Below, piece after piece: positions 1 through 33,959 of a stretch of 33,959 nucleotides of DNA. Each line of letters begins with the position of its first letter. Position 1 is the stretch's first letter. Source of the DNA: Candidatus Aenigmatarchaeota archaeon. Lineage in GTDB: Archaea > Aenigmatarchaeota > Aenigmatarchaeia > JACPZZ01. The notes below the pieces were generated by a model. The model ran no database searches and was not told the DNA's origin. It worked only from the letters and a program-made list of their open reading frames with translations. The stretch spans positions 1 to 33,959 of the forward strand of contig JACPZZ010000008.1 in assembly GCA_016195275.1 (NCBI GenBank). The letters are read 5' to 3'. The translations under genes and the position numbers were made by a program.

Positions 1-8
1 AGAACGAG

Positions 9-45
9 AGCCCTATCAATAACTAAATGCATGAATGATAGGGCT
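9..45. repeat. Inverted repeat / hairpin at window edge
   Basis: Ten-base arms AGCCCTATCA (9-18) and TGATAGGGCT (36-45) are perfectly complementary around a 17-nt loop. A T-rich run follows at 63-75. The pair could end a plus-strand transcript entering from the left. The gene it belongs to is outside the window. Confidence 0.5.
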
Positions 46-62
46 GATTCGTTCCCTGTCAG

Positions 63-75
63 TTTTTTATTTTTT
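63..75 (+). terminator. T-tract, probable archaeal terminator
   Basis: Thirteen bases are all T except one A. Archaeal RNA polymerase terminates on U-tracts. The tract is 18 nt past the hairpin at 9-45 and would stop a plus-strand transcript converging on the aCPSF1 operon. Direction is inferred. Confidence 0.4.
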
Positions 76-98
76 CTCAGAATAAGCGTGAGCAATTC

Positions 99-122
99 AT
101 CTACTGATTGAAATCAGTAGAT
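99..122. repeat. Perfect 10-bp hairpin with TGAA tetraloop
   Basis: ATCTACTGAT (99-108) and ATCAGTAGAT (113-122) form a perfect stem around TGAA. It lies just beyond the stop of the minus-strand ORF at 129 and could end or stabilise the 3' end of the psmB/aCPSF1 transcripts. No U-tract follows directly on the minus strand. Confidence 0.5.
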
Positions 123-128
123 TTCTTG

Positions 129-371
129 TCACCCGATTAACAAATCCGTAATTATTGCCATCCTTCTTTCCGTCTGGGTGTAGAAATTGCCAGCAGCGCT
201 TACAAGCTCTGAAGGTTTCACCTCGTAAAGCGCAGGCTCCAGCCGGCGAAGATAGACAGACGCTGCCATTGAAAATATATGCGGGGATAAAAATATAAAG
301 GGACAGTTGAATTTTGAAATAACAATTATTATTCCACGTTTATTCCCAATTGGAATGCCGGCGCGCTTCAT
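129..371 (-). CDS. Small hypothetical protein coupled to aCPSF1
   Basis: An 80-residue ORF whose ATG overlaps the aCPSF1 stop in a 4-base ATGA, which suggests translational coupling. The C-terminal half (about 35-80, with YLRRLEPALYEVKPSEL) reads like a soluble protein. The N-terminal third is hydrophobic and less convincing, and a later ATG at residue 35 is possible. No family recognised. The hairpin at 99-122 lies directly downstream. It could be a genuine operon member or a chance ORF; the overlap is the main argument for it. Confidence 0.45.
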   Translation of the reverse strand: MKRAGIPIGNKRGIIIVISKFNCPFIFLSPHIFSMAASVYLRRLEPALYEVKPSELVSAAGNFYTQTERRMAIITDLLIG

Positions 372-2236
372 TTCAGCCTTATCGCATCAAGGACTTTCGG
401 CGCTATTGCTTCGCACTTGAACATCCTGTGCAAAGTTTTTGCAAAATCGTTCGCTTTCGAAGGGTCTAAGTGGCACAACACGATTCTTTCCGGCCGCGAG
501 TGCAATTTGTAAATAAAGTTGATCAATTTGCTGCGGTCAGAGTGGCCTGACAAACCGTCGACTGTGTCGACTTCCATGTTTATTTTCAATGTTGTCGTCT
601 TGCCGTTTTCCGTTTGCACCGGAAGCTCGCGCCAGCCTTTTTGTATGCGGTTGCCCAACGTTCCCGCGCCCTGGTAGCCGACGAACAGCAAGCCGTTTTT
701 CCCGTCTTCCGCAAACGCTTTCAGGTACTCGACAGCAGGCCCGCCTATCAACATGCCTGATGTTGCGATTACTACACAAGGCTCCTTTGAATTCATTACT
801 TCTTCGCGTTCTTTTTGCGAAGCTATACGCTTGAATATCGGGGATAAAAACGGGTTTTCTCCTTCGTGGAATGTCTTTCTCTGTATTTCGCGCGACATGA
901 ATTCCGGATACACTGTGTAAACGGCTGCAGCGTCCCATAACATCCCATCAAGGTAAATCGGTTTGTCGAAATTATTTTCCTGAAGTATCACCATCAGTTC
1001 CTGCGCGCGCTCGACCGCGAAAGACGGAATCAAAACTTTTCCGCCGCGTTGCATTACCTTGCCAACTTTTGTAAGCAGCGATTTCTCGGCGTCCAGGCGG
1101 CTTGGCAAAACATCGCTGGAACCGCCGTAAGTTGATTCAATTATTAAAGTTTCTACTCTTGCGAAATCAGTCGAAGCCTGCTCGAAAACGCGAGACTTTT
1201 CATAACGGAGATCGCCTGTGTACAATATGTTGTAAAGGCCGTCGCCGATGTGCAGATGGACCAATGCCGAACCAAGCAAGTGGCCTGCGTTTTGCAATGT
1301 CAGGCGAACGTCGGGCGTGATGTCGGAAACTTCACCGTAATCAAGCGTGATGCAATGTTTAACAGCTTCCTTTATGCCCTTGCTGGTGTACGGAACGAAA
1401 CGCCCTTCGCGCTGGCAGACATCGATGTAATCCAGACAAAGCATTACCATCAAGTCGCGTGTCGGCGCTGTTGTGTACAAAGGCCCTTTGTAGCCCTGTT
1501 CATAAAGGAAAGGCACCATGCCGGAGTGGTCCAGGTGAGCGTGACTCAATACGACAGCATCGAGTTTTGCGATGTCAAACTCCGGCGCGTTGAAATACGG
1601 GTATTGGTTTGAAGAAACGTCCGCGCCGCAGTCTAGCAGTATGTTTGATTCCGGCGTTTGGACTAATCCGCAAGAACGGCCGACTTCGCGATAACCGCCC
1701 AACGCGGACAAACGGATCCATTGTTCCCCGGGTTTTTTCGGGGCGTGGATCCTCATGCCAACTTTATTCAAAAATTCCTTTCTGTACTTTGTTTCCGAAT
1801 GCAGTGTTTTCCTGACAGACGAAACAATATCAGATTTTAGTATCGGCGCGCGCTCGACCTGCGGCGACCAGAAAATAGTAGATTTTATTGTCCTCAGCGT
1901 TTCGCCGCCCTTGCCTATGACCAACCCGGGTTTCTCAGCCTCGATTATGACTTTTCCAAGTTCCGGTTCAAAATAGATGTCGCGTATCTTCGCGTCTTCC
2001 GGAACGATTTCCTTTATTTTTGCGGACGCGGTTTCAATGTCCATTGTCATCGACAGGTCGGGACGCACCTCTATGCGTTTCTTCAGCTCGTCAACAAGCC
2101 TGCGCACCGCCATGCCGTTCTGCGTGTAAAACTCCTTGTTTTTTGTGTAGACGACTATTTCAGAGCCTTCAAACGATATGTCCGATATGTCCGCTTCTGG
2201 CGGAAGACCTTCCTTAATCTTGTCGAATATTTCCAT
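368..2236 (-). CDS. aCPSF1/FttA: KH-domain beta-CASP ribonuclease and transcription terminator
   Basis: 622 aa, close to full length for the archaeal CPSF73-like family. The family couples 3'-end cleavage of mRNA at U-tracts to transcription termination. The N-terminal KH region contains a GKGG loop at residues 108-111. The metallo-beta-lactamase motif SHAHLDHSG (HxHxDH at 232-237) binds the catalytic zincs. Later come the beta-CASP stretch TSGMLIGGPAVEYL and the distal SGHSD and LCHLD histidine motifs. All expected metal ligands appear present. A GAGG site precedes the ATG. The gene sits 111 nt downstream of psmB, facing the same way. Confidence 0.95.
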   Translation of the reverse strand: MEIFDKIKEGLPPEADISDISFEGSEIVVYTKNKEFYTQNGMAVRRLVDELKKRIEVRPDLSMTMDIETASAKIKEIVPEDAKIRDIYFEPELGKVIIEAEKPGLVIGKGGETLRTIKSTIFWSPQVERAPILKSDIVSSVRKTLHSETKYRKEFLNKVGMRIHAPKKPGEQWIRLSALGGYREVGRSCGLVQTPESNILLDCGADVSSNQYPYFNAPEFDIAKLDAVVLSHAHLDHSGMVPFLYEQGYKGPLYTTAPTRDLMVMLCLDYIDVCQREGRFVPYTSKGIKEAVKHCITLDYGEVSDITPDVRLTLQNAGHLLGSALVHLHIGDGLYNILYTGDLRYEKSRVFEQASTDFARVETLIIESTYGGSSDVLPSRLDAEKSLLTKVGKVMQRGGKVLIPSFAVERAQELMVILQENNFDKPIYLDGMLWDAAAVYTVYPEFMSREIQRKTFHEGENPFLSPIFKRIASQKEREEVMNSKEPCVVIATSGMLIGGPAVEYLKAFAEDGKNGLLFVGYQGAGTLGNRIQKGWRELPVQTENGKTTTLKINMEVDTVDGLSGHSDRSKLINFIYKLHSRPERIVLCHLDPSKANDFAKTLHRMFKCEAIAPKVLDAIRLK

Positions 2237-2347
2237 GCCCTATTTCCTCTTTACCAATTTTCCGGTTTCCTGTGAATACTTCGTTAGGTTTTTCAAACAG
2301 GTTTGCTAAAATTAAATGGGTTGCATCACTCACTAAAACTTGAACCG

Positions 2348-2974
2348 CTAATTACCCAAATCGTCGCCTTTCAATCTCTTTATCCCGTCGCTTTTGATTA
2401 TCATGATGTCTATGCCCTTGCCGCCGGATCCTATGTCGCGTTCAATCGCGGCCTTTATGGCGCGCACCGCAAGCTTTGCTGCTTCATCCGTCATCATGTT
2501 CTGTTTGTACGAATCTTCCAGAACACCGAGCGCGTACGGCGAACCGGATCCTGTAGAGAAGAATTTTCTCTCTTCGTCGTAAGCTCCCAATGCGTCCATC
2601 GGGTAGATTACAGCGCCCTTCGAATCGATACCGCCCAGGATGAGCTGAACCATGTACGGAACGTAAGACCAGCGGCCGCCCTGCAATATGTTTGAAAGCA
2701 ATGTTGCCGCGCCCTTAACTGTCAATGGGCGCTGGTTTTGAATCTTGAACAATTTCAATTCTGCACGCAAATATCTTACCAAAGCCTGCGCATCGCCTGC
2801 CGCTCCGGCGATTGTCAAACCGATCGCTTCATCCACTTCGTAAATTTTTTCCGATTCCTTTGAAGCTATCAGATAGCCCATTGTGGACTTCTTTTCAGCA
2901 GCCATAACTACGCCGTCCCTGCAAACAATGCCCACGGTTGTAGTTCCGGTTTTCAGGGTCTGGATCTCTGTCAT
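2348..2974 (-). CDS. psmB: 20S proteasome beta subunit
   Basis: 208 aa, the usual length. It forms the catalytic inner rings of the archaeal proteasome. A 10-residue propeptide ends in G before TTTVG, so autoprocessing should expose Thr11 as the nucleophile. In mature numbering Glu17 and Lys33 occupy the active-site positions, and the GSGSPYALGVLE and later GSGGKGID segments fit the family. A TATA-like ATTATTAAAA lies 20-30 nt upstream of the ATG, suggesting a leaderless or near-leaderless message. It is followed on the same strand by aCPSF1, an RNA-decay/protein-decay neighbourhood. Confidence 0.96.
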   Translation of the reverse strand: MTEIQTLKTGTTTVGIVCRDGVVMAAEKKSTMGYLIASKESEKIYEVDEAIGLTIAGAAGDAQALVRYLRAELKLFKIQNQRPLTVKGAATLLSNILQGGRWSYVPYMVQLILGGIDSKGAVIYPMDALGAYDEERKFFSTGSGSPYALGVLEDSYKQNMMTDEAAKLAVRAIKAAIERDIGSGGKGIDIMIIKSDGIKRLKGDDLGN

Positions 2975-3118
2975 TTCAAAACACGTTTGGTTTTTTAATA
3001 ATTAATTTTGTCGGTTTTTATAATCGCTTACTCTCCGCTTAGTTACCGTTATTCGTTAAATCATATTGAAATAACATCAGCAGAAACTCAAAACCGACTT
3101 ACCTATGTATGTTATATT

Positions 3119-3130
3119 GTATTTAAATAC
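3119..3130. promoter_or_regulatory. Palindromic TATA-like site GTATTTAAATAC
   Basis: A perfect 12-bp palindrome containing TTTAAATA on both strands. It lies just outside the left 25-nt island repeat. No ORF starts at the right distance on either strand, so its use is unclear. It could drive a short RNA across the repeat, or be chance in AT-rich DNA. Confidence 0.3.
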
Positions 3131-3136
3131 GTATTG

Positions 3137-3161
3137 GTGAAAAGGGCTTTTTGCAACTAAA
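3137..3161 (+). repeat. Left copy of 25-nt direct repeat bounding the accessory island
   Basis: Matches 6365-6389 at 24 of 25 positions (G versus C at the eighth base). The shared core includes GGCTTTTTGCAACTAAA. Both copies are in the same orientation. This copy also overlaps a 6-bp inverted repeat, GCAACT (3153-3158) with AGTTGC (3169-3174). A direct-repeat pair of this length can mark an integration or recombination event. Confidence 0.65.
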
Positions 3162-3230
3162 GGCTGAAAGTTGCGCTTAAAATCGGTACATAGAAAAATC
3201 TGTCCAAAATCCAACCGAAGTAATGAAAAT

Positions 3231-3443
3231 TTACTTTTTCTTTTTTGTTTCGTTGTACGCATCTTCAAATGCGTTCAACGCATCTTCCAAATTCTCTTCG
3301 GTTACATATTGTTGCCCGCAATTCTCGCACTTAGAAGCAGTTGCACCGAAAAAAACCACGCCAGGATTGCTAAGATTTACCTTAATCTGTTGCTTTTTTG
3401 GCGTGTCGTCGAACTCCGCTCCACAGTCGACGCACTTACTCAT
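3231..3443 (-). CDS. Small zinc-ribbon protein
   Basis: 70 aa from the preferred ATG at 3443; an upstream ATG at 3461 would add six residues. The internal start is preferred because a TTTAAATA box near 3474-3482 puts transcription start about 9 nt before it. Two CxxC knuckles (C4/C7 and C39/C42) flank a charged beta-rich segment, and an acidic helix with a Lys tail follows. The layout recalls YgiT/MqsA-type antitoxin zinc domains but lacks their C-terminal HTH. It lies inside the repeat-bounded island. It is either a free zinc ribbon or a partner of the gene at 3498. Confidence 0.65.
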   Translation of the reverse strand: MSKCVDCGAEFDDTPKKQQIKVNLSNPGVVFFGATASKCENCGQQYVTEENLEDALNAFEDAYNETKKKK

Positions 3444-3497
3444 TTGTTTCACACAATTCACTATATAAGATATGTATTTAAACCTAAATAAGTACTT

Positions 3498-3887
3498 TTA
3501 GGGCTTAAAAACGAGTGGTAGAGTTTCCATACCTCGTACTTTGGCTATCCCATTATAAGCCCTAACGAACCAGTTGGGATCGTTGAAATCTTTGTGAAGG
3601 TCTTTGATCGTAAGAAACGTTATTAGGTCGTTTGTGAATTGCAATGGAACACCAATGACATAACCAGTTTGTCCAACAAACACACATACATGAGTACTGT
3701 TTACACCCATTCGTTTGTCTTCAAGTATTACACTTTTCATTGGATCTCTGAAAGCCCCGATGCACTCAAACACACAATCTTTAAACCTATAATCAATGGG
3801 GAACAAGTGTCGACGCTCCTTGACACTTTGAAAAAAATGCGTACCAGTGGTCTGTATCTTGATTTTCCTCTGTTCTTCCGTTAGCAT
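3498..3887 (-). CDS. Hypothetical protein, island gene
   Basis: 129 aa from ATG at 3887. A GTG three codons upstream lies inside the ribosome binding site GAGGTG, which is spaced 6 nt from this ATG, so the ATG is the better start. No recognised family: an N-terminal charged helix, then a mixed alpha/beta body with two cysteines near residues 38-42 and an aromatic-rich C terminus (NDPNWFVRAYN). It starts about 26 nt after the stop of the 3914 gene, so the two probably share a transcript. The pair could be a toxin-antitoxin-like or defence module; nothing in the sequence proves it. Confidence 0.6.
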   Translation of the reverse strand: MLTEEQRKIKIQTTGTHFFQSVKERRHLFPIDYRFKDCVFECIGAFRDPMKSVILEDKRMGVNSTHVCVFVGQTGYVIGVPLQFTNDLITFLTIKDLHKDFNDPNWFVRAYNGIAKVRGMETLPLVFKP

Positions 3888-3913
3888 TATCGACACCTCG
3901 TTTTTAATAGTTC

Positions 3914-4792
3914 TTAATTGGATTCTTCAAGTTCTATACTGTATTTTTTTAATATATCAAATATCTCTGGTTCAAGTTTTTTTAATTCTGCTCTGAGTTG
4001 TTCCTCGGTTTTATCTCCTGACAATTTGATGAACAATTTCAGCATACCTGCCAATTCCGCGTAATACAAACTATCTGCAATCTCTATAGTTTCCTGCAAA
4101 AGTTTATTGATATCGCCTGAGTTATCTGGGGGGAACAAGTAACCCATTATTCTTACCATCTTGTACATTTTTTGATATATCCCCAATTCCGTAACTTTTT
4201 CTGGCTTAGAGAATGTTGTACTTCCTGTCATTTCTTTCCCTTTGATGTCTTCTGATATCATTACGATTTTTGTCGAAGATAAAATATCCTTGAAAAATGG
4301 ATAGTCTTTATTAAAGATCCCAGCGATTCTTCCAGCCCTACCTTTTTCAATTTTTTGTACATTAACTAAATAATCCGTAACGGGCTTCCTTTTTTTTGGC
4401 AAACCGTCCTTGAATCTCTGATATAGTTTTGCCAAAACAGGGATTCCCAGAATTCTTTGCAGCATTAGCCTTTTCTTTTCTTCCTCTATTTGAGAATTCA
4501 AAATTTTTTTCCCTTCATCCAGTATGGCGATTTCTGAAAAACTGTGCCTATCCATAAGACCGTAAAGTTTCAAGGCTTCGGTGGTAAGTCCATACTTACC
4601 GCCCCTCGGGGCTTTTGCACCGATAATTCTAGCAAATTCCGAATAAGGCAATATGTCTGCCCCGTACTTTTTCCTAACATCCTCTATGATTTTTACCGCC
4701 GCTAATATGCTTATTCTCGGAAATTTTAGTTTTTCCTTGTTTCTCATGCAAAGAATACAGTATTTCTGGAAATAAAAGCTTAACATACCCAT
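3914..4792 (-). CDS. Hypothetical winged-helix-like protein (DUF5343-like N terminus)
   Basis: 292 aa. After a dispensable 15-residue leader the protein has FPRISILAAVKIIEDV, then an 'ARIIGAKAPRGGKYGLTTEA' helix-turn-helix-like stretch and a LYGLMDR...LDEGKKIL wing. This resembles the start of DUF5343-type archaeal proteins as I remember them, without a search. The rest is helical and charged, ending in a 40-residue Glu/Lys-rich helix. The promoter is probably the TTTAAATA near 4843-4852, shared back to back with the RNA candidate on the plus strand. ATG codons at residues 3 and 16 are alternative starts. First gene of a minus-strand pair. Confidence 0.65.
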   Translation of the reverse strand: MGMLSFYFQKYCILCMRNKEKLKFPRISILAAVKIIEDVRKKYGADILPYSEFARIIGAKAPRGGKYGLTTEALKLYGLMDRHSFSEIAILDEGKKILNSQIEEEKKRLMLQRILGIPVLAKLYQRFKDGLPKKRKPVTDYLVNVQKIEKGRAGRIAGIFNKDYPFFKDILSSTKIVMISEDIKGKEMTGSTTFSKPEKVTELGIYQKMYKMVRIMGYLFPPDNSGDINKLLQETIEIADSLYYAELAGMLKLFIKLSGDKTEEQLRAELKKLEPEIFDILKKYSIELEESN

Positions 4793-4875
4793 AAAATTGA
4801 GGTGTCAATTTGAAGTTAGCACTCCAAAATCCTACCTAATGCTTATTTAAACCCTCAAAAACAATAAGAATTATC

Positions 4876-4977
4876 ATTCCAGCTATGATGAGATCGGGAA
4901 AACCCCCTCGTTTCCGCTTTGCTTTAACGAGGAGCGTGTAAGGTGGTCAGCCCGACCTGAGCTGGGGGAAGGTCTTT
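4876..4977 (+). ncRNA. Candidate kink-turn (box C/D-like) RNA with pseudoknot
   Basis: A GC-rich stretch in AT-rich flanks. CCAGC (4879-4883) pairs with GCTGG (4961-4965). Just inside lie ATGATGA (4885-4891), a perfect box C, and CTGA (4957-4960), a perfect box D, the layout of a kink-turn. Further in, TCGGG (4894-4898) pairs with CCCGA (4951-4955). A 7-bp hairpin CCTCGTT (4906-4912)/AACGAGG (4926-4932) has a loop whose CGCT (4915-4918) can pair with AGCG (4933-4936), giving an H-type pseudoknot. An AT-rich TTATTTAA box sits about 30 nt before the 5' end, and CTTTT ends the element. The C-to-D spacing (65 nt) is longer than in ordinary guide sRNAs. It could be a variant C/D sRNA, a cis-regulatory RNA for the following transposase, or an unknown class. 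Confidence 0.5.
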
Positions 4978-5036
4978 TAAACTTCCCTTACTTTACAAAT
5001 GTAGTTAGTTTTCAATACTTTTAATGGTATGCTTTT

Positions 5037-6080
5037 TTGAAGGGGCGTATTGTGCAAGACGCTCACGCGGTAAAGTATTATCTTAAAGAGACCATACAGA
5101 CTGAACAAGGTACGATAACCAAGGAGACGAAAATAACCTATGCACAAGATTGGAAAAATTACAACAAGGCTCAATGCAATGAAATTAAACTGTTTGATGA
5201 GTTGTTGAAAGATTTAGTCCAAAATATCCCAGAGCCTTCTTATATTTTTGGTCGTCCTCGTTTGAGTTTAAGGGAAACCGTATTCTGCACCGTGCAGAAG
5301 GTCTATTCTCAACTTTCAAGCAGGCGGGTACATTCGCTTTATAGAAATTCGGTAGAAAAGGACATGATACGCAAGGCGCCACATTTCAACGCTGTTAGCA
5401 AATTGTTGAATAAGACGGAACTAACTCCAATATTGCACGAATTGATAGCAATTACAGCTAAGCCTCTAAGCTCAATTGAAAACGATTTTGGCGTGGATTC
5501 TTCGGGCTTCCGCACTCGTAGCTTTGGTCAATACGTTGAATACAGGTTCAACTTGAAAAGACAGCATAAATGGCTGAAACCACATTTAGCCGTTGGTTTG
5601 AAAACGAACATAGTTACTGCGGTCATAATAGGGGACGAGAATAGCGGGGATAGCCCGCAATTCAAACCGTTGCTGGAAGCTACGGCAAGGAACTTTTCGA
5701 TCAAAACTGCCGTAGCCGACAAGGCTTATTTGAGCAAGGCAAATTACCAGCTTGTGAGCGATCTGGGCGGGTAAGCCTTTATTCCATTCCGGTCAGATTC
5801 ACGGGCAAACGCAAGAGGCTCTTACCTTTGGACTAAAATGTTCCATTATTTCATGTATAACAGGGAAGAGTTCATGCGACATTACAGCAAACGCTCAAAC
5901 TGCGAAAGCGTTTTCAGTTCGATAAAAAAGAAGTTAGGCGATACGTTAAAAAGCAAGAACAGGATTGCACAGGAAAACGAGTTGCTGGCTAAGATTTTGG
6001 CTTACAATATAACGGTGTTAATACAGGAGATGGACGAGCTGAAAATAAATCAAAGTTTTAAATCTGCAAATTCGAAATAA
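5037..6080 (+). pseudogene. DDE transposase interrupted by one in-frame TAA
   Basis: One continuous reading frame of 347 codons, broken only by an ochre codon at 5772-5774. Translation on either side is contiguous in sense: ...YQLVSDLGG, stop, AFIPFRSDSRANARGSYLW. The catalytic triad is readable: FGVDSSGF (first Asp), AVADKAYLS (second Asp) and RSNCESVFSSIK (Glu), as in IS4/IS5-superfamily DDE transposases. The start is TTG at 5037 or GTG at 5052; no ATG is in frame. No clear terminal inverted repeats were found next to the gene, so the element ends are unresolved. A single substitution (for example AAA to TAA) explains the break; readthrough or sequencing error are alternatives. Confidence 0.85.
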
Positions 6081-6083
6081 AGT

Positions 6084-6311
6084 ATGAGTTGGCTAAAAAG
6101 AATTATTGAAAGCGGCGGTACTTGGTATAATCTCAAACAAGCAACCAATGAAAATGGAACTAGAATAGATGTTATTTTCGGTTATTCTGGAATAGGATAT
6201 CCACATGGACATAATACATTTGTGAATCAAGACACGAGTTATGCAAGACCGTTTATAGACTTGGTATGCCGACTTTCTGGAACGCAAGTAATTATTTATC
6301 GTGCACCTTAA
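6084..6311 (+). CDS. Small hypothetical protein after the transposase
   Basis: 75 aa, ATG four bases after the transposase stop. Composition looks protein-like, with GYSGIGYPHGHNTFVNQD in the middle and a hydrophobic beta-strand end (GTQVIIYRAP). No family recognised. It is the last ORF before the right-hand 25-nt repeat, about 50 nt downstream. It could be a cargo gene of the element or a remnant of an older gene. The opposite-strand ORF over the same bases looks like a shadow. Confidence 0.45.
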   Translation: MSWLKRIIESGGTWYNLKQATNENGTRIDVIFGYSGIGYPHGHNTFVNQDTSYARPFIDLVCRLSGTQVIIYRAP

Positions 6312-6364
6312 GTCCTTAGCCTGCATCTTTAGTCGTTAAATTGAGATACTTAAGATGCAAACCC

Positions 6365-6389
6365 GTGAAAACGGCTTTTTGCAACTAAA
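6365..6389 (+). repeat. Right copy of 25-nt direct repeat, overlapping a terminator-like hairpin
   Basis: Matches 3137-3161 with one difference. Here the difference creates CCGT-GAAA-ACGG (6363-6374), a GNRA-capped stem followed by CTTTTT, which would end transcription of the 6084 ORF. The left copy cannot form this stem. Confidence 0.65.
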
Positions 6390-6466
6390 CGGCGTAATCC
6401 GTATTTCCGCTATTTCACACGCCTGTCCGGGTACTGAATAAGTGACAGCGCTGGGATCAAAAAGCA

Positions 6467-6474
6467 TTTTAATA
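6467..6474 (+). promoter_or_regulatory. TATA box TTTTAATA for the VOC gene
   Basis: Centred about 30 nt before ATG 6501, which fits a leaderless transcript and decides the start against the upstream in-frame GTG at 6486. Confidence 0.55.
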
Positions 6475-6500
6475 GCAGATTTCAAGTGTTTATTGATAGC

Positions 6501-6884
6501 ATGGACAAGGTTGTTCATTTTGAAATACCGGTGGATGACATCAAAAGGGCGGAGAAATTTTACAATTCTACTTTTGGACGGGGCACGAATAGTGTCCCTG
6601 GAATGGGTTATACCTTGGTCACCACAGTGGAAACGGATGAAAAAATGATGCCAAAGGAACCCGGCGCGATTAACGGCGGGATGATGAAGCGCACCGACAA
6701 GATAAAGTCGCCTGTCGTTACAATCGGCGTCAGTGATGTTGACGAGGCTTTGGAAAATGTAAAGAATAACGGTGGCAGCATACTCATGGAAAAAACGAAA
6801 ATCGGCGATATGGGTTATTCTGCTTATTTTAAAGACACAGAAGGAAATATTGTAGGCCTTTGGCAAAATTTGAAGGAGGAATAA
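6501..6884 (+). CDS. VOC (glyoxalase/bleomycin-resistance) family protein
   Basis: 127 aa from the leaderless ATG. Begins MDKVVHFEIPVDDIKRAEKF, the usual first beta-alpha unit, with HFEIP and, near the end, YFKDTEGNIVGLWQN carrying the Glu/Asp of the last metal-site strand. Two beta-alpha-beta-beta-beta halves are visible, with the second starting at VVTIGVSDVDEALENVKNNG. The substrate cannot be told from sequence; members include glyoxalases, extradiol dioxygenases and drug-binding proteins. It is followed with almost no gap by a DUF1761 membrane protein and an AHSA1-like protein, a grouping I would expect in small-molecule stress operons, though that is inference. Confidence 0.85.
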   Translation: MDKVVHFEIPVDDIKRAEKFYNSTFGRGTNSVPGMGYTLVTTVETDEKMMPKEPGAINGGMMKRTDKIKSPVVTIGVSDVDEALENVKNNGGSILMEKTKIGDMGYSAYFKDTEGNIVGLWQNLKEE

Positions 6885-6885
6885 A

Positions 6886-7305
6886 GTGCCGCCACCGATC
6901 AACCTGCTCGTGGTTTTCGGTTCTGCTGTAGTCAGCGTTTTGATAGGGATGGCATGGTATTCGCCGGGCATGTTCGGCAAATTCTGGACATTCTATTCCG
7001 GCATGACCTCAAAGAAGATCAATCCAATGAAAAAAAGCGGGAACGTAACAAGGGCTTATATCTTAAGTTTTGCAGGCTCCCTGGTAACGGCTTACATACT
7101 GGCATATTTCCTGTATTATACCGGATCGACCACTGCTTTTGAAGGTGCAAAGAAAGGTGCAATGATGTGGGCTGGTTTTGTCCTGACTGCTATGGCTGCG
7201 GGCGTTCTGTACGAGGGCAGGCCAAAAGAACTGCTTGTCATCAACAACGGATACCAGCTTGTTTCCCTGATGGCAATGGGCGCAATACTTGCGGTGTGGG
7301 CATAG
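6886..7305 (+). CDS. DUF1761 family membrane protein
   Basis: 139 aa, GTG start with a strong GGAGG site 7 nt upstream overlapping the end of the VOC gene. Four hydrophobic segments (about residues 5-22, 57-80, 92-108 and 122-138) suggest an integral membrane protein. The MAWYSPGMFGKFW motif after the first helix is typical of DUF1761. Function of the family is unknown. Middle gene of a three-gene operon. Confidence 0.85.
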   Translation: MPPPINLLVVFGSAVVSVLIGMAWYSPGMFGKFWTFYSGMTSKKINPMKKSGNVTRAYILSFAGSLVTAYILAYFLYYTGSTTAFEGAKKGAMMWAGFVLTAMAAGVLYEGRPKELLVINNGYQLVSLMAMGAILAVWA

Positions 7306-7306
7306 C

Positions 7307-7624
7307 ATGAAAATAATAAAACAGACTATTTTATTCAGGGCCTCGCCGCACGACTTGTACGAGGCCTTGATGGACTCAAAAAAACATTCAGCTTTCACAG
7401 GCTCGAAATCGAAAATAAGCAGGAAAGCCGGCGGGTTGTTTTTCGCGTATGACCGCGGTTTGCACGGCAAGAATCTGGAATTGAAAATTTCTTTTAACAG
7501 GGTTAAACACGGGACAAAACTGTATTTTATCCAGACAGATGTGCCGGACAAATGCGCCAAAAGCATTGCGCAGGGCTGGCACGACTTTTACTGGACTCCG
7601 ATAAAAAGAATGATCGAAGCTTAG
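7307..7624 (+). CDS. AHSA1/SRPBCC-like protein lacking part of the central sheet
   Basis: 105 aa from ATG 7307, three bases past the previous stop. N-terminal IKQTILFRASPHDLYEALMD, GGLFFAYDRGLHGKNLEL and the C-terminal GTKLYFIQTDVPD...GWHDFYWTPIKRMIE are the hallmarks of the AHSA1 (Aha1 C-terminal) START-like fold. Family members usually run about 130-145 aa. Here LEL runs straight into KISFNRVKHGTKL, so roughly 25 residues (the strand with the usual KIVQ.WR and W...YS positions) are absent without a frameshift. The fold may be compromised or unusual. It ends overlapping the converging zinc-ribbon gene. Confidence 0.75.
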   Translation: MKIIKQTILFRASPHDLYEALMDSKKHSAFTGSKSKISRKAGGLFFAYDRGLHGKNLELKISFNRVKHGTKLYFIQTDVPDKCAKSIAQGWHDFYWTPIKRMIEA

Positions 7625-7806
7625 GCTCCGCTCCACTTAAAGAAGCTTTTTCTCTTTTTCTGGAGATCCGGCTCCTTGAACTTGTAGCCGCACTTCACGC
7701 ATTTGTCTGCGACCGGTTCGAGTGTGCCGTCCCAAGCTGTTGTCATAATCAGATCTGCGCCGCATTTTGGGCATAACTTCTCTTTTTTTGGAGTGTCGTC
7801 GTTCAT
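7621..7806 (-). CDS. Small zinc-ribbon protein
   Basis: 61 aa with CPKCG (C12/C15) and CVKCG (C36/C39) knuckles separated by about 20 residues, then a basic tail KKRKSFFKWSGA. Typical free-standing archaeal zinc ribbon of unknown role, possibly nucleic-acid or protein binding. It converges on the AHSA1-like gene with a 4-base overlap and is divergent from the secreted protein at 7876. Confidence 0.7.
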   Translation of the reverse strand: MNDDTPKKEKLCPKCGADLIMTTAWDGTLEPVADKCVKCGYKFKEPDLQKKRKSFFKWSGA

Positions 7807-7845
7807 CCTTTCCCTTGTTTAGATTTGTGGGCGCACCGTAATAAG

Positions 7846-7852
7846 TTTTAAT
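7846..7852 (+). promoter_or_regulatory. TATA box TTTTAAT for the secreted-protein gene
   Basis: Centred 27 nt before ATG 7876, so the transcript is probably leaderless. This favours 7876 over the upstream in-frame start at 7855. Confidence 0.55.
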
Positions 7853-7875
7853 CTGTGCGTCTTCAGAATTTTATA

Positions 7876-8757
7876 ATGGCCGATTCATTCCGCCGCGCAA
7901 TAACAGGCTTGTTATTCATCCTGCTTCTTTCCGCGGATGCGTCCGCGGCGTCGGTTGTTTCAGACTATTGCAAAAAGAACAGCTGCGTAGAAACCGCTGT
8001 TGACGTGATTGCGTCCGCTTTCAAGGGTGTGGAAATCTACCTGTCCCCAAATGAAATTAACGCGTACAACTGCAGGAAATCGGATTTTTTGAATCTTACT
8101 GTTGTTTCGCCGCTGTTATCGACAGACTCGGAAGTATACGTGAACGGCGGATCGGTGTGCAGGATAAAAGGCTCGCTGTTGCCGAAAACGGACATGTGCG
8201 TTTTTTCCCTTGACGGCGCAGCCGGGGACAGCAGCGGCTACGAAAACCTGATAGTTAACGTGGCTGTAAAATCGAACGCAGGGCTTTTATCCCAACCCAA
8301 GGAATTGTCTAAGAATTTCGGCATAAAAATGAACCGCCTCGCATCGGACGAGGAGAAGGCCGTGATAGCAGCGTCCAAATCTGCCGCAGTTTCGATTGCC
8401 GCCGCTTACGCAAAAACAAAATCATACGAGGACTCGGGATATAACATGACTTCTGCTATAGCCCTGTTAAACAAATCGGAAAACGGAATGTTACACGGCG
8501 ACGAAAGCCTCGAGGACTGCATGTTCAAAGACGCGGCTGCGAGCTACAAGAACGCGAAGCGGACCGCGGATGCCGCGGTTAAGGACGCCGCGTACGCGAA
8601 AGACGAGCAGGACGGCGAGAAGTTTTCGACGATAACAGGCAAATTTTTTGCAACAGCCTCCAATCCTGTTATTGCCGCTATGGCTGTTTTGATCGCATTG
8701 TTCGGCTACAAACTATACAAAGAGAAAAACAGGAAAAATGTAAAGATGGATTTGTAA
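7876..8757 (+). CDS. Secreted, C-terminally anchored hypothetical protein
   Basis: 293 aa. A signal peptide is plain: basic FRR, hydrophobic ITGLLFILLLSADASAAS, with probable cleavage after ASA. The outer region has four well spaced cysteines early in the mature protein and an Ala/Lys/Asp-rich helical stretch (about 165-245) that could form a coiled coil. It closes with a single transmembrane helix (AAMAVLIALFGYKLY) and a short basic cytoplasmic tail. Topology: outside N terminus, one membrane anchor. No family recognised. It may be a cell-surface or envelope protein. Codon use matches its neighbours. Confidence 0.75.
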   Translation: MADSFRRAITGLLFILLLSADASAASVVSDYCKKNSCVETAVDVIASAFKGVEIYLSPNEINAYNCRKSDFLNLTVVSPLLSTDSEVYVNGGSVCRIKGSLLPKTDMCVFSLDGAAGDSSGYENLIVNVAVKSNAGLLSQPKELSKNFGIKMNRLASDEEKAVIAASKSAAVSIAAAYAKTKSYEDSGYNMTSAIALLNKSENGMLHGDESLEDCMFKDAAASYKNAKRTADAAVKDAAYAKDEQDGEKFSTITGKFFATASNPVIAAMAVLIALFGYKLYKEKNRKNVKMDL

Positions 8758-8794
8758 AGGCTATTTAAATGCCTTCCTTGCGACGTGATTTATT

Positions 8795-10447
8795 ATGGCT
8801 CCGCGTGAAAAGAGGATAAGAACTTACCTTGACGATGTCCCCGAGGATGAAAAAGAACGGTTATCGAAAGCGTGGGGAGAAAGAAAACCGGACACCTATG
8901 CTGCTGCTCAAAAACACGGTGTAAGTGTACAGCAGGGAGATTCTTTTAATAAAGTAGCTACGTTTGAACTTTATCCGGGTCTTTATCATCTTATATCAGA
9001 TATCACCTCAACCGGGGATATTTCCCCTGAACATTCTGATGTAGGCGCCTTGTCTTCCGGGCTAATAAACAGAATGGTTGCGGCAGAGAAAGGAAACGGA
9101 TGTACCCCTCTATTTGCCTCAAATGTTTGCGACTGGGATTCTGCGTACGCAAGGGAATTCGGGGCAAATGCCCGTTTAAGGGATTCTGTGATAAATGCGT
9201 GCATTGAGAACGATGTTGTCTTAACTGGAGGGGAAACTGCAAACCTCGGCGACCAGATCAGGAAAAGTGGAATGAGCTGGATGTTCACATTATTAAGCAG
9301 GTACGAAGACCCCTTAACAACTTCAGGAACACCAGACAGCAACAACATAGATCCAGAATTGCACAGCACCTTTGAACACATTGCTGACAGGAGGAACTTC
9401 CAGGTAGTTTATGAAAATGGCATGCCTCTTCTTCACGTAAAGAAAAAATCCAGATTTTTGATGACGGCGGACGGCACCGGATCAAAATCAATGGTCTGCG
9501 ATCAGGTCAATAGAAGAACTGACATAGAAGACACTCTTGCAATGTGCGGTGATGATGCTACACGAGAAGGCGCATTCCCTATAGCTGCGAGTATAGGTGT
9601 GCACGCGGAGAGTTCAACTGGAAAAAAGCAAACCATCGGTTATATGTCCGAGGCTGGAAGAAAACATTTGATACCTTTAATCGGATGCACTTTCCATGTT
9701 TCAGGGGATGTAAACACGTATATAATGAACGGTGTTGTCCTAAGCGAAGTGAGGGAAAAATCCGCGAAAGTTGTGAAAAAAGTAGAACCGGAAACTGGCC
9801 TTGTGCTGCTTTATGAGGAACAGAGGTCAAATGGGATAACAACCCAGAGGAGGGTATTATCAGAGACCTTTGGAGCAGAATGGTATAAAATTAATGCTTC
9901 TGATGCATTTAATTTTCTGAACGAAAAACTTGGGAAAAAATATTCAGGGCTTACGTTGGCCGATGAAAGAACTCTTGGGGAGCTTGTCGCACGGCCTTCA
10001 ACGCCTTACTTTAGGACTGACTCAATGATGCCGGAAGAGATTTTAGATAAAATAAAATTCAGGATAAATGTCTCGAGCGGGGGTCTTATGGGCAAAACTA
10101 GAAGGCTGCTTGAGCCTCTCGGTGTCGGTGCGGCTTATTCTGATGTCTTCGAGGCACCAAAACTGATACTGCTGCTACAAATGGCCAGTCAGATTGAAGG
10201 TTCTAAGGGACCCATCCCTGACGAGATAGCTTATTACACATGGGGCTGTGGAAACGGTGCAGTCATAGGAACAACAGACCCTGTTTCGGTAAGAGATTAT
10301 TATCAAAGTAACGGCATACAGGCAAGGATCGGAGGGGTTGTCACGGCATCCCCTGCAATAACCATTGCGTCAAGATGCCTCGATTCAATACTGCGAGGCG
10401 AAAAGTACATCGTAGCTCATAGGTACACAGAAAGGCCTCTTGGATAA
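8795..10447 (+). CDS. PurM-like (AIR synthase-related) protein with unusual motif order
   Basis: 550 aa, longer than PurM (about 340). Recognisable AIR-synthase-superfamily pieces are TGGETANLGDQI (144-155, like GGETAEMP), TADGTGSK (224-231, like the GTDGVGTK nucleotide loop), DTLAMCGDDATREGA (246-260, like DLVAMCVNDLLVQGA), and a C-terminal AIRS_C-like half with VSSGGLMGKTRRLL and a WGCGNGAVIG segment. In classical PurM the DGVGTK loop precedes GGETA; here GGETA comes first. This could be a permuted or duplicated first domain. The family binds ATP and phosphorylated amides; the reaction here is unknown. The next gene upstream ends about 35 nt away. Confidence 0.75.
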   Translation: MAPREKRIRTYLDDVPEDEKERLSKAWGERKPDTYAAAQKHGVSVQQGDSFNKVATFELYPGLYHLISDITSTGDISPEHSDVGALSSGLINRMVAAEKGNGCTPLFASNVCDWDSAYAREFGANARLRDSVINACIENDVVLTGGETANLGDQIRKSGMSWMFTLLSRYEDPLTTSGTPDSNNIDPELHSTFEHIADRRNFQVVYENGMPLLHVKKKSRFLMTADGTGSKSMVCDQVNRRTDIEDTLAMCGDDATREGAFPIAASIGVHAESSTGKKQTIGYMSEAGRKHLIPLIGCTFHVSGDVNTYIMNGVVLSEVREKSAKVVKKVEPETGLVLLYEEQRSNGITTQRRVLSETFGAEWYKINASDAFNFLNEKLGKKYSGLTLADERTLGELVARPSTPYFRTDSMMPEEILDKIKFRINVSSGGLMGKTRRLLEPLGVGAAYSDVFEAPKLILLLQMASQIEGSKGPIPDEIAYYTWGCGNGAVIGTTDPVSVRDYYQSNGIQARIGGVVTASPAITIASRCLDSILRGEKYIVAHRYTERPLG

Positions 10448-10448
10448 A

Positions 10449-10538
10449 ATGAGCGAAGGCGAACCGATAGGCAAAGTTACGAATACGGGAGACATAATGA
10501 TAAAATACAGGGGAAAAACGATTGATTTGAAACGGTAG
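10449..10538 (+). pseudogene. 29-codon ORF resembling an AIR-synthase C-terminal tail
   Basis: ATG one base after the PurM-like stop, in another frame. The peptide contains PIGKVTNTGDIMIKYRGKT, which resembles the closing IGxVTxxGxxxxxxxG strand pair of PurL/PurM-type AIRS_C domains. The upstream protein already carries its own IGGVV closing segment, so this may be a remnant of a second paralogue or a frameshifted extension. A terminator hairpin follows its stop at once. Confidence 0.35.
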
Positions 10539-10539
10539 T

Positions 10540-10560
10540 CGGGCTTTGTGGCCCGTTTTT
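10540..10560 (+). terminator. Hairpin plus U-tract terminator
   Basis: CGGGC (10540-10544) pairs with GCCCG (10551-10555) over a 6-nt loop and is followed by TTTTT. It closes the PurM-like transcript and separates it from the VapBC module. Confidence 0.75.
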
Positions 10561-10594
10561 ATTCTGCTGTTCCGGAACCCTGTAAACATAAGGG

Positions 10595-10602
10595 TTTATA
10601 TA
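10595..10602 (+). promoter_or_regulatory. TATA box TTTATATA for vapB
   Basis: Centred 28 nt before ATG 10626; leaderless vapBC message expected. It fixes the antitoxin start well downstream of the longest ORF start. Confidence 0.65.
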
Positions 10603-10625
10603 TTCTTGTTAAACATGTTATACAT

Positions 10626-10889
10626 ATGACAAAGAAGATGATCGCTGTAAGGGATGTGGACGAAGAAGTATTTCGCAGATTTAGGGCAAAGGCTGTCGAA
10701 GATAAAATTAATTTGGGCGGTGCTGTAACTGTCGCTATGCGACAGTGGGTAGAAGACAATAGACCTAAAAGACCTGTACAACGCGGTGTTCATAAAATCA
10801 AAGGCAGGGTTAAACCTTTCGACTGGGGAAAGGGCACTGAAAATACAAGCAAGGAAATAGATGAAATATTGTACGGCGGCAAAAAATGA
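10626..10889 (+). CDS. vapB: VapB-like antitoxin
   Basis: 87 aa. The N terminus MTKKMIAVRDVDEEVFRRF is a ribbon-helix-helix-like strand-helix, followed by a second helix (GGAVTVAMRQWVED) and a disordered basic C-terminal region that ends in KEIDEILYGGKK, the usual toxin-wrapping tail. It overlaps the PIN-domain toxin by 4 bases (ATGA). It should neutralise the toxin and repress the promoter at 10595. Confidence 0.8.
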   Translation: MTKKMIAVRDVDEEVFRRFRAKAVEDKINLGGAVTVAMRQWVEDNRPKRPVQRGVHKIKGRVKPFDWGKGTENTSKEIDEILYGGKK

Positions 10890-11293
10890 TAATTCTCGAT
10901 AGCAGCTTTATAGTAGCTTACTACAACACGGCGGATAATAACCATAAAAAGGCTGTTGAGGTAATGAAGGTTCTGGGAGCAGGCGAATACGGGGATATTC
11001 TGATAACAGATTATGTTTTTGATGAAACTGTCACAGTAGCTTTTGTTAGGCTGAAAAGTTTGAGAAAGACCGTAGAAATAGGCGACGATATGGGCCGTTT
11101 CGCCAAAATAATTTACATAGAAAAGGGTGTGTTCGAGGGTGCATGGGAATTATTTAAAAATCAGTTAGATACCAAATTCAGCTTTACCGATTGTTCTTCA
11201 CTTGCTATCATGAAGAAGGAAGGGATAAACAACATAGTCACTTTTGACGAGGACTTCAAGAAAATCAAGGAAATTGAGGTTGTAGCCGGCTAA
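10886..11293 (+). CDS. vapC: VapC PIN-domain toxin
   Basis: 135 aa. PIN-domain acidic residues are in place: D5 (IILDSSF), E47 (DYVFDETVT), D101 (FSFTDCSSLAIM) and D120 (VTFDEDF). VapC toxins are Mg-dependent ribonucleases, often against tRNA. Translation is coupled to vapB. The chimeric hicB follows after 9 nt with its own GGTGAT site, so all three may be one transcript. Confidence 0.88.
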   Translation: MIILDSSFIVAYYNTADNNHKKAVEVMKVLGAGEYGDILITDYVFDETVTVAFVRLKSLRKTVEIGDDMGRFAKIIYIEKGVFEGAWELFKNQLDTKFSFTDCSSLAIMKKEGINNIVTFDEDFKKIKEIEVVAG

Positions 11294-11302
11294 GGTGATC
11301 AT

Positions 11303-11863
11303 TTGTCTAAAAAATTTGTTGTTGTAATAGAAAAGGAAAAAAGCGGTTATTATACAGCTTTAGCAGTCGGGTTTGCAGGCTGCCGATGCCGGGCGAAGAC
11401 ATTTAATGGGCTGATCAAAACTGTCAGAAAAGAAATAATGCATTACCTAAAGGAAGACGAATATGTTTACAAAGCGGATTTTGTCGGTGTACGTATAGCA
11501 GAATCAAAACACTGGCGCCCGAAAAAATTCACAGTTGTAATGGAAAAGGCCGGCAAGGATTTCATAGCTATTGTTCCTTCTATTCCGGGGTGTTATACGC
11601 AGGCAGGGACGGTGGACGATCTTATCAAGTATATCAAGGAAGCGATTACACTTTGCTTGGATACAGGCGCGAAGCCTGCAAAGGCAGGTTTCGTGCGCCA
11701 AGAGCACCCAAAGTTGATCGTGGCTGCAACTCAACACCGGCCTACCAATAGCTATGATTCCCAAATGGGGCCGCCACGCTCCGCCATCCCTGTTGGTGAT
11801 CTTCACGGACGGCACAAACCGGAACCCGCAGGCGTCGGCCACCTCGTGAGCCAGCACTGCTAG
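11303..11863 (+). pseudogene. Tandem-domain HicB-like protein with foreign C terminus
   Basis: TTG start preceded by AAGGTGAT. Two HicB-type repeats are visible: KFVVVIEKEKSGYYTALAV...GC and, from about residue 73, KKFTVVMEKAGKDFIAIVPS with PGCYTQAGTVDDLIKYIKEA. Native coding stops after AKAGFV at base 11695. The last 55 codons read GC-richer DNA that codes on the other strand, so they are not HicB. The intact paralogue at 17365 shows that only about seven native residues (GVEIIEV) are missing. There is no HicA toxin next to it. It may still fold, but the toxin partner has been lost or displaced. Confidence 0.8.
11616..11695 (+). repeat. 80-nt perfect repeat shared with 17669-17748 (copy 1)
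   Basis: Identical base for base to 17669-17748 inside two hicB paralogues that are otherwise clearly diverged. The identity starts abruptly and here ends exactly where sequence similarity to any hicB ends. It may reflect gene conversion, recombination at an insertion boundary, or an assembly join. Confidence 0.9.
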
Positions 11864-11923
11864 GTCTTGCTCGGAGATTGACTCCCCCTTCGGTATCGCC
11901 TGGCTCCTCTGGGCATTTTTCAA
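11696..11923 (-). pseudogene. N-terminal fragment of an M48-like metallopeptidase
   Basis: Minus-strand reading with SEQDLAVLAHEVADACGF, then HLGIIAIGRPVLSCSHDQL and WVLLAHE. This pattern (helix, 'P.V.I', 'I.IG.P.L', 'LAHE..H') matches the run-up to the zinc motif of M48-type peptidases. The coding is cut at HE of the expected HExxH, exactly at the junction with hicB. The probable start is TTG at 11923 from a TATA-like TATAAA near 11953-11962; an open frame reaches 11986. It has no catalytic domain left and must be inactive. Divergent from the AbrB gene. Confidence 0.6.
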
Positions 11924-11997
11924 AGAGGTGGGTCGCGGCTTGGCCTGACCCACAGGTTTATATTCCTGCCCCACCAATAAGACCATTGGGGAATGTT

Positions 11998-12264
11998 ATG
12001 GGCATCGTGCGCGCGGACCATCGGGGCAGGGTCACCCTGGGCAAGGAAGTTGTCAGCAAATACGGCCAGAGATTCGACATCGTGCCCACCGGTGACAAGG
12101 TTGTCTTGGTTCCGGTCCCGGACGATCCAGTCAAAGACCTGCGGCGCATAGCCAGGCAGACAGGCATGAGCAGACTGACGCCAGCAGCGTTCAAGAGAGA
12201 GGCTTCGCGTCTAGCCGAGCAGGAAGCTCTGGCCAACTGGGGAAGGCGTGGCCGCAAGGGGTAG
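11998..12264 (+). CDS. AbrB/SpoVT-type antitoxin
   Basis: 88 aa from ATG 11998. MGIVRADHRGRVTLGKEVV and FDIVPTGDKVVLVPV are the two halves of a swapped-hairpin AbrB domain. The C-terminal 40 residues are helical and basic (toxin-binding part). Codons are GC-rich compared with native genes (CTG, GTC, GCC). It is followed by a PIN toxin 6 bases after its stop. Confidence 0.82.
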   Translation: MGIVRADHRGRVTLGKEVVSKYGQRFDIVPTGDKVVLVPVPDDPVKDLRRIARQTGMSRLTPAAFKREASRLAEQEALANWGRRGRKG

Positions 12265-12270
12265 ATATGT

Positions 12271-12633
12271 GTGCCCTATACTGACACCGATTTCTTTGTG
12301 GCCCTGATGGACGAAAACGACAGGCTGCGAAAGAGCGCTGAGAAGCTCCTGGCAACCATGAAGGGCAGCATCTGGACCTCGGTCGTTACTGTGGTGGAGA
12401 TTGTCCTGGTCGCAAAGAGAAGGGGCGCAACTATCCAGGAGTTGATGCGAGACCTGATTCAGATTACGCAAGTCCGCGGAGCGACACCCGAGCAGTTGAT
12501 GCAGGCTGCCCGGTACATAGACGAGGGAGGCGCCGGAGTGTTCGACGCTTTCCATGCCGCGCTTTGCGAGGGCAAGATCGTTAGCTCGGACACCATCTAC
12601 GACAAGCTTGGGTTGTCAAGAGTGTCGCTCTGA
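12271..12633 (+). CDS. PIN-domain toxin (VapC-like)
   Basis: 120 aa, GTG start. PIN residues: D5 (YTDTDFFVA), E43 (TVVEIVLVA), D92 (GVFDAFHAAL) and D107 (VSSDTIYDKLG). Pairs with the AbrB gene in a GC-richer, apparently acquired segment. Target RNA unknown. Its last codons overlap an open third frame that continues to 12743, which may be a fragment of another gene. Confidence 0.85.
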   Translation: MPYTDTDFFVALMDENDRLRKSAEKLLATMKGSIWTSVVTVVEIVLVAKRRGATIQELMRDLIQITQVRGATPEQLMQAARYIDEGGAGVFDAFHAALCEGKIVSSDTIYDKLGLSRVSL

Positions 12634-12749
12634 ACCATCTCCTCATTCCAGAAATCGAAGCCCAATTCAATCCCGCCACCCAAAGCGATCGCATCAGTGT
12701 TACAACCCCACACAAGTTGGCGCATGTACTCAACTCTCTCTGATATGAC

Positions 12750-13113
12750 TTACTGCTCGTCTTTGTGCCTCTTCCGGGCCTTTTGCGCCTTTTCCTGTAT
12801 TTCGCTCAAATCCCACCACCAACCCTTGTGTCGACTTTTTATGGTGCCGTATATTATCGGGTACGTAGGTGCTGCAATTAGTCGATTCGGCGTGACGTTT
12901 CAATCCGTTGTCAGCTCGACGGAGTTTCGACAGGAAACGCCTGTATGTGGTTTGATCATTGTGTTTCAAAACTTGCATGAGATGTTCAATTTGATCTCTC
13001 TCCAGCAACATATCCAGGAACTCTTCCGGTTCATTGCTGTCAAGATAGTCCACATACACCTGATATCCCTCGATCGCGAGTTTCAACTCATGCACTAGCT
13101 TGTCAATATTCAT
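12750..13113 (-). pseudogene. Hypothetical protein with probable frameshift
   Basis: The N-terminal part from ATG 13113 (MNIDKLVHELKLAIEGYQVY, about 70 residues of acidic helical protein) is convincing up to NGLK. After about base 12897 that frame turns into low-quality sequence and would end at 12730. The neighbouring frame from about 12899 gives TPNRLIAAPTYPIIYGTIK, a WWWDLSEIQEKAQKARKR helix, and a stop at 12750, which reads far better. A one-base insertion near 12890-12899 would join them. No family recognised. Confidence 0.55.
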
Positions 13114-13303
13114 TAAGAATCTTACTATGAGTATTGCAGGGAGAATCTAATAAAACTACCGGCGCAGAAGAGCAAGATGTGTCACGGACCACGTTTCAAA
13201 GTAATCTGGCTTGGGTCTAAAGGCCGACACCATATCGCCGTGAAAATCTGTAACAACAAAGATATTTCTCCTAAAATTTATGTTATTTTTCAAAGGTGAA
13301 TTT

Positions 13304-13999
13304 ATGACACTTCTAAAAATCTACCAAAAATTTCTTCGAGCATACGGCCCGCAGGGCTGGTGGCCGACCACACGCAATGGAAAAACGGATTATTACGGCG
13401 GCCCGGCAAATGAAAAAGAACGCCTTGAAGTTTGCTTGGGTGCGATTTTGACCCAAAACACGTCATGGAAAAACGCCGGGAAAGCGCTGCGGAATTTGCA
13501 CAGGCACAGCCTGATTGACGCAGGAAAACTGGCGCGGATAAAACAAAATAAGCTTGCAGAAATAATCAGAAGTTCCGGTTTCCACAACCAGAAGGCGGAA
13601 CGGTTGAAAATATTCTGCAACCACATACAGAAAAATTACAACGGATCGCTGAAAAAATTATTTGCTAAGGATGTTGACAAACTCAAAAAAGAATTGTTAG
13701 GGTTAAAAGGCATCGGGCCAGAGACTGCGGATTCGATGATGCTTTATGCTGCGAACAAGCCCGTATTTGTCATCGATGCGTACACGAAAAGGATTTTTTC
13801 CTCGCTGGGATATCTGGGCTTAAAAGCAAATTATGACGAATGGCAGCGGCTGTTCCACGAAAATCTTCCTACGGATGCGAAACTGTTCAATGAGTACCAT
13901 GCGCTTATTGTAGAGCACGGAAAAAGGCTGGGGAACGGGAACGCCGCTGATCTGGGCAGGAAAGCTTTATATACCGCTGATACCAACCGGTATCTATGA
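13304..13999 (+). CDS. Endonuclease III-like DNA glycosylase (HhH-GPD) without FeS cluster
   Basis: 231 aa from ATG 13304, chosen because AAAGGTGA lies just upstream; an ATG at 13280 has no such site. Features: YGPQGWWPTTRNGK, LEVCLGAILTQNTSWKNAGK, GFHNQKAERLK, the helix-hairpin-helix LLGLKGIGPETADSMMLYA and the catalytic VFVIDAYTKRIF (Asp). This is the EndoIII-related/MagIII-type group that removes damaged bases. The C-terminal four-cysteine loop for [4Fe-4S] is absent. The end after EHGKRL has unusual composition and contains the promoter of the next gene. Confidence 0.88.
   Translation: MTLLKIYQKFLRAYGPQGWWPTTRNGKTDYYGGPANEKERLEVCLGAILTQNTSWKNAGKALRNLHRHSLIDAGKLARIKQNKLAEIIRSSGFHNQKAERLKIFCNHIQKNYNGSLKKLFAKDVDKLKKELLGLKGIGPETADSMMLYAANKPVFVIDAYTKRIFSSLGYLGLKANYDEWQRLFHENLPTDAKLFNEYHALIVEHGKRLGNGNAADLGRKALYTADTNRYL
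13966..13973 (+). promoter_or_regulatory. TATA box TTTATATA inside the glycosylase 3' end
   Basis: Centred about 26 nt before ATG 13996, so the RHH-RelE module can be transcribed leaderless from inside the preceding gene, apart from readthrough. Confidence 0.6.
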
Positions 14000-14244
14000 A
14001 GCCTCAGATAAATTTAAGGCTGCCCGAAGGTCTGAAGAAGGTCGCTGAAAAGTATGCGAAAGCCCACAGATACAGGAATTTGCAGGAACTGGCCACAGAA
14101 GCGATAAGGGAAAAGGTTATGGAAAAGGATTTCGACGAAAGTTTTACCAATAAAGAAATCGAACTGATAGACAAATTTATAGACGCTACCATAAGGAAAG
14201 GCGACCTCGTGAATGAGAAGGGATTAAGAAAGGCTTTAAGATGA
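13996..14244 (+). CDS. Ribbon-helix-helix antitoxin
   Basis: 82 aa; ATG overlaps the glycosylase stop by 4 bases. MKPQINLRLPEGLKKVAEKY is a strand plus helix of an RHH domain, followed by a second helix (LQELATEAIREKVME). The C-terminal part (IELIDKFIDATIRKGDLV...) likely binds the RelE toxin encoded next, with which it overlaps by ATGA. Confidence 0.8.
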   Translation: MKPQINLRLPEGLKKVAEKYAKAHRYRNLQELATEAIREKVMEKDFDESFTNKEIELIDKFIDATIRKGDLVNEKGLRKALR

Positions 14245-14555
14245 CCTTTGAAATTGTAGCGAGCGGAACATTCATCAAGCAGATAGAAAACTTGAAACCG
14301 AAATTCAAAAAACAAATTGGCAAAAAAATCGATCTGATAAAGAAAAATCCCTTCAGGTTCAAAGCCGTACACTCCAAGCTTTATTCGAGGGTGTTTCGGA
14401 TCAGATTAAGCATCGAAGGCAATGAAACGAGGCTTATTTACGTTGTCCTTGGTTCCAAAGTTGTTTTGGCCTGCCTTCTGGACAGAAACAACGAATACAA
14501 GGACTTGGAAGATTATTTATCAAAATTCTATGATCAATACGCCCTTCCTACATAA
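14241..14555 (+). CDS. RelE/ParE superfamily toxin
   Basis: 104 aa. FEIVASGTFIKQIENLKP at the start, KNPFRFKAVHSKLYSRVFRIRL in the middle and a RLIYVVLGSKVVLACLLDRNNEY ending (as separate stretches) give the compact RelE fold of two helices and a twisted sheet. RelE toxins cleave mRNA in the ribosome; ParE toxins act on gyrase. Which applies here cannot be told. The last 22 bases overlap the 3' end of the convergent proS. Confidence 0.83.
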   Translation: MTFEIVASGTFIKQIENLKPKFKKQIGKKIDLIKKNPFRFKAVHSKLYSRVFRIRLSIEGNETRLIYVVLGSKVVLACLLDRNNEYKDLEDYLSKFYDQYALPT

Positions 14556-15991
14556 ACTACGCTTTTTGCGTCTTTCCCGCAGGACACGCATTTGGCAAAA
14601 ATTTTTTCCTGCTTTCCGAATAAAGTCCCGCGAATGTCGGCCTGCGCCTTATTTTTTATTTCTTCCGCGCACCCCGATTTTTCGCACCAGTTGGTGCGGA
14701 TTAAACCGCCTTTATCGTCAAGCAGGGATTTCATTTCGTTGAAATGGCTTGCGTCACGGATGTTTTTGCGGAAAAACTCGTCCGCTTTTTTCATAATGCC
14801 GCTTTGCATTCCTTCCAATATCTTTGTTATATGATCTGCGGTTTTCTTTTCTTCAACGGTCATTTTCTCTCCTGTGTCGCGGCGAACAAGCACGACTTTC
14901 TTCAATTTTATGTCGCGAGGGCCTATCTCTACCCTAACGGGCGCGCCTTTCAGCTCCAAATAATTGAATTTCCATCCGGGCGTGTAATTGTCGCGCGCAT
15001 CGATTGTGACGCGCAGGCCCTTTGCTTCCAAAGATTTTTTGACAGTTTCGCACTTTTGCAAAACTTCCTTTTTGTCTTTTTCGAATAAAATCGGAACTAT
15101 TGCGGCATCGATAGGGGAGATTGCAGGAGGTATTACCAGGCCTTTGTCGTCGCCGTGCATTGCCACCAAGGCGCCGAATATGCGCCATACTGCAGGGCCG
15201 TAGCAGGTCTGCCATGCGTGGGTTTTTTTCTCGTTTTCATCCAGGAACTTTATATCAAAAGCCTTTGAGAAATTCTGTCCGAGCATATGAGTTGAAGGAA
15301 GCTGTATGATCTTTCCGTCAGGCATTACAGAATCCGCTGCGAATGTGTTAACCGCGCCCGCGAACGTGTCGTGCTTCGGACGTATTAAAAACAAAAACGG
15401 CAGACCGAACATCTTATGCACGATATTTTCCGTTGTCTCCATGTCCTCCTTCACCTGTGCGAGTGCCTCGCGCTCGCTTGCGAAGACGTCGTGCGCCTCT
15501 ATCCAGAAAAACTCGCGGCCGCGGATAAACGGGCGCGTGGCTTTGCCTTCGTAGCGCCATACCTGGCAGCTTTGGTACATTTTCAGCGGCAGGTCTTTCC
15601 AGCCCTGGATCCACAAAGCGAACATGGTGTACATCGCTGTCTCGGATGTCGGGCGCAAGGCTAAACGCTCCTCAAATCTCTTGCCGTCGCTTCCGCCTTC
15701 TGTTATCCAGAAAACCTCAGCCTTGAAGCCTTTGGCGTGTTCCGATTCCTTTTCAAAGAAAGATTCAGGTATCACCGACGGAAACCAAACCGGTTCATGG
15801 CCTTTGGCCTCGAGCTCTTTTTCAAGCAGTGAATACATATTTTTCATTATTTTTACGGACCAGGGACGGTGGACTAAAAAGCCTTTGACATTGTAACGCA
15901 TGTCCGCCAATTCGGCCTTGCTTATGACTTGCGTGTACCATTCGGAGAAGTTATCGGATTTTTTGACAGTCAACCCCTGTTCCTCGGACAT
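14534..15991 (-). CDS. proS: Prolyl-tRNA synthetase, archaeal/eukaryal type
   Basis: 485 aa, the short archaeal form without the bacterial editing insertion. Class II motifs include EPVWFPSVIPESFF, RLALRPTSETAMY (proline pocket), IRGREFFWIEAHDVFA and GDDKGLVIPP. The anticodon-binding domain follows (about 280-380). The C-terminal zinc-like domain has CEKSGC and CVSCG. A GTGATT site precedes ATG. It lies 26 nt after the stop of the tRNA-binding protein gene, so the two are probably one operon. Confidence 0.96.
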   Translation of the reverse strand: MSEEQGLTVKKSDNFSEWYTQVISKAELADMRYNVKGFLVHRPWSVKIMKNMYSLLEKELEAKGHEPVWFPSVIPESFFEKESEHAKGFKAEVFWITEGGSDGKRFEERLALRPTSETAMYTMFALWIQGWKDLPLKMYQSCQVWRYEGKATRPFIRGREFFWIEAHDVFASEREALAQVKEDMETTENIVHKMFGLPFLFLIRPKHDTFAGAVNTFAADSVMPDGKIIQLPSTHMLGQNFSKAFDIKFLDENEKKTHAWQTCYGPAVWRIFGALVAMHGDDKGLVIPPAISPIDAAIVPILFEKDKKEVLQKCETVKKSLEAKGLRVTIDARDNYTPGWKFNYLELKGAPVRVEIGPRDIKLKKVVLVRRDTGEKMTVEEKKTADHITKILEGMQSGIMKKADEFFRKNIRDASHFNEMKSLLDDKGGLIRTNWCEKSGCAEEIKNKAQADIRGTLFGKQEKIFAKCVSCGKDAKSVVYVGRAY

Positions 15992-16017
15992 AAAATCACT
16001 TACTAATTACATTCTAA

Positions 16018-16353
16018 TTAACATATCTTTGAGCCTAGTTCGATACCGTCTTCTTTATCTAATTTTAGCAACACTACATTGTTATCTTTGTCTATAACGC
16101 CTAATACCAAAACTTCTGAAACGAAGTTGGCTATTTGCTTGGCCGGGAAGCCTGTAACAGCTATTATCATTCTGTTCAGAAGCTCCTCTTTCTTATACAA
16201 TTTGGTCAGCTGTGCAGAGGATTTTTTAGTTCCGGATTTGCCGAAATCTATCCAAAGCTTATAGGCGGGCTTTTTGGCTTCCGGAAAATCTTCTACTTTC
16301 ACAACTTTACCGGCCAGTATACCCAGTTTTTCGAAATCTTCGTAAGTGGGCAT
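16018..16353 (-). CDS. CsaA-like tRNA-binding OB-fold protein
   Basis: 111 aa. Starts with FEKLGILAGKVVKVEDFPEA, KPAYKLWIDFG, later TGFPAKQIANFVSEVLVLG and ends LGSKIC, the EMAP-II/CsaA/MetRS-C-terminal OB-fold pattern. Members bind tRNA in trans or act as chaperones. The start is supported by GGTGAT about 10 nt upstream. Placement directly before proS suggests a role in delivering tRNA to a synthetase; this is inference. Confidence 0.88.
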   Translation of the reverse strand: MPTYEDFEKLGILAGKVVKVEDFPEAKKPAYKLWIDFGKSGTKKSSAQLTKLYKKEELLNRMIIAVTGFPAKQIANFVSEVLVLGVIDKDNNVVLLKLDKEDGIELGSKIC

Positions 16354-16554
16354 TAGAAATCACCAAGAAATCCGGCGGCTAAACAAAACGAGAATCTTTC
16401 ATTCTGGAAGGCGTCCGCCCTTCTTTGCCGTCACCATTTTCACTCCAATCAATGAATTGAAATGTTCAAGTTTATAAATATGAACTTTGTAACGGAACGT
16501 TACTTTCCCCGTATGTTAAATACCGACTTTCATAAAATTTATACTAGAACGGGC

Positions 16555-16959
16555 ATGGCAAAAAGATTCGCTGTTGTTATAGAGAAAGGAAAGAAAGATT
16601 ATATAGCCACGGTTGCCAAGTTATACGGCTGCTGTGTCAGGGCCAAAACACTTGATGTGCTGATGAAAAGCGTTACAAAGGCCATCAAGCATTACCTGAA
16701 GGTGGAAAAGGACATAGTGGCGGTTGATTTTGTGGGTATCCGTATCATAGAGGCCGCGAGCAGGAAATTTTGCGTTATTATGGAGAAGGATATGAAATAC
16801 TTCATAGCCTCTGTCCCTTCGTTACCTGGCTGTTTTACGCAGGCAGAAACAACTAACGGGTTAATCAAAAACATAAGAGAGGCCGCAGAGCTGTATCTTG
16901 AAGTGAAAAAAGACAATGAAAAAGTCGATTTCTTAGGCGTCCATTTCGTAGAGGTTTAG
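16555..16959 (+). CDS. Tandem-domain HicB-like antitoxin
   Basis: 134 aa from ATG 16555; TATA-like TTAAATA at about 16516 fits, and upstream in-frame ATGs lack support. Two HicB-type units sit in tandem: AKRFAVVIEKGKKDYIATVA...GC and SRKFCVIMEKDMKYFIASVPSLPGC (positions about 66-90), each followed by a helix and a FVGIRI/FLGVHF closing strand. No DNA-binding extension is present. It should bind the HicA toxin encoded 3 bases downstream. Confidence 0.85.
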   Translation: MAKRFAVVIEKGKKDYIATVAKLYGCCVRAKTLDVLMKSVTKAIKHYLKVEKDIVAVDFVGIRIIEAASRKFCVIMEKDMKYFIASVPSLPGCFTQAETTNGLIKNIREAAELYLEVKKDNEKVDFLGVHFVEV

Positions 16960-16962
16960 ATA

Positions 16963-17232
16963 ATGAGGCTTGTTCCGATTGCAGCCGTCAAACTCATAAA
17001 ACTTCTGGAAAAAATCGGTTTCAGGGCGGTCAGGCAGAAAGGAAGTCATTTAACGCTTCAGCATCCTGACGGAAGGACAACGGTTGTGCCTATACACCCC
17101 GGGAAAGAAATAAGCAAAGGCACCCTGAGCGGCATTCTTAAACAAGCAAACCTCAGTAGGGAGGAATTCTTCAAACTCCTGAAAGAACTTCTGATATTAC
17201 TAGGAATTATGCCTAAACGGGACGCCGGTTGA
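16963..17232 (+). CDS. hicA: HicA mRNA interferase toxin
   Basis: 89 aa. Double-stranded-RNA-binding-like HicA fold: VKLIKLLEKIGFRAVRQKGS, catalytic His29 in KGSHLTLQHPDG, VVPIHPGKEISKGTL and the final helix pair (ILKQANLSREEFFKLL), with a 15-residue hydrophobic tail (LLILLGIMPKRDAG). The only intact hicA of the window. Follows its antitoxin with 3 bases between stop and ATG. Confidence 0.9.
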   Translation: MRLVPIAAVKLIKLLEKIGFRAVRQKGSHLTLQHPDGRTTVVPIHPGKEISKGTLSGILKQANLSREEFFKLLKELLILLGIMPKRDAG

Positions 17233-17297
17233 AAGCCGGGTGTCATCCAATTCTTTTTATCGGAACTCCTGAATACCGCACAGATAAATACCAATTT

Positions 17298-17322
17298 GTT
17301 ATGGAACTATGTTTACCATAAC
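17298..17322. promoter_or_regulatory. Inverted repeat, possible operator before the third hicB
   Basis: GTTATGG (17298-17304) and CCATAAC (17316-17322) are inverted with an 11-nt spacer. TATA-like sequences (CTATTAAT, ATAAATTTAT) lie just downstream at 17323-17349, before ATG 17365. The spacing would suit a dimeric repressor. Which protein would bind is unknown, since the HicB proteins here lack a visible DNA-binding domain. Confidence 0.4.
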
Positions 17323-17364
17323 CTATTAATTGCCGTGCGATAAATTTATCCAGGTCCGTGAAGT

Positions 17365-17772
17365 ATGACAAAACCATTTGCTGTTGTAATTGAAAAAAAC
17401 AAAGGATTGTACACGGCATCCGTTCCCCAGCTGGATGGTTGTTACGCCAAATCCAAAACCCTTAATCAGCTTATCAAAAAAGTGAATAAAACTATCAAGC
17501 ATTATCTAAAAACGGAAAAGGATATACCTAAATCGGATTTCGTTGGTATTCGTGTAGTTGAATTGAATTCTACGAAAAGGTTTACTGTAGCAATAGAAAA
17601 ATCGGGTAAAGATTATATAGCCTCCATTCCTTCTTTTCCCGGCTGCTTTACGCAGGCGAGGTCGATAAACGATCTTATCAAGTATATCAAGGAAGCGATT
17701 ACACTTTGCTTGGATACAGGCGCGAAGCCTGCAAAGGCAGGTTTCGTGGGCGTGGAAATAATCGAGGTTTGA
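17365..17772 (+). CDS. Tandem-domain HicB-like antitoxin
   Basis: 135 aa with two HicB-type units: KPFAVVIEKNKGLYTASVPQ with LDGCYAKSKT, then KRFTVAIEKSGKDYIASIPS with FPGCFTQARS, each closing with FVGIRVVE or FVGVEIIEV. It is the best reference for the damaged copy at 11303, with which it shares 80 identical bases. It is followed by a decayed hicA, so it may now be an orphan antitoxin able to cross-bind the intact HicA at 16963. The start ATG has a TATA box about 20 nt upstream. Confidence 0.85.
   Translation: MTKPFAVVIEKNKGLYTASVPQLDGCYAKSKTLNQLIKKVNKTIKHYLKTEKDIPKSDFVGIRVVELNSTKRFTVAIEKSGKDYIASIPSFPGCFTQARSINDLIKYIKEAITLCLDTGAKPAKAGFVGVEIIEV
17669..17748 (+). repeat. 80-nt perfect repeat shared with 11616-11695 (copy 2)
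   Basis: Lies within the second HicB unit of the intact gene, encoding the DLIKYIKEAITLCLDTG region. See copy 1. Here the homology to other hicB genes continues on both sides, so this is the likely donor or the undisturbed copy. Confidence 0.9.
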
Positions 17773-17773
17773 C

Positions 17774-17978
17774 ATGAGGCTAATCCCTATAACGGCCATT
17801 AAGCTGGTAAAAATCCTGGGAAAGGCCGGCTTTAAGGCTGTCAGGCAGGACGGAAGCCACCTTAGGTTGATACATCCTGACGGCAGGGCTACGACTATTG
17901 CGATACACCGCTCGGGGGAAAGAAATTCTCATATTGCTAGGGATCTTACCTGCCAGGACACAAAAAGGTTCCGAATAA
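17774..17978 (+). pseudogene. Decayed HicA toxin: internal deletion plus one-base shift
   Basis: Starts like the intact hicA (MRLIPITAIKLVKILGKAGF, GSHLRLIHPDG with the catalytic His). After IAIHRSG the frame leaves the family. In the next frame the tail EILILLGILPARTQKGSE matches the intact copy's ELLILLGI tail and stops at 17978. Relative to the intact gene, 26 codons between two AAAGAA motifs are gone, and a run of five G at 17914-17918 carries one G too many. As written, the ORF runs on to 18118 with non-HicA sequence. Probably not a working toxin. Confidence 0.82.
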
Positions 17979-18104
17979 AATGTGAACCGTCAATAATACT
18001 TTTCTATTTCCTGTTTAGTGCCAATCTTATCTATGTTTATAGTTCTGTTGGCATAGTCCACAACAAAGAAATCCTGTTATATCGGAACCGCGAAACCACG
18101 GCTC

Positions 18105-18112
18105 TATTTAAA
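18105..18112 (+). promoter_or_regulatory. TATA box TATTTAAA for the resection operon
   Basis: Centred about 27 nt before GTG 18136, supporting a leaderless nurA start. Confidence 0.55.
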
Positions 18113-18135
18113 TTTTAACCGATATCGATTAATTG

Positions 18136-19227
18136 GTGCGTATTTTGGAAGATTTCGCCATACTTCATGCGATCGAGGAACTGATCAGGACGGCTTCAAC
18201 TGACGCGGGCAGGCCGCATTTTGAAGATCCCAGATACAAATCAAAAGAGTTTGATGCTGCGAACCTTAGGCCCGTGGAAAAGAACGCCAAAAAAATATGT
18301 TTTGTCGACGGCGGATCGGCCGTTATTATGGAAGCTCCCAACTTCGCTATTGCAGCGCATCGCGTCTATTACTCAAAATACAACGGCGTTAAACGCGAAT
18401 CTCCGAAACTTTCCAATATGATAGAATTCTTTTCGCTGACTGTTTCCAAACCGTCTTCAGGAGGCATAAACTATGATACAACCGTTTATTGTGAAGGCGA
18501 GGACGCCGAGCCTGTGATACCGGACAAAGAGGATGTTGTGTTCGATTCTTTTGACAAGACCATGACATCCGGGCCTGTAAGGGCGGATATAAGCCGCGTC
18601 GCCATGGTAGCGCGCGAATTCGCAGAATGGAAAATGATCGAACTGATAGCGCAGGGCGAGGACGCGGATATTATAGTGCGGGACGGCTCCCTGCAGACGA
18701 TCAAGACAAATGAATCCAAATATGCTAACGCTGCCGCGGCTGCGTGCGCCCAGAAAAAAATCGCGCTTTGCGGAGTTTCGAAAACATCCACGCTTCTGAC
18801 AACAACCGGCGCGGCGTTGCTGCCTACCATAAAAAATATAGCCGACAATAACGGTTTCGCGGACAAGAGCTGGTTTTATGAAAACATTGTTGAGATAAAC
18901 CATCCTGACCACGATGCGGAAATGTTTGTGGCCAAGCTGCACCCGGCTTCGGATTATGTTTTCAGGGTAGAGATAAGCAAGAAGAGCCTCGAACATGCGA
19001 AAGCCGCGGACGTTATATCCGCGCTTGCCGTCAATGCAACAGACCTGTCGTTTCCCGGTTATCCGTACGGCCTGATAAATTCGGATATGATGGGGCGTGT
19101 GCCGAACGACGAGGCGGATTATAACAGGATAAAGACAATGGCAGCCGCTTCTGCAAAGGGTGCTTTGAAGGTATTGGACGCCGGACTGAAAGCCAGGAGT
19201 GCGCACGACGTGCTGGATTCGATGTGA
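18136..19227 (+). CDS. nurA: NurA 5'-3' nuclease
   Basis: 363 aa from GTG 18136; a TTG directly before it is an alternative. The first catalytic Asp lies in [13 protein letters not shown] (D58). [10 protein letters not shown] carries the second acidic motif, and further down come [10 protein letters not shown] and the C-terminal [18 protein letters not shown], features of the NurA domain. NurA works with the HerA translocase to resect DNA ends after Mre11-Rad50 action. It overlaps the open frame of herA, the usual archaeal gene order. Confidence 0.9.
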
Positions 19228-19232
19228 TTTTT

Positions 19233-20759
19233 ATGGAAGTTGTAAGCCAGATAATCAACGGAGCGCAGGGTGAGATAATACTGCGTGAAAAATCCGACAA
19301 GCCCATAGAGCTGGGCGAGATTCTGATAGCCGAAGACAGCGACAACAAAATACTTCTGCAGGTTTACGATTTGCAATACGGCTCCCAGCTGGATCCGAAG
19401 AGGATAGAGTATGCGTCCGGCCTGACCATCGAAGAAAAATGGGAGGACCTCAAATTCCACGACCAGGAGCTGAGGAATTATGTGCTGGTTAAAGCAAAGG
19501 CGCTGGCGCAGATGAAGAAAGATGACAATACGATTCTCGTGCCCAAGCGGCTGCCGAAACACTTCTCCATGGTGCGTCGATTTTCAGAGGATGACAAGGA
19601 ATTCATAGCAAAACAGGAAAACTCACTTTTACTAGGGAACCTGAGAAGCGGCTCCAAGGACCTTGGAATAAAGGTGCATATAAACGGTGTCGAGGCGTTA
19701 TCGCACCATGTTTTAGTTGCTGCGACAACAGGCCGCGGCAAGAGCAACTTCCTCAAAGTAATGCTGTGGGATGTCCTGGACAAAGACTATTGTGGAATAC
19801 TGGTGCTAGACCCACATGACGAATATTATGACGTTTTGGAGAAACACCCTGCCAGCAGGGAGAACCTTTTCTACTACACAAACAAAAAAGGGTTCGCAGG
19901 CGCCTACAGCTTACGCATAGACGTGAAAACCATAAAGCCCGACGACCTGTTTGGGGTCGTAAGCTTTACGGAGCCGCAGGAACAAGCCGTAATAAAATAC
20001 TGGAAGGCTTTCGGAGAAAACTGGCTCCTGGAAATTGCCAGGGACAAAGAATGCATTTTTGAAAAGGAAGGCGTACATCCAGGCAGTTTATCGGTCGTAC
20101 AAAGGAAAATACACACCAAGCTGGGCATACAATTCGAAGACGGGAATTTTGCGTGCGACAATGAAGTTTTCGACATATCCGGCGGCGAAAAGACGATCGA
20201 CGATGTGTGCCGCCTTTTATCCACAGGCAAAAAGGTCGTCATGGACACGTCGATGCTTATGGATGAGGCGGAACTACTGGTAGGCAGCATCATAGCCAAC
20301 CGCATACTCGAGGTTTACAAGGCGAAAAAAGCCGAGAACAGGCTGAAAGAGTTTCCCGTGGTTTCAATTGTGATAGAAGAAGCGCCGCGCGTCCTGGCCG
20401 AGAATAAAATAAACGAAGCGAACAACATTTACGCAACCATAGCGCGCGAAGGCAGGAAATTCAAAGTGGGACTGATCGCAATCACGCAGCTTTCTTCGGT
20501 CATACCAAAAGAGATAATGGCCAACATGAACACGAAAGTCATATTCGGCAACGAACTAGCCGTTGAGCGCGAGGCGATCATTTCGAGCGCTTCGCAAGAC
20601 CTTTCAAAGGACGGCAAAAACATAGCGAGCCTTAACAAAGGCGAAGCGATAATAAGTTCCATATTCACAAATTTCGCGATACCTGTAAAGGTCCCGCTGA
20701 TAGATGAATTGGCCAAGCCGGCTGCGCGCAGCCAGCCGGTCCAGAGAAAGGTAATGTGA
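19233..20759 (+). CDS. herA: HerA DNA helicase/translocase
   Basis: 508 aa from ATG 19233; an upstream GTG at 19224 overlaps the nurA stop. An N-terminal HAS barrel ([19 protein letters not shown]) precedes the FtsK/HerA ATPase core: Walker [10 protein letters not shown] (K170), [10 protein letters not shown] (Walker B-like, D193 and E197), [13 protein letters not shown], and the sensor-type [15 protein letters not shown] and NTKVIFGNE. HerA forms a hexamer that pumps duplex DNA to NurA. No odd features in the motifs. Confidence 0.95.
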
Positions 20760-20765
20760 CACAGC

Positions 20766-20772
20766 ATTAATA
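20766..20772 (+). promoter_or_regulatory. TATA-like ATTAATA before mre11
   Basis: Centred about 26 nt before ATG 20795 in the 35-nt gap between herA and mre11. It would allow separate, leaderless transcription of mre11-rad50-hydrolase. Confidence 0.4.
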
Positions 20773-20794
20773 GCTTACACGATAAGTGGTTCTT

Positions 20795-22045
20795 ATGCCC
20801 AGTTTTGCCCATATATCAGACTGCCACTTAGGCGCGTGGCGCGACAAGACGCTGCGCAAATTAAACCTTGAAGCGTTCGAAAAGGCGATGGACAAGTGCG
20901 TGGAAAAAAATGTGGATTTTATCCTGATCTGCGGCGACCTTTTTGACAAAAACATTCCAGACCTTGACATAGTGGAACAGGCCACAAGAAAGATGCGCCA
21001 GGTGCGCAATCAAGGAATAGAAATCTATGTAATATACGGATCCCACGACTACAGCCCTGCGGCCACATCAATCATAGATGTTTTGCACAGCTCCGGCCTG
21101 TTCACGAAGATAATGGACGCTGACAATGCCACGGACAAAGTAAGCCTTAAATTCCTTCATGACAAAAAAACGGGCGCCAAGATCGCGGGCATCTCCGGAA
21201 GGCGGGCGTCAATTGAAAAATATTATTACGAGATGCTGGACCGCGAGAAACTGGAAAGTGAAGGCGGGTTCAAGATCTTTGCGTTCCACATAGGTGTCAA
21301 CGAGCTGATGGGCGGAAGCATGCACACGGACGAATGCATTCCGGTCTCGTTTTTTCCGCGTAATTTTGATTATTACGCGGGAGGCCACATACACAGCAGG
21401 ACTGAAAAAAAAGAAAACGGTTACGGGCTTTTTGTCTATCCCGGTACGACGTTCGGCTGGAATTACAACGACCTTGAGAACGCAGCCAACGGCGAAGAAA
21501 GGGGTTTTTTCATAGTCGATTTTGACAGCTCTGTTAAAAACGTCGAGTTTGTAGAAACAATGAAAAACAGCGTGAAGTTGTTTGAGATTAATGCGGACAA
21601 CAAGACTACGGACGACGTTAGAAAGATGCTTGATAAAATTTGCGACGATAACAGCTTTGAAAATTGCATAACGCTGATAAAAATAAAAGGCGTTCTGGCA
21701 TCGGGCAAAAGCTCTGATATAAACACCCAGCCGGTCAGGGATAAAATCTATGCGAAAGGGGCCGTGAACGTTTTCATAAACAGGAACGCGCTTTCCTCCA
21801 AAGAATTTGACGATATAAAAATCAAAGCGGATGCGCGGGAAACCATAGAGGAACGCATATTCAGGGAGCATTCGGGGATGTGCGCTGCTTATTCGTTAAA
21901 CACGCTGAAAGGCGACGAAGGCGCCAGAAGCGCCAAAGCCGTCCTGGACGCGGCTAAAGAGGGGAAAAAAGAAAATGAAACGAAAAGCGATTACGCAGAC
22001 AGGATAGCTGCAAAAATCGCGCGAATACTCGGGGCGGGAACGTGA
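20795..22045 (+). CDS. mre11: Mre11 DNA repair nuclease
   Basis: 416 aa. Phosphodiesterase motifs: HISDCHLG (D9, H11), ICGDLFDKN (D48), YGSHDYSP (82-85), FAFHIGVNEL (His) and AGGHIHSRT. The third motif is GSHD instead of the canonical GNHD, so a Ser sits where the metal-bridging Asn normally is. The rest of the site appears complete. A capping domain (about 230-330) and a helical C-terminal Rad50-binding part follow. The gene ends with a GTGA overlap into rad50. Confidence 0.93.
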   Translation: MPSFAHISDCHLGAWRDKTLRKLNLEAFEKAMDKCVEKNVDFILICGDLFDKNIPDLDIVEQATRKMRQVRNQGIEIYVIYGSHDYSPAATSIIDVLHSSGLFTKIMDADNATDKVSLKFLHDKKTGAKIAGISGRRASIEKYYYEMLDREKLESEGGFKIFAFHIGVNELMGGSMHTDECIPVSFFPRNFDYYAGGHIHSRTEKKENGYGLFVYPGTTFGWNYNDLENAANGEERGFFIVDFDSSVKNVEFVETMKNSVKLFEINADNKTTDDVRKMLDKICDDNSFENCITLIKIKGVLASGKSSDINTQPVRDKIYAKGAVNVFINRNALSSKEFDDIKIKADARETIEERIFREHSGMCAAYSLNTLKGDEGARSAKAVLDAAKEGKKENETKSDYADRIAAKIARILGAGT

Positions 22046-24123
22046 TTTTGGGAAGATTGAAACTAAACAATATCAGATCTTATGTAAACGAAGATGTACA
22101 GTTTCCTGCCGGAGCCATCCTGTTCGAAGGCGATGTGGGATCGGGAAAAACAACGATATTGATAGCGATAGAATTCGCTTTGTTCGGGCTTAGTTCCGAC
22201 TTAAAGGGCGACCACATCCTGAGGGCCGGTTCGGCGAAAGGTTTTGTAGAATTGTCGGTGAACGTGGCCGGAAAAGAGCTGATACTGCACCGCGGCCTGG
22301 AAAAAACCAACGGCAAAATTTCACAGACTGACTGCTATCTAGAGTTTGACGGCTTGCGCGAGGATTATTCTGTCACAGAAATGAAATCCCGCGTGCTTTC
22401 CATACTGGGGTTCAATGAAAAAACACAGCCGCAGGCATCCTCGGTTATTTACAGGTATGCGGTTTTCACTCCGCAGGAAAAAATGAAAGAGATATTGTCA
22501 TCGGATGCCGACGAAAGACTGGAAACCATAAGGCGCGCATTTATGATGGAAGACTACAAGAATGCGGTGTCCAATGCCGAAGAATTCCGGAAATTGCTGC
22601 GCCTCGGGATAAGAGCAGCCGAATCGGATATTGCAGACCTTGAAAACCTTAGAGAAAATATAAAGGCCTATGAAAACGAGCGCGGCTATGCGCAAAACGA
22701 CATATCCAAGCTGGCTGAATTAATCGAGAAGGAAAGGGCTGAATTAAACTCGGTTTCCGAAACATTGGAAAACCTGCGGAAGCTGCGCGAGAAGCATGCC
22801 TCACTGAGCGCCGAGATAGATTCTTTGAGCAGGATGATATCCAACGAAGAGAAAAACATGCAATCAATGTCGCAAAAATCCATTTCCATATCCTCCAGGA
22901 TGGACGCGTTGAGGGATAAGATGAAAATACTGGGGGATAAAAAAACTTCGGCAGCGTCTGAAATGACAGACCTGACAACGGCGCTGGGCATTGAAGACAG
23001 CATTCTTAACATCGACGAAAATCGGATAACCGGGATCAGGAGCAAAATAAAAAGCGACGTAGAAAACAGCCTTGCCGAGATTACAAGGACAAAAACAAAA
23101 CTGCAGGACATGGAAAGCCTGCTGACAAAGGGTGTGTGCCCTGTCTGCGAACAGAATATCGACACGACGCACTTCACAGACCGCATGAACGGGCAAGCTG
23201 AGAAACTAACCCTGGTTGAAAAGGCGCTCAAGGAAAAAAGGGTTTACGAAGCTGCGGCGGACAACCTTGTTTCCCTGCTGTCTTACATGAAAAACCTGAA
23301 TACCGAGGCTGAGATGCTTGCGCAATCTTACGCAGACGAAATTAACAGGCAGAAGGAACTTTCCGAGGATATCGAAAAATCCATAAAATCCATAGCCGAT
23401 GCCAACAAGAATAAGGACGCGTTGTCCGAGGAAATAAAAAATCTTGGCCTGGAAATAGTCAAGATAGCGGACCTTGAATCCAAAGAAAGGCTGCACAGAA
23501 AATCACTGGAAACGCTCTCTTCAGAGCATTCGGCCAAAGGCCAGAGGCTAAAAGACCTGGCAATTATGATCGAGAGCGATGCCGAAAGGGTAAAATCAAT
23601 GGAGTTAAAGCTGGAACGCATCAAAGCCGCGAAAGAATGCTCAGACTGGCTGGGGGCGTACTTCATTCCGTCGGTCGAGAACATTGAACGGCATGTGTTC
23701 GCTGTGTACAACCGCAATTTCGACGCATTTTTCAAGAAATGGTTCTCAATGCTTATGGACTCCGGAGAAATAGCTGTGCGCGTGGACGACAAATTCACGC
23801 CTGTCATTGAACAAAACGGCTATGAACAGGACGTTGACGCATTAAGCGGCGGCGAGAAAACCTCGGTTGCGTTAGCGTACCGGTTAGCCTTGAACACTGT
23901 TGTGAAGGAGATAGCTATTTCTTTAAGAAACAACCTATTGATCCTTGACGAGCCTACGGACGGGTTTAGTAAAGAGCAATTGCACAGGATGCGCGACATA
24001 TTAAACGAGCTTCAATGCGACCAGGTTATAATCGTTTCGCACGAAAAGGAGCTGGAGGCGTTCGTAGACAACATAATCGAAGTCCGTAAAGAAGGAAACG
24101 TTTCGAAAATAGCCAAGCGATGA
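22042..24123 (+). CDS. rad50: Rad50 ATPase
   Basis: 693 aa, GTG start overlapping the mre11 stop. Walker A GDVGSGKTT (30-38), zinc-hook CPVC (C366, C369), signature LSGGEKTS (601-608) and Walker B LLILDEPTDG (D636, E637). The two coiled-coil arms (about 175-355 and 375-540) are shorter than in well-studied archaeal Rad50 proteins of about 850-900 residues. It forms the Mre11-Rad50 complex for DNA end tethering and resection. Stop overlaps the next ATG (ATGA). Confidence 0.95.
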   Translation: MILGRLKLNNIRSYVNEDVQFPAGAILFEGDVGSGKTTILIAIEFALFGLSSDLKGDHILRAGSAKGFVELSVNVAGKELILHRGLEKTNGKISQTDCYLEFDGLREDYSVTEMKSRVLSILGFNEKTQPQASSVIYRYAVFTPQEKMKEILSSDADERLETIRRAFMMEDYKNAVSNAEEFRKLLRLGIRAAESDIADLENLRENIKAYENERGYAQNDISKLAELIEKERAELNSVSETLENLRKLREKHASLSAEIDSLSRMISNEEKNMQSMSQKSISISSRMDALRDKMKILGDKKTSAASEMTDLTTALGIEDSILNIDENRITGIRSKIKSDVENSLAEITRTKTKLQDMESLLTKGVCPVCEQNIDTTHFTDRMNGQAEKLTLVEKALKEKRVYEAAADNLVSLLSYMKNLNTEAEMLAQSYADEINRQKELSEDIEKSIKSIADANKNKDALSEEIKNLGLEIVKIADLESKERLHRKSLETLSSEHSAKGQRLKDLAIMIESDAERVKSMELKLERIKAAKECSDWLGAYFIPSVENIERHVFAVYNRNFDAFFKKWFSMLMDSGEIAVRVDDKFTPVIEQNGYEQDVDALSGGEKTSVALAYRLALNTVVKEIAISLRNNLLILDEPTDGFSKEQLHRMRDILNELQCDQVIIVSHEKELEAFVDNIIEVRKEGNVSKIAKR

Positions 24124-24911
24124 CTATGCCACTGAAAATAAACTTTGAAGGCCATGACGGGAATCTGCTGTCGGGTGTTTTGCACAAAAGCAAAAAAGAC
24201 GACAATTCGATAGTAATTTCCGTCCACGGTTTTGGCGCGGACAAGAATTACTGGATAATCAAAGAACTGTCAAAATACCTTGACAAGAAAGAAATAGCGT
24301 CGATGCGCTTTGACTTTATGGGTGCCGGCGATTCCGAAGGCGATGTGAAGGATTCCACAATCGAACAGATGGTCGGCGATTTGAACGCTGCTGTAAAGTA
24401 CGCAAAAGAAAAGGGCTACAAGAAAATAGCTGTTACAGGCCACAGCCTCGGGGGCATGGTAGCAATCATTGCAGCTACGCTGAACAAGGACGTCCACGCG
24501 CTGATGCTGATGGCGCCTGCCATAGACATACGACATGCGATAAAAAAGCGGATGGACACTTACAAACACACAAAAGACGGCATGGCTGAGGTTGCGAAAA
24601 CAAAGGTAAAAAAGAGTTTTTTGAAAAACATATCGCGGCATGTGTATAACGAGGCCAGAAATCTAAAGATACCTGTTTTAATTATCCACGGAGACAGCGA
24701 CAAAAGCACGGATATAGAAAATGCCAGGAAGTTTTTTAAAAAACTACAGACGGTAAAGAGATTAGTAACGGTTAAAAACGCGAACCACCATTTCAGCAAG
24801 AGATCGCATCTGGATGTTTTGTTAAAAGAGGCGCACAAATGGCTGGTTAAAAATAACAATATCCAGCGACGAGTACGAAAGCATGAGAGCTACGATAGAG
24901 GTTTTGAGTGA
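24120..24911 (+). CDS. Alpha/beta hydrolase
   Basis: 263 aa. VHGFGADKNYW oxyanion region, nucleophile elbow TGHSLGGM (S109), acid at LIIHGDSDKS and the histidine in NANHHFSKR complete a Ser-Asp-His triad. Resembles archaeal S9/serine-aminopeptidase-like esterases; substrate unknown. Translationally coupled to rad50. The last 10 residues are read over the start of a 37-codon RelB-like ORF in another frame, so the natural C terminus may have been extended by an insertion. Confidence 0.85.
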   Translation: MTMPLKINFEGHDGNLLSGVLHKSKKDDNSIVISVHGFGADKNYWIIKELSKYLDKKEIASMRFDFMGAGDSEGDVKDSTIEQMVGDLNAAVKYAKEKGYKKIAVTGHSLGGMVAIIAATLNKDVHALMLMAPAIDIRHAIKKRMDTYKHTKDGMAEVAKTKVKKSFLKNISRHVYNEARNLKIPVLIIHGDSDKSTDIENARKFFKKLQTVKRLVTVKNANHHFSKRSHLDVLLKEAHKWLVKNNNIQRRVRKHESYDRGFE

Positions 24912-24996
24912 CAAAGAACTGATGAAACAACTAAGGGCTAGCAAGACTGCGAAATCCAAACCGTTTGAAAAGGTCGCTAAAGAACTGGGAATCTAG
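24883..24996 (+). CDS. Orphan RelB-like mini-antitoxin
   Basis: 37 aa: ATG at 24883, TAG at 24994-24996. RATIEVLSDKELMKQLRAS is the typical N-terminal strand-helix of archaeal RelB-type antitoxins (compare the VLSDKELM pattern), ending FEKVAKELGI. It overlaps the hydrolase gene by 29 nt in another frame. No RelE toxin follows in the 67 nt before the convergent PIN gene, so it is a solo copy or a remnant. Short length keeps confidence moderate. Confidence 0.55.
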   Translation: MRATIEVLSDKELMKQLRASKTAKSKPFEKVAKELGI

Positions 24997-25063
24997 AATT
25001 CATCCTTGTGTTTTATTGCGTGTATTTCTATTTTGGCTGTAAAATTGATATTTGCCGGATTTT

Positions 25064-25450
25064 TCAATAGGGTTCTTCAATAACTACTTCTCTGATCTTT
25101 TCAAAGTCCTTTTTGTTTTTTGTCAATACTTTGGAACCCTTGTAAAAAGCTGTAGCAGCGATAATTGCGTCAGGTATTTCTACGCCGTAATTTCTTCTGA
25201 ACTCTCCGGATTTTTGGGCAATTTCGTTGTCAAGAATAATTTTTTCGAACAGTTTAATCAGTTCGTTTAGTTCGTTTCTTCTGTCTGCTGATACAGCCTC
25301 TTTACCGGCAAACAGCTCTGCTTCTGTAACTGACGAGATATACCCAATGATTTCCCTGTCACCAATTTGTCTAAGTATCTTCTTTGCAGGCTCAAATCCT
25401 CTCAGATGATCAACCAGAACATCGGTATCAACCACAAATGCAGGCTTCAT
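25064..25450 (-). CDS. vapC: VapC PIN-domain toxin
   Basis: 128 aa from ATG 25450, chosen because it overlaps the vapB stop (ATGA); the longer ORF begins inside vapB. PIN residues: D8 (FVVDTDVLVDHLRG), E43/E45 (SSVTEAELFAG), D94 (EIPDAIIAATA) and D115 (KNKKDFEKI). A VapC of the Mg-dependent ribonuclease type. Expressed from the promoter ahead of vapB. Confidence 0.9.
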   Translation of the reverse strand: MKPAFVVDTDVLVDHLRGFEPAKKILRQIGDREIIGYISSVTEAELFAGKEAVSADRRNELNELIKLFEKIILDNEIAQKSGEFRRNYGVEIPDAIIAATAFYKGSKVLTKNKKDFEKIREVVIEEPY

Positions 25451-25722
25451 ATCCCAAACCTCGTGGCCCTTTTGCCCCAGCCTTTTCTGATTTCCCTTGT
25501 ATACTCCTCTCCGGTTTTTTCTGTTTTCCAACTGCCAAACGTTTTTTCCACTATACCAGAATTTACGTTTCTTTTTTTGCTGTCATTTTCCTCGTCCAAG
25601 TGCTTCCCGATGACCTCGTTCGCTACTTTGGACAAGTTTTTCGTGTTACCGTATTTTTTTAGGGAAGTCTCTACAAGTTTTCTGTAAACATCGTCCCTGA
25701 TTTCCAGCGTTGTCTTCACCAT
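25447..25722 (-). CDS. vapB: VapB antitoxin
   Basis: 91 aa. MVKTTLEIRDDVYRKLVETS is a strand-helix of a ribbon-helix-helix DNA-binding fold, followed by a second helix (LSKVANEVIGKHLDEE), then a disordered charged tail with TFGSWKTEKTGEEY that would wrap the toxin. Promoter: TATA at 25750-25757 (minus strand), about 31 nt upstream. Three tandem 8-bp repeats overlap the start codon and probably form its own operator. Confidence 0.82.
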   Translation of the reverse strand: MVKTTLEIRDDVYRKLVETSLKKYGNTKNLSKVANEVIGKHLDEENDSKKRNVNSGIVEKTFGSWKTEKTGEEYTREIRKGWGKRATRFGI

Positions 25723-25744
25723 ATTACCGTATTACCATATAACC
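25721..25744. promoter_or_regulatory. Three tandem 8-bp repeats, probable VapB operator
   Basis: ATATTACC, GTATTACC and ATATAACC follow one another without gap, differing at one or two bases. They lie between the TATA box and the vapB start codon, overlapping the ATG. RHH antitoxins often bind short tandem sites, so autoregulation fits; the assignment is inference. Confidence 0.55.
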
Positions 25745-25806
25745 GTTTTAATATAAACATCTATGTTATCCCAGTCGTTAACTTTACAGCTCAGATATTG
25801 CCAACC

Positions 25807-25814
25807 TTTAATAA
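25807..25814 (+). promoter_or_regulatory. TATA box TTTAATAA for the phosphoesterase
   Basis: Centred 26 nt before ATG 25837; leaderless start expected. The site is divergent from the vapB promoter. Confidence 0.6.
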
Positions 25815-25836
25815 AATCAGACACTGATATTATCGA

Positions 25837-26595
25837 ATGCGTTCGGAACCAAAATTCATCACTAACGAGCCGGCGGTTTTGTTCGGGAAAACTTTGGTAA
25901 TTGCGGATCTGCACATAGGCGTAGAGTACGAATTATACAAAAACGGCATCAGAATACCGAAACAAACGGAGAAGCTGCTCTCCCGGATCAAAAACCTGAT
26001 AAAAGTCACAAAAGCCAATAAATTGATACTTCTAGGCGATCTGAAGCATTTTATACCGTATCTGTCAATTCAGGAGATGCGGGAGATGCCTAAATTTCTT
26101 GAAGAGCTTTCAAAACTTGTTAAAGTTGATATCGTGCCTGGAAATCATGACGGTGACTTAAAGAAGTTTTTACCAGCCCATGTTGAGTTCCATGAAACAG
26201 CCGGCTTTCTGGATTCCAATGTATACTTTAATCATGGCCACAGCTGGCCTAAAACAGATGTTTTAAAGGCTGAATTTCTTGTTATCGGACATTTACACCC
26301 TTGCATAGAATTTAGAGACAAATTAGGCTTCCGATTCATTGAACAGGCATGGATAAGGCTTAATTTGAGCAAAAAGCGGCTAACAGGCCATTATAAATCA
26401 CCTGAAATGAACCACAAAGTTAAAGATCTGAAAATCATAATTATACCAGCTTTTAACAGATTCGTCGGCGGCAGGCCCTTCGGACCAACCGAGAAAAGCA
26501 ATGCACCGGTAATAAGGATGGCTGACAGGAAAAGCGCAGAAGCCTATATGTTGGACGGGACTGATGCCGGGAAATTAATGAGATTCTGGAAGTGA
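25837..26595 (+). CDS. SbcD-related archaeal metallophosphoesterase
   Basis: 252 aa. Calcineurin-like motifs in order: VIADLHIGVEYEL, LLGDLKHF, VPGNHDGDL, FNHGHSWP and IGHLHPCI, all metal ligands present. The C-terminal half has PAFNRFVGGRPFG, as in the TIGR00024-type archaeal phosphoesterases. This group is distinct from Mre11, and its biological substrate is unknown. GatD begins 4 bases after the stop, so it probably shares a transcript with gatDE. Confidence 0.88.
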   Translation: MRSEPKFITNEPAVLFGKTLVIADLHIGVEYELYKNGIRIPKQTEKLLSRIKNLIKVTKANKLILLGDLKHFIPYLSIQEMREMPKFLEELSKLVKVDIVPGNHDGDLKKFLPAHVEFHETAGFLDSNVYFNHGHSWPKTDVLKAEFLVIGHLHPCIEFRDKLGFRFIEQAWIRLNLSKKRLTGHYKSPEMNHKVKDLKIIIIPAFNRFVGGRPFGPTEKSNAPVIRMADRKSAEAYMLDGTDAGKLMRFWK

Positions 26596-26599
26596 AAAT

Positions 26600-27934
26600 G
26601 TGTATTCAAAACCCCTTGAGAAGATGCTGCGAAAGAAGAAAGTGGAAGCGGGCGACGATGTACGGATAACGAAGGAAAAGAACTCCTACGCCGGAACCGT
26701 TATGCCGAAAAGCGAGTCGGCGGATGCTAACATAATCCTGATTAAACTTGAAAACGGCTACAATATCGGCATAGATTACAACTCAAAGGTGAGGATAGAA
26801 AAATTAGGAACGAAGTCCAGGCTGGAAAAGTTCCCGACGCACGCGTTTACCTTTGACCCGAAAAAGCCGACCATTATGATTTTGCACACAGGAGGAACAA
26901 TCGCATCGCGTGTTGATTACAAGACTGGAGGCGTTTCGCCGGCCTTTACACCGGAAGAATTTATCGCAATGTTCCCCGATTTAACGAAAATAGCAAACAT
27001 CAAATCGAGGATGATAATGAACATCGCTTCGGAGGACATGGACCATACAAGGTACGGTCATATCGCAAAGGAGATTGAACGCGACATTAAACTCGGATTA
27101 GACGGCATTATTCTCGGGCACGGGACCGATACTCTTCATTATTCCGCGGCCATGCTAAGCTTTATGCTGCAAAATTTGCCGGCTCCAGTTATTTTGGTCG
27201 GCTCGCAACGCTCTTCGGACAGAGGCAGCAGCGACGCGGCGTTGAATCTGGCATGTGCCGCAAATTTCATAACCAAAACGGATTTTTCCGGCGTTGCGGT
27301 CTGCATGCACGAAAACCCGTCTGATGACGGATGCCTTATATTGCCTGCGACAAAGATCAGGAAAATGCATACGAGCAGGCGCGACGCTTTCAGGCCTGTG
27401 AATGCGAATCCTATTGCCCGCGTTGGAAGCGACGGCAAAATCGAAATGATCGCGGAAAATTATTTAAAAAAGGACAAGAAGCGCAACACCATAGTCAACG
27501 TAAACATGGACCCGAAGGTCGCGATAATAAAAATGTACCCTATTGCAGAACCGACGATACTTGATTTTTATTTGAAGAACGGCTACCGCGGCATCGTGAT
27601 AGAAGGGACCGGACTCGGGCACGTTCCTGCGTCGCCGGAGGATCCGAAAAAATCATGGCTGCCGTCAATTAAAGCTGTTGTAAAAGCTGGCATGACAGTT
27701 GTCATAACGTCGCAAACGATACACGGCGCAACGAACAAACACGTCTATAAAAATTTACGTTTGCTCGAGGCGACAGGCGTGATATTCGGCGAGGACATGA
27801 CAACCGAGGCCGCATATACAAAACTGTGTTTCGTTCTCGGTAACACGAAAGATCCCGCCAAGATCAAAGAAATGCTGCTCACGAATATTGCGGGCGAAAT
27901 TTCACAGAGGAGAGAGTTGAGGCAATTTCCATGA
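26600..27934 (+). CDS. gatD: Glu-tRNA(Gln) amidotransferase subunit D
   Basis: 444 aa, GTG start. An N-terminal barrel (about 15-75) precedes the L-asparaginase-like domain: IMILHTGGTIASR with catalytic T97, GIILGHGTDTLHYSAA with the second Thr-Asp pair, and GIVIEGTGLGHVP. It releases ammonia from glutamine for transfer to Glu-tRNA(Gln). GatDE is found only in archaea. Coupled to gatE by ATGA. Confidence 0.96.
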   Translation: MYSKPLEKMLRKKKVEAGDDVRITKEKNSYAGTVMPKSESADANIILIKLENGYNIGIDYNSKVRIEKLGTKSRLEKFPTHAFTFDPKKPTIMILHTGGTIASRVDYKTGGVSPAFTPEEFIAMFPDLTKIANIKSRMIMNIASEDMDHTRYGHIAKEIERDIKLGLDGIILGHGTDTLHYSAAMLSFMLQNLPAPVILVGSQRSSDRGSSDAALNLACAANFITKTDFSGVAVCMHENPSDDGCLILPATKIRKMHTSRRDAFRPVNANPIARVGSDGKIEMIAENYLKKDKKRNTIVNVNMDPKVAIIKMYPIAEPTILDFYLKNGYRGIVIEGTGLGHVPASPEDPKKSWLPSIKAVVKAGMTVVITSQTIHGATNKHVYKNLRLLEATGVIFGEDMTTEAAYTKLCFVLGNTKDPAKIKEMLLTNIAGEISQRRELRQFP

Positions 27935-29844
27935 CCGTTAACATAGATTACCAGAAAATAGGCCTTAAGTACGGCGTTGAAATACACCAGCGGTTAGCTA
28001 CGACGCGCAAACTGTTCTGCGCCTGTCCGGCTCGCATTTCCACAGAACAGCCGATTGGGACGATTAACCGCAAACTTCGGGCCGTGGCCGGAGAACTTGG
28101 TTTAATTGACATGGCTGCAGCCTATGAATTTATACGCAACCGCATGTTCACTTACCAGATTTTCAAGAATGAAACCTGCCTCGTCGACATAGACGAAGAA
28201 CCGCCCCACCCTATCGATCCGGAAGCTGTGAAAACTGTTTTGGAGCTGGCGTTATTAATGAAGGCTGACATACCCGGCGAGATACATGTGATGCGCAAAA
28301 CTGTGATAGACGGCTCGAACACATCCGGTTTCCAGCGCACGGCAATAGTCGGGCTCAATGGCGTGTTAAGTTATGCTAACAAAAAGGTTTTCATCCCTGT
28401 AATAGCTGTGGAAGAGGAATCCGCCGGGATTGTTGCAAATGACGGCGACAACGTAACTTACAGGCTTGACAGGCTGGGCATTCCACTTGTGGAAATATCC
28501 ACGGGATTGCTGCAGGGGTTAACCCCGAAGGATGCTGTTGAAATCGCATACCACATCGGCATGCTCGTAAGATCGACAGGAAAGGTTTTGCGCGGGCTGG
28601 GAACCATAAGGCAGGATGTCAATGTTTCCATAGACGGCGGCAACCGGGTCGAAATAAAAGGCGTGCAGACCCTCGACCTTATTGAAAAAGCGATCGAGTA
28701 CGAAGCGCAAAGGCAACTCGCATTAAAAGAGGTTAAAGACGAATTAAAAAGCCGCGGATGCAAGCTTGAACTGTTTGAAAAGCCGCAGGACGTAACTCAT
28801 ATATTCGCGGACTCCAAATCCAAATTCATCAAAAAAATACTTGCCGAGAACAACAAAATTTACGGTTTCAATCTGGCCAAATTTGGCGGGCTTCTCAAAA
28901 AAGACCTATGCCCCGGAAAAACGTTTGGAAAAGAATTGTCTGAGTACGCGGTTGCACAGGGCGTTGGCGGGATAACGCACACGGACGAGGATTTAACAAA
29001 TTACCAGATGGACGCCGAGATGGACCGTGTTAAAGCTTTCCTGGGGCACGAATTGGAAGACTGCACTGTCATTGTGGCAGGACAGGGCGAAAAAGTTGTG
29101 CGCGCATGCAATGCTGTTTTAGAACGCTGTAAAACGGCATTATTCGAAATCCCGCGCGAGGTGCGCGCGGCGAACGAGGACGGCACGACAAAGTTTTCGC
29201 GGCCGTTGCCCGGCTCTTCGCGACTTTATCCTGAAACCGATATACCGCCGTTCCGCATAACAAAAAACCTTATTGAAGAAACGAGGAAGCACATACCTGA
29301 AACCTGGGACAAGAAACTTGGACGTTTTGTAAAAATGGGGTTAACCAAAGAACTTTCAGACCAGATCATACGATCAGAATATCTCAACGACTTTGAAAAC
29401 ATAATCAAGAATACAGGCGTTTCCGCGAAATTCGCCGCTTCGGTACTGATGTCTACCATGACCGAATTGCGGCGCGAAGGCGTGAAGGTCGAGAAAGTCA
29501 ATGAAGAAAAAATGCTGGAGATATTCAAGCTCCTTGAAGCGAAAAAGATAGGCAAAGAGGCTGTAAACGAAGTTTTGAAGGGCGTGAGCAAATATCCCAT
29601 GCAGACAGTTGATGAGACGATCAGCAAACTGGGATTGAAAACGATTTCGAAGGAAGAACTTCGCGCCATTATCAGGGATGTTGTGCAGAAGAACATCAAT
29701 GTTATCAAGAAAGACAAAAAAAGCGCGGTGAAAAAATTGATGGGAACCGTAATGAAGCACGTGCGCGGCAAGATAGACGGCAAGGTTGTAAACCAAATCC
29801 TGATAGAAGAAGTCAAGAAAAGCCATGCTGTGGGCCCGCCGTGA
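27931..29844 (+). CDS. gatE: Glu-tRNA(Gln) amidotransferase subunit E
   Basis: 637 aa, full length. GatB-like kinase core: KYGVEIHQRLATTRKLFCAC, FVDIDEEPPHPID-type segment (read as CLVDIDEEPPHP), GFQRTAIVG, and the DVNVSIDGGNRVEIKGVQ motif. An AspRS-like insertion and a C-terminal helical plus YqeY-type tRNA-binding tail follow. The final residues after EEVKKS (HAVGPP) may be read-on into acquired DNA starting near 29826. Confidence 0.96.
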   Translation: MTVNIDYQKIGLKYGVEIHQRLATTRKLFCACPARISTEQPIGTINRKLRAVAGELGLIDMAAAYEFIRNRMFTYQIFKNETCLVDIDEEPPHPIDPEAVKTVLELALLMKADIPGEIHVMRKTVIDGSNTSGFQRTAIVGLNGVLSYANKKVFIPVIAVEEESAGIVANDGDNVTYRLDRLGIPLVEISTGLLQGLTPKDAVEIAYHIGMLVRSTGKVLRGLGTIRQDVNVSIDGGNRVEIKGVQTLDLIEKAIEYEAQRQLALKEVKDELKSRGCKLELFEKPQDVTHIFADSKSKFIKKILAENNKIYGFNLAKFGGLLKKDLCPGKTFGKELSEYAVAQGVGGITHTDEDLTNYQMDAEMDRVKAFLGHELEDCTVIVAGQGEKVVRACNAVLERCKTALFEIPREVRAANEDGTTKFSRPLPGSSRLYPETDIPPFRITKNLIEETRKHIPETWDKKLGRFVKMGLTKELSDQIIRSEYLNDFENIIKNTGVSAKFAASVLMSTMTELRREGVKVEKVNEEKMLEIFKLLEAKKIGKEAVNEVLKGVSKYPMQTVDETISKLGLKTISKEELRAIIRDVVQKNINVIKKDKKSAVKKLMGTVMKHVRGKIDGKVVNQILIEEVKKSHAVGPP

Positions 29845-30301
29845 CTACGACCCACGTGTAAGGTTCTCCTGCTTGCTTGGTGTGATCCAAGGCCACGATG
29901 AAGGCTTGTCGGTTGACGCAATGGACCAATGGCACAAGTGGTGGATGGACGATGAGCTTGCCAGGGATATTGACATATCCCACACCCGGCAGTATTACGG
30001 AGACCCACAGGCGATGTTCGATGATTGCCTCGACGATTTGGGCAGCGGTAAGGCCCCCGCGCTTCGGCCTTCAATTCTCAACACAATTATCGCGCACATT
30101 CAAGACGAACCCGTCGATTCCATTGAACACATCCAGCGGTCCATCAACGCCAGTCCGTCCCGTCTTGGTTCGCTGCGCAAGAACGTAAGCGACCTTGACG
30201 ACTACAGGTACGACAAGCATTTATTAAGGAACAGATGGAATGCCTTTCTGACCGAAGTGCGTAAACATGATGAGGAGCTTTGCTCGAAGTTGGCCGCCTG
30301 A
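29825..30301 (+). CDS. Hypothetical protein, possibly fused at an insertion border
   Basis: 158 aa. The body (RDYDPRVRFSCLLGVIQGHD, helices rich in Asp/Trp, then a charged C-terminal helix) looks like a soluble protein but no family is recognised. The ATG lies inside the end of gatE in another frame, so the true start may have been lost when this GC-richer DNA joined. Codon choice (CTG, GCC, GAC, CGC) differs from gatE. Alternative start GTG at 29881. Confidence 0.5.
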   Translation: MLWARRDYDPRVRFSCLLGVIQGHDEGLSVDAMDQWHKWWMDDELARDIDISHTRQYYGDPQAMFDDCLDDLGSGKAPALRPSILNTIIAHIQDEPVDSIEHIQRSINASPSRLGSLRKNVSDLDDYRYDKHLLRNRWNAFLTEVRKHDEELCSKLAA

Positions 30302-30345
30302 CCACACAGATATAAGCTTTCCGCACGATCTATGCACAGACAAAG

Positions 30346-30714
30346 GTGGTAGGAATTCGTTCAAATGACAATGAGAGTGCTGTCAGCAGAGTCGGGAAGA
30401 TGTCACTGGATCAGCTTAGGAATCTTGATCCAAAGCAATACGGCTTCAAGGGTGTAGCTGATTTTCTTCTATATGAATTGATCAGTGAAAACGACCTTGG
30501 TTACGAAGAATTCCACGCTAGAGTGGATCGGCGAATCACTAGAGTTCTGCGGAGCAAACACAGAGACTACTTGCAGGTCTACAGTCATGACTTTGCCGGA
30601 GACCAGAGCCGCGAATTAGAGATTGCAGGTGAAGTCGATCAAATCGTTGAGCGGGAATTCAAAGCTGAAGTCGAGGAACTCACCAATTACTGGCGTCAGC
30701 AGGGAAAGCTGTAA
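30346..30714 (+). CDS. Hypothetical helical protein
   Basis: 122 aa from GTG 30346, or 104 aa from ATG 30400. TATA-like GATATAA at about 30309 would place the 5' end near 30336. Strongly charged and helical: SLDQLRNLDPKQYGFKGVAD, EEFHARVDRRITRVLRSKHR and a Glu-rich C terminus. No known family. Belongs to the GC-richer block after gatE. Confidence 0.55.
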   Translation: MVGIRSNDNESAVSRVGKMSLDQLRNLDPKQYGFKGVADFLLYELISENDLGYEEFHARVDRRITRVLRSKHRDYLQVYSHDFAGDQSRELEIAGEVDQIVEREFKAEVEELTNYWRQQGKL

Positions 30715-30762
30715 CCGGACATCTTAGTTTGGACTCGTTAGGTGGACCGAGAGGAGGGCACT

Positions 30763-30939
30763 ATGACTTCCGTCACGCTGGCCGGACAAACACGTTGCTC
30801 TGTGTGTGCTCAGGAGCCCGCCGAACTACCTGTCAACGGCTCCCGGTATTGCAAGGGATGCTGGGCCAAGAAGCGCGAACTCGCTGAGGAGTGCCGTCAC
30901 CAACTGAACTTGCATATCATGGGGCATTATCGTTCGTGA
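30763..30939 (+). CDS. Small four-cysteine zinc-finger protein
   Basis: 58 aa from ATG 30763, selected because GAGGAGGG lies just upstream. CSVC and CKGC form a zinc knuckle pair (about 15 residues apart), followed by a basic helix KKRELAEECRHQLNLH. Could bind nucleic acid. Overlaps the 3' end of the convergent HTH gene by 23 bases. Confidence 0.55.
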   Translation: MTSVTLAGQTRCSVCAQEPAELPVNGSRYCKGCWAKKRELAEECRHQLNLHIMGHYRS

Positions 30940-32074
30940 CTGGTTCAAGCCTGTATGTAAATCCTGTCCGGCGGTCGCCGTCCTCAATTATCCGCATGCC
31001 CTCGTACGTGGGATGGCTCCTTGCCCATCTGGTCCAATAGGCAAACGACCCTGCCACGGTATTTTTGTCAGCGTATCCAGAAACAAGAGCCTGCTTAAAA
31101 TCATGGTACTTCATAGTACCTGTCTCCTGCAGAACGCGCAGGCCTGTGGATATGGCGGTCTGACTGAACTGCTGTCTTCTTCCGAACTCGTCAGGGAATT
31201 GTTTCCTCGTTATACTCCATACAGTACCGACTGGCATTCCGGATGCTCTAGCAATGTGTGAGTAGCTATAACCGTCTCTGAGCAGCCTCCCTATCTCCTC
31301 ATAAGGGGATTGTCCGATAACTGGCTCTGCTTCCTCCATGCCCTGCCCAACGATTGCCCATCGCACGCTGGGCTTTGCGAATTTCAGCATCGTGTTTATG
31401 CCTTCCTGTGACGGGTATCCTGTAACCGGGGAGTAAAACAATTCTTTAAGCATCTGAAGCTCATCCTGGACCAGAGGCTTGCTGCTCAAAACTGACAGCA
31501 ACCCGTCCAGATAATCTTCCTTGGAAAGCTGCCTCTTTTCCATCCTGTCGCGCGCGCTCTGGTCGCCGGCCATGTAGACAGGGTCGCTTTGCAGCCCGTC
31601 AGACAGCTGCCGGAATGTCGGGACATCAGCTGGGCTTGAGTTATGCAACGCCTCAAGGTTGTCCAACATTGCCAGCGAGCGGTTTGCTGCACGAATCAGG
31701 CCATTGTACCTTGACGCGGCGCTTTCTATCCATTCATCCGGCATTTCCCTGAACCCTGCTAATCCATCCAGCTGGTTCTTGTAATGGTTTTTCCTGCCTT
31801 CGTATTTTTGCCTGAGGCTGTGCATCTTCCTCTGGAACAGGTCAGGCACTTCCTCGTAACCTGCTGCGGTCAGCAGCTCGTTGGTCGCGGACGGGCCGAG
31901 GCTCATTGCAGTGGATAGTTTTAGAATAGTGCCACGGGCAGGGATTACCCCTCTCTTCATGTCTTTTACCACGTAAGGCGCAATTGACGTTCTCGTGATG
32001 ACATCTCTCAGCGCATGCCTGTCTCGGTTGAAGTATTTCCTGGACAGTTCCCCGAACCTTTCATCAGTCGGCAT
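30917..32074 (-). CDS. Helix-turn-helix DNA-binding protein
   Basis: 385 aa. An Xre-like N-terminal HTH is visible (YVVKDMKRGVIPARGTI followed by LSTAMSLGPSATNELLTAAG, residues about 35-71). A central helical linker follows. A second HTH, YEEIGRLLRDGYSYSHIARA plus SGMPVGTVWSITRKQFP, is at about 258-293, and the C terminus is a winged-helix-like domain (TGLRVLQETGTMKYHDFKQA). Leaderless promoter TTAAATAC at 32096-32103, 26 nt before ATG. Probably a regulator, perhaps of the GH30 gene whose 3' end is 100 nt upstream. The two genes face the same way. Confidence 0.7.
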   Translation of the reverse strand: MPTDERFGELSRKYFNRDRHALRDVITRTSIAPYVVKDMKRGVIPARGTILKLSTAMSLGPSATNELLTAAGYEEVPDLFQRKMHSLRQKYEGRKNHYKNQLDGLAGFREMPDEWIESAASRYNGLIRAANRSLAMLDNLEALHNSSPADVPTFRQLSDGLQSDPVYMAGDQSARDRMEKRQLSKEDYLDGLLSVLSSKPLVQDELQMLKELFYSPVTGYPSQEGINTMLKFAKPSVRWAIVGQGMEEAEPVIGQSPYEEIGRLLRDGYSYSHIARASGMPVGTVWSITRKQFPDEFGRRQQFSQTAISTGLRVLQETGTMKYHDFKQALVSGYADKNTVAGSFAYWTRWARSHPTYEGMRIIEDGDRRTGFTYRLEPVTNDNAP

Positions 32075-32176
32075 GCAGAATTTATCATGGAAAAAGTATT
32101 TAAGCGTTTTTCTCTTGCATTTCCCAGCAGTTAATTTTCATGTTACGATTTTTTTAATGGCAGTCATACGGGCTGC

Positions 32177-33769
32177 TCACCTCAGCTGGCCAACAAAGGT
32201 ATTTACGCTTTTTCCTTTAAGCGTTGTCGTGAAAGCAGAATTTGATACAGCAACAGAGGGCAAAGAAACCCAGTTTTCTGTTTCAGAAGTCCTGTAAACA
32301 GTGGAAAAAGCTGCAGTATCAATGTTGTCCAGCTTAAAACTCACGGAGGCATCTCCTGTATTGTTGTTGATAACGACAACAATAAATCTGTTATTTGCGG
32401 TGTCTTTAAATGCTGTAACTTTGACGCCTGCGATATTTGACTGGGCATCTACGCGAACGGCTCCCGGCTTAACGTACCGGGAATACTGGCCCATGGCGTA
32501 GTACTGTTTCTGTATATCGTAACCCAGGTATTGAGCCCCGGAATTCTTGAGGGTTACAAGACTGCTAATGGGAGACCTTGTATTGTCCCATTCCCCAAAG
32601 AACCCCCACATGTAATCAACGGCACTTGCGCCGTAATCAGAAATAAGGTCATGTACAAGGTTTGCCCATTGGAAGCCATCTGGCACATAAAACTCGGTCA
32701 TCCACACGGGAACGCCGTACTGCACGCTCATGCCTTTGATAAGTTTCTTTATCCCGGGACTGTCCTTTACCATCCCGCCTACTTGAAGCTTGCAATCACC
32801 GTAATCATATAAGTGATAAGCGAGAGCGCCTACATACTGGCGCGCCTGCTCATCCTGAAGCACGGTATCAATGCGCTTGTAGGCCTCGCATGGGTTAACA
32901 TCATCGGAAATTACTATCTTGGTGGCAAAACCTTCAGCTCGTAACTTCGGTCCTAATAGCTTGATTACATCTCTAATATAGGTACCGGGTATATTTGCCT
33001 GTTTCGTGTCAGTGAGCAGCCCGGGCTCATTCATAATAGAATAATAGGGCATCTCTACACCAAGTTCGCGATAGCGTTTGACAATAGCCATTGCCCATTC
33101 CGCATATTCCTCGGGGTTTCCAGTATTCATCCAAGTTTCTGGTTTAAGGGGTGAGAAAAAGTAGGTAGCGACTCCGCGATTTATGAGCCGTCTTACGTGA
33201 TTTGCCAATCCATCTACTCTCCTAAAATTGAAATTGTACTTCGATAAATCTGTGATCTTGGGATCATTGTTGTCATTAACAGGCTCGATAGCACCTTCTG
33301 CTTGTGTCCTGACACGGGTGAGTCCTAGGTCTACATAGAGCATGTCCAGAATTTTCTCCTGTTGTGCGTTAGGCACAATTGTTGCCGCTTCTCCATCTGA
33401 TCCTGGAATCATATTGTTGAACATGTGGGAGTCGTTGAAGAGCCGCGCTGTGGAGCCAAACCCTTCCATAGTCTGGTACTGGACACACCCATCAATACTT
33501 ATGTCAGCTTGGTTTGGATCAGGTTTTGGGCACGTTGGTTTCAGCGTAGTTGTTGTAGAGACGGAAGTTGTTGATGTTGTCGTAGATATAATGGTGGTTG
33601 TAATGGAAGGCAAGGTTGTTGTCGTGAGGTCTATAGGTTGTATAGTGGGGTTGGGAATTACGTGACTGGTAGTTGTAGTAACTACGGTTGTCGTGGCTGT
33701 ATACGAGTTATATGTCGTACACCCACTCACTATTATCACAATGGCAAACAATATCAGGATTCGTGACAT
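32177..33769 (-). CDS. Secreted GH30-like glycoside hydrolase lipoprotein
   Basis: 530 aa from ATG 33769; the TATA box at 33791-33800 lies 27 nt upstream, and the longer ORF upstream lacks support. Signal peptide MSRILILFAIVIIVSGC with lipobox Cys17, then a Thr-rich stalk (about 18-75), likely glycosylated. The (beta/alpha)8 domain starts with QTMEGFGSTARLF, has the acid/base in SIMNEPGL (E248) and the nucleophile in VWMTEFYV (E359), 111 residues apart, as in clan GH-A. A beta-sandwich side domain (YSRYVKPGAVRVDA to the end) completes the GH30 layout. Members hydrolyse xylan, glucuronoxylan or related glycans. Likely acquired; an exported carbohydrase is unusual next to such core genes. Confidence 0.85.
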   Translation of the reverse strand: MSRILILFAIVIIVSGCTTYNSYTATTTVVTTTTSHVIPNPTIQPIDLTTTTLPSITTTIISTTTSTTSVSTTTTLKPTCPKPDPNQADISIDGCVQYQTMEGFGSTARLFNDSHMFNNMIPGSDGEAATIVPNAQQEKILDMLYVDLGLTRVRTQAEGAIEPVNDNNDPKITDLSKYNFNFRRVDGLANHVRRLINRGVATYFFSPLKPETWMNTGNPEEYAEWAMAIVKRYRELGVEMPYYSIMNEPGLLTDTKQANIPGTYIRDVIKLLGPKLRAEGFATKIVISDDVNPCEAYKRIDTVLQDEQARQYVGALAYHLYDYGDCKLQVGGMVKDSPGIKKLIKGMSVQYGVPVWMTEFYVPDGFQWANLVHDLISDYGASAVDYMWGFFGEWDNTRSPISSLVTLKNSGAQYLGYDIQKQYYAMGQYSRYVKPGAVRVDAQSNIAGVKVTAFKDTANNRFIVVVINNNTGDASVSFKLDNIDTAAFSTVYRTSETENWVSLPSVAVSNSAFTTTLKGKSVNTFVGQLR

Positions 33770-33790
33770 AATGTTATCTCTGACCGTTGC

Positions 33791-33800
33791 ATGTATAAAT
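33791..33800 (-). promoter_or_regulatory. TATA box ATTTATACAT for the GH30 gene
   Basis: Centred 27 nt from ATG 33769 on the minus strand; supports a leaderless transcript and the lipoprotein start. Confidence 0.65.
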
Positions 33801-33843
33801 CTCATGTATCCTCCAGTCGAGCCTGTCAACTTAAGGCTTGTAG

Positions 33844-33875
33844 TAAGGATATGCCCTAACAAGGACATATCCTTA
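33844..33875. promoter_or_regulatory. Inverted repeat upstream of the GH30 promoter
   Basis: TAAGGATATG (33844-33853) and CATATCCTTA (33866-33875) form perfect 10-base arms with a 12-nt spacer, about 45 nt upstream of the TATA box. Could be an operator or activator site for the GH30 gene, for example for the HTH protein downstream, or a terminator of a gene beyond the window. Confidence 0.45.
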
Positions 33876-33914
33876 AAAGGTGGTTAATGGAACTACAAGC
33901 TATAATGAATAGGA

Positions 33915-33945
33915 TTGTTTCGCTTAAAATATTCAAGCGAAACAA
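33915..33945. repeat. Perfect 11-bp inverted repeat at the window edge
   Basis: TTGTTTCGCTT (33915-33925) and AAGCGAAACAA (33935-33945) around a 9-nt AT loop. No U-tract follows on either strand. It may be the end of a mobile element or an operator; the flanking sequence is cut off. Confidence 0.5.
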
Positions 33946-33959
33946 AATACCAGCCGAAA

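Follow-up and report, generated by a model that had tools for sequence, protein, structure and literature searches.

A candidate single-copy box C/D kink-turn RNA on a variable island of a draft archaeal genome

The plus strand between positions 4877 and 4967 of the window (the whole stretch of 33,959 nt that was analysed, which is contig C12 of an archaeal draft genome of 1.07 Mb in 34 contigs) matches a box C/D kink-turn, an RNA fold bound by the protein L7Ae, at every position. We put at roughly one half the probability that this stretch encodes a kink-turn RNA restricted to its lineage, present in one copy on an accessory island and stabilised by L7Ae; its transcription, its binding by L7Ae and any function are inferred. 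The plus-strand transcript, a small RNA of ~100 nt, would run from roughly 4873 to 4978, with its ends brought together by the box C/D kink-turn. Binding by the host L7Ae would most likely stabilise this kink-turn and let the RNA build up as an RNP, in which the inner stem and the apical region may offer single-stranded segments to some target, or nothing functional.

This reading is favoured by an exact consensus, two well-predicted stems and the rarity of the motif (one in the window versus none in 12 Mb of simulated sequence), by a TATA-like box 26 nt upstream, a tRNA-like GC content and the L7Ae and fibrillarin genes of the host, and also by the precedent of L7Ae-bound non-guide RNAs in Pyrococcus abyssi (PMC3124441). 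Weighing against it are the failure to find a homologue, a plus strand that folds at the level of shuffled sequences while the opposite strand folds better, a TATA-like box that may belong to a divergent ORF, and a weak T-run.

Geometry and rarity of the kink-turn

The features of the candidate and its surroundings are compiled in Table 1. The outer stem comprises five Watson-Crick pairs, 4879-4883/4961-4965, and is extended by two U-G pairs to 4877/4967. The non-canonical core of the kink-turn consists of tandem G·A pairs (G4887·A4960 and A4888·G4959), a U·U pair (T4889·T4958) and the pair G4890-C4957. The perfect C and D boxes, the 5-bp outer stem and the second, inner stem had been described in a first-pass annotation of this DNA, and all of them are present where it had placed them. 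The same annotation had proposed a 7-bp apical hairpin (4906-4912/4926-4932) whose arms are indeed complementary, yet the hairpin accounts for 7% of the nested ensemble, where another apical hairpin is preferred, and the structure containing it lies 8.7 kcal/mol above the minimum free energy (-23.0 versus -31.7 kcal/mol). The proposed pseudoknot (4915-4918/4933-4936) comes down to one 4-bp match only, so that of a kink-turn RNA candidate with a pseudoknot it is the kink-turn that is supported, by geometry, rarity, promoter position, GC content and the L7Ae and fibrillarin genes. An 18-codon plus-strand frame, MMRSGKPPRFRFALTRSV, also lies within the kink-turn stretch (window 4885-4941) and is probably due to chance.

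Table 1. Coordinates of the kink-turn candidate, its neighbours and copies of the 31-nt hairpin
Feature	Position	Strand	Remarks
TATA-like box TTATTTAAA	4843..4851	+	26 nt before outer stem; read from sequence
Outer (C) stem, 5' arm TTCCAGC	4877..4883	+	pairs with 4961-4967, probability 0.63-0.99
Kink-turn 3-nt bulge TAT	4884-4886	+	T4884-A4885-T4886
Box C ATGATGA	4885..4891	+	exact RTGATGA consensus
Inner stem, 5' arm TCGGG	4894..4898	+	pairs with 4951-4955, probability 0.80-0.82
Apical part	4902..4947	+	short stem 4902-4904/4945-4947 (0.76-0.80) and apical hairpin of uncertain fold
Inner stem, 3' arm CCCGA	4951..4955	+	pair-probability calculation
Box D CTGA	4957..4960	+	exact consensus
Outer (C) stem, 3' arm GCTGGGG	4961..4967	+	pair-probability calculation
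T-run TCTTTT	4973..4978	+	weak, four Ts after C; possible 3' end
Divergent ORF, 292 aa	3914..4792	-	no family; two weak relatives in class
DDE transposase (DDE_Tnp_1)	5037..6080	+	Pfam PF01609 on both pieces; frame broken by stop near 5772 (translation)
GAARCNNNNNCATACNNNNAGNNNNNGYTTC copies in G000	L030 1459-1489, L031 1460-1490, L037 444-474, L044 1459-1489
GAARCNNNNNCATACNNNNAGNNNNNGYTTC copies in G004	L132, L133, L135, L143, L145

Both strands of the window were scanned for a kink-turn with RTGATGA and CTGA boxes, at least five Watson-Crick outer pairs and an interior of 20-100 nt. The candidate is the only occurrence and none was found in 12 Mb simulated with a first-order Markov model that keeps the dinucleotide make-up of the window, counts that are to be read knowing that the motif was picked post hoc in the first-pass annotation, while the consensus itself is fixed and published and was not fitted. 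The folding energy of the plus strand is no better than that of shuffles (z -0.02) and that of the minus strand is better (z -2.4), which is weak evidence either way because the energy model gives kink-turns no credit. The patch is GC-rich, as annotated, with 56% GC against 30% and 25% in the flanks, and the mean of the tRNAs of the genome is likewise 56%. Genes for L7Ae and fibrillarin are present in the host genome and in all four congeners searched, and genes nearby encode an FttA of archaeal type and a subunit of the proteasome.

Comparison with guide RNAs

The candidate shares box C, box D, the terminal stem and the kink-turn geometry with archaeal box C/D guide sRNAs, which in addition carry a C'/D' pair and two guides of 10-12 nt (PMC7994747), whereas the candidate has a 65-nt, self-paired interior between box C and box D. 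No C' box was found between the boxes, the best candidates having two mismatches (ACGAGGA at 4927 and GTGGTCA at 4943), nor a D' box, the only match with one mismatch being CCGA at 4952, which adjoins box D. Complementarity of the would-be guides to the 16S and 23S rRNAs of the genome and to its 20 tRNAs, an incomplete set, is at the level of shuffled sequences. The missing C'/D' boxes, the guide length and the shuffle-level complementarity to these rRNAs and tRNAs speak against a standard C/D guide, and on these grounds we keep the candidate apart from the C/D guide sRNAs; the earlier remark that its spacing is unlike that of standard guides was well founded.

A degenerate or orphan C/D sRNA, derived from a methylation guide or still acting as one, with the C'/D' half lost or remodelled, is the strongest of the alternatives to a non-guide kink-turn RNA, and we consider it unlikely. 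The perfect boxes, the terminal stem, the fibrillarin gene and the best Rfam matches speak for it. A covariance-model check against Rfam, suggested with the first-pass annotation, gave no match at the gathering level, and at E values up to 10 it returned C/D sRNAs only, all below threshold, the best being sR44 (17.1 bits against a gathering cutoff of 45, E 0.077) and sR4. The length of the interior, the poor internal boxes and the shuffle-level complementarity stand against this origin, as does the inner stem, in which the two would-be guides base-pair with one another.

Neither strand matched a tRNA or a split tRNA. The ACA or ANANNA box of archaeal H/ACA sRNAs is missing immediately downstream of the hairpin (the nearest ACA, 4995-4997, is 28 nt past the outer stem), and neither a lower stem nor a pseudouridylation pocket was seen on reading the sequence around 4855-4995 by eye. 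A pattern search for canonical C/D sRNAs (C/D'/D) elsewhere in the genus gave 0-4 matches per genome, which indicates that C/D sRNAs with perfect boxes are few in the genus.

Promoter, island and distribution

The usual archaeal spacing between TATA box and start would place the start of the transcript near 4873, just before the outer stem, in keeping with the promoter-like start noted earlier. Several tRNA genes of the same genome have similar AT-rich boxes upstream. The box is nevertheless non-exclusive evidence, because read on the other strand, as TTTAAATAA, it would suit the minus-strand ORF 3914-4792 just as well. As for the T-run end that had been proposed for the transcript, the T-run itself is present, but it is weak and a terminator scan found no terminator-like site at the candidate.

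The ambiguity of the TATA-like box bears on a second alternative, which we regard as quite unlikely: that the relevant structure is a minus-strand leader element in the 5' UTR of ORF 3914-4792, or a DNA hairpin at the edge of the island, and that the plus-strand kink-turn is coincidental. TTTAAATAA is a good TATA-like box for this ORF and the minus strand does fold better than shuffles. However, if TTTAAATAA starts the ORF mRNA, the start would fall at ~4820, downstream of the hairpin, which would then lie outside the leader; moreover, the ORF is an orphan and the plus-strand motif is too exact for chance.

The homologue search across archaea that the first-pass annotation had proposed came back empty. 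The candidate is single-copy in its own genome, and BLAST in 94 relatives gave only short AT-rich chance matches. A covariance model built from the single sequence found no homologue in 391 other genomes, its 13 weak matches (E 0.01-0.9) being expected by chance over so many genomes; on inspection these were partial, and two of them share TGATGAGATCnGGAAAAC, which is also readable as codons for MRSGKT-like residues. A DNA pattern for the closed kink-turn had no matches in the genome_contigs collection and 27 in viral_contigs, about the chance number as estimated, none of which fitted the covariance model, and BLAST against phage and plasmid collections gave none. Since no homologue turned up in the collections searched, there are no sequences to compare for covariation in the stems of the candidate, and this single sequence is best taken as a reasonable lead, short of a proven new RNA.

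In the congener G004, the syntenic region contains homologues of the flanking window positions 3003-3184 and 6884-8670 with different genes between them, and an inverted fragment of the same transposase, 91% identical and without its 5' end (L077 2303-2881). A model search of this syntenic stretch with filters off gave nothing above 9.7 bits. As the G004 locus differs and lacks the RNA, we regard the locus as a variable island, which would make the RNA, if real, accessory. A non-functional sequence, arisen by chance or decayed in such a turnover-prone island, would agree with the variable locus, the failure of the homologue searches, the shuffle-like folding energy and the large post hoc freedom in the choice of motif. 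We nonetheless judge it very unlikely, given that the motif is exact and rare, the GC content is tRNA-like and the TATA-like box is well placed.

The first-pass annotation had also suggested a possible link of the RNA to the island or the transposase; a link to the transposase finds no support in the only near-identical copy of the gene found, the G004 fragment, which has no such RNA beside it. The least probable of the alternatives is that the kink-turn acts in cis, as part of the transposase mRNA leader, and lets L7Ae repress translation of the transposase: the candidate does lie on the strand of the transposase frame, 60-70 nt upstream of it, and L7Ae represses mRNAs via leader kink-turns in Sulfolobus (PMC5539422), but the frame is interrupted and the RNA is absent beside the G004 fragment, albeit one lacking the 5' end. 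An imperfect terminal inverted repeat (4987-5003/6215-6231, 82%) was considered as the transposon ends and is treated as chance. A link to a defence system was likewise rejected, with no PADLOC match among ten neighbouring proteins.

With respect to known systems, the favoured kink-turn RNA can be compared with the non-guide RNAs sRkB, sRkC and sRk52 of P. abyssi, which are bound by L7Ae (PMC3124441), and with the transposase-linked L7Ae-binding RNAs of Sulfolobus solfataricus, as these are cited within the same paper (PMC3124441). All are archaeal non-guide RNAs that are rich in GC, contain a kink-turn (or kink-loop) and come from the vicinity of a transposase gene. Compared by features, RNAs of the sRkB/sRkC type occur in repeated copies that are related to the 3' ends of IS607/IS605 OrfB genes (PMC3124441), whereas the candidate is single-copy and lies upstream of a DDE transposase (DDE_Tnp_1), so that the multi-copy OrfB association is missing. 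The archaeal mRNA leaders with kink-turns bound by L7Ae, those of l7ae and nop5-fibrillarin (PMC5539422), share with the candidate a kink-turn that precedes a reading frame in a host possessing L7Ae; the candidate differs in that a broken transposase gene follows it and in that its kink-turn sits where the ends of a compact, closed structure meet.

A box C/D kink-turn is almost invariably taken to mark a methylation guide. If the candidate does enclose a structured, non-guide core within a closed C/D kink-turn, it would join a small set of archaeal RNAs in which L7Ae serves another purpose, in a lineage of small archaeal genomes about whose RNA biology little is known, although a single sequence without relatives cannot alone bear such a claim. 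The further claim that the candidate represents a narrowly distributed new class of archaeal kink-turn RNA, borne on an accessory island and built from a folded non-guide core that a C/D-type kink-turn closes with the help of L7Ae, is tentative and in our estimate rather doubtful.

A hairpin upstream of many tRNA genes of the genus

While viewing tRNA promoters, we noticed a 31-nt hairpin, GAARCNNNNNCATACNNNNAGNNNNNGYTTC, that seems a stronger signal and more remarkable than the kink-turn candidate. A pattern search returned 48 copies across five congeneric genomes, against one in backward controls (for copies in two of the genomes see Table 1). Across 30 distinct copies, 98.3% of the cells of the stem pair, and changes on both sides occur in five of the ten pairs, with 40 such cells compared to 11.8 in shuffles; the pairing is destroyed when the partner strand is slid. 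No Rfam family covers the hairpin at the gathering level. Many copies end 9-11 nt upstream of the mature tRNA 5' end, and the hairpin looks like a tRNA 5'-leader element, that is, a processing or promoter signal.

One copy in G004 is found in the same 501-base stretch (L131) as a partial match to archaeal RNase P RNA at 274-501, which is below threshold (35.6 of 84 bits) and cut at the 3' end of the stretch. Many tRNA genes of the genome carry introns, and only 20 tRNAs were found. Both rRNA genes appear to carry large insertions or introns as well, because the 16S and 23S matches span 3.3 and 5.8 kb, respectively (L064, that is G000:C2:760-4093, and L049 1182-7027). A related hairpin with an ATAC loop (L044 762-797) is located inside an intron-containing tRNA gene (tRNA match 717-880).
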